This document shows, in pieces, positions 1 through 64,000 of a stretch of DNA of 64,000 nucleotides (position 1 is the first letter of the stretch; each line of letters opens with the position of its first letter). The position numbers were made by a program, and so were the translations under genes. Source of the DNA: Promicromonospora thailandica (GTDB lineage: Bacteria > Actinomycetota > Actinomycetes > Actinomycetales > Cellulomonadaceae). The stretch lies in assembly GCF_024171955.1 (NCBI RefSeq), contig NZ_JAMTCS010000012.1, positions 1 through 64,000 on the forward strand, given 5' to 3'. The notes under the pieces are model-generated. The model searched no databases. It saw only the letters and a list, made by a program, of their open reading frames with translations, and was not told where the DNA came from.

Positions 1-122
1 TCACAACAAACGATTGTTTTGTGTTTCTGCGTGTTCGCGTCCACTGTGCGGTTCCCGAGTCACGGGCACCACCCCACCGTCGTTGTTCGACGGAGTTTGG
101 GGGTTGCCTGGTTCTCGATAGT
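1..122 (+). other. 23S-5S rRNA intergenic spacer (right part)
   Basis: No open frame here looks real. The stretch directly precedes the 5S gene and is less GC-rich than the rest of the window. It contains short inverted pieces, such as CCGTCGTTG and a nearby GACGGAG, of the kind expected in a processed rRNA spacer. The 23S gene itself would lie to the left of the window. The assignment is inferred from position only. Confidence 0.6.
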
Positions 123-241
123 GTTTCGGTGGTCATAGCATGGGGGAAACGCCCGGTCCCATTCCGAACCCGGAAGCTTAGCCTCATAGCGCCGATGGTA
201 CTGCCCTGGAGACGGGGTGGGAGAGTAGGACGCCGCCGGAC
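123..241 (+). rRNA. rrf: 5S ribosomal RNA
   Basis: This 119-base stretch begins GTTTCGGTGGTCATAG and contains the conserved 5S blocks CATTCCGAACCCGGAAG and GGGAGAGTAGGACGCCGCC. Its 5' and 3' ends pair to form helix I. The sequence matches the usual actinobacterial 5S pattern. It is the last gene of an rRNA operon whose 16S and 23S genes lie outside the window. The exact ends may be off by one or two bases. Confidence 0.96.
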
Positions 242-250
242 AACCATTCC

Positions 251-303
251 GTCAGGGGATGGACCCACGCACCCACAAGGGTGCACAGGGTCCATCCCCT
301 GAC
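251..303 (+). terminator. rRNA operon terminator (nested hairpins)
   Basis: A 16-bp perfect stem joins 251-266 (GTCAGGGGATGGACCC) with 288-303. Its loop holds a second hairpin, GCACCC at 269-274 and GGGTGC at 279-284 with loop ACAA. It starts ten bases after the 5S gene. No U-tract follows, as is common in high-GC actinobacteria. Confidence 0.85.
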
Positions 304-367
304 GCATTTCCGTGTGTTGACGCGGGCAACTTGCCGCGCCGGCGGCCCCCGCGGCTATCGTGGCGGT

Positions 368-1627
368 GTGAACGCAGATCTGACCCGCACCGGCGCGGGC
401 TCCACCAGCAACCAGGCCGCAGACACCACCGACTCCGCGTGGCGCAGGGAGCACTTCGTCTCGCTGCTGCGGTTCGCCGAGGGTTCGATCCGCGAGGACG
501 GCGCGGCCTGTTGGCTCGACGACGACGGCCGGCCCGACACCTCCCACCCGGTCGAGACCTGGATCACGTCGCGGATGGCCCACATCTTCGCCGTCGGGCA
601 CCTGCTCGGGGTGAGCGGTGCGGACCAGTACGCGGCCCGTGCGGTGGCCGGCCTGCAGGAGGTGCTCGCCGACGGCGAGCACGGAGGCTGGCTCGCCTCT
701 CGCGGCGAGGGGGACGAGCTCGTCGGTACCAAGGAGGCCTACGCCCACGCGTTCGTGGTGCTGGCCGCCTCGACCGGCAAGGTCGCCGGCGTGCCCGGCG
801 CCCCGGAGCTGCTCACGCAGGCTCTCGCGGTGCTCGACGCGCGCTTCTGGGAGCCCGAGCACGAGCTGCACCTCGACGAGCGTTCGCGCGACTGGTCGTC
901 GACGTCCGACTACCGCGGGGTGAACGCCAACATGCACTCCGTCGAGGCGCTGCTCGCGGCGCACGCCGCCACGGGGGACCGGCTCTGGCTGGACCGGGCC
1001 GCAGCGATCGGCGACCGCGTGATCGCGTGGGCCGAGGCCAACGAGTGGCGTATCCCGGAGCACTTCGACTCCTCGTGGAGCCCCCAGCTCGAGTACAACG
1101 CCGACCGCCCACACGACCCGTTCAAGCCCTACGGCGCGACGCCCGGGCACGGGCTGGAGTGGGCCCGCCTGCTGCTGCAGGTCGACGCCGAGGCCGGCAC
1201 CCCGGGGAAGCGCACCGCTGCGGCCGCGGCGCTGTTCGACCGTGCGGTCCAGGACGGCTGGGACGGCGAGCACGGCGGCGGGTTCGTGTACACGACGGAC
1301 TGGGCGGGCACGCCGGTGGAGCCGCGCCGCTTCCACTGGGTCGCCGCAGAGGCGGTCGCCACGGCGAACGTGCTCGCACGGGTCACCGGCGAGGAGCGTT
1401 ACACCGAGCTCGAGCGCGACTGGTGGGGCTGGATCCGGGAGCACCTGGTCGACACCGAGCGCGGGTCGTGGCACCACGAGCTCGACACGGAGAACCGGCC
1501 GTCGGGGCGCACCTGGGTGGGCAAGCCCGACGTCTACCACGCGGCCCAGGCCGCGATCCTCTCCGAGCTGCCGTTGACGGGATCCTTCGCGGCCTCGGCG
1601 CAGCAGGCGGGCCAGATCCTGGCGTGA
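368..1627 (+). CDS. AGE-family epimerase/isomerase (mannose isomerase-like)
   Basis: The 419-residue protein belongs to the N-acylglucosamine 2-epimerase superfamily, (alpha/alpha)6-barrel enzymes that interconvert aldoses and ketoses or epimerise sugars. Visible family motifs are ETWITSRMAHIF near residue 63, NMHSVEALLAAH near 188 and TPGHGLEWARLLL near 258; the conserved His and Glu residues of these blocks line the active site. The short GHGLEW form and the lack of an N-acetyl-sugar signature fit the D-mannose isomerase/YihS branch better than renin-binding-protein epimerases, but the substrate is not certain. GTG 368 is chosen because a TATCGT box at 356-361 lies exactly six bases upstream, so the mRNA is probably leaderless. 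It is a single gene. Confidence 0.88.
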   Translation: MNADLTRTGAGSTSNQAADTTDSAWRREHFVSLLRFAEGSIREDGAACWLDDDGRPDTSHPVETWITSRMAHIFAVGHLLGVSGADQYAARAVAGLQEVLADGEHGGWLASRGEGDELVGTKEAYAHAFVVLAASTGKVAGVPGAPELLTQALAVLDARFWEPEHELHLDERSRDWSSTSDYRGVNANMHSVEALLAAHAATGDRLWLDRAAAIGDRVIAWAEANEWRIPEHFDSSWSPQLEYNADRPHDPFKPYGATPGHGLEWARLLLQVDAEAGTPGKRTAAAAALFDRAVQDGWDGEHGGGFVYTTDWAGTPVEPRRFHWVAAEAVATANVLARVTGEERYTELERDWWGWIREHLVDTERGSWHHELDTENRPSGRTWVGKPDVYHAAQAAILSELPLTGSFAASAQQAGQILA

Positions 1628-1709
1628 CTCGTGCCGGCGGGCGAGGGCGCAGCCCCGCCCGCCGACCGCGGTGCGCGCTCCCGGTGCGCTCCGGGAGAGA
1701 ATGGGGCCC

Positions 1710-2168
1710 ATGAGGATCTCCGCACGAGCCGACTACGCCGTCCGTGCCGCCGCAGAGCTGGCGGCCGTAGACCAGGACGGACCTGTGCGCGCCGAGACCC
1801 TGGCTCGCGCGCAGGACATCCCGCACCGCTTCCTCGAGGGGATCCTCAGCGACCTGCGCCGCGACGGCCTCGTGACGAGCCACCGCGGCGCCGGCGGCGG
1901 GTACCGGCTGGCGCGTTCGGCCGACAGCATCACCATCGCGGACGTCGTGCGGGCCGTGGACGGGCCCCTGGTGTTCGTCCGCGGCAACCGCCCGTCCGAC
2001 CTGGAGTTCCAGGGCCCGGCAGCGCCGCTGCTGCACGTCTGGGTGGCGCTGCGCGCCAACGTGCGGGCCGTCCTCGAGGCGGTGTCGCTCGCCGACCTGG
2101 TCTCCGGGAGCCTGCCCGACGACGTCCGGGCGCTGACCGAGGGCGAGTCCGCCTGGTCGAACTCCTGA
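1710..2168 (+). CDS. Rrf2-family transcriptional regulator lacking cysteines
   Basis: The 152-residue protein opens with the Rrf2 signature MRISARADYAVRAAAELA, followed by a winged helix: a recognition segment around HRFLEGILSDLRRDGLV and the wing SHRGAGGGYRLA. IscR and NsrR type members bind Fe-S clusters through three cysteines, but this protein has no cysteine at all. It therefore resembles CymR-like members that respond to protein partners or metabolites of sulfur metabolism. ATG 1710 is preferred over ATG 1701 because GGGAGAG at 1693-1699 gives good spacing only to 1710. The next gene is a TauE/SafE permease, a family often linked to sulfonate or sulfite, so the regulator may control it. 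That link is inference. Confidence 0.9.
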   Translation: MRISARADYAVRAAAELAAVDQDGPVRAETLARAQDIPHRFLEGILSDLRRDGLVTSHRGAGGGYRLARSADSITIADVVRAVDGPLVFVRGNRPSDLEFQGPAAPLLHVWVALRANVRAVLEAVSLADLVSGSLPDDVRALTEGESAWSNS

Positions 2169-2397
2169 GCCGATCGCGCCGGAGTCCCCACGCGCCGGAG
2201 TCCACATCCTGAGATCTCGCCGAACGAGATCCGATACGGAATCGCACGATCCGAGGCACTGACGAGCACCGGCTCCTCATGCGCACTTATCCGATGCATG
2301 AGATCCTTGTTGTTTCCGACCGGGTTGGATGGATACTTGGACGGGGCCGCGCGTTCGCGGCCCTTGCCGCATCCCCCGGACTTGGAAGGCAACGACC
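2169..2397 (+). promoter_or_regulatory. Intergenic region with probable promoter for the TauE gene
   Basis: This is 229 bases without a gene. Around 2212-2255 GAGATC and GATCCGA words recur, which could be regulator contacts. A TTGTTT followed after 16 bases by GATACT, near 2310-2337, is a reasonable promoter for the downstream permease. A ribosome binding site GGAAGG sits at 2384-2389. I could not define an Rrf2 operator with confidence. Confidence 0.4.
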
Positions 2398-3312
2398 ATG
2401 AGAACCCTGATCCTGCTGGCGCTCGTCGGCCTCGGCGCGCAGCTGGTGGACGGCAGTCTGGGCATGGCCTACGGCGTCACCTCGACGACCCTGCTGCTCG
2501 CGATCGGCACCAACCCCGCCGCGGCGTCGGCCACGGTGCACCTGGCCGAGATCGGCACCACGCTCGCCTCCGGCGCCTCCCACTGGCGCTTCGGCAACGT
2601 CGACTGGAAGGTCGTCGCCAAGATCGGTATCCCCGGCGCGATCGGCGCGTTCGCGGGTGCCACGTTCCTCTCGTCGCTGTCGACGGAGGTGGCCGGCCCG
2701 GTCATGTCGGTGATCCTGCTGCTGCTCGGCCTCTACGTGCTCGTGCGCTTCACGGTGCGCGGCCTGCCCGTGCGCTCGGACAAGCCGCTGCGCAAGCGGT
2801 TCCTGGCCCCGCTCGGCCTCGTCGCCGGCTTCTTCGACGCCACCGGTGGCGGCGGCTGGGGACCCGTCGGCACGCCTGCGATCCTGGCCAGCGGCCGGAT
2901 GGAGCCCCGCAAGGTGATCGGCTCGATCGACACCAGCGAGTTCCTCGTGGCCGTCGCGGCCAGCGTCGGCTTCTTCTTCGGCCTGGCGGGCGAGGGCATC
3001 GACTTCACCTGGGTGCTCGCCCTGCTCGTCGGTGGCCTGATCGCCGCGCCGATCGCCGCCTGGCTCGTGCGGCACGTGCCGCCGCGCGTCCTGGGTTCCC
3101 TGGTGGGCGGCGTCATCGTCCTCACCAACACCCGCACGCTGCTGCGGAGCGACTGGATCGATGCGTCCGACCCCGTGAAGATCCCGATCTACGTGGTGAT
3201 CTGGCTGGGCTGGGCGGCCGCCGTCTTCTGGTCGTTCCGGGCGCACCGCCAGGCCAAGGCCGAGGAGGAGACCGCGAAGCAGGAGCCGGAGGCCGATAGC
3301 GTGTCGGCATGA
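2398..3312 (+). CDS. TauE/SafE-family sulfite/anion exporter-like permease
   Basis: The 304-residue integral membrane protein has about eight hydrophobic segments. It carries the repeated family motifs GLGAQLVDGSLGMAYG near the N terminus and GFFDATGGGGWGPVGTPAIL near residue 150. The glycine-rich motif occurs once per half, as expected for the internal repeat of TauE/SafE (DUF81) permeases. Members export sulfite or sulfoacetate or take up small organic anions, and the substrate here is unknown. A strong GGAAGG supports ATG 2398. The stop codon overlaps the start of mogA by four bases, so the two are cotranscribed. The Rrf2 gene upstream is the likely regulator. Confidence 0.88.
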   Translation: MRTLILLALVGLGAQLVDGSLGMAYGVTSTTLLLAIGTNPAAASATVHLAEIGTTLASGASHWRFGNVDWKVVAKIGIPGAIGAFAGATFLSSLSTEVAGPVMSVILLLLGLYVLVRFTVRGLPVRSDKPLRKRFLAPLGLVAGFFDATGGGGWGPVGTPAILASGRMEPRKVIGSIDTSEFLVAVAASVGFFFGLAGEGIDFTWVLALLVGGLIAAPIAAWLVRHVPPRVLGSLVGGVIVLTNTRTLLRSDWIDASDPVKIPIYVVIWLGWAAAVFWSFRAHRQAKAEEETAKQEPEADSVSA

Positions 3313-3806
3313 CGCTCGACACGGCCGCGGTGATCACCATCTCCGACCGCTGCGCACGCGGCGAGGCGGAGGACCGGTCCGGCCCCACGGCAGTGTCGCT
3401 GCTGCGGGCCGCCGGTCTCACCGAGATCCGCACCTACCTGGTGCCCGACGGCGTCGAGCCGGTCCGCGACGTGCTGCGGACCGCGCTCGACGCCGGCGCG
3501 CGTCTCGTGGTCACCACCGGCGGCACGGGGATCACGCCGCGCGACCTCACGCCCGAGGGCACGCGGGACGTGCTCGACCAGGAGATCCCCGGGATCGCCG
3601 AGGCGGTGCGGCAGCAGGGCGTGGCCGCCGGGGTGCCCGCCGCGGTGCTCTCCCGCGGGCTCGCCGGCGTGGCCCGTGCGGCCGACGGCACGCGCGCGCT
3701 CGTCGTGAACCTGCCGGGATCCTCCGGCGGCGTGCGCGACGGGCTCCAGGTGCTCCTGACGCTCTGGCCGCACGTGCGAGGGCAGCTCGAGGGCGCGGAC
3801 CACTAG
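3309..3806 (+). CDS. mogA: Molybdopterin adenylyltransferase (MogA/MoaB family)
   Basis: The 165-residue protein has the MoCF-binding fold. It starts AAVITISDRCARGEAEDRSG and carries the nucleotide-binding motif VVTTGGTGITPRDLTPEGT near residue 66, followed by VNLPGSSGGVRDGL near the C terminus. The family adenylylates molybdopterin before molybdenum insertion. MogA and MoaB cannot be separated safely from sequence alone. Its start overlaps the TauE stop (ATGA). The oppositely oriented moaC-moaD pair ends 14 bases downstream, so cofactor genes converge here. Confidence 0.9.
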   Translation: MTLDTAAVITISDRCARGEAEDRSGPTAVSLLRAAGLTEIRTYLVPDGVEPVRDVLRTALDAGARLVVTTGGTGITPRDLTPEGTRDVLDQEIPGIAEAVRQQGVAAGVPAAVLSRGLAGVARAADGTRALVVNLPGSSGGVRDGLQVLLTLWPHVRGQLEGADH

Positions 3807-3820
3807 CCGGTCCTGGGCGG

Positions 3821-4060
3821 TCAGCCTCCGGCGAACGGGGGCAGCACGTCCACGGTGACGCCGTCGGAGATCTCCGCGGCGTCGTCCGTCGCGCGGGCGC
3901 CCGCGACCAGGAGCGCGCAGCGCGGCAGCACGTCGGTGAGGCGCGGGTGCGCCCCGGCGAGGGAGTCACGCAGGGCGGCCACCGTCGTCGGGCCGCCGAG
4001 CTGTTCCGTGGTGACCCCCGCGGCCTCGCGGGCCCCGGCGAAGTAGCGCACGGTGATCAT
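3821..4060 (-). CDS. moaD: MoaD-like molybdopterin synthase sulfur carrier
   Basis: The 79-residue beta-grasp protein starts MITVRYFAGAREAAG and ends PPFAGG. The terminal Gly-Gly is the site of adenylation and thiocarboxylation in MoaD, which then gives sulfur to precursor Z through molybdopterin synthase. ATG 4060 is chosen because it overlaps the last codons of moaC by four bases, which implies translational coupling. No moaE is visible nearby, so the catalytic subunit must be encoded elsewhere. Confidence 0.9.
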   Translation of the reverse strand: MITVRYFAGAREAAGVTTEQLGGPTTVAALRDSLAGAHPRLTDVLPRCALLVAGARATDDAAEISDGVTVDVLPPFAGG

Positions 4061-4527
4061 CGCTCGCGCACCCAGTCGCCGGACTTGCCGCCGGTCTTGC
4101 GCTCGAGCCGCACGTCGGCGAGCGAGACGGACTTGTCCAGGCCCTTCACCATGTCGACGACGGCGAGGCCCGCGACCGCCACCGCCGTGAGCGCCTCCAT
4201 CTCGACCCCGGTGCGGTCGGCCGTGCGCACCGTCGCAAAGATCGTGACGCCCTCGTCGGTCACCTCCAGGTCGACCGCGGCACCGTGCACGCCGATGACG
4301 TGCGCCAGGGGGAGCAGCTCGGGCGTGCGCTTGGCGGCCGCGATGCCCGCGATCCGGGCGACCGCCAGGACGTCGCCCTTGGGTACCGCGCCGTCGCGCA
4401 GCGCGCGGACCACCTCGGGCGCGCAGCGCACCCGGCCCGAGGCCGTCGCGGAGCGGATGGTCGGCTGCTTGGCGGTGACGTCGACCATGCGGGCCTGGCC
4501 GCGGTCGTCGAGATGGGTGAAGGTCAC
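4057..4527 (-). CDS. moaC: Cyclic pyranopterin monophosphate synthase MoaC
   Basis: The 156-residue protein matches MoaC over its whole length. It shows MVDVTAKQPTIRSATASG, then KGDVLAVARIAGIAAAKRTPELLPLAHVI, then VRTADRTGVEMEALTAVAVAGLAVVDMVKG and the C-terminal ERKTGGKSGDW. MoaC converts the MoaA product into cyclic pyranopterin monophosphate, an early molybdenum cofactor step. The start is a GTG. On the minus strand a CACCCT box (4534-4539) precedes it by six bases, the leaderless pattern seen often in this window. It forms an operon with moaD. Confidence 0.97.
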   Translation of the reverse strand: MTFTHLDDRGQARMVDVTAKQPTIRSATASGRVRCAPEVVRALRDGAVPKGDVLAVARIAGIAAAKRTPELLPLAHVIGVHGAAVDLEVTDEGVTIFATVRTADRTGVEMEALTAVAVAGLAVVDMVKGLDKSVSLADVRLERKTGGKSGDWVRER

Positions 4528-4611
4528 GCCACCAGGGTGCCATGCCGCCCGTTCGACTGTCCGAACTATCCGAACTGTTCTAAGGTAAGCGTTCTCGGAG
4601 TCATGAAGCGG

Positions 4612-4636
4612 CTCCAGGTCCTACTGGATCTGGGAG
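4612..4636 (+). promoter_or_regulatory. Leader hairpin hiding the ribosome binding site of the ANTAR gene
   Basis: CTCCAG (4612-4617) pairs with CTGGGAG (4630-4636, one bulged G). GTCC (4618-4621) pairs with GGAT (4626-4629) around loop TACT. The 3' arm contains nearly all of the GGGAGG ribosome binding site at 4632-4637, five bases before ATG 4643. Folding should therefore block translation. ANTAR proteins are known to bind small RNA hairpins, so self-regulation is possible, but that is inference. Confidence 0.55.
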
Positions 4637-4642
4637 GTTCAC

Positions 4643-5419
4643 ATGTCCGCCGAAACGACGCACGCCCTGACCCTGGTGGACGGGGCTGGAAGCGACACCC
4701 TGCCCGAGCTGCCGAAGGTCTCGGCGGCTGATCTGGCAGAGGCCCTCGGCATCGGGACCAACCTTCTGATCGGCCGGTACCGCGTCGGCCTGGCGACAGG
4801 CGACTGGTGGTGGTCCGACGAGGTCTACACCATGCACGGCTGGCGACGGCACGAGGTGGAGCCCGGGCTCGACGCCCTGCGCTCCCGCAAGCACCCGGAC
4901 GACCGTGCGCGCGTGGTGCGGGCCGCCGGCGAGTCGCTGCGGCTCGGGCGTCCCTTCGCCTGTGCGCACCGCATCGTCGACAAGAACGGGCGCTCCCGGT
5001 CGGTGGTCGTCATCGGCCAGGCGCAGCGGGGAGCAGCGGGCGAAGGTCCCGTCGTGGCCGGCTACGTGCTCGACGTGACGCCCGTGCAGAAGGAGGCGCT
5101 GAACCGCCGTGCCACCGGCGCGGTCAACCGCGCCTTCGTGAGCCAGGCCGCCATCGAGCAGGTCAAGGGCGTGATCATGGTGGTGCGCGGGGTGGACGAG
5201 GCGACCGCAGACACCGTCCTGCGCGAGCGGGCGAGCGCGGCCGACGTGCCGGTGCGCCTCGCGGCCGACCAGGTGATGGCCGCGCTGCGCGCCGACACCG
5301 AGAAGACCGGCATCACCCCGGCCGCACTGACGCACGCGCTGGACGCCGTCCAGTCCGTGGGGCGGCCGCGCCGGCACGACGCGCTGCTGACCCGCAAGCC
5401 GCGGCGTACGAAGAGCTGA
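4643..5419 (+). CDS. PAS-ANTAR domain RNA-binding regulator
   Basis: The 258-residue protein has a PAS-like domain at about residues 40-155 (RYRVGLATGDWWWSDEVYTMHGW through RIVDKNGRSRSVVVIGQAQ). A C-terminal ANTAR domain follows at about 165-225, with the typical start AAIEQVKGVIMVVRGVDEATADTVLRERAS. ANTAR domains bind dual-hairpin or hexaloop RNA and usually act as antiterminators. The tryptophan-rich PAS is the form common in actinobacteria and may sense a small molecule. An AT-richer promoter block lies at 4550-4590. The unusual point is the hairpin over its own ribosome binding site. It is monocistronic. Confidence 0.9.
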   Translation: MSAETTHALTLVDGAGSDTLPELPKVSAADLAEALGIGTNLLIGRYRVGLATGDWWWSDEVYTMHGWRRHEVEPGLDALRSRKHPDDRARVVRAAGESLRLGRPFACAHRIVDKNGRSRSVVVIGQAQRGAAGEGPVVAGYVLDVTPVQKEALNRRATGAVNRAFVSQAAIEQVKGVIMVVRGVDEATADTVLRERASAADVPVRLAADQVMAALRADTEKTGITPAALTHALDAVQSVGRPRRHDALLTRKPRRTKS

Positions 5420-5424
5420 AGCGG

Positions 5425-5706
5425 TCAGAGCGCCGCGCGACGGGCGGCGATCCGGAGAGCGGCCGAGTGCGCTCCTCTGGCGGCCATACGCTTCGCGAAC
5501 ACCGCGGTCCCCGCCGCGACGGCAGCGAAGACGGTCGCCTGCACGAGGTCGAGCTCCGGGTCGTCCGCCTTGCTCGGGGCGTCGTTGCCGGTGACGCCCT
5601 TCCAGATCATGCTCACCGCCTTCTGCGCGACCCAACCGGCCGCGAGCGTGAGGGCGAGCGTCCCGACCTTCTCCACGAGTGTCTGTTCCGTCTCAATCTG
5701 CGCCAC
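5425..5706 (-). CDS. DUF4235 family membrane protein
   Basis: The 93-residue protein has two hydrophobic stretches (VGTLALTLAAGWVAQKAV and VQATVFAAVAAGTAVFAKRMA) separated by KGVTGNDAPSKADDPE. This is the layout of the actinobacterial DUF4235 family, whose function is unknown. The GTG start is supported by a minus-strand TACGGT box six bases upstream. It converges with the PAS-ANTAR gene with a five-base gap. Confidence 0.75.
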   Translation of the reverse strand: MAQIETEQTLVEKVGTLALTLAAGWVAQKAVSMIWKGVTGNDAPSKADDPELDLVQATVFAAVAAGTAVFAKRMAARGAHSAALRIAARRAAL

Positions 5707-5749
5707 CTCTACACCGTAGCCCGGTACGGCCCACTAGGCTGAACAGGAA

Positions 5750-5838
5750 ACGACAGGGGAGCGCCCCGACGGCGCTGAGAGTGCGGAGAACCGCAGACCC
5801 TTGAACCTGATCCGGTTCACACCGGCGGAGGAAGTCGA
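5750..5838 (+). promoter_or_regulatory. TPP (thi-box) riboswitch
   Basis: The element shows the conserved thi-box parts: AGGGGAGC at the start, GCTGAGAGTGCGGAGA, then CAGACCCTTGAACCTGATC, GGTTCACACCGGC, and GGAGGAAGTCG at the end. CGAC at 5751-5754 pairs with GTCG at 5834-5837 to close helix P1. The 3' side abuts the ribosome binding region of the thiamine transporter gene, whose ATG is at 5845. Ligand binding should therefore repress translation initiation when thiamine pyrophosphate is abundant. Confidence 0.97.
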
Positions 5839-5844
5839 GGCACG

Positions 5845-6936
5845 ATGTTGCGTCTTTCCGGTGCCCACGGGGGCACCACCCAGCGACGAGTCCAGCTCGG
5901 CACGGTCGGCACCGTGGCCGTGACGCTCCTGGTCGCCGGCTGCGCCGGCGGCACCGGGGCGGACGACGGCGGGGCGGGCGGCTCGGCGTCGTCCGGCACC
6001 GTGACCCTGGTGACCCACGACTCCTGGGCGATCGACGAGAAGCTCGTCGACCGGTTCGAGGAGGAGTCCGGCCTGACCGTCGAGGTCAGCGCCGCCGGCG
6101 ACGCGGGCACCCTGGTCAACCAGCTCGTGCTCACCAAGGACGCCCCGCTCGGCGACGCCGTGTTCGGCATCGACAACACGTTCGCCTCGCGCGCGCTCGA
6201 CGCCGGGGTGCTCGAGGAGTACACGCCGGCGGACCTGCCGGAGGGCGTGGAGCAGGCGGGTGGCGCGCTCACCGCCGTCGACCAGGGCGACGTGTGCGTC
6301 AACGCCGACGAGGCGTGGTTCGAGAAGGAGGGCCTCGAGGTCCCGGCGACGCTCGAGGACCTGGCCGACCCCCGGTACCGCGACCTGCTCGTGGTGACCA
6401 ACCCGGCCACCTCGTCGCCGGGCCTCGCCTTCCTGCTCGCCACGATCGGGGCTTTCGGCGAGGACGGGTACGAGGACTACTGGGCCTCGCTCGTGGACAA
6501 CGGCGTCAAGGTCGCCGACTCGTGGGAGGACGCGTACTACGTGGACTTCTCCGGGGCGGGCGAGGGCGGACAGCGTCCGCTGGCGCTGTCGTACGCGACG
6601 TCGCCCGCGTTCACGGTGACCGAGGACGGTACGGAGTCGACCACCAGCGCGCTCCTGGAGACCTGCTTCCGGCAGGTCGAGTACGCGGGCGTGCTGGCGG
6701 GCAGCGACAACCCCGAGGGCGCGCGCGAGCTCGTCGACTTCCTGCTGACCGCGGACGTCCAGGCCGGCCTCCCGGAGTCGATGTACATGTACCCGGCCGA
6801 CCCCGCCGTCGGCCTGCCGGAGGACTGGCAGCGGTTCGCACCGCAGGCCGAGGCGCCGTTCGAGGTGGACCCGGCCGACGTGAGCGAGCACCGCGACGAG
6901 TGGATCGAACGGTGGACCGAGACCGTCGTGGGCTGA
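5845..6936 (+). CDS. thiB: Thiamine ABC transporter substrate-binding lipoprotein
   Basis: The 363-residue lipoprotein has lipobox LVAGC with lipidated Cys33. The mature part has the Sbp_11/ThiB layout: GTVTLVTHDSWAIDEKLVDRFEEESGLTVEV, GDAVFGIDNTFASRAL, and TNPATSSPGLAFLLATI. ThiB binds thiamine, thiamine phosphate or thiamine pyrophosphate outside the membrane and delivers it to ThiP. The TPP riboswitch directly upstream and the permease and ATPase downstream make the assignment firm. Its last 25 bases overlap the permease start. Confidence 0.95.
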   Translation: MLRLSGAHGGTTQRRVQLGTVGTVAVTLLVAGCAGGTGADDGGAGGSASSGTVTLVTHDSWAIDEKLVDRFEEESGLTVEVSAAGDAGTLVNQLVLTKDAPLGDAVFGIDNTFASRALDAGVLEEYTPADLPEGVEQAGGALTAVDQGDVCVNADEAWFEKEGLEVPATLEDLADPRYRDLLVVTNPATSSPGLAFLLATIGAFGEDGYEDYWASLVDNGVKVADSWEDAYYVDFSGAGEGGQRPLALSYATSPAFTVTEDGTESTTSALLETCFRQVEYAGVLAGSDNPEGARELVDFLLTADVQAGLPESMYMYPADPAVGLPEDWQRFAPQAEAPFEVDPADVSEHRDEWIERWTETVVG

Positions 6937-8606
6937 GGCTCCGGCCCGCGCACCTCCTGTGGGCGGCGGCCGTCGCCGTCCCCCTCGGGTTCCTGGCGGT
7001 CTTCTTCGCCTGGCCGGTCGTCGCCCTCGTGGCCCGCGGGTTCGCGCCCGAGGGCACGCTCGACCTCAGCGGGTTCACCGAGGTGCTGTCCCGGCCCCGC
7101 ACGTGGCGGCTCGTGGGGCTCACCCTGACGCAGGCGGCGCTCGGCACGGCCTTCTCCGTGCTGCTCGGCCTGCCGCTGGCCTACCTGCTGTACCGCCGCT
7201 CGTTCCCCGGGCGCACCCTGGCGCGCGGTCTCGTCACCGTGCCGTTCGTGCTGCCCGCCGTCGTGGTCGGTGTCGCGTTCCGCACCCTGTTCGCGCCCGG
7301 CGGCACCCTGGGCTTCCTCGGCCTGGAGGAGTCGCTCGCGGGCATCGTCGTGGCGCTCGTGTTCTTCAACGTGTCCGTGGTGGTGCGCACCGTGGGCGGG
7401 CTGTGGGAGCGGCTCGACCCCCGCACCGAGCAGGCGGCGGCCTCGCTGGGCGCCTCCCCGGCCCGCGTGCTGCGCACCGTGACGCTGCCCGCCCTCGCGC
7501 CGGCCGTCGCGTCCGCGGCGTCCGTGGTGTTCCTGTTCTGCGCCACCGCGTTCGGGGTGGTGCTCGTGCTGGGCGGCGTGCGGTACGGGACCGTCGAGAC
7601 CGAGATCTGGACCCGCACCACCCAGTTCCTCGACCTGCGGTCGGCCTCGGTGCTGTCGGTGCTGCAGCTCGTGGTCATCACGGCGGCGCTCGCGGCGTCC
7701 GCCCGGGCGCGCAGCCGGCGCGAGGCGGCGCTCCGCCTCGTCTCGGCACGCCGGACCGCCCGGCCGCTGTCCTGGCGGCGGGCCGGGGACATGGCCGCTG
7801 CCCTCGGCGGGGTCGTCATCGTCGGCGGACTGCTCGTGCTGCCGCTCGCCGGGCTGGTCGCACGGTCGTTCCGCGAGCCCGACGGGTCGTGGGGCCTCGG
7901 CAACTACGTCGCGCTCGGCACCACCGGCGAGCGCAACGCGCTGGTCGTGACGGTCTGGGAGGCGACCGCGACGTCGCTGCGGACCGCGCTCGCTGCCACG
8001 GTGCTCTCCCTGGTGGTGGGCGGACTGGTCGCGCTCGTCGTGTCCCGCCGGCCGCGGGCGGCAGGGGCGCGCCGCGCCGTCGGGGTGCTCGACGGGCTGT
8101 TCATGCTGCCGCTCGGGGTCTCCGCCGTGACGGTCGGGTTCGGGTTCCTCATCACGCTCGACCAGCCCGTGCTCGGCGTCGACCTGCGGACCTCCGGGCT
8201 GCTCGTGCCGGTCGCGCAGGCGGTCGTCGCCGTGCCGCTCGTCGTGCGCACCGTGCTGCCCGTGCTCCGCGCCGTGGACCCCCGGCTGCGCGAGGTCGCC
8301 GCGGTGCTCGGCTCCGACCCCGGCCGCGTGCTGCGTACCGTGGACCTGCCGATCGCGCTGCGGTCGCTCGGGCTGGCCACCGGGTTCGCCTTCGCGGTCT
8401 CGCTCGGCGAGTTCGGCGCCACGTCGTTCCTCGCGCGGCCCGACGGCGCCACGCTGCCCGTGGTGATCTACCGCCTCGTGGGGCGGCCCGGGGCCGAGAA
8501 CTACGGGATGGCGCTCGCGGCGTCCGTGGTGCTCGCGGTGCTGACCGCGACCGTGATGATGCTGGCCGAGCAGCTGCGCGACGAGCGCGCCGGAGGGGAG
8601 TTCTGA
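6912..8606 (+). CDS. thiP: Thiamine ABC transporter permease (fused two-domain)
   Basis: The 564-residue protein has two consecutive binding-protein-dependent transport domains with about twelve membrane segments. Each half carries an EAA-type loop: EQAAASLGASPARVLRTVTLPAL in the first and REVAAVLGSDPGRVLRTVDLPIA in the second. This fused layout is typical of ThiP and Fe3+ permeases. The start is uncertain: GTG 6900 and GTG 6912 are both in frame inside thiB. I took 6912, giving a 25-base overlap and coupled translation, with no clear ribosome binding site. Confidence 0.92.
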   Translation: MDRDRRGLRLRPAHLLWAAAVAVPLGFLAVFFAWPVVALVARGFAPEGTLDLSGFTEVLSRPRTWRLVGLTLTQAALGTAFSVLLGLPLAYLLYRRSFPGRTLARGLVTVPFVLPAVVVGVAFRTLFAPGGTLGFLGLEESLAGIVVALVFFNVSVVVRTVGGLWERLDPRTEQAAASLGASPARVLRTVTLPALAPAVASAASVVFLFCATAFGVVLVLGGVRYGTVETEIWTRTTQFLDLRSASVLSVLQLVVITAALAASARARSRREAALRLVSARRTARPLSWRRAGDMAAALGGVVIVGGLLVLPLAGLVARSFREPDGSWGLGNYVALGTTGERNALVVTVWEATATSLRTALAATVLSLVVGGLVALVVSRRPRAAGARRAVGVLDGLFMLPLGVSAVTVGFGFLITLDQPVLGVDLRTSGLLVPVAQAVVAVPLVVRTVLPVLRAVDPRLREVAAVLGSDPGRVLRTVDLPIALRSLGLATGFAFAVSLGEFGATSFLARPDGATLPVVIYRLVGRPGAENYGMALAASVVLAVLTATVMMLAEQLRDERAGGEF

Positions 8607-9322
8607 TGGCGGGCCTGGAGGTCCGGGACGTCGTGGTCCGCTACGGCGGCACGACGGCGGTGGACGGCGTCTCGCTGGCCGTCGCGCCCGGCGAGGTGGT
8701 GGCCCTGCTGGGGCCGAGCGGCTGCGGCAAGTCGTCGCTGCTGCGCGCGGTGGCCGGGCTGGAGCCGCTCGCGCGGGGCACCGTCGCGTACGAGGGCGCG
8801 GACCTCGCCGGCGTGCCCGTGCACCGGCGCCGGTTCGGTCTCATGTTCCAGGACGGCCAGCTCTTCCCGCACCGGGACGTGGGGCGGAACGTCGCCTACG
8901 GGCTGGAGACCCAGCCCCTGAGTCGCGCGGAGCGGGACGCCCGCGTGACCGAGCTGCTCACCCTGGTGGGTCTCGCCGGCTACGAGCGCCGGGCCGTGCC
9001 GACGCTGTCGGGTGGGGAGCAGCAGCGCGTGGCCCTCGCGCGGGCGCTGGCACCGCGGCCACGGCTCCTGCTGCTGGACGAGCCGCTCTCCGCGCTCGAC
9101 CGGCAGCTCCGTGAGCGGCTCGCGAACGAGGTGCGGGCCGCCCTGGTCGAGACGGGCACGACCGCGGTGTTCGTGACGCACGACCACGCCGAGGCGGCCG
9201 TCGTGGCCGACCGGGTCGCCGTCATGGACCGGGGCCGGCTGCTGCAGGTCGCCGCGCCGGACGAGCTGCGCAGCGCCCCGGCGTCCGACCGCGTGGCGGA
9301 GTTCCTGGGCCTGCGGGGCTGA
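8606..9322 (+). CDS. thiQ: Thiamine ABC transporter ATP-binding protein
   Basis: The 238-residue ABC ATPase has Walker A GPSGCGKSS, the Q-loop FQDGQLFPH, signature LSGGEQQR, Walker B LLLLDEP and switch VTHDH. It energises uptake through ThiP. ATG 8606 shares one base with the thiP stop (TGATG) and has GGAGGGG just upstream. The cluster thiB-thiP-thiQ is complete and under one riboswitch. No thiamine biosynthesis gene is adjacent, so this locus handles salvage only. Confidence 0.95.
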   Translation: MAGLEVRDVVVRYGGTTAVDGVSLAVAPGEVVALLGPSGCGKSSLLRAVAGLEPLARGTVAYEGADLAGVPVHRRRFGLMFQDGQLFPHRDVGRNVAYGLETQPLSRAERDARVTELLTLVGLAGYERRAVPTLSGGEQQRVALARALAPRPRLLLLDEPLSALDRQLRERLANEVRAALVETGTTAVFVTHDHAEAAVVADRVAVMDRGRLLQVAAPDELRSAPASDRVAEFLGLRG

Positions 9323-9448
9323 CGCCGTCCCCGCACGCCGTGGACCCCAGGACGAGGCGGGGCGGTACCGCAGGCCGATGACGGCCGCCCGGCCTCCCGC
9401 CAGGCTTCCTCCAGGCACGACGGACGTGCCGACAAGGAGGGGAACGAC

Positions 9449-9874
9449 ATGGCTGAGAACGCAGCTGTCCGGAGCCCGTGGCCCGCGTGGACGGTGCCGC
9501 TCGCGGCGGCCGTGGCGGCGCTGGCGGTCTGGCTGATCGGCGTCGCGCTCGGCGTCGAGCCCGAGGCACGGGCCGGCGGGAGCATCCAGGCCGTCACCGT
9601 GCCCGCGGTCCTGGCCACCGCGCTCGCGGCGGGCTTCGCGGGATGGGGCGCGCGGGCGCTCGTGGCGCGGTTCGTGAAGGGCGGCGGGGAGACGGTCTGG
9701 TTCGTGCTGTGCGCCGTCGTGTTCCTCGGGTCCCTCGTGGGGGCGGCGGGCGGGACGACGCCGGGTGCGGTGGCGCTGCTCGTCGTGCTGCACCTGACCG
9801 TCGCCGTGGTCGTGGCGGTCGGGCTGCGGCGTGCGGTGCCGGCCGCCGTCCGCGCGCGGGGCGCGAACGCGTAG
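9449..9874 (+). CDS. Four-helix membrane protein, DUF6069-like
   Basis: The 141-residue protein has four clear hydrophobic helices: PLAAAVAALAVWLIGVALGV, VPAVLATALAAGFAGWG, VWFVLCAVVFLGSLVGAAGG and AVALLVVLHLTVAVVVAVGL. Conserved-looking features are the short N-terminal PW..W segment and GWGARALV after helix two. This resembles the actinobacterial DUF6069 family, which has no known function. A strong AAGGAGGGG supports ATG 9449. It converges with the PrsW gene ten bases downstream. Confidence 0.7.
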   Translation: MAENAAVRSPWPAWTVPLAAAVAALAVWLIGVALGVEPEARAGGSIQAVTVPAVLATALAAGFAGWGARALVARFVKGGGETVWFVLCAVVFLGSLVGAAGGTTPGAVALLVVLHLTVAVVVAVGLRRAVPAAVRARGANA

Positions 9875-9883
9875 CGGCAGGCG

Positions 9884-11065
9884 TCAGCGGGGCTGGGCGC
9901 CGAAACCCGTCGCGCCCCACGGTGACCGGGGCGGGTGCGGGCGGCGTGCCAGGAACGTCACCCGCGCCTGCTGCATGAGCCACACCAGGTACTGGCGCTG
10001 CTGCTCCAGGCCGTGCGGGTCCAGGTCGCCCTGCGCCCCGGCCCGCTGGTGCAGCAGCGCCAGCTCGGTGGCGGCCTGCTGGTAGTCGGTCATGGCGCGC
10101 TCCGCCGGGCGCCCGCCCGCGGCCCGCGCCCAGCTTCGCGCCGCCCGGCGGCCGGGCAGGCTGGACAGCATCCGCAGGTCGTCCTGCGTGACGATCCCGA
10201 TGGGCCCGTACAGGGGCAGGTAGTGCCCGATGAGCTGGACGATCCGGCGGCGGTCGCGGGCCAGGATCACGACGAGTGCGACGAGCACCGCGAACCCGAC
10301 CAGGTAGGCGCCCGCGAGGCCGAGCACCCCGAACTTGGTGGAGCCGTTCCACAGGCTGTGCAGGACGATCGCGCCGAGCAGGCCGTACAGGGGCGCCCGA
10401 CGGCGCAGGCGGCCGGGCCCGGCCAGCGCGGCCACCGCCACGCCGATCCCCGTCATCGCCGTGCACAGGGGGTGCAGCAGCGGCGACACCACGGCGCGCA
10501 GCACGAAGACGTAGCCGAGCTGGTCCACCTCCAGCGCGTCCACGAAGTACTGGATGTTCTCCGTCGCGGCGAACCCGAGGCCCACCATCGCGGCGTAGAT
10601 GACGCCGTCGGTGGGGCCGTTCAGCTCCTGCCGGCGCCACCACAGCATGCCGAACAGCACCAGACCCTTGAGCAGCTCCTCGACCACGGGGGCGCCGAAC
10701 GTCGCGACGAGGTACCAGCCCGCCTCCTCGCCGGTCATCTCGGTCTCCGTGAGCAGCGACAGGCCGAGCGTGTTGAGGATGCTCGCGAACAGGGCCGCGA
10801 CGCCCGCACCCCACAGGAACGCGAACACCAGGGCGTTCGGGGGCTCCGGCTCGAGCCGGTCCAGCGCGAGCACGAGCGGCAGCCACACGGCCACCGGCAG
10901 CAGCGCCAGCAGCAGGCCGACGACGAACGACCCGCCGCCCGTGACCGCGTCGAACGCGAGGATCACCAGCAGGCACAACGAGGCGAAGACGATCCCGACG
11001 ATCACCCCGACCGGGGCACGTCCGGGCGCACGCCCCTGGAGGATCGCACTGGGATCGATGGCCAT
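9884..11065 (-). CDS. PrsW-family intramembrane metalloprotease
   Basis: The 393-residue polytopic protein carries the three PrsW active-site motifs in order: PVVEELLKGL (EExxK), SPLLHPLCTAMTG (HxxxT) and AIVLHSLWNGS (HxxxN-like). All lie in or next to membrane helices. PrsW proteins are CAAX/ABI-like proteases, and the founding member cleaves an anti-sigma factor in Bacillus. A roughly 110-residue cytoplasmic tail follows the membrane part (from IVTQDDLRMLSSLPG). ATG 11065 was selected because it starts the conserved membrane part and has a TAGGGT box upstream with an eight-base gap. An anti-sigma substrate is only a speculation here. Confidence 0.9.
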   Translation of the reverse strand: MAIDPSAILQGRAPGRAPVGVIVGIVFASLCLLVILAFDAVTGGGSFVVGLLLALLPVAVWLPLVLALDRLEPEPPNALVFAFLWGAGVAALFASILNTLGLSLLTETEMTGEEAGWYLVATFGAPVVEELLKGLVLFGMLWWRRQELNGPTDGVIYAAMVGLGFAATENIQYFVDALEVDQLGYVFVLRAVVSPLLHPLCTAMTGIGVAVAALAGPGRLRRRAPLYGLLGAIVLHSLWNGSTKFGVLGLAGAYLVGFAVLVALVVILARDRRRIVQLIGHYLPLYGPIGIVTQDDLRMLSSLPGRRAARSWARAAGGRPAERAMTDYQQAATELALLHQRAGAQGDLDPHGLEQQRQYLVWLMQQARVTFLARRPHPPRSPWGATGFGAQPR

Positions 11066-11134
11066 GCCCAGGAACCCTACCGACTCGGCCCCCGCGACGG
11101 CGGGCGAACGCGCGGGCCCGGCTACGCTGACGCC

Positions 11135-11899
11135 GTGCCCCCACGTGTCGCTCTCGAGCTCGCAGTCCAGGACCCGGCCGGGGCGGTGATCGCGGCAGAC
11201 GTCGGCGCCCGGCGCGTCGAGCTCTGCACCGCGCTCGGCGCCACCGGCGGCATCACGCCGAGCGCGGCGCTCGTCGAGGCGGTGGTCGCCGCCGCCGCGG
11301 TGGTCCCGGCGTCCGACGCCGCGCCGCTCCTCGAGGTGCACGTGCTGGTGCGGCCGCGGCCCGGCGGGTTCGTGTACTCGGCCGCCGAGACCGACCTCAT
11401 GCTGCGGGACGTCACGCTCGCCGTCGACGCGGGGGCGGACGGCGTCGTCGTCGGTGCGCTCACGCCGTCCGGTGCCGTGGACGTGCCGCGGCTGCGCGAC
11501 CTGGTCGACGCCGCCGAGGGCGCCGAGGTGACGTTCCATCGCGCGATCGACGTGGTCCCGGACCCGGTCGCCGCCCTCGACGTGCTCGCCGGGGCGGGGG
11601 TCGCCCGCGTGCTCACCTCGGGCGGCGCGGCCCGCGCGGGCGAGGCGCTGGAGCGGCTGGCCGCGCTCGTGGAGCGCAGCGCGGGGGTGGGCATCGAGAT
11701 CATGGCGGGTGGCGGCGTCACGGCCGCGGACATCCCCGCCCTGGTCGCCGCGGGCGTCGACGCCGTGCACCTCTCGGCCCGGCGCACCGTGTCCGACGCC
11801 GGAGGCCCGGGCGGCGGGGGCGACACCGGCTACGAGGTGACGGATCAGACACTGGCCGAGGCTGCGGCGAGCGCCCTCCGCACTACGGTTGACCTATGA
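11135..11899 (+). CDS. cutC: CutC family protein (copper homeostasis / cutC-like TIM barrel)
   Basis: The 254-residue TIM-barrel protein has the CutC features [26 protein letters not shown] at the N terminus, [43 protein letters not shown] and RVLTSGGAA. The family was named for copper tolerance in E. coli, but that role is disputed and the biochemical activity is unknown. GTG 11135 lies six bases after TACGCT (11123-11128), the leaderless pattern. Its stop overlaps the pgi start (ATGA), so the two genes form an operon. Confidence 0.93.
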
Positions 11900-13611
11900 C
11901 CTCCGAGCCGGCCCGTGTGCCTGTCGACGCCACCACAACCCCCGCCTGGGGTTCGCTCACCGAGCTCTCCGCGAACCTCGTGCCCGACCTGCGCGGCTGG
12001 TTCGCCGCGGACCCGGACCGTGCCGGCCGCTTCACGCACCAGGCCGCCGACCTGCACGTCGACCTGTCGAAGAACCTGGTGACGGACGAGGTGCTCGCGG
12101 CCCTGCTCGCGCTCGCCGACGAGGTGGGCCTCGTCGCGCGCCGCGACGCGATGTTCGCGGGCGAGCACATCAACGTCACCGAGGACCGCGCCGTGCTGCA
12201 CACCGCGCTGCGCCGCCCGTCCGACCAGCCCCTGACGGTGGACGACCAGGACGTGTCGGCCGACGTCGCCGACGAGCTCGCCAAGGTGTACGCCTTCGCC
12301 GAGAAGGTGCGCTCCGGCGAGTGGACCGGTGTCACGGGCGAGCCCGTGCGGACCATCGTGAACATCGGCATCGGCGGCTCGGACCTCGGGCCGGTCATGG
12401 CGTACGAGGCCCTGGAGCCCTACGTCCAGGACGGCCTGGAGGTGCGGTTCGTCTCCAACATCGACCCCACCGACGTGGCGCAGAAGACGGCCGACCTGGA
12501 CCCGACCACCACGCTGTTCATCGTGGCCTCCAAGACGTTCGGCACGCTGGAGACCCTCACCAACGCGCGGCTCGCGCGCGACTGGCTGTGGCGCTCGCTG
12601 GTGGCCGCCGGTGCGATCGAGGACTCCGAGGAGGGCCGCTCCGACGCCGTCGCGAAGCACTTCGTCGCGGTCTCGACGGCGCTGGACAAGGTCGCGGCGT
12701 TCGGCATCGACCCCGCCAACGCGTTCGGCTTCTGGGACTGGGTGGGCGGCCGGTACTCCGTGGACTCGGCGATCGGCACGTCGCTCGCCGTGGCCATCGG
12801 GCCCGACGCGTTCGCCGACTTCCTCGCCGGGTTCCACGCCATGGACGAGCACTTCCGCACCGCGCCGCTCGACGAGAACGTGCCCGTGCTGATGGGGCTG
12901 CTCAACGTCTGGTACACCAACTTCCGCGACGCGCACACGCACGCCGTGCTGCCGTACGCGCAGCAGCTGCACCGCTTCCCGGCGTACCTGCAGCAGCTCA
13001 CCATGGAGTCCAACGGCAAGTCGGTGCGCTGGGACGGCACGCCCGTCACCACCGGCACCGGCGAGGTCTTCTGGGGTGAGCCGGGCACCAACGGGCAGCA
13101 CGCGTTCTACCAGCTCATCCACCAGGGCACGCGGCTCATCCCCGCGGACTTCATCGCCGTGGCCAACCCTGCCTACCCGCTGGCGGACGCCGTGGGCGAC
13201 GGCGGCGCGGTGGAGGCCGGCGCCGACGTGCACGGCCTGTTCCTCGCGAACTTCTTCGCGCAGACCAAGGCGCTCGCATTCGGCAAGACGGCGGACGAGG
13301 TACGCGCGGAGGGCGTGGCCGAGGAGCTGGTCTCGGCCAAGGTGTTCAGCGGCAACCGGCCCACCACGTCGATCCTCGCGCCCGCGCTGACGCCGTCGGT
13401 GCTGGGGCAGCTCGTGGCGCTGTACGAGCACATCACGTTCGTGCAGGGCGTGGTGTGGGGCATCGACTCGTTCGACCAGTGGGGCGTCGAGCTCGGCAAG
13501 AAGCTCGCGCTGGAGATCGCCCCGGCGGTCGCGGGCGACGAGGCGGCCCTCGCGGCGCAGGACCCGTCGACGGCCGCGCTCATCGCGCGCTACCGCGAGC
13601 TGCGCGCCTGA
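11896..13611 (+). CDS. pgi: Glucose-6-phosphate isomerase
   Basis: The 571-residue protein aligns with the long bacterial form of the glycolytic enzyme that interconverts glucose 6-phosphate and fructose 6-phosphate. Motifs include [56 protein letters not shown] (with the catalytic Glu), the active-site His in [16 protein letters not shown], and [16 protein letters not shown] with the catalytic Lys. The length is normal. It is translationally coupled to cutC upstream and followed by a palindromic terminator at 13620. Confidence 0.99.
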
Positions 13612-13619
13612 CCGCGCCG

Positions 13620-13663
13620 GTGTCAGACATACAGGCCGCTCCGGCGACCTGTACGTCTGACAC
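13620..13663. terminator. TGTCAGAC-type palindrome, bidirectional terminator
   Basis: Arms 13620-13635 (GTGTCAGACATACAGG) and 13648-13663 pair over 16 bp with one G-U pair and a 12-base loop. It sits between the converging pgi and M20 peptidase genes, so it can terminate both. The outer TGTCAGAC/GTCTGACA ends recur at 18808, 37207 and 49441, which marks a repeat family. Confidence 0.75.
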
Positions 13664-13666
13664 GGG

Positions 13667-14779
13667 TCAGGGGGTGGTGCGCACCAGGTCCGTGACCAGC
13701 GCGCGGAGCAGCGCGGTGCGGTCGGCGACCCGGTCGACGAGCACGTGCTCGTCGTCGGCGTGCGCCCCGCCGCCCACGGCGCCCAGGCCGTCGAGCGTGG
13801 GCGTGCCGACGCCGGCCGTGAAGTTCCCGTCGGAGGCCCCGCCCACGGCCACGCCGGTGAGGGGCGGCAGGCCGGCGCCCGCGGAGAGCCGCTGAGCCCG
13901 GGCGAACAGGTCCGCGGACAGCGCCTGCTCCAGCGGCGGGCGGTTGATGCCGCCCTCGATCTCGAGCGCGGCCCCGGGCAGCACCGGCCGCAGCGCCCGC
14001 AGTGCGGTGTCGACCCGCACCTGCTCGGCGACGGTACGGGCCCGCACGTCCACGGCGAACGACGCGGCGGCGGGCACGGTGTTGCCCGTGGTGCCCGCCG
14101 CGGCGACGGTCGGCACCACGGTGGTGCCGAGCCCCGGGTCGCCCAGGGCGGCGACCGCGAGCACCTGGTGCGCCAGCTCCACCGACGCGTTCACGCCCTT
14201 CTCGGGCTCCAGGCCGGCGTGCGCGGCGCGGCCCTTGACCACCACCTCGTAGATCGAGGTGCCCTTGCGCTCCAGCTTGAGCGCGCCGCCGTCGGCCGAG
14301 GCCTCCAGCACCAGGGCGGCGCGCGCCCCGCGCGCCTCGTCCTCGATGAGGGTCCGGGACGACGGCGAGCCGAGCTCCTCGTCGCCCGTGACCAGCAGCG
14401 TGACACCGGTGCGGTCGTCGAGCGACGCGAGCACGTGCAGCGCCATGGCCAGGCCCGTCTTCATGTCGAAGCTGCCCGGCCCGCGCAGCACGCCGTCCGT
14501 GATCCCGAACGGGTGCGTGCGCAGCGAGCCGACCGGCCACACGGTGTCGTGGTGCGCCAGCACCAGCACGCGCGTCGGGCCGCCGAGCCGCCACCGCAGG
14601 TGGATGCCGAGGCGTTCGGGCTCTGTGCCCAGCAGCTCCGTGCCGAGCCGGGCCACCAGGTCGGCGGACCGCGCCAGGGCGTCCGGGTCCGACGACGGCG
14701 ACTCGCACTGGACGAGCGTCCGCAGGTCCTCGATCAGCGCGTCGGTGTCGGGCAGGTCCGGGTTCTCGTCGATCGCCAT
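13667..14779 (-). CDS. M20-family metallopeptidase (carboxypeptidase G2-like)
   Basis: The 370-residue protein has the two-zinc M20 layout: first metal His in VLVLAHHDTVWPVGS, bridging Asp in GPGSFDMKTG, catalytic Glu pair in GDEELGSPSS, the dimerisation-lid His in KGRAAHAGLEPEKGVNAS, and the last His in GGAHADDEH. Carboxypeptidase G2 type enzymes remove C-terminal glutamate from peptides or folates; the specificity here is not determined. A minus-strand TAGCGT box six bases before ATG 14779 suggests leaderless transcription. It converges on pgi. Confidence 0.93.
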   Translation of the reverse strand: MAIDENPDLPDTDALIEDLRTLVQCESPSSDPDALARSADLVARLGTELLGTEPERLGIHLRWRLGGPTRVLVLAHHDTVWPVGSLRTHPFGITDGVLRGPGSFDMKTGLAMALHVLASLDDRTGVTLLVTGDEELGSPSSRTLIEDEARGARAALVLEASADGGALKLERKGTSIYEVVVKGRAAHAGLEPEKGVNASVELAHQVLAVAALGDPGLGTTVVPTVAAAGTTGNTVPAAASFAVDVRARTVAEQVRVDTALRALRPVLPGAALEIEGGINRPPLEQALSADLFARAQRLSAGAGLPPLTGVAVGGASDGNFTAGVGTPTLDGLGAVGGGAHADDEHVLVDRVADRTALLRALVTDLVRTTP

Positions 14780-14895
14780 GCCAGCACGCTATCGGGCCGG
14801 CGCCAGCCGGGTGTCGGGCGACCGGACGACGCGGGTGAGAGGATTCTCATCCGGATGAGCGGGCTACCGCGGCGCCGGGCTGCGAGGATGACGAG

Positions 14896-16146
14896 GTGAA
14901 CACGCACCTCGACCTGCTGACCGGCGAGTCCGCCGCGGGGCTTCTCGACGCCGCCGTGGCGACCGCGGGCGGCGAGCTCGTGGACTGGCGCGTGCGGCAG
15001 GTGGACCACCGGCCGGGCTCGACCACCACGGTGGCCTACCGGGCGACGGTGCGGTGGGACGGCGTGACGCGCTCCGAGACGCTCGGTGCGAGCGTGGGCC
15101 GGTCCCGGGACGGCAGCAAACCGGGCGTGGTCACGCTGTCGGACGGCGATGCCACCGTCGCGGTGTGGCGCTTCCCGGACGACCCGGCGCTGCCTGCCCT
15201 GCCCGGCGCGTTCGACCCGGCGGCCGTCGAGGAGCTGCTGGCGGGGCTCGGCGTCGGGCACCAGGCGCGTGCGCACCCGGAGCTGAAGGTGCGCGCCTAC
15301 CGGCCCACCCGGCGCGCGGTGCTCGAGGCCCGGGCCGCCGCGGCCCGCGTCTTCCTCAAGGTGCTGCGCCCCCGCAAGGTCGCCGACCTGCACCGGCGGC
15401 ACGAGCTGCTGTCGCGTGCGGGCCTGCCCGTGCCGCGGCCGCTGGGCTGGTCCGACGACGGCCTGCTCGTGCTGTCCCCGCTGCGCGGCACGGAGATGCG
15501 GGCGGCCGTCCGCGACGGGGCCCGGATCCCGTCGCCGGACGACGTGCTGGACCTGCTCGACCGGCTGCCCGCCGAGGTCCGCGACCTGCCGCGGCGCCCG
15601 GCGTGGAGCGAGTCGGCCGGGCACTACGCGGGCGTCATCGGGGCGGCGCTGCCGGCGGAGGCCGGACGTGCGGCCGACCTCGCGGGCGCCGTCGGGGAAC
15701 GCCTCGCGGAGCGCGGGCCGGGCACCGACCCGACGCATGGCGACCTCTACGAGGCGCAGATCATGCTCACGGACGGCCGCATCACGGGGCTGCTCGACGT
15801 CGACTCGGCGGGTCCCGGGCACCGGGCGGACGACCTGGCGTGCCTCGTGGCGCACCTCGACGTGCTGTCCCTCGTGCGGCCGTCCGACGCCGCGCAGGCC
15901 ACGTACGCCGCCCGGATGCGCCGTCTCGCTGCCGACTACGCGGCCGCGTTCGTGGCCGCGCCGGCGGGCCGCGGAGCCGACCGGGGCGATCTCTCGGCGC
16001 GTGTCGCCGGGGTGCTGCTGTCGCTGGCCACCGGTCCGCACCGGGTGCAGGAACGGGACTGGCAGGCCGCGACGTCGCGTCGCCTGGACGCGGTGGCGGC
16101 CTGGCTCGACGGGTCGCGGCTCGCCGCGGGCGTGGGCAGCGCGTGA
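14896..16146 (+). CDS. Aminoglycoside phosphotransferase (APH)-fold kinase
   Basis: The 416-residue protein has a poorly conserved N lobe with ARVFLKVLRPRKVADLHRRHELL, the likely ATP-binding lysine region. The catalytic loop is THGDLYEAQIML and the metal-binding motif is GLLDVDSAGPGHRADDLA. These are the Brenner-type motifs of small-molecule kinases. The substrate is unknown: the family ranges from antibiotics to choline, maltose and homoserine kinases, and nothing here indicates resistance. The GTG start is six bases after a GAGGAT box. It is directly upstream of, but not overlapping, the two-component system. Confidence 0.82.
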   Translation: MNTHLDLLTGESAAGLLDAAVATAGGELVDWRVRQVDHRPGSTTTVAYRATVRWDGVTRSETLGASVGRSRDGSKPGVVTLSDGDATVAVWRFPDDPALPALPGAFDPAAVEELLAGLGVGHQARAHPELKVRAYRPTRRAVLEARAAAARVFLKVLRPRKVADLHRRHELLSRAGLPVPRPLGWSDDGLLVLSPLRGTEMRAAVRDGARIPSPDDVLDLLDRLPAEVRDLPRRPAWSESAGHYAGVIGAALPAEAGRAADLAGAVGERLAERGPGTDPTHGDLYEAQIMLTDGRITGLLDVDSAGPGHRADDLACLVAHLDVLSLVRPSDAAQATYAARMRRLAADYAAAFVAAPAGRGADRGDLSARVAGVLLSLATGPHRVQERDWQAATSRRLDAVAAWLDGSRLAAGVGSA

Positions 16147-16159
16147 GAGCGGGCGGCGC

Positions 16160-17581
16160 ATGAGCCTGCGCCGGCCCACGGTGCGGGCCAAGGTCGTGGC
16201 GGTGGTCGTGGCGGTGACCGCCGTGGGCCTGTTCGGGGCGGGTCTGCTCACCCACGCCATCCAGACCCAGCAGATCATGGACGACATCTCCGAGGACTTC
16301 GACCAGGAGATCCGCGAGCTGCAGCGGCTCGCCTCCGACGGCGTGGACCCCGACACGGGCGAGCCGTTCCGGGGCGCCGGCCGCCTGATGAGCGTGGCCA
16401 TGGAGCGCAACGTGCCGGGCAGCGACGAGATGTTCGTCAGCTATCTCGACGGCGAGCTCCAGCAGTCCAACCCGCCCACGTCGTCGCGCGTCGTGGCGGA
16501 GAGCGACGTCGTCCAGGACGTCGTGGACGGCCTGACACCACAGTCCGGGCGCACCGTGCAGCGCGAGATCGACACCGAGATCGGCCGCGTGTGGTTCGTC
16601 GTCGTGCCCGTGACGGTGCCCGACCGCCAGGAGGTGGGCGCCTACGTCCTGGCGTCCGCCCTGGACCGGGCGCTCGACGCCGAGTACTCGGTCATGCGCA
16701 CGTACGCGATCGTGTGCTCGGTGGCGCTGGTGCTGCTCGGCCTGTCCGCGTGGATCGTGATCAGCCGCCTGCTGCGGCCGCTGCGCCAGCTCAGCGCCAC
16801 CGCCACGCGGGTCACCGAGACCGACCTCGCCCAGCGCGTGCCCGTCGCCACCGAGGACGACCTCGGCGACCTCGCGGGCGCGTTCAACACCATGCTCGAC
16901 CGGCTCTCCACCGCCATCGAGACGCAGCGTCGCTTCCTCGACGACGCCGGGCACGAGCTGCGCACGCCGCTGACCGTGCTGCGCGGCCACCTCGAGGTGC
17001 TCGACCCCGACGACCCCGCGGACGTGCGCGAGACCCGCGACCTGCTGCTCGACGAGACCGCCCGGATGGGCCAGATCGTCGAGGAGCTCGTGCTGCTCGC
17101 CCGGTCCGAGCGGTCCGACTTCGTGACCCCGGCCCCCGTGGACCTGGGCCGGCTCACCGACGACGTGCACGACAAGGCGCGCGCCCTCGGCGCACGCCGC
17201 TGGGTCGTGGACGCGCGGGCCGACGTCGAGGTGGTCGCCGACGCGCACCGCCTCACCCAGGCGGTGCTGCAGCTCGCGGACAACGCCGTGAAGTTCACCG
17301 GCCCCGACGACGAGGTGGGCATCGGCACGGAGGTGGTCGGGCGCCGGGTGCGGCTCTGGGTGCGGGACACGGGTCCGGGCGTGCCGCCGGACGAGGCGGA
17401 GCGCATCTTCGACCGGTTCGCGCGGGGCGGCGACACCGGTGGCGTGCCCGGCTCGGGCCTCGGCCTCGCGATCGTGCGCGCCATCGCCCAGGGGCACGGC
17501 GGCGACGTGGCGGTGGAGCGGCCGGCCGGCGGCGGCGCGCGGTTCGTGATGACGTGGCCGGCGACCGGGGAGGCACCGTGA
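16160..17581 (+). CDS. Two-component sensor histidine kinase
   Basis: The 473-residue kinase has two membrane helices (about residues 12-34 and 178-200) around a roughly 145-residue extracytoplasmic sensor region. A HAMP domain (RLLRPLRQLSATATRVTETDL) follows, then an H-box with the phosphorylated His265 (FLDDAGHELRTPLTVLRGH). The ATPase domain shows N-box QLADNAVKF, DTGPGVP and GSGLGLAIVRAI. The signal is unknown. Its stop overlaps the response regulator start by four bases (GTGA), so the pair is coupled. Downstream lies a secreted acidic protein that is the probable regulatory target. Confidence 0.96.
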   Translation: MSLRRPTVRAKVVAVVVAVTAVGLFGAGLLTHAIQTQQIMDDISEDFDQEIRELQRLASDGVDPDTGEPFRGAGRLMSVAMERNVPGSDEMFVSYLDGELQQSNPPTSSRVVAESDVVQDVVDGLTPQSGRTVQREIDTEIGRVWFVVVPVTVPDRQEVGAYVLASALDRALDAEYSVMRTYAIVCSVALVLLGLSAWIVISRLLRPLRQLSATATRVTETDLAQRVPVATEDDLGDLAGAFNTMLDRLSTAIETQRRFLDDAGHELRTPLTVLRGHLEVLDPDDPADVRETRDLLLDETARMGQIVEELVLLARSERSDFVTPAPVDLGRLTDDVHDKARALGARRWVVDARADVEVVADAHRLTQAVLQLADNAVKFTGPDDEVGIGTEVVGRRVRLWVRDTGPGVPPDEAERIFDRFARGGDTGGVPGSGLGLAIVRAIAQGHGGDVAVERPAGGGARFVMTWPATGEAP

Positions 17582-18243
17582 ACCAGATCCTGATCGCGGA
17601 GGACGAGGAGCGCATCGCGCAGTTCGTGCGCAAGGGGCTCAAGGCGCACGGCTTCCAGCCCACCGTGGTGGCCGACGGCGCCTCGGCGCTCGCGCACGCC
17701 ATGTCCGGTGGCTACGACCTGATGGTGCTGGACATCGGGCTGCCCGTGCTGGACGGGTTCACCGTGCTGCAGCGGCTGCGCGACGTCGGCTCGACGCTGC
17801 CCGTGGTGATCCTCACCGCGCGCGACTCGCTGTCCGACCGGGTGGCCGGGCTCGAGGGCGGCGCGGACGACTACATGTCCAAGCCGTTCGGCTTCGACGA
17901 GCTGCTCGCGCGGATCCGGCTGCGGCTGCGGCGGGCCACGGCCGAGGGCGCCGCGCCGGACCGGCTGGAGCACGGCGGCGTCAGCCTCGACCTGCGCACC
18001 CGCACCGCGACCGCGGCCGGCCGCGAGGTGGAGCTGTCGGCGCGGGAGTTCGCGCTCGCGGAGGTCTTCCTCCAGCATCCCGGGCAGGTGCTGTCCCGCG
18101 AGCAGCTCCTGTCACGGGTGTGGGGGTACGACTTCGACCCCGGGTCGAACGTGGTGGACGTGTACGTGCGCTACCTGCGCAAGAAGCTCGGCGCGGACCG
18201 GATCGAGACGGTGCGCGGCGCCGGCTACCGGTTCCGGGGCTGA
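17578..18243 (+). CDS. OmpR/PhoB-family response regulator
   Basis: The 221-residue regulator has a receiver domain with acidic pocket EDEE near residue 9, phosphoacceptor Asp52 in VLDIGLP, the switch Thr in ILTARDS and Lys in SKPFGF. The C-terminal winged helix shows ELSAREFALAEVFLQHPGQVLSREQLLSRVWGYDF and VVDVYVRYLRKKLG. OmpR-type regulators bind tandem half-sites about 11 bases apart. Exactly such an array follows at 18255-18283, twelve bases after its stop codon. Confidence 0.97.
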   Translation: MNQILIAEDEERIAQFVRKGLKAHGFQPTVVADGASALAHAMSGGYDLMVLDIGLPVLDGFTVLQRLRDVGSTLPVVILTARDSLSDRVAGLEGGADDYMSKPFGFDELLARIRLRLRRATAEGAAPDRLEHGGVSLDLRTRTATAAGREVELSAREFALAEVFLQHPGQVLSREQLLSRVWGYDFDPGSNVVDVYVRYLRKKLGADRIETVRGAGYRFRG

Positions 18244-18254
18244 ACATGAGAGCC

Positions 18255-18283
18255 GTCTCATCTGCGTCTCCTCGTCGCCTCAT
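18255..18283 (+). promoter_or_regulatory. Triple 11-bp direct repeat, predicted OmpR-type operator
   Basis: GTCTCAT (18255), GTCTCCT (18266) and GCCTCAT (18277) repeat with an exact 11-base period. This is one helical turn, the spacing expected for head-to-tail binding by OmpR/PhoB proteins. The array lies between the response regulator gene and the acidic protein gene starting at 18349. The consensus is about G(T/C)CTC(A/C)T. Confidence 0.6.
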
Positions 18284-18348
18284 GCGGGGATCCCAGACTG
18301 GAGTCAGAAGGCATCCAGCCCGGGTGCCGCGAGACCGGAGGTGACGAC

Positions 18349-18798
18349 ATGAACCCGTCGACCATCAAGAAGCGCTGGGCCATCGTCGGAGCGGCTGCCG
18401 TGATCGGCGTCGCCGGCGCGAGCACCGCGGCGGCGCTGAACGACCCGGCCCCGCGCACGGAGGCCTCGGCGGCCGTGGCGCTCGACGCCGGGCCGTCCGA
18501 CGGTCCCACGCCCGCCTCGACGGCCGACCCGTCGCCGGAGTCGGCGGACTCGCCCAACGAGTCGGCGCGCGACACCGCGGGCTCGGCGCAGTCGGCGGAC
18601 TCGCCGGGTGACGCGAACTACGACCCGTCGCCGGAGTCGGCGGACTCGCCCAACGAGTCGGCGACCGACACGGCCGGCTCCGCGCAGTCGGCCGACTCGC
18701 CGGACGACGCGAACTACGTCGACGACCAGGACGACGACGGCAACACCCCGGCGGACAACACCCCGGACGACCGCGACGACGACCGCGACGACGACTGA
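18349..18798 (+). CDS. Secreted acidic repeat protein
   Basis: This 149-residue protein has no family I recognise. It starts with a basic stretch and a hydrophobic segment (IKKRWAIVGAAAVIGVAGASTAAAL), a likely signal peptide or anchor. A Thr/Pro/Ser linker and two 32-residue repeats (residues 60-91 and 92-123) with consensus DPSPESADSPNESA follow. The Asp-rich tail ends DDRDDDRDDD. The mature part is extremely acidic and probably disordered, which suggests cation binding or a cell-wall role. Its position behind a two-component system and the 11-bp repeats suggests it is the system's output. Confidence 0.75.
   Translation: MNPSTIKKRWAIVGAAAVIGVAGASTAAALNDPAPRTEASAAVALDAGPSDGPTPASTADPSPESADSPNESARDTAGSAQSADSPGDANYDPSPESADSPNESATDTAGSAQSADSPDDANYVDDQDDDGNTPADNTPDDRDDDRDDD
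18526..18717 (+). repeat. Two in-frame 96-bp tandem repeats
   Basis: Copies at 18526-18621 and 18622-18717 are nearly identical and encode 32 residues each. Differences are few, for example CGC versus ACC at the ARD/ATD codons and GGG versus GAC near the end. The high identity suggests a recent duplication or ongoing copy-number change. Confidence 0.85.
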
Positions 18799-18807
18799 CC
18801 GACCACC

Positions 18808-18849
18808 TGTCAGACCCCCAGGCCACCCCGGTGACCTGGGGGTCTGACA
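18808..18849. terminator. TGTCAGAC-type palindrome
   Basis: TGTCAGACCCCCAGG (18808-18822) and CCTGGGGGTCTGACA (18835-18849) form a perfect 15-bp stem. An inner CACC/GGTG extension (18824-18833) surrounds a two-base loop. It lies ten bases after the acidic protein stop and can act as its terminator. It is the second member of the repeat family first seen at 13620. Confidence 0.75.
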
Positions 18850-18897
18850 CGTCCGGGGGCATACCCAGGAGCAACCTGGCGCGCCTACACTGCGCGC

Positions 18898-20379
18898 GTG
18901 ACCCGTACCCCCCATCGTCCGCGGATCGCGATCTGCGGCATGGCCATCGAGTCCAGCACGTTCTCCCCGCACCGCTCGGGCTGGGAGGCGTTCACCCTGC
19001 TGCGTGGCAACGAGCTCGTCCGGCGGTACCCGTTCCTCCGGGACGGCGCACCCCTGCGCCGCGAGGCCGAGTGGGTGGGGGTGCTGCGGGCGTCGGCCTT
19101 CCCGGGCGGCCCCGTCCTGACCGACGTCTACGAGTCGGTCCGGGCCGAGATCGGCCTGGCCCTGGAGGCGCAGGGGCCGTTCGACGGGGTGCTGCTCGAC
19201 GTCCACGGTGCGATGTCCGTGCTCGGGTACACCGACGCCGAGGCGGACCTCGCGCGGGCGGTGCGGGACGCCGTCGGGCCGGACTGCCTGGTCGCCGCCA
19301 CGATGGACGTGCACGGCAACGTCTCCCGCGAGCTGGCCCGGGCGGTCGACCTCGTCTCGTGCCACCGCACGGCCGCGCACGAGGACGACGACGAGGCGCG
19401 CGAGCGCGCCGCCACCACCCTGCTGCGCCGCGTCGACCACGGAGGCCGGCCGCACAAGGCCTGGGTACAGGTGCCCGTGCTGCTGCCGGGGGAGCGCGTC
19501 AGCACCCGCCGGGAGCCGGCGCGCGGGATCTACGCGGACGTCGCGCGGGTCGCGGAGCTCGACGGCGTGCTCGACGCGTCGCTGTGGGTCGGGTACGCGT
19601 GGGCGGACGAGCCGCGGTGCCGGGCCGCCGTCGTCGTCACCGGCGACGAGCCCGACGTGCTGGTGCGCGAGGCCGGGCGCCTGGCGCGGCGGTACTGGGA
19701 CGCGCGCGACGAGCTCGGGCCGGTCGCACCCGCCGGGACCTACGAGGAGTGCCTGGCGGCGGTGCTGGCGGGCGACGCGCGGCCGTTCGTGCTGTCGGAC
19801 TCGGGCGACAACCCCATGGCGGGCGGCGCCGGCGACGTCACCTGGACCCTCGCGCGCCTGCTCGACGAACCCGTCTTCGCCCTACCGCCCGAGGCCGGCG
19901 GACGCACGGGGATCTACGCGTCCCTGCCCGACGCCGAGGCCGCGCGGACGGTCGCGGACGCCGGGGTGGGCGCCCGCGTCGAGGTCGGGGCCGGGGCCCG
20001 GGTCGACGCCGCGCACCACGGCCCGGTGACGCTCCGGGGCGTGGTGGAGCACGTGCGGACGGACGACCCCGTGGCCGGCATCGTGTGCGTCGTGGCGGTC
20101 GGCGGGCTCCGGGTCGTGCTGACCGAGCGCCGCCGGCCCTACCACCTGGAGTCCGACTTCACGGCGCTCGGGCTGGACCCGCGCGGCACGGACGTCGTCG
20201 TCGTCAAGATCGGCACCCTCGAGACCGAGCTGCACGACATGGCCGAGGACTGGATGCTCATGCTCACGCCGGGCGGCGTGGACCAGGACCTGTCGCGCCT
20301 GGGCCACCACCGGCTGGGCGGGCCGGTCCACCCCTTCTCGTCCCCCGGGTCCTACGACCCGGAGCCCGAGCTGCTGTGA
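18898..20379 (+). CDS. M81-family metallopeptidase (MlrC-like)
   Basis: The 493-residue protein has the M81 layout. The N-terminal part shows RIAICGMAIESSTFSPH, LLDVHGAMSVLGY (metal ligands Asp and His), DVHGNVS, and the CHRTAAHEDDDEARERA segment. The C-terminal MlrC part contains LSDSGDNPMAGGAGDVTW. MlrC hydrolyses linear microcystin products; relatives elsewhere act on other small peptides or amides, and the substrate here is unknown. GTG 18898 is six bases after TACACT (18886-18891), indicating leaderless transcription. It abuts the next convergent gene with no gap. Confidence 0.88.
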   Translation: MTRTPHRPRIAICGMAIESSTFSPHRSGWEAFTLLRGNELVRRYPFLRDGAPLRREAEWVGVLRASAFPGGPVLTDVYESVRAEIGLALEAQGPFDGVLLDVHGAMSVLGYTDAEADLARAVRDAVGPDCLVAATMDVHGNVSRELARAVDLVSCHRTAAHEDDDEARERAATTLLRRVDHGGRPHKAWVQVPVLLPGERVSTRREPARGIYADVARVAELDGVLDASLWVGYAWADEPRCRAAVVVTGDEPDVLVREAGRLARRYWDARDELGPVAPAGTYEECLAAVLAGDARPFVLSDSGDNPMAGGAGDVTWTLARLLDEPVFALPPEAGGRTGIYASLPDAEAARTVADAGVGARVEVGAGARVDAAHHGPVTLRGVVEHVRTDDPVAGIVCVVAVGGLRVVLTERRRPYHLESDFTALGLDPRGTDVVVVKIGTLETELHDMAEDWMLMLTPGGVDQDLSRLGHHRLGGPVHPFSSPGSYDPEPELL

Positions 20380-21504
20380 TCAGATCGCGCCCTGGAAGTT
20401 CGCGCAGCCGCCGGCCGGCACGAATCCCAGCGCCACGTTGATCGCGAGCATGTGCGGGTTCTCCTCGTTGTTCCACGTGTAGATGCGCCGGGCGCCGGGC
20501 CGCAGCCGCGCGTGCTCGCGCAGGTTCACGGCCTTGACCAGCATGCCGAGCCGGTGCCCGCGGTGTGCCCGGAGCACCACCGTGGCCTGCTGGTCGGTGT
20601 GGTCGGGCTTGAGGTCGTTCCACCGCAGCATGCTCAGCGCCACGAGCTCGCCGGTGGCCACGTGCTCGGCGGCCGTCACCACGTACTGGTCGCCCTTGGC
20701 CGCGACGGCCGCCTCCTCGAGCCGGATCCGGTCGGCGTCCCACACGTCCGACTCCATGTCGAGACCGCCGCGCGGCTCGTCGTCGGACAGCGCCTGCTCG
20801 AGGGCGGCGTACTGCTCGATCCACGCCTCCGGGGTGGGCGCCGTCCACGTGTGCACGCGGTACGCGTCACCCGCGACGGCCCGTGACTCCGCCTCGAACC
20901 GCGACACCACCTCGGGCGCCACCGGCAGGTCGAGCCGCGAGCGGCGCTCGACGAGCTGGAGCGTCAGGCCCAGCTTCTGCGCCAGTACGACGCCCGGCAG
21001 GTCCGCCGCGACGACACCGCTGCCCGACGCCGGGGTCAGCGTCTCGCCCGCCGGACGGCCCGGCCCGAAGTCGAGGTACCCCATGAACGACGTCCGGCCC
21101 TCCGCCCGCGCGGTGTCGAGCGCCCACCGGGCCAGGGCCGCGCCGATGCCCTGCCGCCGGTGCTCCGGGTGCACCGTGACGGACCCGAACGCGAGCTCCC
21201 GGTTGGCCCGGACCTGCAGGAACAGCACGCCCTCACCGATCACGCGCGGGCCGTCGGGCCCGTCCACCACGGCGACCTGCCGCACCTTGCGCACGTACTC
21301 CTGGTTGTTCGCGCCCACCAGGATGCCGATCGCCGTCGGGGCGGCGTCCGCGTTGCCCAGGTCGGCCGTCTGGGCCGCGACGTGCAGGTCGGCGATGCCC
21401 CGGTACGCCCAGGCGTCGGCGTCGTCGAGCGACGCCGGGTGCGGCGGGGTGACGAGCCGCCACGCCGACGTCGCCGGGGCGGGTACTGCCGAGGATGTGC
21501 TCAT
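20380..21504 (-). CDS. Double-GNAT acetyltransferase, copy A
   Basis: The 374-residue protein has two GNAT-type halves. The first has the acetyl-CoA loop VTVHPEHRRQGIGAALARWALDTA near residue 120. The second has VVLRAHRGHRLGMLVKAVNLRE near residue 310, followed by NNEENPHMLAINVALGF. Both halves keep an R/Q-x-x-G-x-G/A-like motif. The architecture recalls mycothiol synthase and related tandem GNATs, but the substrate is unknown. A close paralogue lies at 23880-25019, on the other side of the GH3 gene. A CACCCT box six bases before the start suggests leaderless transcription. Confidence 0.85.
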   Translation of the reverse strand: MSTSSAVPAPATSAWRLVTPPHPASLDDADAWAYRGIADLHVAAQTADLGNADAAPTAIGILVGANNQEYVRKVRQVAVVDGPDGPRVIGEGVLFLQVRANRELAFGSVTVHPEHRRQGIGAALARWALDTARAEGRTSFMGYLDFGPGRPAGETLTPASGSGVVAADLPGVVLAQKLGLTLQLVERRSRLDLPVAPEVVSRFEAESRAVAGDAYRVHTWTAPTPEAWIEQYAALEQALSDDEPRGGLDMESDVWDADRIRLEEAAVAAKGDQYVVTAAEHVATGELVALSMLRWNDLKPDHTDQQATVVLRAHRGHRLGMLVKAVNLREHARLRPGARRIYTWNNEENPHMLAINVALGFVPAGGCANFQGAI

Positions 21505-21574
21505 GGGTCCAGGGTGCTCCCGGCGGCCCGCCGGTGCACGGTTTTATCCCGCCCGCTGCCGCTACCGTGACCGC

Positions 21575-23944
21575 ATGACGAAGAGGTCACGCGCCGCGAC
21601 CGCCCGGGCCACCGACCCGGCGGCGGTCGTCGCCCGGCTCACGCTCGACCAGAAGGCCCGGCTCGTGTCCGGGGCCTCGTTCTGGTCCACCGCCGAGGCC
21701 CCCGGCGTGCCGCCCGTCTACCTCGCCGACGGGCCGCACGGCGTGCGCCGCCTCGCACCCGACGTCGGCGGCGTCGACGGCGCCCTGCCCGCCACCTGCT
21801 TCCCGCCCGCCGTGGCGCTGGGCAGCACCTTCGACGTCGACCTCGTCGCCCGCGTCGGACAGGCGGTCGGGGCGGAGGCCCGCCGGCGCGCCGTCGACGT
21901 CGTGCTCGGCCCCGGTGTCAACATCAAGCGCACCCCCCTGTGCGGGCGCAACTTCGAGTACGTCGCCGAGGACCCGCTGCTCGCCGGCGAGATCGGTGCC
22001 GCCCTCGTCCGGGGGATCCAGCGCACCGGCGTCGGCGCGTGCGTCAAGCACTTCGCCGCGAACAACCAGGAGACCGAGCGCATGCGCGTCTCCGCCGACG
22101 TCGACGAACGCACCCTGCGCGAGACCTACCTGCGCGCCTTCCAGCGCGTGGTGACGACGGCACGGCCCGCCACCCTCATGACCTCCTACAACCGCGTCAA
22201 CGGCACCCACCCCGGCGAGGACCGCCGCCTCACCACCGAGGTGCTCCGCGACGAGTGGGGCTTCGACGGGCTCGTCGTGTCCGACTGGGGCGCCGTGCAC
22301 GACCGGCTCGCGGGCCTGCGGGCGGGCCTCGACCTGGAGATGCCGGGCGCGGGCGAGGCCCGCGTCCGGGAGATCGTCGCGGCCGTCCGGTCGGGCGCCC
22401 TCGACCCCGCCGACGTCGACCGCTCGGCCACCCGCGTGGTCACCCTGGCGCTCGCGGCGCAGGCCGCCCGCGACCGGGACGGCGGGGACCGGCCGACGGA
22501 CGGCGCGCCCGGAACCTGGCACGACGACGCGCACCACGCGCTGGCCCGCGAGGCCGCGAGCCGCGCGATCGTGCTGCTCAAGAACGACGGCGGGCTGCTG
22601 CCCCTGTCCCCGCGCACGCGCCTCGCCGTGATCGGCGAGCTCGCCCGCACGCCCCGCTACCAGGGTGCGGGCTCGTCCCAGGTGGTGCCGACCCTGGTCG
22701 AGGACGCGCTCACCGCGATCCGCGACTCGGCGGCCGACGTCGTGTTCGCCCCCGGGTACACGGCGGAGCCCCGCGACGCGCGGCGCGGCGCAGGCCGGCG
22801 GGGCGGCCGGAAGGGCGCGGCGGCGCTCGCCGACGAGGCCGTCGCCGCAGCGCGGGACGCGGGCGTCGTGCTCTTCTTCGCGGGCCTGCCCCGGGCCGCC
22901 GAGGCCGAGGGGCGCGACCGCGAGCACATCGAGCTCCCGGTGGACCAGCTCGACCTGCTCGACCGGGTGCTGGCGGTCAACCCGCGCGTCGTCGTGGTGC
23001 TGTCGAACGGTTCGGTGGTGCGACTGTCCGGGTTCGCCGACCGGGTGCCCGCGATCGTCGAGGGCTGGCTGCTCGGGCAGGCCGGTGGTGCGGCGACGGT
23101 CGACGTGCTGTTCGGCCGCGTCAACCCCTCCGGGCGGCTGGCCGAGACCGTCCCGCTGCGGCTCGAGGACACCCCCGCCTGGACGAGCTCTCCCGGGGCC
23201 GGCCTGCACGTCACCTACGGCGAGGGGATCTTCGTGGGCTACCGCTGGTACGACGCACGGGACCTGACCGTGCAGTACCCCTTCGGCCACGGGCTGTCGT
23301 ACACGACGTTCGCCTACGCGGGCCTGGCGGTCGGCCGCCCGGCGGACGGCGAGGCGCTCGACGTGCGCGTCACGGTCACCAACACCGGCGGTGTGGCCGG
23401 GCGCGAGGTGGTGCAGTGCTACGTGTCGCTGCCGGGTTCCGCGGTCCCACGGGCGCCGCGCGCGCTGGCGGCGTTCGCCGTGGTCGACCTGGCGCCGGGG
23501 GAGTCGCGGGAGGTCGCGCTGACGGTGGACCGGGCCGACCTCGCGTACTGGGACGTACGCGCCGGCCGGTGGCTCGTGGAGGGCGGCACCTACCGCGTCG
23601 AGGTCGGGGCGTCGAGCCGCGACCTGCGCGTGGCGGCCGAGACCGAAGTGCGCGGGGACGCCGTCGTGCTCCCGCTCACCCCGGGGTCGTCGGTGGGGGA
23701 GGCGATGGCGCACCCGGTCGTGGGCGGCACGGTCAGGGCGCTGCTGCGCGCGGCCCGGCTCTCCCCGGACGTCCTGGTCATGCTCACGGCGATGCCGCTG
23801 GAACGCCTGCCCTACCAGCCGGGCTCGGGGGTGACCCAGCGCCGGCTCCGCCGGCTGCTGGCCCTGGCGAACGGCCCGCTCAGCCGGCTCGCTTCTGGAG
23901 GGCGGCCTCGGCGCCCGAGGGGCGGAAGCCCAGCGCCACGTTGA
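21575..23944 (+). CDS. GH3 beta-glucosidase-like glycoside hydrolase
   Basis: The 789-residue protein has an N-terminal GH3 barrel starting LADGPHGVRR, with GPGVNIKRTPLCGRNFEYVAEDP and KHFAANNQE. The nucleophile is Asp237 in VVSDWGAVHD. The C-terminal alpha/beta sandwich (SRAIVLLKNDGGLLPL through EGWLLGQAGG) and a fibronectin-like domain (YPFGHGLSYTTF, TVTNTGGVAGREVVQCYV) follow. No signal peptide is seen, so it is cytoplasmic. The layout fits beta-glucosidases of the Bgl3B type. ATG 21575 follows TACCGT by six bases. The last 65 bases overlap the convergent GNAT copy B. Confidence 0.92.
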   Translation: MTKRSRAATARATDPAAVVARLTLDQKARLVSGASFWSTAEAPGVPPVYLADGPHGVRRLAPDVGGVDGALPATCFPPAVALGSTFDVDLVARVGQAVGAEARRRAVDVVLGPGVNIKRTPLCGRNFEYVAEDPLLAGEIGAALVRGIQRTGVGACVKHFAANNQETERMRVSADVDERTLRETYLRAFQRVVTTARPATLMTSYNRVNGTHPGEDRRLTTEVLRDEWGFDGLVVSDWGAVHDRLAGLRAGLDLEMPGAGEARVREIVAAVRSGALDPADVDRSATRVVTLALAAQAARDRDGGDRPTDGAPGTWHDDAHHALAREAASRAIVLLKNDGGLLPLSPRTRLAVIGELARTPRYQGAGSSQVVPTLVEDALTAIRDSAADVVFAPGYTAEPRDARRGAGRRGGRKGAAALADEAVAAARDAGVVLFFAGLPRAAEAEGRDREHIELPVDQLDLLDRVLAVNPRVVVVLSNGSVVRLSGFADRVPAIVEGWLLGQAGGAATVDVLFGRVNPSGRLAETVPLRLEDTPAWTSSPGAGLHVTYGEGIFVGYRWYDARDLTVQYPFGHGLSYTTFAYAGLAVGRPADGEALDVRVTVTNTGGVAGREVVQCYVSLPGSAVPRAPRALAAFAVVDLAPGESREVALTVDRADLAYWDVRAGRWLVEGGTYRVEVGASSRDLRVAAETEVRGDAVVLPLTPGSSVGEAMAHPVVGGTVRALLRAARLSPDVLVMLTAMPLERLPYQPGSGVTQRRLRRLLALANGPLSRLASGGRPRRPRGGSPAPR

Positions 23945-25019
23945 TGGACAGCATGTGGGCGTTCTCCTCCGCGTTGAACGTGTGCACGCGCTCGGTCCGC
24001 GGATGCCGGGTGGCGAGCTCGCGCAGGTTGACCGCCTTGACCAGCATGCCCAGCCGGTGACCGCGGTGCGTGCTGAGCACGATGGTCTCCTCCTGGAACA
24101 CGAACGCCGGCCGGCCGTCCTGCAGCAGGAACGAGGTGCCGCCCACGACCTCGCCGGACGGCACGTGCTCCACCAGGGTGGTCAGCAGGCGCTGGCCGCT
24201 GTCGGCCCGGTCCCGGAGGTAGACGCGCACGCGCTCGGCGTCCCACGTCTCCTCGCCGAAGTCGAGCGCGCCCTGCGGCACGTCGGTGGACATCCGGGTC
24301 ATGAGGCGGGCGTACCCCGCGTGCCACGCCTCCGGCAGCTCCTCCCACGTGTGGGTCACGTAGTCGGCGCCGGCCGCAGCCCGGGCGTCCGCCTCGAACG
24401 CGGCGAGGGCCTCCGGGGCCACCGGCAGGTCGAGGCGCGACATGCGCTCCACCTGCTCGAGCGTGTACCCGCGGCCGAGGGCGAACCGGGCCCCGCCGGC
24501 GTCCGCCGGGAGCCGGCCCGCTCCGGTGGCGGGCACGAGCGCGTCCTCGTCGTCGGCGGCCTCGCGGGGCGAGAGCGACCAGCCGAAGAGCGTGGTGCGG
24601 CCGGCGGCGGTGGCCGCCTGCTCCGCCCGCTCCGCCAGCGCGGTGCCGACGCCGTGCCGCCGGTGGTCCGGGTGCACGCCCACGTAGACGTCGGCGGTGT
24701 GGGTGTTGTGGTCGCGCGGCATCGCGAGGAAGGCGTAGCCGATCACGTCGTCGGCGGCCGGCGCGGCGCCGTCCGCCCGGTCGCGGACCGCGACGAACCG
24801 CCGCTTGTCCGCGTACTCCTGGTGCAGCATGCCGCTGACGAGCTGTGCCACGGGGCGGGCGAGGTCGTCGTACCCGAGGTTCGCGGTCTCGACGGCGCTG
24901 TCGACGGCCGCCATGCCGTGGTACGCCCAGGCGTCGGGATGGTCGACGGCGGGGACCGCCTCCACCTCGAGGATGCGCCACGTCGTCGGCCCTGGCGCGT
25001 AGCCGGTCGGGGAGGTCAT
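23880..25019 (-). CDS. Double-GNAT acetyltransferase, copy B
   Basis: The 379-residue protein is a paralogue of copy A at 20380. Shared blocks are HPDAWAYHGMAAVDSAVETANLG (A: DADAWAYRGIADLHVAAQTADLG), GVHPDHRRHGVGTALAERA, MSRLDLPVAPEALAAFEADARA and STHRGHRLGMLVKAVNLREL. Both GNAT halves and the near-identical C-terminal acetyl-CoA loop are retained. The target is unknown. A CACCCT box six bases upstream of ATG 25019 again suggests a leaderless mRNA. Its 3' end overlaps the GH3 gene by 65 bases tail to tail. Confidence 0.85.
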   Translation of the reverse strand: MTSPTGYAPGPTTWRILEVEAVPAVDHPDAWAYHGMAAVDSAVETANLGYDDLARPVAQLVSGMLHQEYADKRRFVAVRDRADGAAPAADDVIGYAFLAMPRDHNTHTADVYVGVHPDHRRHGVGTALAERAEQAATAAGRTTLFGWSLSPREAADDEDALVPATGAGRLPADAGGARFALGRGYTLEQVERMSRLDLPVAPEALAAFEADARAAAGADYVTHTWEELPEAWHAGYARLMTRMSTDVPQGALDFGEETWDAERVRVYLRDRADSGQRLLTTLVEHVPSGEVVGGTSFLLQDGRPAFVFQEETIVLSTHRGHRLGMLVKAVNLRELATRHPRTERVHTFNAEENAHMLSINVALGFRPSGAEAALQKRAG

Positions 25020-25060
25020 GCGACCAGGGTGCCCCCGTCCGCCGTCGGGCGGCGAGAGAA

Positions 25061-26170
25061 TTACGGCGCGGCCGGCGGGGCCGTGCTCGCGCGCTCGACG
25101 AGCCGGGTGGGCAGGCGGGTGTGCCGGCCGGCCCGCTCGTCGGACTCCAGCATGGACAGGACCATGCGCAGCGCCTCGGCGCCCATCTCGTGCAGCGACT
25201 GCGCGATGGTGGTCAGCGGCGGCGTGGAGGCGGCGGCCTCCGGGACGTCGTCGAAGCCGATGACCGAGAGGTCCTCCGGGACGCGCAGGCCGAGCTCCTG
25301 GGCCACCTGGATCACGTGGATCGCCGACAGGTCGTTCGCGGCGAAGACGGCGGTGGGCCGGTCGGGGCGTTCCAGCAGGTCGTGGGTCGGACGGTCGGAC
25401 CGGTCCGGCCGGTACCCGCCCTCCAGCACGAGGCTCGGGTCGGGCGTGAGGCCCGCGGCCTCCATCGCCTCCCGGAAGCCGAGCTCGCGCAGGCGGGCCG
25501 ACTCCAGGTCGGCGCGCCCGCCCAGGTAGCCGATGCGCGTGTGGCCCAGGCCGATGAGGTGCTCCGTGGCCATCCGGGCGCCGCCGAGGTTGTCGGAGTC
25601 GACGGTGGCGGGGCCGGTGGGCCCGGTGTGCGGGTCGATGGCGACGACGGGCACGCCGTCGTGCTCCGGGAGGGCGAGCGTGGGGGTGACGATGACGACG
25701 CCGTCGATCAGGGTGCCCGCCAGCCGGGACAGCGAGCGGCGCTCCCAGCCCACGTGGTCGGTGCGCCCCGCGTCGCCGCAGTAGGCGAGCAGCTCGTAGC
25801 CGGTGCCGTTGATCGCCGCCGAGATGCCCTTGAGCAGCTCGGTGCTGAACGGCTCGAACTCGGCCACCAGCACGCCGATCACGTTGGTCTGCCGGCGGCG
25901 CAGGCTGCGCGCCACGAGCGACGACTCGTAGCCGAGCTCGGCGACGACGCCGAGCACGCGCTCGGCGGTGGCGGCCGCGACGCCGTACCGGCCGTTGACC
26001 ACCTTGGACACCGTGGCCACGGACACGCCCGCGACGCGCGCGACGTCGGTGATGGTGGCGCGGCCGGTCGCGCCCGCCTGCGCGGTGGGCGCCTCCGGGA
26101 TCTCGGGGCCGCCCGTCACGCCGTCACCCGGTCCGGCGGTGGACCCGGGTGAGCTCGTACCACTGTGCAC
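25061..26170 (-). CDS. LacI-family repressor of the xylooligosaccharide operon
   Basis: The 369-residue regulator has a LacI helix-turn-helix at about residues 37-60 (TITDVARVAGVSVATVSKVVNGRYGV) and a hinge near ARSLRRRQTNVIGVLV. The periplasmic-binding-like sensor includes GGRADLESARLRELGFREAM and TAVFAANDLSAIHVIQVAQ, and ends around the IGFDDVPEA block and PPLTTIAQ. GTG 26170 was chosen over the upstream TTG 26194 because TACTGT lies seven bases before it. It is divergent from the ABC importer genes and separated from them by a near-palindromic operator at 26218-26239. By analogy with BxlR it is likely relieved by xylose or xylobiose. Confidence 0.9.
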   Translation of the reverse strand: MHSGTSSPGSTAGPGDGVTGGPEIPEAPTAQAGATGRATITDVARVAGVSVATVSKVVNGRYGVAAATAERVLGVVAELGYESSLVARSLRRRQTNVIGVLVAEFEPFSTELLKGISAAINGTGYELLAYCGDAGRTDHVGWERRSLSRLAGTLIDGVVIVTPTLALPEHDGVPVVAIDPHTGPTGPATVDSDNLGGARMATEHLIGLGHTRIGYLGGRADLESARLRELGFREAMEAAGLTPDPSLVLEGGYRPDRSDRPTHDLLERPDRPTAVFAANDLSAIHVIQVAQELGLRVPEDLSVIGFDDVPEAAASTPPLTTIAQSLHEMGAEALRMVLSMLESDERAGRHTRLPTRLVERASTAPPAAP

Positions 26171-26217
26171 GGAAGAGACAGTACATCCGGGCAACCGGGA
26201 CGGCCGTCAGCCGATCT

Positions 26218-26239
26218 GTTTCGAAATCGATATCGAAAC
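26218..26239. promoter_or_regulatory. LacI-type operator palindrome
   Basis: A 22-bp near-palindrome begins GTTTCGA and ends TCGAAAC with only one mismatched pair; the centre is ATCGAT. It lies 48 bases before the LacI start and just upstream of a TTGAC-type promoter for the ABC operon, so one site can control both directions. The TTTCGA/TCGAAA half-sites resemble operators of actinobacterial xylan regulators. Confidence 0.75.
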
Positions 26240-26278
26240 CGTTTGACTTGACCATGACCATCCTGTCACTCTCCTGAT

Positions 26279-26318
26279 GTGACGGACTCCTGGTCCGTCA
26301 CCCGGCAGGCTCCTGCCG
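26279..26318 (+). other. Two leader hairpins before the binding-protein gene
   Basis: GTGACGGAC (26279-26287) pairs perfectly with GTCCGTCAC (26293-26301) over a five-base loop. It is followed by GGCAGG/CCTGCC at about 26305-26318. They lie in the untranslated leader of the ABC operon, 30 bases before the start, and could stabilise the mRNA or affect readthrough. Confidence 0.45.
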
Positions 26319-26350
26319 ACCGTCGATGACGACCTACAAGGGGTTCCACA

Positions 26351-27637
26351 ATGATGAGGAAGACGCGGGCCGCGGGCGCGATCGCCCTGGGTGCCACCGT
26401 TGCCCTGCTGGCCGCGGGCTGTTCCGGCGGCAGCGAAGGAGGGGATGGCGGCGACGTCACCATGACCTTCTGGCACAACTCCACCACCGGGCCGGGCAAG
26501 GCGTACTGGGAGGACACGGTCGCCGCCTTCGAGGAGGCCAACCCCGGTGTGACGATCGAGGTGCAGTCCATCCAGAACGAGGACATGGACGGCAAGCTGC
26601 AGACCGCCCTGAACTCGGGCGACGCACCGGACATCTTCATGGCGCGCGGCGGCGGCAAGCTGGCCGACGTCGTCGAGGCCGGGCAGATCATGGACCTCAC
26701 CGACACCGTCGACGAGGCCACCAAGGAGAACGTCGGCGCGGGCTTCGACGCCTTCACGGTCGACGGCAAGATCTACGGCATGCCGACCGCGGTGCTCCCG
26801 GGCGGCATCTTCTACAGCCAGGACCTCTTCGACGAGGCCGGCATCACCGAGACGCCCACCACCATCGACGAGCTCGACGACGCCGTGGCGGACCTCAAGG
26901 CGGCGGACATCTCGCCGATCGCCCTGGGCGGCAAGGACGCGTGGCCCGCCGCGCACTGGTACTACTTCTTCGCGCTGCGCGAGTGCTCGCAGGAGACGCT
27001 GGAGTCGGCTGCCGCCTCCCGCAGCTTCGACGACCCGTGCTGGCTGGCCGCCGGTGAGAAGCTGCAGGCCCTCGCCGAGACCGAGCCGTTCCAGAAGGGC
27101 TACCTCACCGCGACGGCCCAGCAGGGCGCCGGCTCCTCGGCCGGTCTCATCGCGAACCACAAGGCCGCCATGGAGCTCATGGGTGCGTGGAACCCGGGCG
27201 TCATCGCCGGTCTGACCCCCGACGAGAAGCCGCTCGAGGACCTCAACTGGTTCCCGTTCCCGGACACCGGTGACGGCCAGGGCGACCCGGCCGCGTTCAT
27301 GGGCGGCGTCGACGGCTACTCCTGCTTCGTCGAGGCCCCGCCGGAGTGCGCCGAGTTCCTGAACTTCTTCATGCAGAAGGAGCACCAGGAGGCCTATGCC
27401 GAGGCCTTCGTGACGCTGCCCGCCAGCAAGGAGGCGCAGGGCGTCGTGACCGAGCCCGCGCTGAAGTCCATCCTCGAGGCCTACAACGAGGCCCCGTACG
27501 TGTCCGTCTGGCTGGACACCCTCTACGGCCAGAACGTGGGCAACGCGCTCAACGCCGGCGTCGTGGAGATGCTGGCCGGCGACGGTACCCCGCAGACCAT
27601 CGTCGACGCCGTGAACGCCGCGGCCGCAATGGAGTAA
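26351..27637 (+). CDS. Xylooligosaccharide-type ABC substrate-binding lipoprotein
   Basis: The 428-residue lipoprotein has lipobox LLAAGC (Cys24) and a mature family-1 solute-binding fold: VTMTFWHNSTTGPGKAYWEDTVAAFEEANPGVTIEV, GDAPDIFMARGGGKLADV, and KIYGMPTAVLPGGIFYSQDLFDEAGI. It occupies the position and length of BxlE, the xylobiose-binding protein of streptomycetes. The neighbouring beta-xylosidase and GH43 genes support a xylose-oligomer substrate. ATG 26351 has AAGGGG upstream. The direct ligand is inferred from context. Confidence 0.9.
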   Translation: MMRKTRAAGAIALGATVALLAAGCSGGSEGGDGGDVTMTFWHNSTTGPGKAYWEDTVAAFEEANPGVTIEVQSIQNEDMDGKLQTALNSGDAPDIFMARGGGKLADVVEAGQIMDLTDTVDEATKENVGAGFDAFTVDGKIYGMPTAVLPGGIFYSQDLFDEAGITETPTTIDELDDAVADLKAADISPIALGGKDAWPAAHWYYFFALRECSQETLESAAASRSFDDPCWLAAGEKLQALAETEPFQKGYLTATAQQGAGSSAGLIANHKAAMELMGAWNPGVIAGLTPDEKPLEDLNWFPFPDTGDGQGDPAAFMGGVDGYSCFVEAPPECAEFLNFFMQKEHQEAYAEAFVTLPASKEAQGVVTEPALKSILEAYNEAPYVSVWLDTLYGQNVGNALNAGVVEMLAGDGTPQTIVDAVNAAAAME

Positions 27638-27645
27638 CGAGCCAG

Positions 27646-28668
27646 ATGACTCAGTCCCTGGGCGAGAACTCAGCAACCCGGACGGCCTCGCCTGAGGGTC
27701 CCACGGTGGCCGGGGGCGGCGTGCAGACGTCGTCCCCGGCCGCCAGGCCGCGGCGAGGCAAGCGAACCGACTGGCGCAAGACGTTCGAGATCACCGTGCT
27801 CTCGACGCCCGCCATCGTCGTGTTCCTCGCGTTCGTCATCTTTCCCGTCTTCATGGCGGCCTACTACGGGTTCTTCAAGTGGAAGGGCTACGGGCCGCCG
27901 ACGGAGTTCGTCGGGATCGACAACTACCTGACCATCTTCCAGGACACCGCCTTCCACGAGGCGCTCCTGCACAACGGCTACATCGTCGTGCTGTCCCTGA
28001 TCCTGCAGGGGCCGGCCGCCGTGGCGCTCGCGCTCCTGCTGAACCAGAAGATCCGCGGGCGCTCGATCATCCGCGTCCTGATCTTCGTGCCGTACGTGAT
28101 CTCCGAGGTCATCGTCGGTACCGGCTGGAGCCTGATGCTGCAGAGCGCCGGCGCGGTGAACGACCTGCTGGAGCGGATCGGCCTCGGGTTCCTGGCCGTC
28201 GACTGGCTGTCCGATCCCAAGATCGCGCTCTGGTCGCTGATGATCATCATCAGCTGGAAGTACATCGGCTTCGCCGTGATCCTGTTCCTCGCGGGCCTGC
28301 AGAGCATCCCCGAGGAGCTGTCCGAGGCGGCCGCGATCGACGGTGCGTCCTACTGGCAGATCCAGCGGACCATCACGCTGCCGCTGCTCGGCCCGACGCT
28401 CCGCATCTGGGCGTTCCTGTCGATCATCGGCTCGCTCCAGCTGTTCGACCTGGTCTACATCATCTGGGGTCAGTACATCTCGGCGACCGCGGGCACGTCG
28501 ACGATGGCGACCTACATGGTCCTGAACGGGCGCCTCGCCGGGAACTTCGGGTACGGCAACGCCGTCGCCGTCGTGCTCTTCGTCATCTCGCTCGTCATCG
28601 CGCTGGTCTACCAGCGGTACGTGCTGCGCCGGGACACCGAGGGCGCGCTCACGGAAAGGAAGAAGTGA
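27646..28668 (+). CDS. ABC sugar permease 1 (BxlF-like, MalF type)
   Basis: The 340-residue permease has an N-terminal 45-residue polar, proline-rich extension and six membrane helices. The EAA loop is EELSEAAAIDGASYWQIQRTITLPLLGPT. It is the MalF-like half of the carbohydrate importer. ATG 27646 lies eight bases after the binding-protein stop. It is followed without gap by permease 2 (TGATG), so the operon is tight. No ATPase gene is in the cluster, as is usual where a shared MsiK-type ATPase serves many sugar importers. Confidence 0.92.
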   Translation: MTQSLGENSATRTASPEGPTVAGGGVQTSSPAARPRRGKRTDWRKTFEITVLSTPAIVVFLAFVIFPVFMAAYYGFFKWKGYGPPTEFVGIDNYLTIFQDTAFHEALLHNGYIVVLSLILQGPAAVALALLLNQKIRGRSIIRVLIFVPYVISEVIVGTGWSLMLQSAGAVNDLLERIGLGFLAVDWLSDPKIALWSLMIIISWKYIGFAVILFLAGLQSIPEELSEAAAIDGASYWQIQRTITLPLLGPTLRIWAFLSIIGSLQLFDLVYIIWGQYISATAGTSTMATYMVLNGRLAGNFGYGNAVAVVLFVISLVIALVYQRYVLRRDTEGALTERKK

Positions 28669-29543
28669 TGGCGACGCTCCTCGAAGCTCCCACGAAGTCC
28701 CCGCAGACGCTGCGCCGGGCGCCGAAGGTCGCCTGGGGGAGCCCGATGACCTACGTCGTCGCGTTCCTGTTCGTCGGCATCTGCATCGCCCCCGTGCTCT
28801 ACATCATCCTCGGCGGGTTCCGTACCAACGCGCAGATCACCAACAGCCCGTCGGGCCTGCCCAGCCCGTGGGTGATCGACAACTACGTCAGCGTGCTCGT
28901 GAGCGACGTGTTCTGGCGTCAGGTCGCCAACTCGGCGGTCGCCGGGGTCCTGACCACCGTCGGCGTGGTGGCCCTCGGGCTCATGGTGAGCTTCGTGCTG
29001 GCGCGCTACGACTTCAAGCTCAACGGGGCCATGTACTCGCTGTTCGCGGCGGGCCTCATGTTCCCCATGACGGTGGCGATCACCCCGCTGTACATCCTGA
29101 TCCGCGACCTGGGTCTGATGAACACGATCGGAGGCATCGTCCTGCCGCAGATCGCGTTCGCGCTGCCGACCACGATCATCATCCTGGTGCCGTTCCTGCG
29201 TGCCATCCCCAAGGAGATCGAGGAAGCGGCATCCATCGACGGCGCGAGCCGCATCGGGTTCTTCTTCCGGATGGTCGTGCCGCTGTCGCTCCCCGGTGTC
29301 ATCACGGTCGGCATCCTGGCGTTCGTCGCCTCGTGGAACTCGTACATGCTGCCGCTGTTCATCCTCAACGACGAGATGTCGTACACCCTGCCGCTGGGTG
29401 TGCAGGCGTTCGCCTCGCAGTACTCGGTCGACACCGCGCGGGTGCTGGCCTTCACTTCGTTGTCGATGATCCCCGCGCTCATCTTCTTCTCGTTGTTCGA
29501 GCGCCGGATCGTCGGTGGCCTGACCGGGGCCGTCAAGGGCTGA
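28668..29543 (+). CDS. ABC sugar permease 2 (BxlG-like, MalG type)
   Basis: The 291-residue permease has six helices and the EAA loop KEIEEAASIDGASRIGFFFRMVVPLSLPG. It ends with the typical LFERRIVGGLTGAVKG. ATG 28668 shares one base with the stop of permease 1, and AAAGGAAG lies just before it. It forms the channel with permease 1. A 12-bp hairpin follows five bases after its stop. Confidence 0.92.
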   Translation: MATLLEAPTKSPQTLRRAPKVAWGSPMTYVVAFLFVGICIAPVLYIILGGFRTNAQITNSPSGLPSPWVIDNYVSVLVSDVFWRQVANSAVAGVLTTVGVVALGLMVSFVLARYDFKLNGAMYSLFAAGLMFPMTVAITPLYILIRDLGLMNTIGGIVLPQIAFALPTTIIILVPFLRAIPKEIEEAASIDGASRIGFFFRMVVPLSLPGVITVGILAFVASWNSYMLPLFILNDEMSYTLPLGVQAFASQYSVDTARVLAFTSLSMIPALIFFSLFERRIVGGLTGAVKG

Positions 29544-29547
29544 TCCC

Positions 29548-29577
29548 GTCGTGGCCCGGCCCGGCCCGGGCCACGAC
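29548..29577 (+). terminator. Hairpin between importer and beta-xylosidase genes
   Basis: GTCGTGGCCCGG (29548-29559) pairs perfectly with CCGGGCCACGAC (29566-29577) around a six-base loop. It lies inside the apparent operon, so it may be a partial terminator that sets importer versus enzyme levels, or an mRNA stability element. Confidence 0.55.
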
Positions 29578-29632
29578 TCACACATGGCCGTACCGGCGCG
29601 CCGCGCCGGAGAAGCAGGTAGGAAGGAAATCG

Positions 29633-32059
29633 ATGACGGAGCTGCCGGTGGCGCTTCGGGCCACGCCCGAGGTGTCGGAGCGCGTGCGTGAGCTGCACGC
29701 CCAGATGACCCTCGAGGAGAAGCTCGCACAACTCGTCGGGTACTGGCTGGACCAGGGCGGCAACGTCGTGGCGCCGATGCAGGGCGAGATGGCCGCTGAC
29801 CAGGGTTCGACGACCCTCCCGGAGATCACGAGGAACGGCCTGGGCCACTACACCCGCGTGTACGGCACGCGGCCCGTGGACCCGGCCGAGCGCGCCGCGT
29901 GGCTCTGGGCCGAGCAACGCCGGATCAAGCGGGAGACCCGCCTCGGCATCCCGGCGTTGGTCCACGAGGAGGTCCTGACCGGTCTGGCGGCCTGGAAGGC
30001 GGCCACCTTCCCGACGCCGCTCGCCTGGGGAGCGTCGTTCGACCCCGGGCTGGTCGAGGAGATGGGCCGGCTCATCGGCGACTCGATGCGTGAGCTGGGC
30101 GTGCACCAGGGGCTGGCCCCGGTGCTCGACGTCGTCCGCGACCCGCGCTGGGGCCGGGTCGACGAGTGCATCGGTGAGGACCCCTACCTGGTCGGCACCG
30201 TCGGCACGTCGTACGTGCGCGGCATGCAGAGCGCCGGCGTGCACGCCACGCTCAAGCACTTCGTGGCCTACTCCGGGTCCAAGGCGGGGCGCAACCACGC
30301 CCCGGTCAGCGCGGGCCCGCGCGAGATCGCCGACGTCTACCTGCCGCCGTTCGAGATGGCGGTCGTCGACGGCGGGGTGCGCTCCGTCATGGCCTCCTAC
30401 AACGACGTCGACGGCGTGCCGATGCACTCGTCGGCCGAGTACCTCACCGGCGTGCTCCGCGAGCAGTGGGGCTTCGAGGGCGTGGTGGTCGCCGACTACT
30501 TCGGCGTCGCCTTCCTCGACGTCATGCACTCGATCGCCGCCGACCGGGGCGCGGCCGCTGCCGCCGCCCTGGAGGCCGGGGTGGACATCGAGCTCCCGTC
30601 CGGGGACGCCTACCTCGAACCGCTCGCGGTGCTCGTCAAGGACGGCGTGGTACCGATCGAGGTGGTCGACCGCGCCGTGCTCCGCGCGCTGCGGCAGAAG
30701 GAGGAGCTGGGTCTGCTCGACCCGGAGGTGTACGAGGACGAGCCGCCCGCCGTGGTGGACCTGGACTCGCCCGCCCACCGCGACGTCGCCCGCCGCCTGG
30801 CCGAGGAGTCGGTGGTGCTGCTCACGAACGACGGCGTGCTGCCGCTGGGCGCCTGGCACGACAAGCCGGCCCGGGTCGCTGTGATCGGGCCCAACGCCGA
30901 CCGGTCCGAGGCCCTGATGGGGTGCTACTCGTTCGCCAACCACGTGCTCGCCCACCACCCGGGCGTGCCTGCGGGCTTCGAGATCCCGTCCGTGGCCGAG
31001 GCCCTGGGCGTCGAGTTCGAGCGGGCCGGCCTGCCGGCACCCGAGCTGACGTTCGCGCGCGGCTGCGACGTCGAGGGTGACGACACGTCCGGGTTCGCCG
31101 AGGCCGTCGCCGCCACCGAGGCGGCCGACGTCGCGATCGTCGTCGTGGGCGACCAGGCGGGCCTGTTCGGCCGCGGCACCGTGGGCGAGGGCAACGACAG
31201 CGAGTCGCTCGACCTGCCGGGTGTACAGCGCCAGCTGGTGGAGGCCGTGCTCGCCACCGGTCGGCCCGTCGTCATGGTGCTCCTCACCGGCCGCCCCTAC
31301 GCGATCGACTGGGCGCTCGACGGCGCACCGGGCGTCGCCCGGCCCGGAGCCGTGCTCCAGTCGTTCTTCCCCGGTGAGGAGGGTGGCTCCGCCGTGGCCG
31401 GGGTGATCTCCGGCCGGGTGAACCCGTCCGGTCGTCTGCCGGTGTCGCTGCCGCGGTCGGCGGGGGCGCAGCCGTACTCGTACCTGCACCCGGTCCTCGG
31501 CGGGGCGTCCGAGGTGACGGCGACCGACTCGACGCCGGTGCGTCCCTTCGGGTTCGGTCTGTCGTACACGACGTTCGCGCACGAGCTCGCCTCGGTGGAC
31601 CCCTCGGTCGAGGCGGGCGGCACGTTCCGTGCCGTGGTCACCGTGACGAACACGGGCGCGGTCGCGGGTTCCGACGTCGTGCAGCTCTACGGGCACGACG
31701 TCGTGGGCTCGGTGGCGCGTCCCGTGGCGCAGCTGCTCGGGTACCACCGCGTGGCGCTGGAGCCCGGGGAGTCGGCGACCCTCACGTTCGAGGTCCCGAC
31801 GACGCGGTTCGCGTTCACCGACCGGAGCATGACGCGCGTCGTCGAACCGGGCGACGTCGAGGTGTGGGTCGGTGCGCACGCGGCAGACAGCGTTGTCAGA
31901 GTGGTGGCGGAAGGAATCGCCGACCTGGACGAGCCCAACGACTCGCCCGAGGCCGCCGCCCTGGAGCCCACGGCCCGGCAGCTCGTCGCCATCACGGGCG
32001 CGACGCACGAGGTCACGACGGCGGACGCGCGGTGGGTCGGCGTGACGGTCGCGCGGTGA
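29633..32059 (+). CDS. bxlA: GH3 beta-xylosidase
   Basis: The 808-residue GH3 enzyme has no signal peptide. It begins RVRELHAQMTLEEKLAQLVGYWLDQGGNVVAPMQGEM, the form seen in actinobacterial BxlA. It carries VLDVVRDPRWGRVDECIGEDPYLV and KHFVAYSGSKAGRNHAP, and nucleophile Asp288 in VVVADYFGV. The second domain (EESVVLLTNDGVLPL through SFFPGEEGGSAVAG) and a fibronectin-like C terminus follow. It would release xylose from imported xylooligosaccharides in the cytoplasm. GGAAGGA precedes ATG 29633. The stop overlaps the GH43 start by four bases. Confidence 0.92.
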   Translation: MTELPVALRATPEVSERVRELHAQMTLEEKLAQLVGYWLDQGGNVVAPMQGEMAADQGSTTLPEITRNGLGHYTRVYGTRPVDPAERAAWLWAEQRRIKRETRLGIPALVHEEVLTGLAAWKAATFPTPLAWGASFDPGLVEEMGRLIGDSMRELGVHQGLAPVLDVVRDPRWGRVDECIGEDPYLVGTVGTSYVRGMQSAGVHATLKHFVAYSGSKAGRNHAPVSAGPREIADVYLPPFEMAVVDGGVRSVMASYNDVDGVPMHSSAEYLTGVLREQWGFEGVVVADYFGVAFLDVMHSIAADRGAAAAAALEAGVDIELPSGDAYLEPLAVLVKDGVVPIEVVDRAVLRALRQKEELGLLDPEVYEDEPPAVVDLDSPAHRDVARRLAEESVVLLTNDGVLPLGAWHDKPARVAVIGPNADRSEALMGCYSFANHVLAHHPGVPAGFEIPSVAEALGVEFERAGLPAPELTFARGCDVEGDDTSGFAEAVAATEAADVAIVVVGDQAGLFGRGTVGEGNDSESLDLPGVQRQLVEAVLATGRPVVMVLLTGRPYAIDWALDGAPGVARPGAVLQSFFPGEEGGSAVAGVISGRVNPSGRLPVSLPRSAGAQPYSYLHPVLGGASEVTATDSTPVRPFGFGLSYTTFAHELASVDPSVEAGGTFRAVVTVTNTGAVAGSDVVQLYGHDVVGSVARPVAQLLGYHRVALEPGESATLTFEVPTTRFAFTDRSMTRVVEPGDVEVWVGAHAADSVVRVVAEGIADLDEPNDSPEAAALEPTARQLVAITGATHEVTTADARWVGVTVAR

Positions 32060-33618
32060 CGCTGGTCCACAACCCGATCCTGCCGGGGTGCTACCCCGAC
32101 CCGACGATCTGTCGGGTCGGGGCGGACCACTACCTCGTCACGTCGACGTTCGAGTACTTCCCGGGCCTGCCGGTGTTCCACAGCCGGGACCTGGCCCACT
32201 GGGAGCAGATCGGGCACGCGCTCGACCGGCCGGGGCAGCTCGACATGCGGGGCATCGCGTCGTCAGGCGGACTGTACGCGCCGACGCTGCGGCATCACGA
32301 CGGGGTGTTCTGGCTGGTCTGCACGCTGGTGGACCAGCAGGACAGCTCGCGCGGCGGCAACTTCGTGATCACCGCGACCGACCCGGCAGGCCCGTGGTCC
32401 GACCCGGTCTGGCTCGACGAGGACGGCATCGACCCGTCGCTGTTCTTCGACGACGACGGCCGCGTCTGGCTGCACGGCACCCGGCTCGCCCGCGAACCCG
32501 AGTGGCACGACCAGACCGAGGTCTGGCTGCGCGAGCTCGACCCGGCGACCATGCGGCTGACCGGACCCGAGCACGTGATCTGGCGGGGCGCCGTGCTGGG
32601 CGCGGTGTGGGCCGAGGGACCGCACCTGTACCGCGTGGACGGCCGGTACTACCTGCTCGCTGCGGAGGGCGGCACCGACTTCCACCACGCGGTCTCCGTG
32701 GCCCGCGCCGACACGGTGACCGGCCCGTACGTGGGCAGCAAGGGCAACCCTGTGCTGACCCACCGGCACCTGGGGCGGGACGTGGACGTCGTCGGCGTGG
32801 GTCACGCCGACCTGGTGCAGACCGCGGACGGCGCCTGGTGGGCCGTGCTGCTGGCCATGCGGCCCTACGGCGGTTACCACTACAACCTGGGCCGGGAGAC
32901 GTTCCTGGTGCCGGTGACGTGGGAGGACGGGTGGCCCGTCTTCGCGCCCGGGCAGGGCCGCGTGCCGGCGGTGGTGGAGGTGCCGGACGGTCTGCCGGAG
33001 CGCGAGGCCGGGACGACCTGGCCGCCGGCGGGGCCCGTGCTCCCCGGCGACCTGCGCTGGACCGGCCTGCGCGGCCCCGCCGACTTCGCCGAGCCGCACG
33101 GTGACGGCTGGCTGCTGCGCCTGCGCCCGGAGAACCTCACGGACGCCGCGACGCCCGCGTTCCTGGGCGTCCGCCAGCAGCACCAGGACGTCACGGTGCG
33201 TGCCACGCTGCGGTTCGACCCGGCCGGCCCGCACGAGCAGGCGGGCCTGGCGGTGCGCCAGTCCGAGAAGGACCACGTGCTCCTGGTCGTGGCGGGTGCC
33301 GACGAGCCCGGCGGGCGCCGGGTCCGTGCCGTGCACCGCAGGTCCGGGGCCGACAGCGTGCTCGGTGAGCGACCGCTCCCGCGGGGGACCGGCCCGGTGA
33401 CCCTGGCGGTGCGGGCCCGCGGGCAGGAGTACGGCCTGCTGGTGGCCACCGGTGACGACCCGCCGGAGCTCGTCGCCGTCGTCGACGGGCGCACGCTGGA
33501 CAGCGTCTCGGCGGGCGGTTTCCTGGGCCTGTGGATCGGCGTGCTCGCCACGAGCAACGGCGTACCGACCGGGTCGGTCGCCACGGTGGACCGGCTCGTG
33601 TACGAGCCCTCCGTCTGA
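32056..33618 (+). CDS. GH43 beta-xylosidase/alpha-L-arabinofuranosidase
   Basis: The 520-residue enzyme has a five-bladed GH43 propeller with catalytic base Asp15 (CYPDPT), Asp126 (DGIDPSLFF) and acid Glu187 (WAEGPHLY). A C-terminal beta-sandwich of about 190 residues (from LRWTGLRGPADFAEPH) is typical of the intracellular GH43 xylosidase subgroup. The GTG start overlaps the bxlA stop (GTGA), so translation is coupled. It probably removes arabinose or xylose side residues from imported oligosaccharides. No secretion signal is seen. Confidence 0.93.
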   Translation: MTLVHNPILPGCYPDPTICRVGADHYLVTSTFEYFPGLPVFHSRDLAHWEQIGHALDRPGQLDMRGIASSGGLYAPTLRHHDGVFWLVCTLVDQQDSSRGGNFVITATDPAGPWSDPVWLDEDGIDPSLFFDDDGRVWLHGTRLAREPEWHDQTEVWLRELDPATMRLTGPEHVIWRGAVLGAVWAEGPHLYRVDGRYYLLAAEGGTDFHHAVSVARADTVTGPYVGSKGNPVLTHRHLGRDVDVVGVGHADLVQTADGAWWAVLLAMRPYGGYHYNLGRETFLVPVTWEDGWPVFAPGQGRVPAVVEVPDGLPEREAGTTWPPAGPVLPGDLRWTGLRGPADFAEPHGDGWLLRLRPENLTDAATPAFLGVRQQHQDVTVRATLRFDPAGPHEQAGLAVRQSEKDHVLLVVAGADEPGGRRVRAVHRRSGADSVLGERPLPRGTGPVTLAVRARGQEYGLLVATGDDPPELVAVVDGRTLDSVSAGGFLGLWIGVLATSNGVPTGSVATVDRLVYEPSV

Positions 33619-33644
33619 CGGCGGCGTGATGGCAGGATGGCGTC

Positions 33645-34007
33645 GTGCGGATCGACGTCTGGTTGTGGGCCGTGCGGCTGACCAAGAGCAGGTCCGTCGC
33701 CGCCGAGCTGTGCCGCGGCGGCCGGGTGCGGATCAACGACAAGGTGGCCAAGCCGTCGTCGTCCGTGGCGGTGGGTGACCGGGTGACCTGGCGCGACCCG
33801 CTGCGGGACCGCGTGATCGAGGTGGTCGAGCTGCTGCCCAAGCGCGTGGGTGCGCCGATCGCGGCCACGGCCTACCTCGACCACAGCCCCGCGCTGCCCA
33901 CGCGCGTGGAGCGGGAGGCGGTCGGCCTGCGCGACCGGGGGACCGGGCGGCCGACCAAGCGGGAGCGGCGCGAGATCGACCGCCTGCGCGGCCGGCGGGA
34001 CGGCTGA
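33645..34007 (+). CDS. S4-domain RNA-binding protein (Hsp15-like)
   Basis: The 120-residue protein starts with a full S4 domain, [49 protein letters not shown]. The basic C-terminal tail ends [17 protein letters not shown]. This is the Hsp15/HslR layout; E. coli Hsp15 recycles stalled 50S subunits carrying peptidyl-tRNA. GTG 33645 follows a CAGGAT box by six bases. The stop lies inside a palindrome at 34006. Confidence 0.9.
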
Positions 34008-34028
34008 GAAAACACCGGGTGATTTCTC
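34006..34028. promoter_or_regulatory. 23-bp palindrome upstream of the subtilisin gene
   Basis: GAGAAA (34006-34011) pairs with TTTCTC (34023-34028) and CACC (34013-34016) pairs with GGTG (34018-34021). A·A mismatches flank the inner stem and there is a single central G. It overlaps the S4 gene stop and may be a terminator for that gene or an operator for the protease. Confidence 0.45.
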
Positions 34029-34137
34029 GGCACTTTCGGCAGTTTGCCTGACTCGGGGCGCTACGTTCACCGCATATCCCCTGCGCAGCGCAGGTCCAGC
34101 GCGCCCGGCACCCCGGGCGCCCCAGCCTGGAGTACTC

Positions 34138-37100
34138 ATGCACCCACGCACCCGACGTCTCCCCAGAACCCTGGCCTCGGCCACCGTCCTGGCGCTCCTC
34201 GCGGTACCGGCCACGGCCGTCGCCGCCCCGGAGCCCGTCCCCACCCCCGAGGCACACCCCGGCAACGCGGCCGGGACCGGCTCCGCCGACCCGGCGGACA
34301 AGATCTCCTCGGCCGCCGCGAAGGTCTTCGACGCGCGCGGCACCACCGACTACTGGCTGCGGTTCGCCGAGGAGCCCGACCTGTCCGCGGCCGACAGCAT
34401 CACCGTCTGGTCCGAGCGCGGCCGGTACGTGGTCGACACGCTCACCGAGGCGGCCGAGTCGTCCCAGGCGCGCGCGATCGCTGCGCTCGAGGAGTCGGGC
34501 ACCGAGTACACGTCGTACTGGGCCACCAACGCGATCCTGGTTGAGGACGGCACGCTCGAGCAGGCGACCGAGCTCGCTGCCGACGTCCAGGTCGCCGAGG
34601 TGCTGCCGACGACGCAGCACTCCGTCGAGGAGCCCGAGAGCACGTCGGCCGTGGCCCCGTCGGCCGCCGAGACGTCGACCTACGGCATCCGGTCCATCAA
34701 CGCGGACGACATGTGGGACCTCGGGTTCACCGGCGAGGGCATCGTCGTCGCCGGCCTGGACACCGGCGTGAGCCGCAGCCACCCGGCCCTGTCCGCGCAG
34801 TACCGCGGCACCGCGACGGGCAGCAACAGCTACAACTGGTTCGACGCCGCGCGCGCCGGCTCGTCCACCCCGCGCGACGACCACGGCCACGGCACCCACA
34901 CCATGGGCACCATGGTCGGCACCGACAACGGATCGACGAACATCGGCGTCGCCCCGGGTGCGCAGTGGATCGCCGCCAACGGCTGCGCCGACGCCTGCCG
35001 GGACTCGTGGCTCGTGGCGTCCGGCCAGTGGCTCCTCGCGCCGACCCGCACGGACGGGACCGGGGCGGACCCGGCCCGTCGCCCGCACGTCGTCAACAAC
35101 TCGTGGGGCATGTCGCGGACCGACGACCCGTTCATGGAGGACGTCATCGCCGCCTGGGAGGCGGCGGGCATCTTCAGCACGTGGTCCAACGGGAACGACG
35201 GCGAGTTCGGCTGCGAGTCGTCCGGCAGCCCGGGCGCGCGCCAGGCGTCCTACTCGGTCGGTGCCTACTCGTCGGCCGGCAGCATCGCCGCCTTCTCGTC
35301 GCGCGGGCCCGGGCAGAAGGGCGTCGTGAAGCCGGACATCTCCGCGCCGGGCGTCAACGTCCTGTCGGCCGTCCCGGGCGGTGGGTACGAGCAGTGGTCC
35401 GGCACGTCGATGGCCGCGCCGCACGTGTCGGGCGCGGTCGCGCTGCTGTGGGACGCGGTGCCGTCCCTCCTCGGTGATGTGCAGCGCACCCGCGCGATCC
35501 TCGACGGCGCGGCGCACGACGTGAACAACACGGCGTGCGGCGGCACGGCCGACGACAACAACGTGTGGGGCGAGGGCAAGCTCGACGTGCTCGCCGCGTA
35601 CCAGCTCGCGCAGTCGCAGTCGTTCACCGAGACGCCTGCCCCGGCGATCTCCGGCACCGCCAAGGTGGGCACCGCGCTCACCGCCACGGTGCCGGCCTGG
35701 ACCCCCGCCGCGACGTTCGCCTACCAGTGGCGCCGCGACAGCAACCCCGCCGACGGCGTGCCCGGCACCATGATCTCCGGCGCGACGGGGAGCACCTACA
35801 CCCCGACCGGCCGGGACGCGGGCACCGTGCTGACCGTCACCGTGACCGGCACCGCCGACGGCTACCTGCCCGCGCCCGTGACCAGCGCGCCGACCGCCGT
35901 CGTCCAGAAGACCGCGATCAAGGCGACCAACCCGAGCATCAGCGGCACCGTGCGCGTGGGCAGCTCGCTGCGCGCGCTGTCGAACTCGTGGACCTCGGGC
36001 ACCCGGTTCACCTACCAGTGGAAGGTCAACGGCGCCGCGATCTCGGGGGCCACGGCGTTCACCTTCACGCCCCGGCCGTCCGACCGCGGCAAGAAGCTCA
36101 CGGTGACCGTCACCGGTACCCGCCGCGGGTACGACGGCGCGACCCGCACGAGCGCCGCCAAGACTGTCGGCTACGGCGTGTACACGCAGGGCCGGCCCCG
36201 CGTCGTCGGGTCGCCCGCGCCGGGCGCGACGGTGAAGATCGTCGCACCGCCGTCGCTGCCCTCGGCCGCGACCACTACGTACCGGTGGATGGTCGACGGC
36301 AGGGCGATCTCGGGTGCCACGAAGAGCTCCTACCGGATCCCGTCCTCGTGGAAGGGCCGGGCGATCTCGGTGTCCGTGACCCGCAAGGGCACCGGGTACA
36401 CCACCAAGACGGTGGCCTCGACCGGCCGCACCATCGGCGCCCGGTTCACCTCGATCCCGAAGCCGAAGATCACCGGGATCACCCGCGTGGGCTCGACGCT
36501 GCGGGTCAACCCCGGCACGTGGCGGCCCGGCGCGTACCGCACCTACCAGTGGTACTCGAACGGGCGGCCGATCGCGGGCGCCACCGGCACCACCTACAAG
36601 ATCGCGGGCGCGCACCTCGGCAAGAAGATCACCGTGGTGGTGACCGGCCGCGCCTCCGGCCGCGCGACCACCGACACCAGCAGCGACGCCGTCACCGTGT
36701 ACCGGCCGTACGACACCATGCCCGCCGGCTGGTGGTACGTGGGTGCCGACAGCGTGCCCGCGGCCACGTACGTGGCGCAGGCCGGGAGCAACGACTGCAT
36801 CTGGGAGCGCGTGAGCGCGGCGGAGAACGTGCTGGGCGGTGACATCGGCTCCGGTCAGCGCATCGCCACCGCGAAGTCGACCGACGACTCGTTCCGGTCG
36901 GTGGACTGCGGCACCTGGGTGCGGCACTACCCGGGCATGGTCACCCCGCGCACGACCGTGCCGGCCGACGGGGTGTACATCCTGGGCGACCAGCTCGAGC
37001 GCGGCACCTACGTGACCTCCGGTCCGGTGGCGGCGGGCGAGATGTGCTACTACGCCTTCATCAAGGAGTTCACGGGCCTGGAGAGCCGTGCCCACCTGGT

Positions 37101-37197
37101 GAGCCAGCGCATGGTGGACGAGCCCACCACGATCACGATGCCCTCGACCGCCAAGGGCTTCGAGACCGGCGGCTGCCGCTGGTACCGCGTCAGCTGA
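34138..37197 (+). CDS. Secreted subtilisin-family (S8) protease with Ig-like repeats
   Basis: The 1019-residue protein has a signal peptide cleaved near residue 30 (AVAA-PEPV) and a propeptide of about 150 residues. The S8 catalytic domain has Asp208 (GLDTGV), His251 ([11 protein letters not shown]), oxyanion Asn353 (WSNGNDG) and Ser424 (SGTSMAAPH). About four repeats of roughly 85 residues follow (about 500-860), with the pattern ISGT..VG..L.....W.....F.YQW...G..ISGAT, an Ig-like fold common in actinobacterial wall proteins. A C-terminal beta domain has paired cysteines (about 860-1019). It is an extracellular protease; no sortase motif or membrane anchor is visible. Confidence 0.93.
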
Positions 37198-37206
37198 CCC
37201 CCTGAC

Positions 37207-37250
37207 GTGTCGGACGTACAGGTCCCCCGAGGGACCTGCACGTCCGACAC
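37207..37250. terminator. TGTCGGAC-type palindrome
   Basis: Arms 37207-37226 and 37231-37250 pair over 20 bp with one mismatch around a four-base loop. The ends read GTGTCGGAC and GTCCGACAC. It lies ten bases after the protease stop and only 26 bases before the dipeptidase start. It therefore terminates the former and sits over the promoter of the latter. It is the third member of the repeat family. Confidence 0.75.
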
Positions 37251-37276
37251 GTGGTGCGGGCGGTAGCGTCAGCCGC

Positions 37277-38329
37277 ATGACGACCGCCGACCGCATCGCC
37301 GCACTCCTCGAGAAGCACCCCGTCTGGGACGGGCACAACGACCTCCCGTGGGAGCTGCGCGAGCAGGTCGCCTACGACCTCGAGAAGCTCGACGTCGCCC
37401 AGCGGCTCACCACCACCCACACCGACCTGCCCCGCCTGCGCGACGGCGGCGTGGGCGCCCAGTTCTGGTCCGTCTACGTGCCCTCCACCCTCCAGGGCGG
37501 GGCCGCCGTCACCGCCACGCTCGAGCAGATCGACTGCGTGCACCGCCTCGTCGAGCGCTACCCGGACACGCTGCGCCTCGCCCGCACCGCCGCCGACGTC
37601 GAACAAGCCTGGAGCGAGGGACGCATCGCCTCCCTCATGGGCGCCGAGGGCGGCCACTCCATCGACGGCTCCCTCCCCGCGCTGCGCATGCTCCACGCGC
37701 TCGGCGTGCGCTACATGACGCTCACGCACAACGACAACACGCCCTGGGCCGACTCCGCCACCGACGACGAGGTGCTCGGCGGGCTCTCCCCGTTCGGCGA
37801 GGACGTCGTACGGGAGATGAACCGGATCGGCATGCTCGTCGACCTCTCGCACACCTCGCCCGGCACCATGCGGCACGCGCTGCGCGTCACCGCCGCCCCG
37901 GCGATCTTCAGCCACTCCAGCGCCCGCGCCGTCTGCGACGTGCCCCGCAACGTGCCGGACGACGTGCTGGGCACCCTCGCCACCAACGGCGGCGTCTGCA
38001 TGGTCACCTTCGTGCCGCAGTTCGTCTCGCCCGCCGTCGCGGCCTGGCGCGACGCGGGCGAGGACGGGCCGCAGCCGCGCAGCACCCTCGCGGAGGTCGT
38101 CGCGCACGTCGAGCACGTCCGCGAGGTCGCCGGCGTCGACCACGTGGGCCTCGGCGGTGACTACGACGGCACGCCCACCCTGCCCGAGGGCCTCGAGGAC
38201 GTGACGGGCTACCCCCGGCTGCTCGCGGCGCTCGCGGACAACGGCTGGTCCGACGCCGACCTCGGCAAGCTGACCAGCGGCAACATCCTGCGGGTGCTGC
38301 GCGACGCCGAGGCGGTGGCGGCCGCCTGA
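37277..38329 (+). CDS. Membrane dipeptidase (M19 family)
   Basis: The 350-residue protein has the M19 renal-dipeptidase fold with a binuclear zinc site: His and Asp in WDGHNDLPW, bridging Glu in [10 protein letters not shown], His in [11 protein letters not shown] and His in [10 protein letters not shown]. The substrate-binding segment [10 protein letters not shown] follows. Members cleave dipeptides, often with D-amino acids at the C terminus. No signal peptide is present, so a cytoplasmic role in peptide or wall recycling is likely. A TAGCGT box seven bases upstream suggests a leaderless start. Confidence 0.95.
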
Positions 38330-38344
38330 GCGCGGCCTCCCGGC

Positions 38345-38617
38345 TCAGCCCGGGAGCTGCACCACCTTGCGCTGGAAGCCCAGCGCGACCCGCTGCAGGG
38401 ACTCCAGCGGGTCCTGGTCGTTGTGGTGGCTGATCTGCCGGAGCATCGACCCGGACGAGGCGAGCAGTGCGACGATCACGTCGCGGGCGTCCTCGCGGGT
38501 CTCGAGGGCCTCCTGCAGCAGGTCCTGCACGTGCGGTGAGCGCAGCCCGTCCTCCTCGGGATCGAGCAGAGCGGTCAGGAGCGCGATCGACAACGAGCTT
38601 CCGTGGATGCTTGCCAT
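38345..38617 (-). CDS. Small hypothetical helical protein
   Basis: I do not recognise this 90-residue protein. It is soluble, largely helical and acidic in the middle (DPEEDGLRSPHVQDLLQEALETREDARDVIVALLASS). Its C-terminal segment, DPLESLQRVALGFQRKVVQLPG, is basic. GGGGGAGA before ATG 38617 supports translation, and codon use is normal for the region. It converges with the M19 gene 15 bases away. Confidence 0.6.
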   Translation of the reverse strand: MASIHGSSLSIALLTALLDPEEDGLRSPHVQDLLQEALETREDARDVIVALLASSGSMLRQISHHNDQDPLESLQRVALGFQRKVVQLPG

Positions 38618-38792
38618 GGTGGTCTCCCCCCGGTCGGGGCCCGGCTCCCCGGGCTTCAGCCACCCGCGGGCAGGCCCGCGGGGTACTCCTCCGACGCCCC
38701 ACCCCCGCGGCCCCGGTCGTGCACCCTTGTGTACCGCAGGTCGGGGTGTCGCGCCTGTTGGCGGGGGTGAGATTCCGCGGTGCGGAGTCCGC

Positions 38793-39338
38793 TCAGCCGT
38801 GCAGGATGCGCTGGAAGACGATGTGGTCCTGCCACTCGCCGGCGATCTTCAGGTAGCTCGGGGCGTAGCCGATCTTCTCGAAGCCGACCCGCCGGAGCAC
38901 CGCCTGCGACGCCGCGTTGTGCGGCAGCGTCGCGGCCTGCAGGCGGTGCAGGCCGAGCTCGTCCCGGGCGTGCGCCACCAGGGCCTCCAGCGCCGCGGAC
39001 ATCAGGCCGCGGCCGGTGTACCGCGCGTCGATCCAGTAGCCGACGTGCCCGTTCTCGAAGGCGCCGCGCACGATGTCGGTGAGGTTGAGACGGCCCACGA
39101 TCTCGCCGTCCGGCGCCTCGAGCACCGTGTGCAGCGCCGAGCCGTTCGTGTTGGCCAGCACCTGGACCCAGAGGCGGTCCTTGTGCCACTGCTCCGTCCA
39201 GAACTCGTCGGGGCGGGCCGGGTCCCACGGCGCGAGGTGCTCCCGGTTGCGGATGTAGGCGTGGGCGACCGCGACGGCGTCGTCCTTGGTCAGCTCGCGC
39301 AGCACGACGCCGCCGGCGAGGGGGGTCTCGAAGGGCAT
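38793..39338 (-). CDS. RimJ/RimL-type GNAT acetyltransferase
   Basis: The 181-residue protein has the ribosomal-protein-alanine acetyltransferase form of GNAT. It shows VVLRELTKDDAVAVAHAYIRNREHLAPWDPARPDEFWT, GRLNLTDIVRGAFENGHVGYWIDARYTGRGLMSAALEALVAHA and LHRLQAATLPHNAASQAVLRRVGFEKIG, ending in YLKIAGEWQDHIVFQRI. The specific target is unknown; relatives acetylate the N terminus of S5 or L12 or small molecules. A minus-strand TATCGT box six bases before ATG 39338 suggests leaderless transcription. It is divergent from dnaK. Confidence 0.9.
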   Translation of the reverse strand: MPFETPLAGGVVLRELTKDDAVAVAHAYIRNREHLAPWDPARPDEFWTEQWHKDRLWVQVLANTNGSALHTVLEAPDGEIVGRLNLTDIVRGAFENGHVGYWIDARYTGRGLMSAALEALVAHARDELGLHRLQAATLPHNAASQAVLRRVGFEKIGYAPSYLKIAGEWQDHIVFQRILHG

Positions 39339-39391
39339 GCCGCCACGATAGTGACGGCGTCCGGCACCGGGAACTTCTCGGCCCGTCCCGG

Positions 39392-39414
39392 AGTTGAGTG
39401 AGATGGACTCAACT
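39392..39414. promoter_or_regulatory. HAIR operator 1 (HspR site)
   Basis: AGTTGAGT-N7-ACTCAACT is a perfect inverted repeat matching the HAIR consensus CTTGAGT-N7-ACTCAAG bound by HspR. It lies 15 bases before the -35 element of the dnaK promoter. The hspR gene closes the same cluster. Confidence 0.9.
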
Positions 39415-39428
39415 TGGCGCCCGCGAGC

Positions 39429-39457
39429 TTGCTTCGCGTCGGACCCCGACCTAAAGT
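39429..39457 (+). promoter_or_regulatory. dnaK operon promoter
   Basis: TTGCTT (39429-39434) and TAAAGT (39452-39457) are separated by 17 bases, a good housekeeping-sigma promoter. The -10 overlaps HAIR operator 2, consistent with HspR repression. Confidence 0.65.
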
Positions 39458-39477
39458 TGAGTGCAGAAGGCTCAATC
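39455..39477. promoter_or_regulatory. HAIR operator 2 (HspR site)
   Basis: AGTTGAGT-N7-GCTCAATC is an imperfect HAIR site overlapping the -10 box and the start of transcription of dnaK. The centre-to-centre distance from operator 1 is 63 bases, six helical turns, which could allow looping or cooperative binding. Confidence 0.85.
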
Positions 39478-39509
39478 TGTCGATGGAACTGTCGAGGAAA
39501 GCAGGCAAC

Positions 39510-41362
<1,853 letters not shown>

Positions 41363-41366
<4 letters not shown>

Positions 41367-42022
41367 CCGAGGAGAACCCGCAGGGGACCCCCGAGCCCGA
41401 GGGCTCGGGGGAGCACCCCTTCCAGTTCACGGACAAGCGCAAGGTGAACAGCTCCGGGGAGCAGGCGCGGCCCACCGAGCCCGCACCGGCGAGCGAGAGC
41501 ACGCCGGACGAGGGTGCGGCCGAGCAGGACGCGTCGGCCGACCCGCTGGCCGGGCTCGACTTCGAGCCCACCGGCGACGCGGCGGAGGACGCCGAGGTGC
41601 TCAAGGCCAAGGCGGAGGCCGCCCAGCACCTGGACGCCCTCCAGCGGGAGCGGGCGAGCTTCACGAACTACCGCAACCGTGCGCTGCGCGACCAGGAGGC
41701 CGCGCGGGACCGGGGCGTGCAGGACGTGCTGAGCGCGCTGCTGCCGGTGCTCGACGACATCGAGCGGGCCAAGCAGCACGGCGAGCTCGACGGTCCGATG
41801 GCCGCGATCGCGGAGAAGATCGACCAGAGCCTGCAGAAGTTCGGCGTCGAGCGGTTCGGCACGGTGGGCGAGGAGTTCGACCCCACGGTGCACGAGGCGC
41901 TCATGCACTCGACGGACGCGGACGCGACGACCGCCACGGTGAACCTCGTGGTCGAACCGGGCTACCGGATCGGCGACAAGGTGGTCCGGGCGGCGCGCGT
42001 GGGCGTCGTCGGGCCGGAGTAG
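41363..42022 (+). CDS. grpE: Nucleotide exchange factor GrpE
   Basis: The 219-residue protein has a long acidic disordered N terminus (to about residue 75), then the coiled-coil segment [61 protein letters not shown]. The beta-wing domain shows [23 protein letters not shown] and ends [13 protein letters not shown]. It releases ADP from DnaK. The GTG start overlaps the dnaK stop (GTGA). A strong hairpin follows the stop. Confidence 0.97.
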
Positions 42023-42029
42023 TCCCCTT

Positions 42030-42077
42030 CTCCCGGTGGCCGGGGCCGTCCCGCGGGGCGGCCCCGGCCACCGGGAG
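42030..42077 (+). terminator. Long hairpin between grpE and dnaJ
   Basis: A 19-bp perfect stem (beginning CTCCCGGTGGCCGG at 42030 and closing CCACCGGGAG at 42077) continues with three more pairs after a bulged T. It lies within the operon, eight bases after grpE and 21 before dnaJ. It may therefore reduce readthrough into dnaJ-hspR and set the DnaK:DnaJ ratio. Confidence 0.65.
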
Positions 42078-42098
42078 CACAGTGCGGAAGGAGGTGCC

Positions 42099-43097
42099 AT
42101 GACCGGTCAGGACTGGATGGAGAAGGACTTCTACGCCGTGCTGGGCGTCCCCAAGGACGCCGACGACGCGACCATCAAGAAGGCCTACCGCAAGCTCGCT
42201 CGCCAGCACCACCCCGACCAGAACCAGGGGAACGCGGCGGCCGAGTCACGGTTCAAGGAGATCGGCGAGGCCTACGCGGTCCTGTCCGACCCGGAGCAGC
42301 GCCGGCAGTACGACGCCGTGCGCGCCATGGCCGGGGGCGCGCGCTTCTCGGCGGGGCCGGGCGGTGCCGGGGCCGGCGGCTTCGAGGACATCATGGGCGC
42401 CATGTTCGGTGGCGGTGGCCGGGGCGGACCCCGGGTCCGCTACTCGCAGGGCGCTCCGGGCGGCGCGGGCTTCGAGGACATCCTCGGCTCGATGTTCGGC
42501 GGTGGCGCGGGCCGGACGGGCTACGGGCCCACCGGGTTCACGGCCCCGAGCCCGGGAGCCGACGTCACCGCGCAGGTGACGCTGCCGTTCCGAGCGGCGG
42601 TGGAGGGCACGACCGCCGACCTGGAGGTCGACGGGCGCACCATCCACGCCCGGATCCCGGCGGGCATCAACGACGGCAAGAAGATCCGTCTGCGGGGCAA
42701 GGGGCGGCCCGGCAGCGGGGGCGGTGCGGCCGGTGACCTCGTGGTCACGGTGCGCGTGGCCCCGCACCCCGTGTTCGCCCTGGACGGGCGCGACCTGCGC
42801 ATGACCGTGCCGGTCACGTTCGTGGAGGCCGCGCTCGGCACGACCCTGGAGGTGCCGATCCTCGACGGGTCGACCGTGCGCCTCAAGGTGCCGTCGGGCA
42901 CGCCGTCGGGCCGGGTGCTCCGGCTCAAGGGCCGTGGGGTCCAGGCCTCGGGCGGGTCCGGCGACCTGCTCGTGACCGTGCAGGTGGCCGTGCCGCAGAA
43001 GCTCAGCAAGAAGGCCAGGCAGGCCCTGGAGACCTTCGCCGCCGAGAGCGACGGCGAGGACGTGCGCGCCGGGCTGGCCCAGCGCGCGGCGGAATGA
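42099..43097 (+). CDS. dnaJ: DnaJ-family co-chaperone without zinc finger (CbpA-like)
   Basis: The 332-residue protein has a J domain at residues 6-73 ([41 protein letters not shown]) with the HPD motif. A Gly/Phe-rich region holds two FEDI-GxMFGGG repeats. Two C-terminal beta domains follow ([28 protein letters not shown] onward). The CxxCxGxG zinc-finger repeats are absent, which makes it a type II DnaJ, as found for DnaJ in actinobacterial dnaK operons. AAGGAGG precedes ATG 42099. It stimulates DnaK ATPase. Confidence 0.95.
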
Positions 43098-43153
43098 CGA
43101 CGGCGCGGTGGGGCGGGTGCCCTGCCGCGCCCGACTCGGTTAATCTGCCCGGA

Positions 43154-43173
43154 CCTGCGGGAGCGCCCGCAGG
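43154..43173 (+). other. Leader hairpin upstream of hspR
   Basis: CCTGCGGG (43154-43161) pairs perfectly with CCCGCAGG (43166-43173) across a four-base loop, 24 bases before the hspR start. A TTAATC box just upstream (around 43140) could give hspR a promoter of its own. In that case this hairpin would sit at the 5' end of the transcript; otherwise it is a processing or attenuation site. Confidence 0.45.
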
Positions 43174-43197
43174 TTCGGCACACGGACGGGAGGGCAC

Positions 43198-43650
43198 GTG
43201 ATCGACGACGACGCACCGGTGCTCACCGTGTCCAAGGCCGCGGAGCTCGCCGGGATGCACCCGCAGACGCTGCGCCAGTACGACCGTCTCGGCCTGGTGG
43301 TGCCCCGCCGGACCAGGGGCCGAGGTCGGCGCTACTCGCGCCGCGACGTGGCCCGGCTGCTGCAGGTGCAGCGGCTCGCGCAGGTGGAAGGAATCAACCT
43401 CGCCGGGATCAAGCGCATCCTCGACCTCGAGGCGCACGTCTCGGTCCTGGAGGAGCGGCTGAGCGACCTCATCATGCGCGTGCAGGAGGAGGGGCGCGTG
43501 TTCGCCGCGGGCCCGGACGCGGGCGACGTCGTCGTGGTGCAGCGCGGTCAGCGGGTACGCAGCGCGGCGATGCGGGTCGACCTGGAGCACCGGGCCGTGA
43601 GCGGAGGTGCCGTCGTGCTCTGGCGGCCGACGCCGCGCCGCGGAGAGTAG
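43198..43650 (+). CDS. hspR: Heat shock repressor HspR (MerR family)
   Basis: The 150-residue protein has a MerR-type winged helix, VLTVSKAAELAGMHPQTLRQYDRLGLVVPRRTRGRGRRYSRRDVARLLQVQRLAQ, then GINLAGIKRILDLEAHVSVLEERL as coiled coil and a basic tail. HspR binds HAIR sites with DnaK as corepressor and shuts the operon when free DnaK is plentiful. The GTG start is preceded by GGGAGGG. The two HAIR sites upstream of dnaK complete the feedback loop. Confidence 0.97.
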   Translation: MIDDDAPVLTVSKAAELAGMHPQTLRQYDRLGLVVPRRTRGRGRRYSRRDVARLLQVQRLAQVEGINLAGIKRILDLEAHVSVLEERLSDLIMRVQEEGRVFAAGPDAGDVVVVQRGQRVRSAAMRVDLEHRAVSGGAVVLWRPTPRRGE

Positions 43651-43748
43651 TGCCGCGCGCATTTCGGCGACGCAATTCTTTCCTTATTGATAAAGCGCAT
43701 GCCGAAGTGTAGGTAAGGCATTCCTTGCTCTCCCGGATCTGCCATTCT

Positions 43749-43769
43749 GGAATACGATCGAGGTATTCC
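43749..43769. promoter_or_regulatory. 7-7-7 palindrome before the DUF1540 gene
   Basis: GGAATAC (43749-43755) and GTATTCC (43763-43769) form a perfect inverted repeat with a seven-base spacer, 33 bases before the start codon at 43803. The surrounding 100 bases are unusually AT-rich for this genome. It may be an operator; the cognate regulator is not identified. Confidence 0.5.
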
Positions 43770-43802
43770 GGAGGTCAGGAACCGTCTGCGAGGAGAGAGC
43801 TC

Positions 43803-44111
43803 ATGAGCACGCTGATGGAGATGCCCGAGGTCGCCGAGTGCTCGATCGACGGCTGCGGCTACAACCACGACCACGGCTGCCACGCGGGCGCCGTCACCAT
43901 CGCCGGCCACGTGGGGGACGCGTCGTGCGCCACGTTCATCCCGCTGAGCACCAAGGGCGGCCTCGAGAAGGTCATCGCCCACGTGGGCGCCTGCCAGCGC
44001 GGCGAGTGCCTGCACAACGACAACCTGGAGTGCAACGCCCCGTCGATCCGCGTGGGTGCCGGCCCCGCCGACCCGGGCCACGCCGACTGCCTCACCTTCC
44101 AGGAGCGCTGA
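43803..44111 (+). CDS. Cysteine-rich protein with two DUF1540 motifs
   Basis: The 102-residue protein holds two DUF1540-type units. Unit one has Cys13, 18, 26 and 42 (ECSIDGCGYNHDHGCHA...SCATF). Unit two has Cys64, 69, 77 and 96 (ACQRGECLHNDNLECNA...DCLTF). Each unit keeps the C-x4-C-x7-C-x15-18-C pattern ending C-x-T-F, so each likely binds one metal ion or cluster. The function of DUF1540 is unknown; its small size and cysteine content suggest metal storage or sensing. A GAGGAGAG site precedes ATG 43803. A strong terminator follows. Confidence 0.88.
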   Translation: MSTLMEMPEVAECSIDGCGYNHDHGCHAGAVTIAGHVGDASCATFIPLSTKGGLEKVIAHVGACQRGECLHNDNLECNAPSIRVGAGPADPGHADCLTFQER

Positions 44112-44132
44112 CCGGGCCACCCGGGAGACGAG

Positions 44133-44164
44133 AGAGCGCCTGCTCGACGTCGAGCAGGCGCTCT
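44133..44164. terminator. Strong bidirectional terminator hairpin
   Basis: AGAGCGCCTGCTCGA (44133-44147) and TCGAGCAGGCGCTCT (44150-44164) form a perfect 15-bp stem with a two-base centre. It serves the converging DUF1540 and GGDEF-like genes. Confidence 0.85.
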
Positions 44165-44230
44165 GCGCGTGTCCGGACGGGCTGTCCGGGTCGCGGCGTG
44201 GTCAGGGGCGCGGCGTGGTCGCGGCGGGGT

Positions 44231-44998
44231 TCAGCGAGCGAGGTGGTCGAGCAGGAGCAGGGCGTCGTCGTGCGTGCCGGGCAGGCGCTCGACCCACACC
44301 CGGGTGGGCCGCCGCACCTCGGTGGTGAGGCCCAGCACCTCGGCGTTGCGCTCCACGACGCGGCGGAGCGACTGACCCAGCTCGGCGGTGGACGGGCCGC
44401 GCTCGCACAGCACCACGAAGGTGCCGTCACCGACCGCGGCCATCGGATGCCCCTCGCCGAAGACCTGGTGCAACGTCCTGCCGATGGCGGCGGAGCGCGC
44501 GAGCCGCTGCCACGTGTCCAGGCTGTCCAGGCCGACGTCGAGCACGAGCAGGCAGTGCGTGGTCCCCGCGGAGGCGCCAGACCGCTGCGCCGTGCCGTAG
44601 GTCTCGCGCAGCCGCTCGCCCAGGTACTCCCCGGTCGGCAGCCCTGTCGACGGGTCGCGCGTGGCGATCTGGTACGGCACCCGCTCGCGCTCGCCGACCC
44701 AGCCGATCGCCGCGGCGCGCAGCGCACCCACGTCCGTGGGCCGGCCGAAGGCGGCGTAGAGGCAGGCCACGTCGTCCAAGGCCTCGGTGATACCGGCGCC
44801 GACCTCGGCCCGGGCCGCACCGAGGCGTTCCGCGGGCGCGATCACGCCCCGGCCCTCGGCCAAGGCCTCTGCCAGCGCTTCGGCGGCGGGATGGTCCCAG
44901 TCGTTCGGTCTGATCCAGACCGAGGCCAGACTCGTAGCGCGCCACCGCTCACGCAGGTCTTGTACACGCACCCGCGCCTCCTGCTGTGACTCGCTCAT
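44231..44998 (-). CDS. Degenerate GGDEF-domain protein
   Basis: The 255-residue protein has an N-terminal helical region of about 115 residues that I do not recognise. It then shows a diguanylate-cyclase-like fold: DPSTGLPTGEYLGERLRETYGTAQ matches the DxLTGLxNRxxxxxxL start, and LLVLDVGLDSLD matches the metal-Asp strand. Where GGDEF should stand the sequence is AAVGDGTFVVLCE, so the catalytic glutamate motif is lost. It is probably inactive and could bind nucleotide or protein. ATG 44998 has a GAGGG site. It is divergent from the sigma-factor fusion gene. Confidence 0.65.
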   Translation of the reverse strand: MSESQQEARVRVQDLRERWRATSLASVWIRPNDWDHPAAEALAEALAEGRGVIAPAERLGAARAEVGAGITEALDDVACLYAAFGRPTDVGALRAAAIGWVGERERVPYQIATRDPSTGLPTGEYLGERLRETYGTAQRSGASAGTTHCLLVLDVGLDSLDTWQRLARSAAIGRTLHQVFGEGHPMAAVGDGTFVVLCERGPSTAELGQSLRRVVERNAEVLGLTTEVRRPTRVWVERLPGTHDDALLLLDHLAR

Positions 44999-45117
44999 GA
45001 TGAAGGGACCCTCACGGGGATACATCATGACGCACCTTCGAGGTCGGAGTAGCACACTTCACCCGGAGGCAGTGGGCGATTTGTATTTTTCAGCCCCTGA
45101 GATTCGCCTTGTGGCTC

Positions 45118-45123
45118 TATAGT
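45118..45123 (+). promoter_or_regulatory. -10 element for the sigma-fusion gene
   Basis: TATAGT is a near-consensus -10. No good -35 is seen at the right spacing. Transcription would begin near 45130, so ATG 45125 is unlikely to be in the transcript and GTG 45158 becomes the favoured start. Confidence 0.5.
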
Positions 45124-45157
45124 CATGGGCAGGACACGGCCGAGAGTCTGGGTAGAC

Positions 45158-48100
45158 GTGAAGCAAGCGGAGAGCAGCACAGGGGAGACCCCGAGCGACG
45201 CGGAACTGATCCTGCAGGTCAGGTCGGGTAACCGCGACGCTTTCGGCGTGCTCTACGAGCGCCACGCCGCCGCCGCCCGGGCCCTCGCCCGGCAGTACGT
45301 CTCGCCCACCGACGCCGAGGACGTCGTGGCCGACGCCTTCAGCAAGCTGTTCGAGATGCTCCGCCGGGGCGCGGGACCCGACGCCGGGTTCCGTCCCTAC
45401 CTCTACACCGTGGTGCGGCACCGGGCGTTCGACGTGTCACGCGGCGCGGCCCGCACCCGCCCGTCCACCGACGACGAGATCGAGTCGGTGCTCGGCCGCG
45501 TCGCCTCCGAGGAGGACCCGGCGCTCGCCGGGTTCGAGCGCAGCGTGATCTACCGGGCGTACGCCGACCTCCCCGAGCGCTGGCGCGAGGTGCTCTGGTA
45601 CGTGCTGGTGGACGAGGTCAAGCCGGCGCAGGTGGCGCCGCTGCTCGGCCTCAGCCCCAACGGTGTCTCCGCCCTGCTCTACCGTGCCAAGGAGGCGCTG
45701 CGCGCGGGCTACCTGCAGCAGCACCTCACGCACGCCCCGTCCGACACCTGCCGCAGCGTGAACCCGCTGCTCGGCGGCTACGTGCGGGAGAGCCTGTCCA
45801 AGCGCGAGACCGCCAAGATCTCCGAGCACCTCACGACGTGCGGAACCTGCAGCGCGCTCGTGCTGGAGCTGCACGACGTGGCGCACGGCATGAAGACCGT
45901 CATCGCCCCGCTGGTGCTCGGCGCCGGCGGCCTGGCCCTGGTCGGCGCGGGCGCGCAGATCGGCGGGTTCGCGGTCGCGGCCAAGGCCGGTGCGGGCGCG
46001 GCGGCGGGCGGGGCCCCTGCGGCCTCGGCGGGCGTGAGCGCCGCCGGCACGTTCTCCGGCGGGGTCTCCTCCGCGGTCTCCGCGACCGCCGGCGCGGTCG
46101 CCTCCGCCGCGGCGGCCGCCACCGGCGGCAGCGTCGCGGCCGGGGCCATCGCCGTCGCGGCGGTCGGCGTGGTCGCGGCACTGCAGATCGCGGCCCCCGC
46201 CGAGGTCGGGCCCGTACCCGTGGCCGACACGGTGGTCACCACGCCGGAGAACCAGCAGGGGCCCGCGACCGAGACGGTCGACGGCGGCAGCAGCCCCGTG
46301 CTGCCCACCGACGTCGAGCCCGGCGACACGGTCACGCGCGCGTACCTGGTCGTGGGCTACACCGACGCCGCGACGCCGCTGCTGCCCCGCCAGCAGCAGG
46401 AGCTGTCGTTCACCATCGAGAACACGGGCGAGGCCGCGGCCACGGGCACGCAGCTCGAGATCACGCTGCCCCAGGGGCTCACGGTCGCGCGGCCCGACGG
46501 ACCGTTCGGCACGGGCGTTGGCGCGCGCCTGGTCCAGGCCGCGCTGCAGGAGCCGGCGCAGGGTGCCTACCCCGCCGCGACGCCCACGCCGGGCGCCACC
46601 ACGGCCGCCGGTTCCGGCACGGCCGCCGGTTCCGGTACTGCGGCGGGCGACTCGGCGGACGCCGAGGGCGAGACCCAGGCCATGCCCGACTCCTCGCCCT
46701 CGACGCCCGACACCATCGGCCTCGTCGACACCGACGCCCCGGCGGCGTGCCTGCCGACGGAGCTCACCGGCGTGCTGCACTGCACGCTCGGTGAGATCCC
46801 GGCCGGGCAGGAGCTGCGGGTCGTCGTGCCGGTGCGCGCCGCTGCCGGCGGCGACTACCCCGTGGGCGCCGAGGTCTGGGCCGACGGTATGGAGCCGGTC
46901 GCGGTCGACCTGCCCGGCCGCACCGTCTCGCCCTTCGGGCCGGAGCTGACCGCCTCGACCGAGAGCGTGTCGCTCGCGAGCCCGGGCACCGCCGCGTTGC
47001 CCGTCCGCCTGACCAGCACGGGCGACCGTTCGGTGGTGGGCGGCGGCTGGGCGGTCGATGTCACGCTGCCGAACGGCGTCACGCCGGCCTCCGCGCAGTC
47101 CGAGCTGACCTGTGCCGCGGGCGAGCTGCCGAACGCCTGGCGCTGCATCCCGATCGCCGGCACCCTCGCGGCGGCGGCCGACCTCTCGCCCGGCGCCGTC
47201 GCCGACGTCGCGCTGAACATCGCGACCGTGACGCCGTCGACCGCCGCCTACACGGAGCTCGGGGTCGCCAACATCCGTCCGGTGCTGAACGGCAACGCCC
47301 ACTCGGCATCGGCGACGCTCGGGGCGACGTCCGCGTGGGCGGACGCCGCGAAGGGCGCCGGCCCGGTCGCCGCGACCTGTGAGGCCACGGGCGGCGCGGG
47401 CGTCGCCAAGGCGGTCGTCACCGGCAGCTACACGAACACGACCAAGCGGGCCGTGTGGGTGGCGCTGGAGGCGGCCGGCGAGAAGGCCACGCACCCGGAG
47501 GCGCTTGCCCCGGGCGCCACCGCGCGGCTCACGGTGCCCGACGGCCTGCGGGTTCCCGCCGGCCAGGCCACCTACGTGCTGTCGACCGACGTCGAGGGCA
47601 GCAGCTACAGCACCCGCGTCCCGGCGGGCGAGCACCAGCGGCAGGACTGCTACGTGCCGAAGTGGGACACGGAGACGTCGGTGCGGACCATCAACCAGGG
47701 CGGCACCGTGGCGGTGCAGGGCACGGTCACGAACCGCACCGACGAGACGATGTCCGTCGTCATGGTGGTCCCGGTCGGGGACACCATGATGGAGTCTCCG
47801 CGTCTGCCCGTGGCTGCAGGTGGCACCGTGCCGTTCACGGTGGACACCAAGCGTGACCAGCTCGCCGGGGGCAACGTGACGTTCCGGCTCTCGCGCGAGG
47901 GTCTGGACGCGGACGGCGACGCCCCGGCCGAGCGGGTCGTGCCCCGGGCCAACCCCACGGCGCCGTTCGGCGCCGCGCGGATCGCTCCGGCGGTGGTGTC
48001 CCAGACCGCGTCCACCACGGGGGTGTGCGAGTTCGACCCCGCCGAGGACCGGTCGGTGCAGATGTTCTCGGTCATCGTCAGCAACAAGGAGTCGACGCTG

Positions 48101-48688
48101 CCCGTGCAGTTCCACGTCGGCGACGTGTCCCGGACGGTGCAGGGCGGCGAGACGGCGAAGATCGAGTACGCCGTGGCCTGGGGCACCGGGACCGTCGACC
48201 TGAGGGCGGGCGGCACGGTGCTGGCCACCCTGCCGGTCGAGTTCGAGTCGTGCGCCGAGCTCACGTGGCCCGCGGACGACCTCGGGGTCACCGTCACCAC
48301 GGAGTGCGTCGACCAGCAGGTGCGGCACACGGCCCTGGTCGAGAACCGCACCGGCCGCGGCTGGCTCGGCGTGCTGGTGCGCGAGAGCACCGGCGACGTG
48401 GGCGCCGAGGCCGAGGTGGCCGCGGGGCAGACCACCCCGCTCGTGATCGACCGTCACGTGCTGATGAGCAACGGCGGCAACGTGACCGTGCGCCTCACCC
48501 GCGAGCTCGAGGGCGACAAGCGCACCGTGGAGCGGACCTTCTGGGCCAAGGGCGCGGCCTGCCTCGGCAGCGACGGGGGCGACGTGTGCACGTCGACCCC
48601 GCCGCCGGACCAGGGCGTGACGCCCAGCGCCTCGCCGTCCCCGATGCGTTCCGGCCGCAGCTGGCCGTGGGGCGGTTACTGCGACTGA
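45158..48688 (+). CDS. ECF sigma factor fused to zinc-finger anti-sigma-like, membrane and large extracellular region
   Basis: This 1176-residue protein combines unusual parts. Residues 21-92 are sigma region 2 (DAFGVLYERHAAAARALARQYVSPTDAEDVVADAF). Residues 125-190 are region 4 (YADLPERWREVLWYVLVDEVKPAQVAPLLGLSPNGVSALLYRAKEAL). A zinc-binding HLTTCGTC (His224, Cys228, Cys231) like anti-sigma ZAS domains follows. Two hydrophobic stretches (about 247-270 and 325-346) flank an Ala/Gly-rich linker. Then come about 830 residues of beta-rich repeats of the DUF11/CARDB kind (LSFTIENTGEAAATGTQLEITLPQGLTV), with paired cysteines. ECF groups with C-terminal extensions are known in actinobacteria, but this length is striking. 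It is presumably a one-piece envelope-sensing sigma factor. ATG 45125 is an alternative start. Confidence 0.85.
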   Translation: MKQAESSTGETPSDAELILQVRSGNRDAFGVLYERHAAAARALARQYVSPTDAEDVVADAFSKLFEMLRRGAGPDAGFRPYLYTVVRHRAFDVSRGAARTRPSTDDEIESVLGRVASEEDPALAGFERSVIYRAYADLPERWREVLWYVLVDEVKPAQVAPLLGLSPNGVSALLYRAKEALRAGYLQQHLTHAPSDTCRSVNPLLGGYVRESLSKRETAKISEHLTTCGTCSALVLELHDVAHGMKTVIAPLVLGAGGLALVGAGAQIGGFAVAAKAGAGAAAGGAPAASAGVSAAGTFSGGVSSAVSATAGAVASAAAAATGGSVAAGAIAVAAVGVVAALQIAAPAEVGPVPVADTVVTTPENQQGPATETVDGGSSPVLPTDVEPGDTVTRAYLVVGYTDAATPLLPRQQQELSFTIENTGEAAATGTQLEITLPQGLTVARPDGPFGTGVGARLVQAALQEPAQGAYPAATPTPGATTAAGSGTAAGSGTAAGDSADAEGETQAMPDSSPSTPDTIGLVDTDAPAACLPTELTGVLHCTLGEIPAGQELRVVVPVRAAAGGDYPVGAEVWADGMEPVAVDLPGRTVSPFGPELTASTESVSLASPGTAALPVRLTSTGDRSVVGGGWAVDVTLPNGVTPASAQSELTCAAGELPNAWRCIPIAGTLAAAADLSPGAVADVALNIATVTPSTAAYTELGVANIRPVLNGNAHSASATLGATSAWADAAKGAGPVAATCEATGGAGVAKAVVTGSYTNTTKRAVWVALEAAGEKATHPEALAPGATARLTVPDGLRVPAGQATYVLSTDVEGSSYSTRVPAGEHQRQDCYVPKWDTETSVRTINQGGTVAVQGTVTNRTDETMSVVMVVPVGDTMMESPRLPVAAGGTVPFTVDTKRDQLAGGNVTFRLSREGLDADGDAPAERVVPRANPTAPFGAARIAPAVVSQTASTTGVCEFDPAEDRSVQMFSVIVSNKESTLPVQFHVGDVSRTVQGGETAKIEYAVAWGTGTVDLRAGGTVLATLPVEFESCAELTWPADDLGVTVTTECVDQQVRHTALVENRTGRGWLGVLVRESTGDVGAEAEVAAGQTTPLVIDRHVLMSNGGNVTVRLTRELEGDKRTVERTFWAKGAACLGSDGGDVCTSTPPPDQGVTPSASPSPMRSGRSWPWGGYCD

Positions 48689-48725
48689 CCCGCGGCGGAC
48701 GCCCGTGGGCAGCCGCTCGTGAGGA

Positions 48726-49361
48726 TCAGACGATCCCGTAGAGCCGGTCGCCGGCGTCGCCCAGGCCGGGCACGATGTAGGCCTTCTCGTTGAGGCGCTC
48801 GTCCACGGCGGCGACCACCACCGTCAGGTTGGCCCGGTCGCCCACGTGCTCCTCCAGCAGCTGGATGCCCTCCGGCGCGGCGAGCAGGCAGACGGCCGTC
48901 ACCTCGCGGGCACCGCGCTCCAGCACGTAGTCGATCGCCGCCACCAGGGTGCCGCCCGTGGCCAGCATCGGGTCGATGAGGAAGACGTGACGGCCCGTCA
49001 GGTCGTCCGGCAGGCGGTTGGCGTACGTGACCGCCTTGAACGTCTCCTCGTCCCGGACCAGGCCCAGGAATCCGACCTCGGCGGTCGGCAGCAGGCGGCT
49101 CATGCCGTCGAGCATGCCCAGGCCGGCGCGCAGGATCGGCACCACCAGCGGGGGCGGCGACGCGAGCCGGGTGCCCGTCATGGTGGTGATCGGCGTCTTC
49201 ACCTCGTGCGGCTCGGTGGCGATCTCGCGCGTGGCCTCGTAGGCCAGCAGCGTGACGAGCTCGTCCACGAGCAGGCGGAAGGTGGGCGAGGCCGTGGTCT
49301 CGTCCCGCAGGACGGTCAGCTTGTGGGCGACCAGGGGATGATCGACGACGTGGAGGCGCAT
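48726..49361 (-). CDS. upp: Uracil phosphoribosyltransferase
   Basis: The 211-residue enzyme starts [23 protein letters not shown]. It shows [13 protein letters not shown] and the PRPP-binding motif [21 protein letters not shown], ending [15 protein letters not shown]. It converts uracil and PRPP into UMP for pyrimidine salvage. ATG 49361 has a minus-strand TAGCGT box six bases upstream (leaderless). It is divergent from tadA. Confidence 0.98.
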
Positions 49362-49440
49362 GGGGCCAACGCTACCGGCGGCGTGCCGCCAGGACGGCCC
49401 GAAACCCCGGAACGTAGCGAGTTCCACACCCACCAACGGG

Positions 49441-49482
49441 TGTCAGGCGCTGAGGTCACTAGGGTGACCCGTGTGTCTGACA
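49441..49482. repeat. Degenerate TGTCAG-type palindrome over the tadA start
   Basis: TGTCAG at 49441 pairs with CTGACA at 49477-49482, and GGTCAC with GTGACC pairs near the centre; intermediate positions contain wobble pairs and three mismatches. Unlike the other family members it lies between divergent genes and covers the -10 box and start codon of tadA. A regulatory rather than terminator role is therefore plausible here. Confidence 0.55.
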
Positions 49483-49964
49483 CAGGGAGCCTGACCGTCG
49501 CCGAGCGGCGGGCGTACTGGGAGCGGTGGATGGGCGTGGCCCTCGACGAGGCCCGGCGCGCCCTCGACACCGGCGACGTGCCCGTCGGCGCCCTGGTGCT
49601 CGACGAGGCGGGGCGCACCATCGGCGTCGGGCACAACGAGCGGGAGGCGACCGGGGACCCGACCGCGCACGCCGAGGTGCTCGCGATGCGGGCGGCCGCC
49701 GCCGCGCGCGGCGAGTGGCGCCTGACCGGCTGCACCCTGGTGGTGACGCTGGAACCCTGCCCGATGTGCGCCGGGGCGCTCGTGCAGTCCCGGGTGCGCC
49801 GCCTCGTGCTCGGCGCGTGGGACCCCAAGGCGGGCGCGACGGGCTCGGTCTGGGACCTGGTGCGCGACCAGCGCGCGCTGCACGAGGTCGAGGTGCTCGG
49901 GGGCGTCCGCGAGCACGAGTGCGGGCTGCTGCTCCGCGAGTTCTTCGCGGAGCGCCGCACCTAG
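49473..49964 (+). CDS. tadA: tRNA-specific adenosine deaminase TadA
   Basis: The 163-residue deaminase has zinc ligand and proton-shuttle motif PTAHAEVLAMR and Cys pair LEPCPMCAGALVQSR, plus GAWDPKAGATGSVWDLVRD. TadA makes inosine at the wobble base of tRNA-Arg(ACG). GTG 49473 follows TAGGGT (49460-49465) by seven bases, fitting a leaderless start. ATG 49530, with GGGAG before it, is a shorter alternative. Its stop overlaps the next convergent gene by four bases (CTAG). Confidence 0.93.
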   Translation: MSDTGSLTVAERRAYWERWMGVALDEARRALDTGDVPVGALVLDEAGRTIGVGHNEREATGDPTAHAEVLAMRAAAAARGEWRLTGCTLVVTLEPCPMCAGALVQSRVRRLVLGAWDPKAGATGSVWDLVRDQRALHEVEVLGGVREHECGLLLREFFAERRT

Positions 49965-50599
49965 ACCTGGGGCAGCGCGGCGTGCAGCTGGTCGAGCAGG
50001 GTGCGCAGGCGCAGGAGGTAGAGCCGTTCGTTGGCCAGGCTGGACAGGTTGGCGCCGACGTCGTCGCCGTCCTGGTACTTGATCAGCATGAGCTCGAACT
50101 CGGTGAGGTCGCGCCGCCAGTTGTACCCCTGCACCCGCTCCCGCCAGCGGTGCAGCCGCTCCACGAGCGCCCGGTCGGGTGACCGGGACAGCACGCCCGA
50201 GGCCAGCGCGGCGTCGACGGCGGACAGCGCCAGGCGGGGGCTGACCGACAGGACCTGCTCGCCGCCGGTCCGCAGCCCGGCGAGCCGGCGCTCCACGATG
50301 GCCCGGTTCTGCTGCAGCTCGAACCCGACGGACCCGACCACCTCCGAACGGCGCTCCGTCTCGGCGTTCTGCCGCTCGACGACGAGCCCGGTCACGCCTG
50401 CCAGCAGCGTCAGGGAGTTGACCCACGGCTCCCACTCCGGGCCGATGCCCAGTATCCACAGGATGCCCAGCACGAACGCGACGCCGAGCAGGGCGTAGGT
50501 GACGACGGCGACCGTGACCCGGCGTCGGCGGGCCCAGCGGCGGCTCGACCACGTGGCCGCGACCCGGCGCCGGAGCAGGCGCAGCCGCTCGCGGGTCAC
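49961..50599 (-). CDS. Two-helix membrane protein of unknown family, copy 1
   Basis: I do not recognise this 212-residue family. It has a very basic N terminus (RERLRLLRRRVAATWSSRRWARRRR), then two membrane helices: VTVAVVTYALLGVAFVLGILWIL and, after GPEWEPWVNS, LTLLAGVTGLVVE. An about 130-residue cytoplasmic helical domain follows with NRAIVERRLAGL and LSAVDAALASGVL...LHRWRERVQGYNWRRDLTEFE. A paralogue lies at 54050-54652. Its GTG start overlaps the methyltransferase stop by four bases, so the two are coupled. Confidence 0.75.
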   Translation of the reverse strand: MTRERLRLLRRRVAATWSSRRWARRRRVTVAVVTYALLGVAFVLGILWILGIGPEWEPWVNSLTLLAGVTGLVVERQNAETERRSEVVGSVGFELQQNRAIVERRLAGLRTGGEQVLSVSPRLALSAVDAALASGVLSRSPDRALVERLHRWRERVQGYNWRRDLTEFELMLIKYQDGDDVGANLSSLANERLYLLRLRTLLDQLHAALPQV

Positions 50600-51732
50600 T
50601 TCCACACGTCGAAGGCCGGCAGCGGCGACCGCACGGTGTCGTCGTGGGCCAAGAGACGCAGCTCCAGGCCGAACGGGCTGGGCCGCTGCGTGTGCCGGAA
50701 GCGTTCCCGCTGCACGTGCGTCGTGCGCAGGCCGGCACCCGCGACGAGCCGGTCGATGCGGTCGGTCGTGTACTTGCGGGTGGTGTACAGCCTGATGGTG
50801 TCCTCCGGCAGGAGGTGGATCGGGCGGCTGCCCGGGATCTGCATCCGGAGGTCGTCGCCGCTGGCGTTCTGCCAGTAGACCTTGAGCAGGATGCTCTCGT
50901 CCTGGACCGATCCCGCGAACCGGATCTGGTCCAGGTCGATGCGCAGGTCGGTGTTGTAGCGCACGGCGCTCGCCACGAACTCCACGAACCCGCGGGTCTG
51001 CCGGTACTCGGCCTCCGCCGCGCGCACCGCGGCCGCGGACAGGTTCTCCGTGGTGGCGAACTCGACGAGCATCCGGTCCTGCGGGCGGAGCACGCGCGCG
51101 ACGCCGGCGAGGAACTCCTGGTCGTCGTCGAAGTTGGCCACCGTGTTGCCGACCAGCGAGTAGAGGATCGCCTCGTCGCCCACCAGCCGGTCGAGGAACT
51201 GCTTGAGCTCCTCGAGGTTGCCGTCCAGGGACAGGTCGATCTGCAGGCCGAGCGAACGGTCCAGCGGGAAGTGCGCGTCCCGGACCGCGGTGCGGGAGCC
51301 GGTGCGCAGCATCTCGGCGCTCATGTCCACGGGCACGTAGAGCATCGTCGGGTGGGCCCTGCGCATGGTCTCCAGGAACATGCCGTCCTTGGCCCCGGTG
51401 CCCACGCCGAGGCTCACCAGGTGCACGCACTCGTCGGTGACGAGCGGGGAGAGGCTGCGCCACTGCCGGCGGAACATCTCGGTGCCCACCTTGATGACCA
51501 TGTAGGTGGGGTCGTTCGACGCGTTGAACCACGCGATGGTGGGCCCGATGCCCCAGTAGGCGTAGCCCGAGGGGACCCGCTTGCCGTCGCCGGTCGTGGA
51601 GTGGCCGTCGTCGAGGTGCTGCGCGAGGGTGGCGAGCTTGTCCGACTGGTCCTCACCGACGAGGGTCACCGACCACCCGAAGTCGTCCCCGGCCAACGTG
51701 CCGTCGATCCTCGAGATCGCTGAGTCGCCCAC
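50596..51732 (-). CDS. EgtD-like SAM-dependent methyltransferase (Methyltransf_33)
   Basis: The 378-residue protein has the fold of histidine-specific methyltransferases. It shows SAM motif I HLVSLGVGTGAKDGMFLETM, LYVPVDMSAEMLRTG (like the VPVDVS of EgtD), LYSLVGNTVANFDDDQEFLAGVARVLRPQDRMLVEF, and a late LLKVYWQNASGDDLRMQ segment. EgtD makes hercynine for ergothioneine, but no egtABC genes are near. The close coupling to a membrane protein is unlike ergothioneine clusters, so the substrate is unknown. The GTG start has GAGGGG upstream. Confidence 0.8.
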   Translation of the reverse strand: MGDSAISRIDGTLAGDDFGWSVTLVGEDQSDKLATLAQHLDDGHSTTGDGKRVPSGYAYWGIGPTIAWFNASNDPTYMVIKVGTEMFRRQWRSLSPLVTDECVHLVSLGVGTGAKDGMFLETMRRAHPTMLYVPVDMSAEMLRTGSRTAVRDAHFPLDRSLGLQIDLSLDGNLEELKQFLDRLVGDEAILYSLVGNTVANFDDDQEFLAGVARVLRPQDRMLVEFATTENLSAAAVRAAEAEYRQTRGFVEFVASAVRYNTDLRIDLDQIRFAGSVQDESILLKVYWQNASGDDLRMQIPGSRPIHLLPEDTIRLYTTRKYTTDRIDRLVAGAGLRTTHVQRERFRHTQRPSPFGLELRLLAHDDTVRSPLPAFDVWK

Positions 51733-51844
51733 GCCGTCCCCTCATGCCGCTGTGCACCGGTGCCCCAGGCTAGCGGCCCTCCGCCCGGTGCGAAATGGAA
51801 CACACGGCGGCGCCCGCGGGCCGCGGGGGGCATACCCTCGGAGG

Positions 51845-52720
51845 GTGTTCCCTCGCGCTCGACCCACCACCTGGCAACCCGAGGCCGTCGAGGTGGCCCG
51901 CACCACCGTGGACGACGCCGTGGAGGTGCTGACCGGCCTCCGCGTCGCCGCGCTCACGGGCGCCGGGGTCTCGACCGACTCCGGGATCCCCGACTACCGC
52001 GGCCCCGACTCCCCGCCCCGCAACCCCATGACGTACCAGCAGTTCGTGGGCGACGAGGAGTTCCGCCGGCACTACTGGGCCCGCAACCACGTGGGCTGGA
52101 CGCACGTCAACCGGTCGGTACCCAACGCCGGTCACCGCGCGCTCGTCCGGCTCGAGGAGCGCGGCGTGCTGACGGGGATCATCACGCAGAACGTCGACCT
52201 CCTGCACGAGGACGCGGGCTCGCGCAACGTCATCGACCTGCACGGACGCTACGACCGGGTGATCTGCCTGAGCTGCGGACGCGTCATCTCGCGCACCCAC
52301 CTCGCCGAGCGCCTCGACGCGCTCAACCCCGGCTTCCTGGAGTCGGTGGGCGACGTCGCCGACATCGAGATCGCGCCCGACGCCGACGCCGTGATCGAGT
52401 CCACCGCGCACTTCCGGCCCGCGCCGTGCGAGTTCTGCGGCGGGGTGCTCAAGCCGGAGATCGTCTACTTCGGCGAGAACGTGCCGCGCGAGCGCGTCGA
52501 CCGCGCGTACGCCATGGTCGACGACGCCGACGCGCTGCTCGTGGCCGGCTCGTCGCTGACCGTGATGAGCGGCCTCCGGTTCGTGCGCCGCGTGTCCGAC
52601 GCCGGGAAGCCCGTGGTGATCGTGAACCGCGGCATCACGCGGGGCGACAGGTACGCGACGGTGAAGATCGACGCCGGCACGACCGACGTGCTGGCGGAGC
52701 TCGCCGACCGGCTGGGCTAG
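51845..52720 (+). CDS. Sir2-family NAD-dependent protein deacylase
   Basis: The 291-residue sirtuin has NAD motifs ALTGAGVSTDSGIPDYRG and ITQNVDLLHEDAG. The catalytic base is His133 in DLHGRYDRVIC. Zinc cysteines occur as CLSC (141/144) and CEFC, followed by KPEIVYFGENVPRERVDRA and AGSSLTVMSG. The zinc site argues for a deacylase rather than the NADase Sir2 domains of phage-defence systems. GTG 51845 lies six bases after TACCCT (51833-51838), so a leaderless start. The stop overlaps the converging transglutaminase-like gene by four bases (CTAG). Confidence 0.93.
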   Translation: MFPRARPTTWQPEAVEVARTTVDDAVEVLTGLRVAALTGAGVSTDSGIPDYRGPDSPPRNPMTYQQFVGDEEFRRHYWARNHVGWTHVNRSVPNAGHRALVRLEERGVLTGIITQNVDLLHEDAGSRNVIDLHGRYDRVICLSCGRVISRTHLAERLDALNPGFLESVGDVADIEIAPDADAVIESTAHFRPAPCEFCGGVLKPEIVYFGENVPRERVDRAYAMVDDADALLVAGSSLTVMSGLRFVRRVSDAGKPVVIVNRGITRGDRYATVKIDAGTTDVLAELADRLG

Positions 52721-53673
52721 CGCTCGGCCAGGTCCGTCACCGCGTGGTGGCCGGTCGGCGACAGGGTGACGACGCGCTCGCCGGGGTGCAGCCGCACGTC
52801 CTCGCGGTAGAGCTCGGCGAGCTGGTCGGCGGCCTCGGAGTCACCCGCGTCGGCGGCGACGAGCAGGTAGGCCAGCTCGTCGGCGACGGCGTCGAGCTCG
52901 GCGCCCGGCACGTCGGTGCCGATCAGGCCCGCCTCCTCGATCCAGGGCCCGGGCCCGCCGGGCAGCACGTCGCGCAGGCCGGGGTTCGCCAGCCGGGCGC
53001 CCCACAGGTCCCAGAGCAGCAGCTCGTCGCGGTGCCGGTGCGCCACCTCGAGGAGCACGTAGTCGCGCACGAACTCCCGGCCGTACAGGTCCGGGTGGTC
53101 CTTGGAGACGCCGAAGGTGGCCGGGTCGGCGGCACCGGAGCGGATAGCGAGCCACGCCTCGGCGGCCGTCGGGAACGGGGAGTCCGGTCCCGTCGGCATG
53201 TCGTGCACGTCGAAGTCGAAGTCCTCCTGGTCCAGCTCGGCGTCGAAGCGCACCCAGCGGGAGCCGTCCCAGCGCTCGCCCACCACGTGGTCCGCGTGCC
53301 AGCCCTCGTCGAAGTAGGTGGCGAACCCGATGCGGGACCGTGCGGGGACGCCGTGGGAGCGCAGCACGCCCAGCGCCAACAGGGTGTGGTCGCGGCAGCA
53401 GCCGGCCACCTGCTGCGACGACGTGCGCGGTCCGTCGAGCGGGGCGCGCAGCTCGGCGGCGTCGAGGATCGAGGTCAGCCAGCGGCGGTCGGGGTCGGCC
53501 TTCTGCGCCTCGGTGAGCTCGCGGCCGCCCGCCCGGTAGTGCACGACGGTGGAGCAGACGAAGCGGTGCAGGTCGGTCGGGTCGGTGCTCAGCTCGGTGA
53601 AGAAGCCGGCGTGGTTGCCGGGGTTCGAGTACGGGCTGTGGTCCGAGTAGTCGAAGAGCGTGGGTGCGGGCAT
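52717..53673 (-). CDS. Transglutaminase-like cysteine protease-fold protein
   Basis: The 318-residue protein has the transglutaminase-like core with a probable triad Cys93 (AGCCRDHTLLALGVLRSHGVPAR), His129 (GWHADHVVGERW) and Asp144 (VRFDAELD). The flanking sequence is not of a family I recognise. Members act as proteases, peptide amidases or crosslinkers. No signal peptide is present, so it acts in the cytoplasm. GGGAGG precedes ATG 53673. It ends in a four-base overlap with the Sir2 gene and is divergent from the 53844 pair. Confidence 0.82.
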   Translation of the reverse strand: MPAPTLFDYSDHSPYSNPGNHAGFFTELSTDPTDLHRFVCSTVVHYRAGGRELTEAQKADPDRRWLTSILDAAELRAPLDGPRTSSQQVAGCCRDHTLLALGVLRSHGVPARSRIGFATYFDEGWHADHVVGERWDGSRWVRFDAELDQEDFDFDVHDMPTGPDSPFPTAAEAWLAIRSGAADPATFGVSKDHPDLYGREFVRDYVLLEVAHRHRDELLLWDLWGARLANPGLRDVLPGGPGPWIEEAGLIGTDVPGAELDAVADELAYLLVAADAGDSEAADQLAELYREDVRLHPGERVVTLSPTGHHAVTDLAER

Positions 53674-53762
53674 CGATGTCCTCCCTCGGCGGTGTCGGAA
53701 CAGTACCTCGCCGGGACCGTGAAATGACAGCCCGTTCTCGGCCTGACGATGACCAAAATGTT

Positions 53763-53780
53763 GAACAATCTAGATAGTTC
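53763..53780. promoter_or_regulatory. 18-bp near-palindrome in divergent promoter region
   Basis: GAAC-N10-GTTC with inner ATCTAGAT forms an 18-bp palindrome with one mismatched pair, 64 bases before the small-protein gene. The region 53740-53800 is AT-rich. A GAAC-N10-GTTC of the same spacing occurs at 4563-4580 before the PAS-ANTAR gene. Confidence 0.45.
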
Positions 53781-53843
53781 TGTTGGGCGTCGGTACTCTG
53801 GTTGTGCAGCGAATGCCTGCCCGCCCGCGCCGGAGGTACCGAC

Positions 53844-54047
53844 ATGGCCGAAACGACAGCGCAGCAGCCCGTGCGACGCCGGCTCTCCCTGCGCCTCGAC
53901 CTCGCGGTCGGCGACGCGGACGACGCCGCGGCCGCGCTGGAGCGGGTGCTCGGCGCCCTGCGGGCCGACGACCGGGTCTACCTCGTGGACCCGGCCGCCA
54001 TCGGGGAGCCCCGGCCGGACGACCGGCCGTTCACCATCTGGGCCTGA
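53844..54047 (+). CDS. Small hypothetical protein upstream of membrane protein copy 2
   Basis: I do not recognise this 67-residue protein. It is soluble, with a basic patch QQPVRRRLSLRLDLAVGD, a helix DADDAAAALERVLGALRADDRVYLVD and the tail PFTIWA. CGGAGG before ATG 53844 is a good ribosome binding site. It ends two bases before the GTG of the membrane protein gene, so the two are coupled. It may be a partner or regulator of that protein. Confidence 0.65.
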   Translation: MAETTAQQPVRRRLSLRLDLAVGDADDAAAALERVLGALRADDRVYLVDPAAIGEPRPDDRPFTIWA

Positions 54048-54049
54048 CC

Positions 54050-54652
54050 GTGCCCGGCCTGGGCCCGCTCGTCGAGCGCCACGCGACCGCGGCACGGGCC
54101 GCCGTCGCCACGGTGACCTACGGGCTGCTGGCCGTGGCCCTCGTGCTCGGCGTGCTGTGGTTCGCGCTGCCGGGGGAGCCGCGGTGGGAACCCGCGGTCA
54201 ACTCACTGACCCTGGTCGCGGGGGTGACCGGGCTCGTCGTCGAGCGGCTGAGCAGCGAGGCGGAGCGGCACGCGCAGGTGCTCGCCGCCGTCCGCCGGGA
54301 GCTGGAACGGAACCGTGCGGTGCTCGCGGACAACGAGTTCGCCCGCACCGCGCACGGCCGGCCGCGGGCCGTGTTCGCACGGCTCGCCGTGTCAGCGGTC
54401 GACGCCGCACTCGTCTCGGGCGTGCTCGACCGGCGGCGGGACACCGCGCTCGTGACCGGGCTGCACCGCTGGCGCGACACCGTCCAGGGGTTCAACCGGC
54501 GTCTCGATCTGACCGAGAACATGACCGTGCTGGAACGGCAGTCCGCGCGGGAGCGTGAGGTCTGGGACGCGGCGATGCGGCTGCGGGGCGGGTACGTGGC
54601 CACGACGCGCGAGCAGCTCGAGGACCTGCTGCGGGCGCTGCCCGTGCGGTGA
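54050..54652 (+). CDS. Two-helix membrane protein of unknown family, copy 2
   Basis: This 200-residue protein is a paralogue of copy 1 at 49961. Shared blocks: VTYGLLAVALVLGVLWFAL, PRWEPAVNSLTLVAGVTGLVVERLSSEAER, NRAVL, RLAVSAVDAALVSGVLDRRRDTALVTGLHRWRDTVQGFNRRLDLTE. It has two helices near the N terminus and a cytoplasmic helical domain that ends EQLEDLLRALPVR (copy 1: RTLLDQLHAALPQV). GTG 54050 follows the small gene after two bases. The N terminus lacks the strongly basic segment of copy 1. Confidence 0.72.
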   Translation: MPGLGPLVERHATAARAAVATVTYGLLAVALVLGVLWFALPGEPRWEPAVNSLTLVAGVTGLVVERLSSEAERHAQVLAAVRRELERNRAVLADNEFARTAHGRPRAVFARLAVSAVDAALVSGVLDRRRDTALVTGLHRWRDTVQGFNRRLDLTENMTVLERQSAREREVWDAAMRLRGGYVATTREQLEDLLRALPVR

Positions 54653-54688
54653 CCGGGCTCCTGTCCGCTGCCGGCTGCCGCTGCAGGC

Positions 54689-55423
54689 TCAGGTGGCCTC
54701 GGGCGCCGTCCGCCGGGAGTAGGCGGCCGCGACGGTCCGCTCCGACTGCACGAGGTAGTCGTCCAGCTCGGCGGCGGCGGCCGCGCTGTCCCCGCCGAGC
54801 GTCAGCTCCAGGATCCGCGCGTTGCGGGCCACGTACGGCGCGTGCAGGTACTCAGGGTTGGCGAGCAGCCCGAACGCGAGGCGCAGCTCGGCCGAGACCG
54901 TGGCGTAGAGGCGGTCCAGGTGCTCGCTGTCGCAGAGGGCGACGATGCCGCGGTGGAACTCCATGTTCGCCGTGCCGGCCGCGCGCCAGTCCTGCGCGTC
55001 GCGGGCCCGCTCGGCGGTGGCCACGGCGTCGCGCATGATGTCCGTCGCGGGATGCCCGGGCAGCGCGCCGCGCAGGGCCTGTCCCTCGACCATGCGGCGC
55101 ACGCGGTAGATGTCAAGGATGGACGCGAGCGTCGGGACGGCGACCATGACACCCGCGTGCGGACGCCGCACCAGCAGGTTCTCGTGCGTGAGCACCCGGA
55201 ACGCCTCGCGCAGCGTGTTCCGGGAGACGTCGAGGGCCTCCGCGACGGACTTCTCCGAGAGCCGCTCGCCGGGCCGGGTGGTGCCGGTGATGATCCACGA
55301 GCGGATCGTGGCGGCGGTGCGCTCGACGAGGTCGCCGGCCCTGCCTTCGGTGGCCGCGTCGCCGTCCTCGTGCCCGTCCTCCCCCGCCTGGCGGAGGGGT
55401 TCTGCGTCAGCGGTCGTCGCCAT
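54689..55423 (-). CDS. GntR-family regulator (FCD subfamily)
   Basis: The 244-residue regulator has a GntR winged helix at about residues 32-95 (VERTAATIRSWIITGTTRPGERLSEKSVAEALDVSRNTLREAFRVLTHENLLVRRPHAGVMVA). The helical FCD effector domain keeps the metal-binding pattern: Asp/Asn and His residues in TANMEFHRGIVALC and the later RNARILELTLGGD. FCD regulators sense organic acids or sugar acids. No metabolic operon adjoins, so the target is unclear. A minus-strand TAGAGT box six bases before ATG 55423 suggests a leaderless mRNA. Confidence 0.92.
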   Translation of the reverse strand: MATTADAEPLRQAGEDGHEDGDAATEGRAGDLVERTAATIRSWIITGTTRPGERLSEKSVAEALDVSRNTLREAFRVLTHENLLVRRPHAGVMVAVPTLASILDIYRVRRMVEGQALRGALPGHPATDIMRDAVATAERARDAQDWRAAGTANMEFHRGIVALCDSEHLDRLYATVSAELRLAFGLLANPEYLHAPYVARNARILELTLGGDSAAAAAELDDYLVQSERTVAAAYSRRTAPEAT

Positions 55424-55598
55424 GGGCCCACTCTACGGTCGTGCTCTACGGTCCGGTGCGGTACGCGGGACATGGCCTCTCGTGTCGTGGGACGAACCCG
55501 CTCCGGAGGAGACCTGCGCCACGTCCCGGCAACCGATTCGTGGAACGGGCCTCCGACCGGGTATCCTGCTACGGCCCGCTGCTGCTGCGGTGGGCGAA

Positions 55599-55685
55599 GG
55601 TAGCGTGTCCGAGCGGCCTAAGGAGCACGCCTCGAAAGCGTGTGTGGGTGAAAGTCCACCGTGGGTTCAAATCCCACCGCTACCG
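55599..55685 (+). tRNA. tRNA-Ser (anticodon CGA)
   Basis: The 87-base class II tRNA has acceptor arms GGTAGCG (55599-55605) and CGCTACC (55678-55684) with discriminator G. The anticodon stem CACGC/GCGTG surrounds loop CTCGAAA with anticodon CGA at 55633-55635. A long variable arm (GTGGGTGAAAGTCCAC) and a T arm with GGTTCAAATCC follow. CCA is not encoded. It reads UCG codons. Confidence 0.97.
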
Positions 55686-55691
55686 CACCCT

Positions 55692-55733
55692 GAAGGCCCC
55701 CAACCGCGTCACCCTGCGGATCTGGGGGCCTTC
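55692..55733 (+). terminator. tRNA-Ser terminator
   Basis: GAAGGCCCCCA (55692-55702) pairs with TGGGGGCCTTC (55723-55733), an 11-bp stem just after the tRNA. It could also serve the convergent gene at 55779. Confidence 0.8.
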
Positions 55734-55778
55734 GTCATGCCGGATACGCAGCCTCACCCTGGCCCGCAGTCGCAAGCG

Positions 55779-56255
55779 TCACTCCTCCGAGGTCTTCGCC
55801 TTCTCCTCGTCGACGAAGACATCGGCAAGTCCACCGACGGTCACCAGCAGCGTCACGAACAAGAGCACGAGACCGGCGATGACCCACAGCGTCCACTGGA
55901 GCCACGCCCACGGTGCGATGACGCCGAGCTGCCACACGCCCCAGGTGATGCCGCCGCCCACCGCGGAGACGAAGACCATCGCGATGAGGTTGCCGGGGTC
56001 GACCTTGCGGCGCCGTCGCGGCGCGCCGACCTCCGGGTTCGCCCGCCGGGCGACCTTCACGGCCAGGCCGTTGGCAGCCTCTTCCAGGGCCGCTCGGCCG
56101 CGTCCGTCGGGCATGGTCGAGTGAAGGTGCAGGAGGCGACGCAGCCGTCGCTCGCGGCCGGGCGTGAAGTCGAAGAAGGACCCCAGCGCTGTCTGCAGCC
56201 CGACCAGCACCGCGGGGATCGCCGCTAAGACGCCCAAACCATCCGATATCTCCAC
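55779..56255 (-). CDS. Hypothetical two-helix membrane protein
   Basis: I do not recognise this 158-residue protein. It has an N-terminal hydrophobic segment (VLAAIPAVLVGLQTALGSFF), a basic middle with a long polar loop (GRERRLRRLLHLHSTMPDGRGRAALEEAANGLAVKVARRANPEVGAPRR, in parts) and two further helices, NLIAMVFVSAVGGGITWGVWQLG and TLWVIAGLVLLFVTLLVTVGGLAD. It ends with an acidic tail. GTG 56255 follows a TACGCT box by seven bases. A longer frame would run through the 56299-56366 palindrome and is rejected. Confidence 0.7.
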   Translation of the reverse strand: MEISDGLGVLAAIPAVLVGLQTALGSFFDFTPGRERRLRRLLHLHSTMPDGRGRAALEEAANGLAVKVARRANPEVGAPRRRRKVDPGNLIAMVFVSAVGGGITWGVWQLGVIAPWAWLQWTLWVIAGLVLLFVTLLVTVGGLADVFVDEEKAKTSEE

Positions 56256-56298
56256 GGGGTGAAGCGTAGCGACTGCCCGGTGGAGACGTCGGAGCCGT

Positions 56299-56366
56299 CG
56301 AGGTCGGTTCGTTGTGGCGAGGTCGGCACAGGCCTGGACCGACCTCGCCACAACGAACCGACCTCG
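56299..56366. repeat. Perfect 28-bp inverted repeat
   Basis: Arms 56299-56326 and 56339-56366 are exact reverse complements over 28 bp with a 12-base loop. Each arm itself contains GAGGTCGG twice. Outer GGAGAC (56282-56287) and GTCTCC (56369-56374) also match. It lies between two minus-strand genes and may terminate the TetR transcript or be a dispersed repeat. Confidence 0.85.
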
Positions 56367-56398
56367 CGGTCTCCAAAGGCCTCACCCGCAGGCGCGCA

Positions 56399-56977
56399 TC
56401 ACCCCGCCGCGGCCGGCGGCGCGATGGCGCCGACCAGCATGTGGACCAGGTGCTCGCCGTCCACGCCCCACTTCTCCCGGGCCAGGTGCCCGCTGAGCTC
56501 CAACCCCGCGATGCCGTGGGCGCTCGACATCAGCAGGGCGCCGTGGCGCAGGGCGTCCTGCTGGCCGACGACGTCGGCGACGATCGCGAGGAACTGCTGC
56601 TCCAGGCGGGTCGCCGCCGCTGCCGAGTCGGGGTCGTCCGCCGGCGTGCTGAACATCAGCGCGTAGCGGTGCGGCCGTCGGCGTGCGACGTCGATGAGGG
56701 CGAGCAGGGCGCGCTCCAGGCGTGCGGTGGGGGCGGCGTCGTCGTTCCGCAGCTCCTGCACCGTGTCCGCGAGGGCGTCCCAGGCGTCGATGGCGAGCCG
56801 CGTCAGCAGGTGCTCCTTGTTGCGGAAGTGCCCGTAGGGCGCGCCCCGGGAGACGCCCGCGCGGGCGCCCACCTCCCGCAGGGTCACGGCGTCGGGGCCG
56901 CCGGTGTCGAGCAGCTCGGCCGCCGCGCGGAGCAGGGCCCGCCGGGTCGCGGCGGCGGTCTCGGTGCGTGTCACCAC
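56399..56977 (-). CDS. TetR-family transcriptional regulator
   Basis: The 192-residue regulator has an N-terminal helix-turn-helix (TRRALLRAAAELLDTGGPDAVTLREVGARAGVSRGAPYGHFRNKEHLLTRLA). The helical ligand domain carries a TetR_C-type C terminus (ALRHGALLMSSAHGIAGLELSGHL). The GTG start follows a TACCCT box by six bases. It is divergent from the SnoaL-like gene, and two copies of TGACAGCGTCA in the shared promoter are the probable operators, which suggests self-repression and control of the neighbour. Confidence 0.92.
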   Translation of the reverse strand: MVTRTETAAATRRALLRAAAELLDTGGPDAVTLREVGARAGVSRGAPYGHFRNKEHLLTRLAIDAWDALADTVQELRNDDAAPTARLERALLALIDVARRRPHRYALMFSTPADDPDSAAAATRLEQQFLAIVADVVGQQDALRHGALLMSSAHGIAGLELSGHLAREKWGVDGEHLVHMLVGAIAPPAAAG

Positions 56978-56991
56978 CGGACCAGGGTACT

Positions 56992-57039
56992 TGACAGCGT
57001 CACATGAACGGGGTGACAGTGGTTCGTATGACAGCGTCA
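56992..57039. promoter_or_regulatory. Two TetR-type operator copies in divergent promoter
   Basis: TGACAGCGTCA occurs at 56992-57002 and 57029-57039 in direct repeat, and each copy is itself an imperfect palindrome (TGAC-N3-GTCA). The first overlaps TTGACA (56991-56996), the -35 of the plus-strand promoter. The second overlaps the start of transcription and translation. A GACAGT at 57015-57020 is the likely -10. Confidence 0.7.
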
Positions 57040-57543
57040 GATGAAATGAACGAACTCACGACGAGTATGCGACGGCTCCTCGACCGTGCCGAGATCGCCG
57101 ACGTCCAGATCCGCTACGCCACCGGCACCGACTCCCGGGACTGGGCGCTCTTCCGGACCTGCTTCACGGACGTGGTCGAGGTCGACTTCAGCGCGGGCTT
57201 CGGCCAGCCGGCCGCCCGCCTCCAGGCGGACGACTGGGTCGCCATGACCGCACCGCGGATGGAGTCCTTCACGGCGACGCAGCACCAGATCACCAACCAG
57301 GTGGTCACCTTCGACGGCGAGGACCGCGCCACGGGCGTCGCCTACGTCCGGGCCAGCCATCACCTGCCGACCAGCACCGGCGACAGCGACCAGACCGTGT
57401 ACGGCTCCTACACGAACCAGTTCGAGCGGACGGCGGACGGGTGGCGCATCTGCGCCCTGAAGCTCACACCCCTGTGGATGACCGGGAACTTCGGCATCTT
57501 CCAGGCGGCACTGCCGGGCGCGGCCGACGTTACGGCTCCGTGA
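57028..57543 (+). CDS. SnoaL-like / NTF2-fold protein
   Basis: The 171-residue protein matches SnoaL_4-type NTF2-like domains: LLDRAEIADVQIRYATGTDSRDWALFRTCFTDVVEVDFS, then HQITNQVVTFDGEDRATGVAYVRASHH and YGSYTNQFERTADGWRICALKLTPLW. Such proteins are small cyclases, dehydratases or ligand binders. ATG 57028 is chosen because the -10 GACAGT lies seven bases upstream; ATG 57004 would lie before the transcript. It is likely repressed by the divergent TetR. It overlaps the converging phosphotransferase gene by 14 bases. Confidence 0.85.
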   Translation: MTASDEMNELTTSMRRLLDRAEIADVQIRYATGTDSRDWALFRTCFTDVVEVDFSAGFGQPAARLQADDWVAMTAPRMESFTATQHQITNQVVTFDGEDRATGVAYVRASHHLPTSTGDSDQTVYGSYTNQFERTADGWRICALKLTPLWMTGNFGIFQAALPGAADVTAP

Positions 57544-58414
57544 GCGCGTCGCGCAGGCGGTCGGCCAAGGCTCGCGTCCGACGCCGCACCCGCGCGATCC
57601 CCGCCGCGTCGTTGTAGCCGGCGTACGCGGGCCACTCGAAGACGTAGGTCGCCAGCTCCTCCAGCAGGACCGCCCGCCGCAGCGCGTCGGCGTCGGCCGG
57701 GGAGCGGGCCAGGTACCCCGCCAGGAGGGTCGGCGGGATCCGCACGCCCGCGGGTGCGGCGCGGACGCTGAGGAACGCCAGGTCCGCCGAGGCCCGCCCG
57801 AACCCCGCCGACTGCCAGTCGCAGAGCGCGAGCCCGCGCCCGGAGTGCAGCACGTTCGCCGCGTGGCAGTCCCCGTGGACGAACACCGTCGGCCGGGCGT
57901 CGAGCCGCTCCACGATCCGGGCGCGGTGCTCGGGCAGAACGTCAGGCAGGTCCGACGCCCAGAACGCCCGGACCAGCCCGGCGTCCGGCAGAGGTTCGCG
58001 CAGCGGGTCGCGCCGGTCCCACGAGCCCTCCGGGAGCGGCGACGAGTGCAGGACGGCGAGCTGTCCGCCCAGCTCCGCCCAGTCCCGGTCGGTCCACGCC
58101 GACGCGGGCCGGGCCGCCCCGGCGTCCGACAGGAGGAGCGCGAGGCCCGCCGGGAGGGCCGCCGCGTCGAGCAGCGCGGGCGTCGGTACGGGGAGGGTGG
58201 GTGCGACAGCGCGGTAGAAGCGCAGCTCGCGCTCCGCCGCCGCGACGGCCCACGCCCCCAGAGCGACGGGCGTGACCTTGAGGTATGCGGGCGCTCCCGC
58301 GGCCGTCCGCACCTGGTGGACGCCCGCCCCGGACCGCGCCTCGGCGGACGCCGGTGCGCCGGTGGGGGTGACGCCGAACGCCGTCAGCGCCGCGCCGAGC
58401 AGGTCAGCGGGCAT
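57530..58414 (-). CDS. APH-fold phosphotransferase
   Basis: The 294-residue kinase-fold protein has APAYLKVTPV (likely ATP-binding Lys) and ERELRFYRAV. The catalytic loop is VFVHGDCHAANVLH and the metal-binding motif is LALCDWQSAGFGRASADLAFL. It follows a small P-loop kinase gene with an 11-base overlap, so both are from one transcript. The substrate is unknown; resistance to an antibiotic cannot be claimed from sequence. Confidence 0.85.
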   Translation of the reverse strand: MPADLLGAALTAFGVTPTGAPASAEARSGAGVHQVRTAAGAPAYLKVTPVALGAWAVAAAERELRFYRAVAPTLPVPTPALLDAAALPAGLALLLSDAGAARPASAWTDRDWAELGGQLAVLHSSPLPEGSWDRRDPLREPLPDAGLVRAFWASDLPDVLPEHRARIVERLDARPTVFVHGDCHAANVLHSGRGLALCDWQSAGFGRASADLAFLSVRAAPAGVRIPPTLLAGYLARSPADADALRRAVLLEELATYVFEWPAYAGYNDAAGIARVRRRTRALADRLRDALTEP

Positions 58415-58940
58415 CCGCGCGGGCCAGGAACTCGTCCGCCGCCCGCCGGGTGCGCAGCCGGTGGAACGTCAGGTGGGCGTTGGCCGGGTCGGCCATGGCC
58501 GCCCCGTACCGCGCCGGGTGCTTCCGGAGCTCCGCCCACGACCACCGGAGGATCGAGCCCGCCGCCCACGGCACGAGCACCTCGCGCCAGGGCTGGCGGT
58601 TCCCGGTACCGGGCCAGAGCTCCTCCTGGCTCAGCGCCAGCCGGAAGGACCGCCCGTACACCTGCGCGAGCACCGTCGGCGCCGGCGGGTCGATCCAGAC
58701 GACGGTGTCGGCACGTGCCCAGACCGCGTCCCGCACCACGGAGTAGTTGCCGTCCACGACCCAGAGGTCCGTGGCGACCGCCCGCCCCGCGTCGCGCGCG
58801 AAGTCCGCGCGCGGCCTCCACCCCGGGCCCCAGTGCAGCGCGTCGAGCTCCACGTACGGCGCCCCGAGGCGCTGCGCCAGCCGGCGCGCGAACGTGGACT
58901 TGCCCGACCCCGACGCTCCGACCACCGACACCCTGCGCAC
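58404..58940 (-). CDS. P-loop small-molecule kinase-like (FlaR/adenylate-kinase type)
   Basis: The 178-residue protein has Walker A VVGASGSGKSTFARRLAQRL, then PYVELDALHWGPGWRPR, WVVDGNYSVVRD and VVWIDPPAPTVLAQVYGRS. These are the motifs of the topology-modulation/FlaR-like family of P-loop proteins related to adenylate and shikimate kinases. The physiological substrate is unknown. GTG 58940 lies six bases after a minus-strand TACCGT box, which rejects the longer frame starting at 59069. Confidence 0.85.
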   Translation of the reverse strand: MRRVSVVGASGSGKSTFARRLAQRLGAPYVELDALHWGPGWRPRADFARDAGRAVATDLWVVDGNYSVVRDAVWARADTVVWIDPPAPTVLAQVYGRSFRLALSQEELWPGTGNRQPWREVLVPWAAGSILRWSWAELRKHPARYGAAMADPANAHLTFHRLRTRRAADEFLARADAR

Positions 58941-59138
58941 CGCGCCACGGTAGCGGAAGCCTCCGACACGGGGCGGCCGGTCCAGATTCCATCCGAAGAA
59001 ATCGAGGTTGACCTGCACAGTTGTCTTGCGCTTGCCCCCGGGGATGGGCTGGACTGGTGCCGCGCCCACCGGCGTGCGCTCTCTGTGTCACCGATCGAGC
59101 CCACAACACCCATGACGGCAGCTCTGAAGGAGAAAACG

Positions 59139-59546
59139 ATGCCCAACAACGCGGCGACGCGCGCGGAGAGATTCGCGTCAGGCATGGCGGCCCTCGACTC
59201 CATCCACGACGACGCCGGGCACGGCGTCATCGAGTCCCTGGCGGACATCGCGCCGGAGCTCGGGCATCAGATCGTCGCGTGGGGCTACGGGGACATCCTC
59301 TCCCGGCCCGGCCTCGAGCCCCAGCAGCGCCAGCTCGTCACGCTCGGCATCCTCACGGGGATGGGCGGCAGCGACGCGCAGCTCGAGGTGCACATCGGTG
59401 CCTCGCTCAACGTGGGCCTCACCCCGCAGCAGATCATCGAGGTCTTCCTGCAGAGCGCCGTGTACTGCGGCTTCCCGCGCGCCCTCAACGCGGTCGCCGC
59501 CGCACGCAAGGTGTTCGCCGAGCGCGGTCTGCTGCCGCTGGACTGA
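59139..59546 (+). CDS. Carboxymuconolactone decarboxylase (CMD) family protein
   Basis: The 135-residue protein has the all-helical CMD fold: IVAWGYGDILSRPGLEPQQRQLVTLGILTGMGGSDAQLEVHIGASLNVGLTPQQIIEVFLQSAVYCGFPRALNA, in consecutive blocks. It lacks the CxxC redox pair of AhpD, so it resembles PcaC/YurZ-type members rather than peroxidase partners. The function is unassigned. GAAGGAG precedes ATG 59139. The 190 bases upstream hold a TTGACC motif but no clear operator. Confidence 0.88.
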   Translation: MPNNAATRAERFASGMAALDSIHDDAGHGVIESLADIAPELGHQIVAWGYGDILSRPGLEPQQRQLVTLGILTGMGGSDAQLEVHIGASLNVGLTPQQIIEVFLQSAVYCGFPRALNAVAAARKVFAERGLLPLD

Positions 59547-59554
59547 ACGGTCCC

Positions 59555-59583
59555 GCCGACGGCGCCGCGCCGGCGCCGTCGGC
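59555..59583 (+). terminator. Intrinsic-type hairpin after the CMD gene
   Basis: GCCGACGGCGCCG (59555-59567) pairs with CGGCGCCGTCGGC (59571-59583), a perfect 13-bp stem with a three-base loop. It lies between converging genes and may serve both. Confidence 0.8.
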
Positions 59584-59596
59584 TACGGCTGAGGGC

Positions 59597-60445
59597 TCAG
59601 CCCCGGCCGATGCGCCGGCGCGGGTCCAGGCCGGAGTCGGCGAGGCTCGCGACGGTCGCGCCCGGCCCCAGTACGCGTTCGGCCCGCAGGTCGTGCACGA
59701 CGGCGCGGAGCAGCCCCGGCAGGAAGTCCCGCCCCCGCCGGACGCACCACGGCAGCCCGGCCCGCACCAGCCAGGTCAGGCGCTGCCCCGGTCCCGGCGG
59801 GTCGGGCGCCGCGGGCAGGACACCGTCCGGCGCGTAGCCGGCATCGAGGGCCGCCAGCGCGGCACCCACGGCCAGTGCCAGACGGCGGTGCCCGGCCGGT
59901 GACGGGTGCACCCGGTCCACGTGCCAGGCCCTGGCCCCGGCGGGCGCGATCGCCGCGGCGGCGTCGACCACGACCACGCGCCCGGCCACCTCCTCCGCCA
60001 CCCTGTCCACCGCCGCGTTGATCGCTGCCACCCGCCGCCGCATCACGCGCCGCACCAGGCGCGGCGCGAGCTCGAACAGGCCGATCACCGGCAGCCGCAC
60101 GAGCACCACGTCGGCGCCCGCGCGCCGCAGCTCGTCGACGCACCGCCGCAGGTCGAGGAGGGTGAGCCGCGCGTCGAAGTCGCTGCGCAGCACGTCGTTG
60201 CCGCCCACCAGCAGGGTCGCGAGCCCGGGCCGCAGCGCGAGCGCGGCGGAGAGCTGGACGTCCGCGACGTCGCGGGAGCGGGCGCCGTTGGTGGCGAGGT
60301 TCGTGAACGTGTCCACGCCGAGCACAGCGGCGAGGTGCGCGGCCCAGCCCGGGCCGTGCGCGGCGTCCGGACCGACCGTGTCACCCACGCCCACGGTGAT
60401 CGAGTCACCGAGGGCCACCAGCCGGTCGCGTCCCGCCGCCGTCAT
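59597..60445 (-). CDS. SGNH/GDSL-family hydrolase
   Basis: The 282-residue protein has block I LVALGDSITVGVGD (catalytic Ser), block III LLVGGNDVLR (oxyanion Asn) and block V WHVDRVHPSPAGHRRLA (Asp and His). It is a lipase/esterase or deacylase of the SGNH type. The C-terminal 80 residues are extended and basic. No signal peptide is seen. It lies one base after the glycosyltransferase stop as the last gene of a three-gene minus-strand operon, so a role in processing a glycolipid or acylated glycan is plausible. Confidence 0.92.
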   Translation of the reverse strand: MTAAGRDRLVALGDSITVGVGDTVGPDAAHGPGWAAHLAAVLGVDTFTNLATNGARSRDVADVQLSAALALRPGLATLLVGGNDVLRSDFDARLTLLDLRRCVDELRRAGADVVLVRLPVIGLFELAPRLVRRVMRRRVAAINAAVDRVAEEVAGRVVVVDAAAAIAPAGARAWHVDRVHPSPAGHRRLALAVGAALAALDAGYAPDGVLPAAPDPPGPGQRLTWLVRAGLPWCVRRGRDFLPGLLRAVVHDLRAERVLGPGATVASLADSGLDPRRRIGRG

Positions 60446-60446
60446 C

Positions 60447-61658
60447 TCACCGGCGTCCCACGTCCAGCCCCGCGTCGGGCCGCAGGTCGTAGGCCCGGCG
60501 GGAGTGCAGCTCCATCATGGCGTCGCCGGTGGCGCTCCAGGGGAAGAGCTCGGCCCGGGCCCGGGCGGCCTTGCGCCGCTCGTCGACGTCGCGGTCGAGC
60601 ACCTCGTGCAGGGCGAGGGCGAGGGCGGCCGGGTCGGGCGCGGCGGCGGCCCCGGCGGTGCCGACCACCTCGGGCAGCGCGCTGGTCGAGCTGCACACGA
60701 CCGGGGTCCCGGAGGCCAGCGCCTCCAGCGCGGCGAGCCCGAAGGTCTCGATGGGGCCGGGCGCGACGACCACGTCCGCGGCGGCCAGCAGGGTCGCGAG
60801 CCTGTCGCGGTCCCGGACGAACGAGAGGAAGCGGTGCGGGACGCCCGCGGCCTCGGCCCGGCGGCGCATCGCCGGCAGCAGCGGTCCCGCGCCGGCGACG
60901 ACGAGCCGCACCGGGCGGCCGTCGCGCACGAGCTGGGCCGCGGCGTCGATCGCGAGGTCGGGCCGCTTCTCCGTGGACTGCCTGCTGGCGAGCACGACGA
61001 GGGCCGTGCCGGGCGGCGCGTACTCGGCGCGGGCCTGTGCGGACCAGCGGTCGGGCCGGAACCGTTCGAGGTCCACCCCCAGCGGCACCCGGTAGAGCGG
61101 GGGGAGGGCGACGCCGCGGGACCGGGCCGCGAGGCGTTCCACCTCGCCCGCGGCGAACTGCGTGGTGGCGACCAGCCGGTCGAAGCGGGGCAGGGTGAGG
61201 CCGTTGTACCAGTCGGCGAGCCGCGGCGTGACGGCGGCGCCCGCCCCGGCGGCGGGCCGGCCGTCGGCGGCGCCGGGGATCCAGGAGCGCAGCACGCCGT
61301 CGACCCGCTCGTGCAGCATCATGAGCGACGGCACACCCGCCTCGCGGGCCCAGTCGCCGAGGCCGGCGAGCGTGGTGCGGTCGCTCACCTCGAGCCGGTC
61401 GGGGGCGATCGTCTCGAGCAGCCCGCGCATCTTGCCGGGCTGCACCACGGCGCGGTAGCCGCCGGAGAACGGCACGCGCGGCGCGGCGAGGCTCACCACG
61501 CGCACCCCGTCCACGAGCGAGACCGCGTCCCGGCGCCCCGGCACCACGAGCACGGGTTCGTGCCCCCGGGCGAGGTACTGCCCGGCCATGGCGTGCATGG
61601 CGGTCCGGATGCCTCCGGACCGGGGGCTGTAGAAGTTCGCTACGTGGACGATCCTCAA
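60447..61658 (-). CDS. GT4-family glycosyltransferase
   Basis: The 403-residue GT-B enzyme starts RIVHVANFYSPRSGGIRTAMHAMAGQYLARGHEP. The nucleotide-sugar part shows LVVLASRQSTEKRPDLAIDAAAQL, LVVAGAGPLLPAMRRRAE and APGPIETFGLAALEALASGTPVV with the EX7E motif. TTG 61658 is inferred as start: GGAGG lies six bases before, and the previous gene stops one base away. It is coupled to the mannosyltransferase upstream and to the SGNH hydrolase downstream. Confidence 0.9.
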   Translation of the reverse strand: MRIVHVANFYSPRSGGIRTAMHAMAGQYLARGHEPVLVVPGRRDAVSLVDGVRVVSLAAPRVPFSGGYRAVVQPGKMRGLLETIAPDRLEVSDRTTLAGLGDWAREAGVPSLMMLHERVDGVLRSWIPGAADGRPAAGAGAAVTPRLADWYNGLTLPRFDRLVATTQFAAGEVERLAARSRGVALPPLYRVPLGVDLERFRPDRWSAQARAEYAPPGTALVVLASRQSTEKRPDLAIDAAAQLVRDGRPVRLVVAGAGPLLPAMRRRAEAAGVPHRFLSFVRDRDRLATLLAAADVVVAPGPIETFGLAALEALASGTPVVCSSTSALPEVVGTAGAAAAPDPAALALALHEVLDRDVDERRKAARARAELFPWSATGDAMMELHSRRAYDLRPDAGLDVGRR

Positions 61659-61659
61659 C

Positions 61660-62805
61660 TCATACCTCCGCCGATCCGGCTCTCGCGTGCACCCGGACCG
61701 CGTCCTCGTAGTGCACCATGAGCTCGGAGCAGATGTCGTGCCAGGTACGGCGCTCGGCACGGTCGCGGGCCGAGGCGCCGAAGGCGCGCCGCTTGCGCTC
61801 GTCGCCCACCAGGTCGACGACGCGGGCGCGGAGCGCCTCGTGGTCACCTGGAGGGTACAGCCAGCCGTCGTGCGAGTGCCGGACGATGTCCAGCGGGCCG
61901 CCCGCGGCGGGGGCCACGACGGGGACGCCGCTCGCGTGCGCCTCCTGCAGCGTCTGGCCGAAGGTCTCCAGCTCGCCCGGGTGCACGAACACGTCGAGGC
62001 TCGCCATGGCCCGGGACAGCTCGGCGCCCCGCAGCAGGCCGGTGAAGTGCGCCTGCGGGAGCACCCGCTCCAGGTCCTCCCGCTCCGGCCCGTCGCCCAC
62101 GACGACCAGGCGCACGCCCGGCAGGTCCTGCACCACGCGCAGCGCCTCGACCTGCTTCTCCGCGGCCAGCCGGCCCACGTAGCCCACGAGGATCTCGCGG
62201 CCCGCGCCGACGGCGCGCCGCCAGGCCTCGTCCCGGAACTGCGGGTGGAACGCCTCCGTGTCCACGCCGCGGCCCCACAGCCGCAGGTTCGGGATGCCGT
62301 GCTCCTGGAGCTGCCGCATGGTCGCGGTGGACGGGGCGAGCGTCATCGTCGCGCGCTCGTGGATGTCCTTGACCCGCTTCCACAGGAGCGGCTCGAAGCC
62401 GCCCAGGCCGTAGCGCGCCGCGTAGCCGGGCACCTCGGTCTGGTAGACGGCGACGCTCGGCAGCCGGAGCCGTTCGGCGGCCAGGATGCCGCGCCAGCCG
62501 AGGATGAACGGCGACGCCAGGTGGATCACGTCGGGCGCGAACGTCGCCAGCGTGCGCTCGGTGCGCCACTTCTTGCCCACGACGAGCCGCACGTCGGGGT
62601 ACCCGGGGAAGCCGATGGAGCCCAGCTCGACCACCGGTGCGCCGCTGACGAAGGGCGGGACGTGCCCGACGGACGCGTCGGCGTCGGGCGCGAGGACCAT
62701 GGCCTGGTCCCCGCGCTCCTGCAGGTGCTCGAGAACGCGCAGGACGGAGTTGGTGACTCCGTTGACCTGCGGCAGGAAGCTTTCCGCGACGATGGCTACG
62801 CGCAC
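61660..62805 (-). CDS. GT4-family mannosyltransferase (MgtA/PimB-like)
   Basis: The 381-residue enzyme begins MRVAIVAESFLPQVNGVTNSVLRVLEHL, the hallmark of GDP-mannose-dependent alpha-mannosyltransferases of the MgtA/PimB group. It has ILVGYVGRLAAEKQVEALRVVQDLPGVRLVVVGDGPER and the EX7E motif in VHPGELETFGQTLQEAHASGVPVVAPAAGGP. It probably mannosylates a membrane lipid or phosphatidylinositol mannoside precursor at the inner face of the membrane. It starts with GTG and heads the operon. Confidence 0.92.
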   Translation of the reverse strand: MRVAIVAESFLPQVNGVTNSVLRVLEHLQERGDQAMVLAPDADASVGHVPPFVSGAPVVELGSIGFPGYPDVRLVVGKKWRTERTLATFAPDVIHLASPFILGWRGILAAERLRLPSVAVYQTEVPGYAARYGLGGFEPLLWKRVKDIHERATMTLAPSTATMRQLQEHGIPNLRLWGRGVDTEAFHPQFRDEAWRRAVGAGREILVGYVGRLAAEKQVEALRVVQDLPGVRLVVVGDGPEREDLERVLPQAHFTGLLRGAELSRAMASLDVFVHPGELETFGQTLQEAHASGVPVVAPAAGGPLDIVRHSHDGWLYPPGDHEALRARVVDLVGDERKRRAFGASARDRAERRTWHDICSELMVHYEDAVRVHARAGSAEV

Positions 62806-62932
62806 GTCACGAACCTGCCGGTCGTCGGTGGCCGGTCAGCGGATTCCATGCGGCGATCCGGGGAACGGGCGGCGTCAAGTCGGTAACCGCTGCACAGGAT
62901 GTCACGATCCCGACCGTAGCGGAGACCGGGCG

Positions 62933-64000
62933 TCAACGCGGTCGCGACACCGTCCGGCGGGTGCGTGCGAGCTGGACCAGCCGCACGACGGCACCCACCA
63001 GCAGCGCCACGAGCAGGGCGTTGCGCACGGCGCCGACGGTCGTGGCCAACGGCCAGCCGCCGAGGAACTCGCCGTACCGGATCGGGTAGACCTCCATGGT
63101 CAGGCGCGCGACGATCAGCGTGCCGAGCGCCGGCAGGAACCACGTGCGCCGGGTGCCCTGGCTGCGGCTGCCCAGCGCGATGGCGGCCGCCAGCGGCGGG
63201 CCGATCCAGGCGACGAACTGCGGCGACCCCACCTTGTTGAAGACGATCAGGGCGAGCAGCTCCGCGGTGGCGCCCAGCAGCAGGATGTCGCCGACGCGGT
63301 CGGGCCGGCGTCGCGCCGTGAACCAGACGAGCGCCGCGAGCAGCAGCGCGGCCACGGGGAGGGCGACGTCGAGCGCCTGGGCGACGGCGTCCGGCCCGGC
63401 GCCCAGCACCTCGTACGTGTAGATGACGTCGTCGTACTCGACCTGGATGGTGGGGTCCCACAGGCGGGCCACCGTGAACGGCGTGGCGGCGACGGCCTCG
63501 ACCTGGAGCTGCCGGTCGCCCTGCTCGCCGAACACGTCGAGCACGTTGTCCTGCCCGCCGCCCGCGATCGCGACGCCGACGACGACGGCGGTCACCGCCG
63601 CGCCCGGCAGCACCACGTTCCGCAACAGCTCCTTGAGGTTCGACGCCGTCGCGGCGAGCACGAGGGCCACCGCGCCCGGGGCGATCTTGATCCACGCGCC
63701 CACCGTGGCCAGCGTCATCGCGAGCGCGGGGCGGCGGACGGCGACGAGCAGCGCCACCAGGATGATCGGCGCGAGCAGACCGTCGAGCCGGCCGATCCAG
63801 ATGGGGCCGAGCGCGGCGAGGAAGGCGAGCCAGAACCACACGCCCGCGGACCCGTGGGGGCGCGCCCGGCCGAGCACGGCCACCGCGACGCCGTTGGCGA
63901 TCGTGACCAGGCCCATCCACACCCAGGAGTAGGCGTCGGTGGACCCGGTGAGCAGGGCGGGAACCAGCATGGGCCCCAGGGCGCCCAGCGGGTACACCCA
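62933..64000 (-). CDS. Polytopic GT87/DUF2029-like mannosyltransferase, 5' end outside window
   Basis: The visible part is about 355 residues with eight or more membrane helices, such as LVPALLTGSTDAYSWVWMGLVTIANGVAVAVL. The frame stays open to the last base, and upstream codons encode W-V-Y-P-L, so the protein is truncated by the window edge. GT87-like members are polyprenol-phosphate-mannose-dependent enzymes that extend lipoglycans outside the membrane; their catalytic aspartate lies in an early loop, which is missing here. It sits 127 bases upstream of the mannosyltransferase gene on the same strand. Confidence 0.75.
   Translation of the reverse strand, partial: WVYPLGALGPMLVPALLTGSTDAYSWVWMGLVTIANGVAVAVLGRARPHGSAGVWFWLAFLAALGPIWIGRLDGLLAPIILVALLVAVRRPALAMTLATVGAWIKIAPGAVALVLAATASNLKELLRNVVLPGAAVTAVVVGVAIAGGGQDNVLDVFGEQGDRQLQVEAVAATPFTVARLWDPTIQVEYDDVIYTYEVLGAGPDAVAQALDVALPVAALLLAALVWFTARRRPDRVGDILLLGATAELLALIVFNKVGSPQFVAWIGPPLAAAIALGSRSQGTRRTWFLPALGTLIVARLTMEVYPIRYGEFLGGWPLATTVGAVRNALLVALLVGAVVRLVQLARTRRTVSRPR

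Follow-up and report, generated by a model that had tools for sequence, protein, structure and literature searches.

A predicted membrane-tethered ECF sigma factor with a very large ectodomain and a divergently encoded GGDEF-like partner in Promicromonospora thailandica

The window analysed here is a 64,000-nucleotide stretch (contig NZ_JAMTCS010000012.1) of Promicromonospora thailandica, a soil actinobacterium. It holds a gene encoding, in one frame of 1176 amino acids that ends at the stop at 48688, an apparent fusion of sigma factor, zinc finger, membrane anchor and ectodomain, and next to it a divergent gene for a GGDEF-like protein, here called the partner. The features are as follows.

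44231..44998, reverse strand: partner gene, 255 amino acids; conserved N-terminal region and GGDEF-like domain without GG[DE]xF
44999..45157, no strand: intergenic region shared by the two divergent genes, from aligned intergenic regions
45158..48688, forward: whole fusion gene; sigma, ZAS, hydrophobic helix, linker, transmembrane (TM) helix, ectodomain
45251..45454, forward: Sigma-70 region 2 (residues 32-99), Pfam PF04542
45548..45700, forward: Sigma-70 region 4 (residues 131-181), Pfam PF08281
45749..45850, forward: predicted ZAS-type zinc finger (residues 198-231), H224-x3-C228-x2-C231, zf-HC2
45899..45955, forward: hydrophobic segment 1 (residues 248-266) by hydropathy, weak in several relatives
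45956..46132, forward: linker (residues 267-325), Ala/Gly/Ser/Thr and nearly uncharged, by composition
46133..46189, forward: predicted TM helix (residues 326-344), N-in/C-out by hydropathy and flanking charges
46190..46333, forward: stalk (residues 345-392), by composition
46334..46957, forward: D1, DUF11-like with a low-complexity insertion, Cys 531/542, by hhalign
46955..47347, forward: D2, DUF11-like, Cys 652/663, by hhalign and cysteines
47354..48583, forward: repeats D3-D6, three with terminal Cys (741/831, 957/1032, 1050/1135)

The open frame of the fusion begins at ATG 45125 or GTG 45158. The latter is preferred because the start codons of the Promicromonospora relatives agree: they have GTG at this place (TTG in L010), with no earlier start codon in the frame of L007, L011 and L012, and the place of ATG 45125 is TTG in L005, L008, L013 and L014 and holds no start codon in the remaining relatives. 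The length of the frame alone is little proof of a gene, since a frame of 1006 amino acids runs on the opposite strand; the GC content at codon positions 1, 2 and 3 (0.72/0.58/0.96) argues that it did not arise by chance. Differences from P. panici at these three positions number 6/3/63 over 246 sigma and ZAS codons; the 777 codons compared in the ectodomain have 215/177/280. The fusion is unbroken in all nine Promicromonospora loci that hold the whole gene (with an N run within the linker of L010), and also in two Antribacter loci. Within the genus, all 13 genomes scanned, the host's own included, match the fusion; the match is a single long one in 12 and is divided between two contigs in G001. 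Of the 26 genomes sampled in the host's family, 21 have a close copy. The preliminary description had proposed this single-frame fusion, to be given up if a frameshift, an assembly join or split orthologues came to light. Profiles and relatives confirm the fusion and its orthologues keep one frame; as these relatives were assembled separately, a frameshift or a join of two genes was rejected, and we consider such an artefact to have practically no chance of being the explanation.

Judged by regions 2 and 4, the N-terminal part is an ECF sigma factor. Sigma70_r2 scored 34.9 bits against a cut-off of 24, and Sigma70_r4_2 scored 25.4 bits, 0.3 below its cut-off of 25.7; the NCBIfam sigma70-ECF model TIGR02937 covers both regions at 69.8 bits (cut-off 42.9), and phmmer matched the sigma-E chain 1or7_A with an E value of 1.5e-10. 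Residues 198-231 are a predicted ZAS-type anti-sigma domain by both profile and motif: zf-HC2 reached 23.4 bits (cut-off 22.2), H224, C228 and C231 are unchanged across the 11 rows of alignment A1, and both cysteines are present in all 26 giant copies, a chosen set of which twelve come from Promicromonospora or Antribacter. This part also gave a weak phmmer match to the anti-sigma factor ChrR (E 0.027). An AF2 model of residues 1-352 (mean pLDDT 54.6, with blocks at 81-90 in residues 11-90 and values under 50 for 227-352) is usable for the sigma part only, and at this low confidence gave no structural support for a ZAS/sigma interface. With the predicted TM helix in the same chain, the protein appears to have the general sigma-ZAS-TM fusion architecture.

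The ectodomain spans about 790 residues in about six β-type repeats. Comparison with hhalign gave probabilities of 95.8 for D1-D2, 91.1 for D1b-D2, 91.5 for D3-D4, 92.1 for D3-D6 and 97.3 for D4-D6, with only 45.9 for D3-D5. Pfam matches to CARDB (E 0.016) and DUF11 (E 0.49) are below cut-off in the fusion; DUF11 is above it in orthologue L053 (28.7 against 24.6) and below it in the other five orthologues scanned. We see an even number of ectodomain cysteines in each of the chosen giant copies, namely 8 (one copy), 10 (four), 12 (twenty) or 14 (one), as well as in L010, L061, L063, L084-L086, L068, L069 and L076, and we infer that they form disulfides. Some shorter relatives have odd numbers (L087, 1; L077, 3; L075, 1; L078, 1). 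Modules of the ectodomain have been swapped among relatives, with a ricin-B lectin in L079, Ig I-set and ricin-B lectin in L119, DUF3344 in L109, and Big_6 below cut-off in L075 and L078.

The preliminary description had left a choice between one and two membrane helices. Two hydrophobic segments are indeed found, at residues 248-266 and 326-344, but a single true crossing, at 326-344, is better supported than two, because of the even cysteine counts and the charges seen in relatives. This second segment has a mean hydropathy of 2.31 and is followed by 15 residues with no K or R and two D/E. Segment 1 probably belongs to the anti-sigma module and does not cross the membrane; in several relatives it is weak or followed by a basic linker, and AF2 leaves it unresolved. 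Between the segments lie 41-156 residues in those partner-linked copies, from the family and from f9, that are complete. Basic linkers before the second helix are found in Nonomuraea L076 (K+R/D+E 6/0), L092 (6/0) and L078 (4/0), and that of L112 holds the stretch NRMSKRRQQ. The topology draws on part of the evidence, since the giant copies have hardly any charge in this linker and it is acidic in some relatives (L069, 8/11; L091, 0/2). Two true crossings would place the large C-terminal part in the cytoplasm, a reading that suits the similar strength of the two segments and the scarcity of charge between them, but that is made very improbable by the even cysteines, by the stalk rich in P/S/T/D beyond segment 2, and by the basic linkers and weak segment 1 of several relatives.

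The partner looks GGDEF-derived, by weak homology. All four PDB matches at E<=1 are GGDEF proteins and fall over one common region, the best at E 0.0013 and the others at 0.53-0.74. Pfam GGDEF weakly matches 2 of 26 partner members (best E 0.23), the unrelated SIS model weakly matches 6 of the 26 (best E 0.093), and NCBIfam cyclase/phosphodiesterase models gave E values of 0.053 and 0.12. The motif GG[DE]xF occurs in none of the 48 partner records (47 distinct), and the partner, lacking the GG[DE]EF active site, is predicted not to be an active diguanylate cyclase.

Linkage between the two genes is recurrent. The partner is present in 32 of the 41 loci searched, head-to-head with a long fusion in every case, although this and the other pairing counts include kin and are uncorrected for shared descent. 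It was detected in at least 8 of 59 sampled genomes of the host's order, adjoining the fusion each time and never away from it among the candidates scored (up to 45 first-look candidates per genome). With up to 18 such candidates scored in each of 148 genomes of the class, at least nine further near-full-length partner matches were found, nine of nine head-to-head with a fusion, and a weaker tenth match is co-directional. On the sigma tree, where deep branches are poorly resolved, the partner label needs three changes and no bootstrap tree needs only one.

CGTC-type elements are usual for ECF -10 sites. The sequence ATGACGC (GCGTCAT on the partner strand) is found in 19 of 22 aligned intergenic regions, against a shuffle mean of 0.27 rows with kinship ignored; no -35 element could be fixed by eye at the usual spacing from GCGTCAT in these regions. 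This element and the almost constant divergent layout would suit a partner that is no regulator but belongs to the regulon, or one that is unrelated and retained by a shared divergent promoter. We think this somewhat unlikely, as the pair is co-directional in L119 (fusion immediately downstream of the partner) and on a Paenarthrobacter plasmid, is kept by distant members as well as at the second-copy loci L068/L069, and in the order sample the partner was not seen apart from the fusion. The recurrent adjacency and motif loss indicate that the partner very probably belongs to the module of the fusion, which bears out the earlier suggestion of a shared pathway.

Other neighbours were considered. 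A PrsW-type protease had been put forward for sigma release; the gene is confirmed in the window, but its frame is 9884-11770 and not 9884-11065, it lies about 33 kb from the fusion, and, with co-occurrence in the window as the sole evidence of a link, it was rejected as a dedicated protease. Pfam searches of the neighbours found no protease tied to the fusion locus. DnaK-GrpE-DnaJ-HspR was rejected as a functional partner: the pair is intact at L057, L058, L062, L109, L112-L117, L119, L076 and L077, where those four genes went undetected (some stretches from L109 onwards in this list are short), which makes the synteny appear incidental. Sortase/LPXTG surface genes are annotated next to L078 and L120, with motif-like frames next to L091 and L093; a loose motif scan found none beside the window fusion, and they were rejected as general neighbours.

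The architecture is already known in kind from sigma/anti-sigma fusions like ECF48, ECF52 and ECF53, to which we liken it by description; such fusions have entries in surveys of ECF sigma factors. IutY of Pseudomonas putida (ECF243) belongs to a Gram-negative iron-signalling system, has an anti-sigma of a different type and, to our knowledge, carries no large β-repeat ectodomain. Like the fusion, it holds sigma and membrane anti-sigma within one protein (PMC8999054, available text). In the same text, ECF48 and ECF53 have a predicted zinc-finger anti-sigma and one or two TM helices fused C-terminally, and comparable groups have extensions of up to 400 residues, in agreement with the initial remark that most are far shorter (PMC8999054); compared by description, our fusion has about 980 residues of different make-up after the sigma domain. 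SCO4117 of Streptomyces coelicolor (ECF52) similarly combines ECF sigma, zinc finger, TM and a long C-terminal extension (PMC5826349, in part). Some ECF52/53 proteins are predicted to have glycosyl hydrolase and carbohydrate-binding domains (PMC10766802, in part). By description, ECF52 has a proline-rich stretch with an NPCBM-type module, whereas the fusion has DUF11/Ig-like Cys-rich repeats and a GGDEF-like partner; neither NPCBM nor another carbohydrate-binding domain was found in it by Pfam to E 1. The host genome's two NPCBM frames sit on other contigs. What is new is the size of the fusion, its conservation across the family, and the partner.

We propose, with a probability of roughly 0.55, a single-protein envelope-signalling system. 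In this model the adjoining ZAS domain would inhibit the ECF sigma in cis, and a single helix, oriented N-in/C-out, would anchor it to the membrane, so that the DUF11-like and Ig-like repeats, with their putative disulfides, lie within the cell wall or outside it. There they may detect some event at the envelope or cell surface, which would in turn free the sigma factor to act on its putative regulon; stepwise proteolysis is a likelier route to this than a conformational switch alone. The partner, without its catalytic motif, would be a dedicated cytosolic regulator of the sigma/ZAS unit, possibly bringing a nucleotide or interaction signal. Conformational release seems rather unlikely; here a signal through the helix would weaken the hold of ZAS on sigma, and the uncleaved protein would engage RNA polymerase at the membrane. 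This reading suits the lack of a protease gene among the conserved neighbours, as far as these were mapped, and extensions of the ECF41 and CorE types are described as acting by conformational control (PMC8999054, in part), but a single helix and a flexible linker of about 60 residues should couple poorly, and the membrane-tethered IutY is activated by regulated proteolysis (PMC8999054). Protease release has also been proposed for SCO4117, called the best understood of such fusions, whose activation is still open (PMC8999054, PMC5826349, available parts).

A precedent for the partner may be RmdB/RsiG/sigma-WhiG of Streptomyces venezuelae, in which an inactive GGDEF domain binds sigma and antagonises the anti-sigma (PMC13232838, available text). 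This is an analogy only, as RmdB is a GGDEF-EAL phosphodiesterase, unlike our stand-alone GGDEF-like protein, whose gene is linked to that of a membrane-tethered ECF sigma. More tentatively, and at less than even odds, the locus may represent an undescribed actinobacterial two-gene module, in which two combined inputs gate a tethered sigma: envelope state, through its very large ectodomain of adhesin-like type, and a signal from a nucleotide (of the c-di-GMP or GTP type) or an interaction, through a GGDEF-derived protein that is catalytically dead and dedicated to it. In short, the locus is a clean example of a sigma/anti-sigma fusion, common in its family, with candidate disulfides in the ectodomain and a constant neighbour, and it suggests that outside and inside signals may be combined on one sigma switch. 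If the partner touches sigma, the regulation of sigma factors by dead GGDEF domains would look more widespread, with the recently reported RmdB-WhiG contact as one instance.

The preliminary description had proposed that sigma factor and ectodomain belong to one gene, and this holds across relatives: a single frame covers both parts in two Antribacter loci and in nine Promicromonospora loci, the nine being those with the whole gene (L010 is interrupted in the linker by a run of N). The features of the window concerned are:

45158–48688 (+), sigma fusion gene, one frame, 1176-residue protein
44231–44998 (−), divergent GGDEF-like partner gene, 255 aa
44999–45157, intergenic region between the two
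43725–44111 (+), short Cys-rich ORF with hspR on one side and the partner gene on the other
45437–48457 (−), 1006-aa ORF antisense to the fusion gene

We prefer GTG 45158 as the start codon on comparative grounds, because the Promicromonospora relatives show GTG at this place (TTG in L010). It is also the earliest start codon in the open frame in L007, L011 and L012, and the place of ATG 45125 is occupied by TTG in L005, L008, L013 and L014. GC content at codon positions 1/2/3 of the fusion gene is 0.72/0.58/0.96; long antisense ORFs are frequent in very GC-rich DNA. Pfam and NCBIfam identify a zf-HC2 zinc finger (the ZAS domain) and, ahead of it, regions 2 and 4 of an ECF sigma factor, with region 4 scoring 0.3 bits below the Pfam cut-off.

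All 13 genomes in the scan of the genus, Promicromonospora, match the fusion (own included), 12 with a single long match and one in two pieces on separate contigs. In the family sample, 25/26 genomes match sigma+ZAS at E ≤ 1e-20, and one shows no match at that threshold. The best match reaches at least 51% identity in 21 genomes, where three matches stop close to contig ends and 18 lie in open frames of 950–1638 codons; the remaining four genomes hold only weaker, shorter relatives. Among 18 loci around main copies, one leaves its contig and 17 are complete (920–1624 aa), including L048, which duplicates L016, and L064, from the same genus. In the sigma+ZAS tree, the window row sits next to P. 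panici (96% identity, 266 columns). Differences from P. panici at codon positions 1/2/3 number 6/3/63 over 246 sigma+ZAS codons, and 215/177/280 over 777 ectodomain codons. By these counts, purifying selection on sigma+ZAS is strong and the ectodomain changes much faster.

A second, distant sigma–zinc-finger–TM fusion of about 615–628 aa is found in the same genome (L065, contig C13, 3182–5026 (−)), with no partner gene detected within the 10 kb examined.

The number of membrane helices had been given as one or two. Two hydrophobic segments are indeed present, residues 248–266 and 326–344, the second favoured as the one true crossing. The sigma part must lie inside. A single crossing by segment 326–344 is favoured by sequence features, because a stalk rich in P/S/T/D follows it, ectodomain Cys numbers are even in 26/26 chosen giant copies of the fusion (8, 10, 12 or 14), the inter-segment linker is often basic in relatives (K+R/D+E of 6/0 in Nonomuraea L076, 6/0 in L092 and 4/0 in L078; also L112), and segment 1 is too weak for crossing in L068 and L069 (0.95 and 1.11). 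Exceptions to the linker pattern are L069 (8/11) and L091 (0/2). Even Cys numbers are also seen in L010, L061, L063, L084–L086, L068, L069 and L076; some shorter relatives have odd numbers (L087, L075 and L078 one each, L077 three). Across the 26 giant copies, the pairs 531/542 and 652/663 are always retained or lost jointly. Both members of 741/831, 957/1032 and 1050/1135 occur in 20, 20 and 18 of these, with a lone aligned Cys in two, four and three proteins, and 1144/1175 forms no conserved pair. Segment 248–266 is better regarded as a likely element of the anti-sigma module. An AF2 model of residues 1–352 (mean pLDDT 54.6) did not resolve the two-segment part.

Profile-profile comparison of the ectodomain repeats D1–D6 shows two DUF11-like modules (D1–D2, probability 95.8) and a further family of repeats (D3–D4, 91.5; D3–D6, 92.1; D4–D6, 97.3), with D3–D5 at just 45.9. 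CARDB (E 0.016) and DUF11 (E 0.49) both fall below Pfam cut-offs in the window protein; of six relatives scanned for DUF11, L053 alone exceeds the cut-off (28.7 vs 24.6 bits). Behind the sigma domain, other relatives carry a ricin-B lectin module (L079), a DUF3344 module (L109) or sub-cut-off Big_6 (L075, L078), and the sigma-ZAS fusion of L119 (7662–10502 (+)) has Ig I-set domains plus ricin-B lectin above cut-offs. Pfam assigns zf-HC2 in most relatives scanned, except L068 and L079, where a script nonetheless located an HxxxCxxC-type stretch. Since the modules behind the sigma domain vary while zf-HC2 or HxxxCxxC is kept, the inner part of the fusion is conserved and the outer part exchanged. 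Fused architecture is already known from ECF48/52/53; PMC10766802 gives predicted glycosyl hydrolase or carbohydrate-binding domains for some ECF52/53 proteins. The window fusion is larger than the extensions of 'up to 400 residues' given in a review (PMC8999054).

The partner may be related to GGDEF proteins: a PDB search with a 26-copy profile returned four matches at E ≤ 1, all of them GGDEF proteins (best E 0.0013). Pfam assigns GGDEF to 2/26 and SIS to 6/26 copies, all weakly, and GG[DE]xF is absent from all 48 partner records (47 distinct). No description of such a partner was found in the abstracts, listings and text passages searched, with few subscription papers among them.

In counts that ignore shared descent, the partner is present in 32/41 loci searched, each time in head-to-head orientation to a long sigma fusion at a distance of 85–220 bp, and the nine loci without it carry shorter or distant paralogues. 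At order level, at least 8/59 genomes have the partner, beside the fusion in 8/8. These eight fall within the 14 genomes that match the sigma fusion at E ≤ 1e-25; the other six, with best fusion matches of just 34–41% identity, have no partner among the matches scored. In 148 class genomes, at least 18 partner matches occur in 17 genomes (own copy included). Nine further near-full-length matches are all divergent from and adjacent to a sigma-ZAS fusion; a weaker match (G190, locus L119) is immediately upstream of a co-directional fusion. Seven matches cover the GGDEF region only, the one inspected (G197) having no sigma fusion nearby. Absences are not proven, because scoring covered up to 45 (order) or 18 (class) first-look candidates per genome. 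Another co-directional pair lies beside sortase and pilin genes on a Paenarthrobacter plasmid. On the 57-row sigma+ZAS tree, the partner label needs three changes, vs 16 for shuffled labels; bootstrap trees need two or three, never one.

Several neighbouring genes were recorded. The Cys-rich ORF matches DUF1540 (E 1.2e-11, two stretches) and was detected in 12/13 loci of one set and 10/18 main-copy loci. L113–L117, L068, L069 and L120 have an additional, short sigma gene close to the partner (Pfam-checked in L116 and L117); in L113, L116 and L117 a gene for SRAP (SOS response associated peptidase) is nearby as well. Fusion relatives on Arthrobacter (L078, 4953–6776) and Paenarthrobacter (L120, 9126–10802) plasmids adjoin class C sortase and SpaA-type pilin genes. 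Beside shorter sigma fusions, a motif scan found ORFs with terminal LPXTG-like motifs in L091 (10033–15999 (−), 1989 codons) and L093 (7179–15866 (+), 2896 codons).

By analogy, the simplest role for the partner would be to modulate the sigma/ZAS unit from the cytosol. Equally testable is the reading of the partner as a target gene of the sigma factor. Across 22 intergenic regions, TTCACCC is kept in 18, TATAGT in 15 and ATGACGC in 19, the last reading GCGTCAT on the partner's strand; CGTC is a common ECF −10 element. The conservation of GCGTCAT speaks for a target gene, but a −35 at the ordinary distance from it could not be fixed. For the fusion itself, whose cytosolic unit the partner may modulate, we propose restraint in cis, in line with the established view of ZAS anti-sigma factors and with SCO4117 and IutY as precedents (PMC5826349 and PMC8999054, respectively): until an event outside frees it, the sigma part should be held by the ZAS domain.
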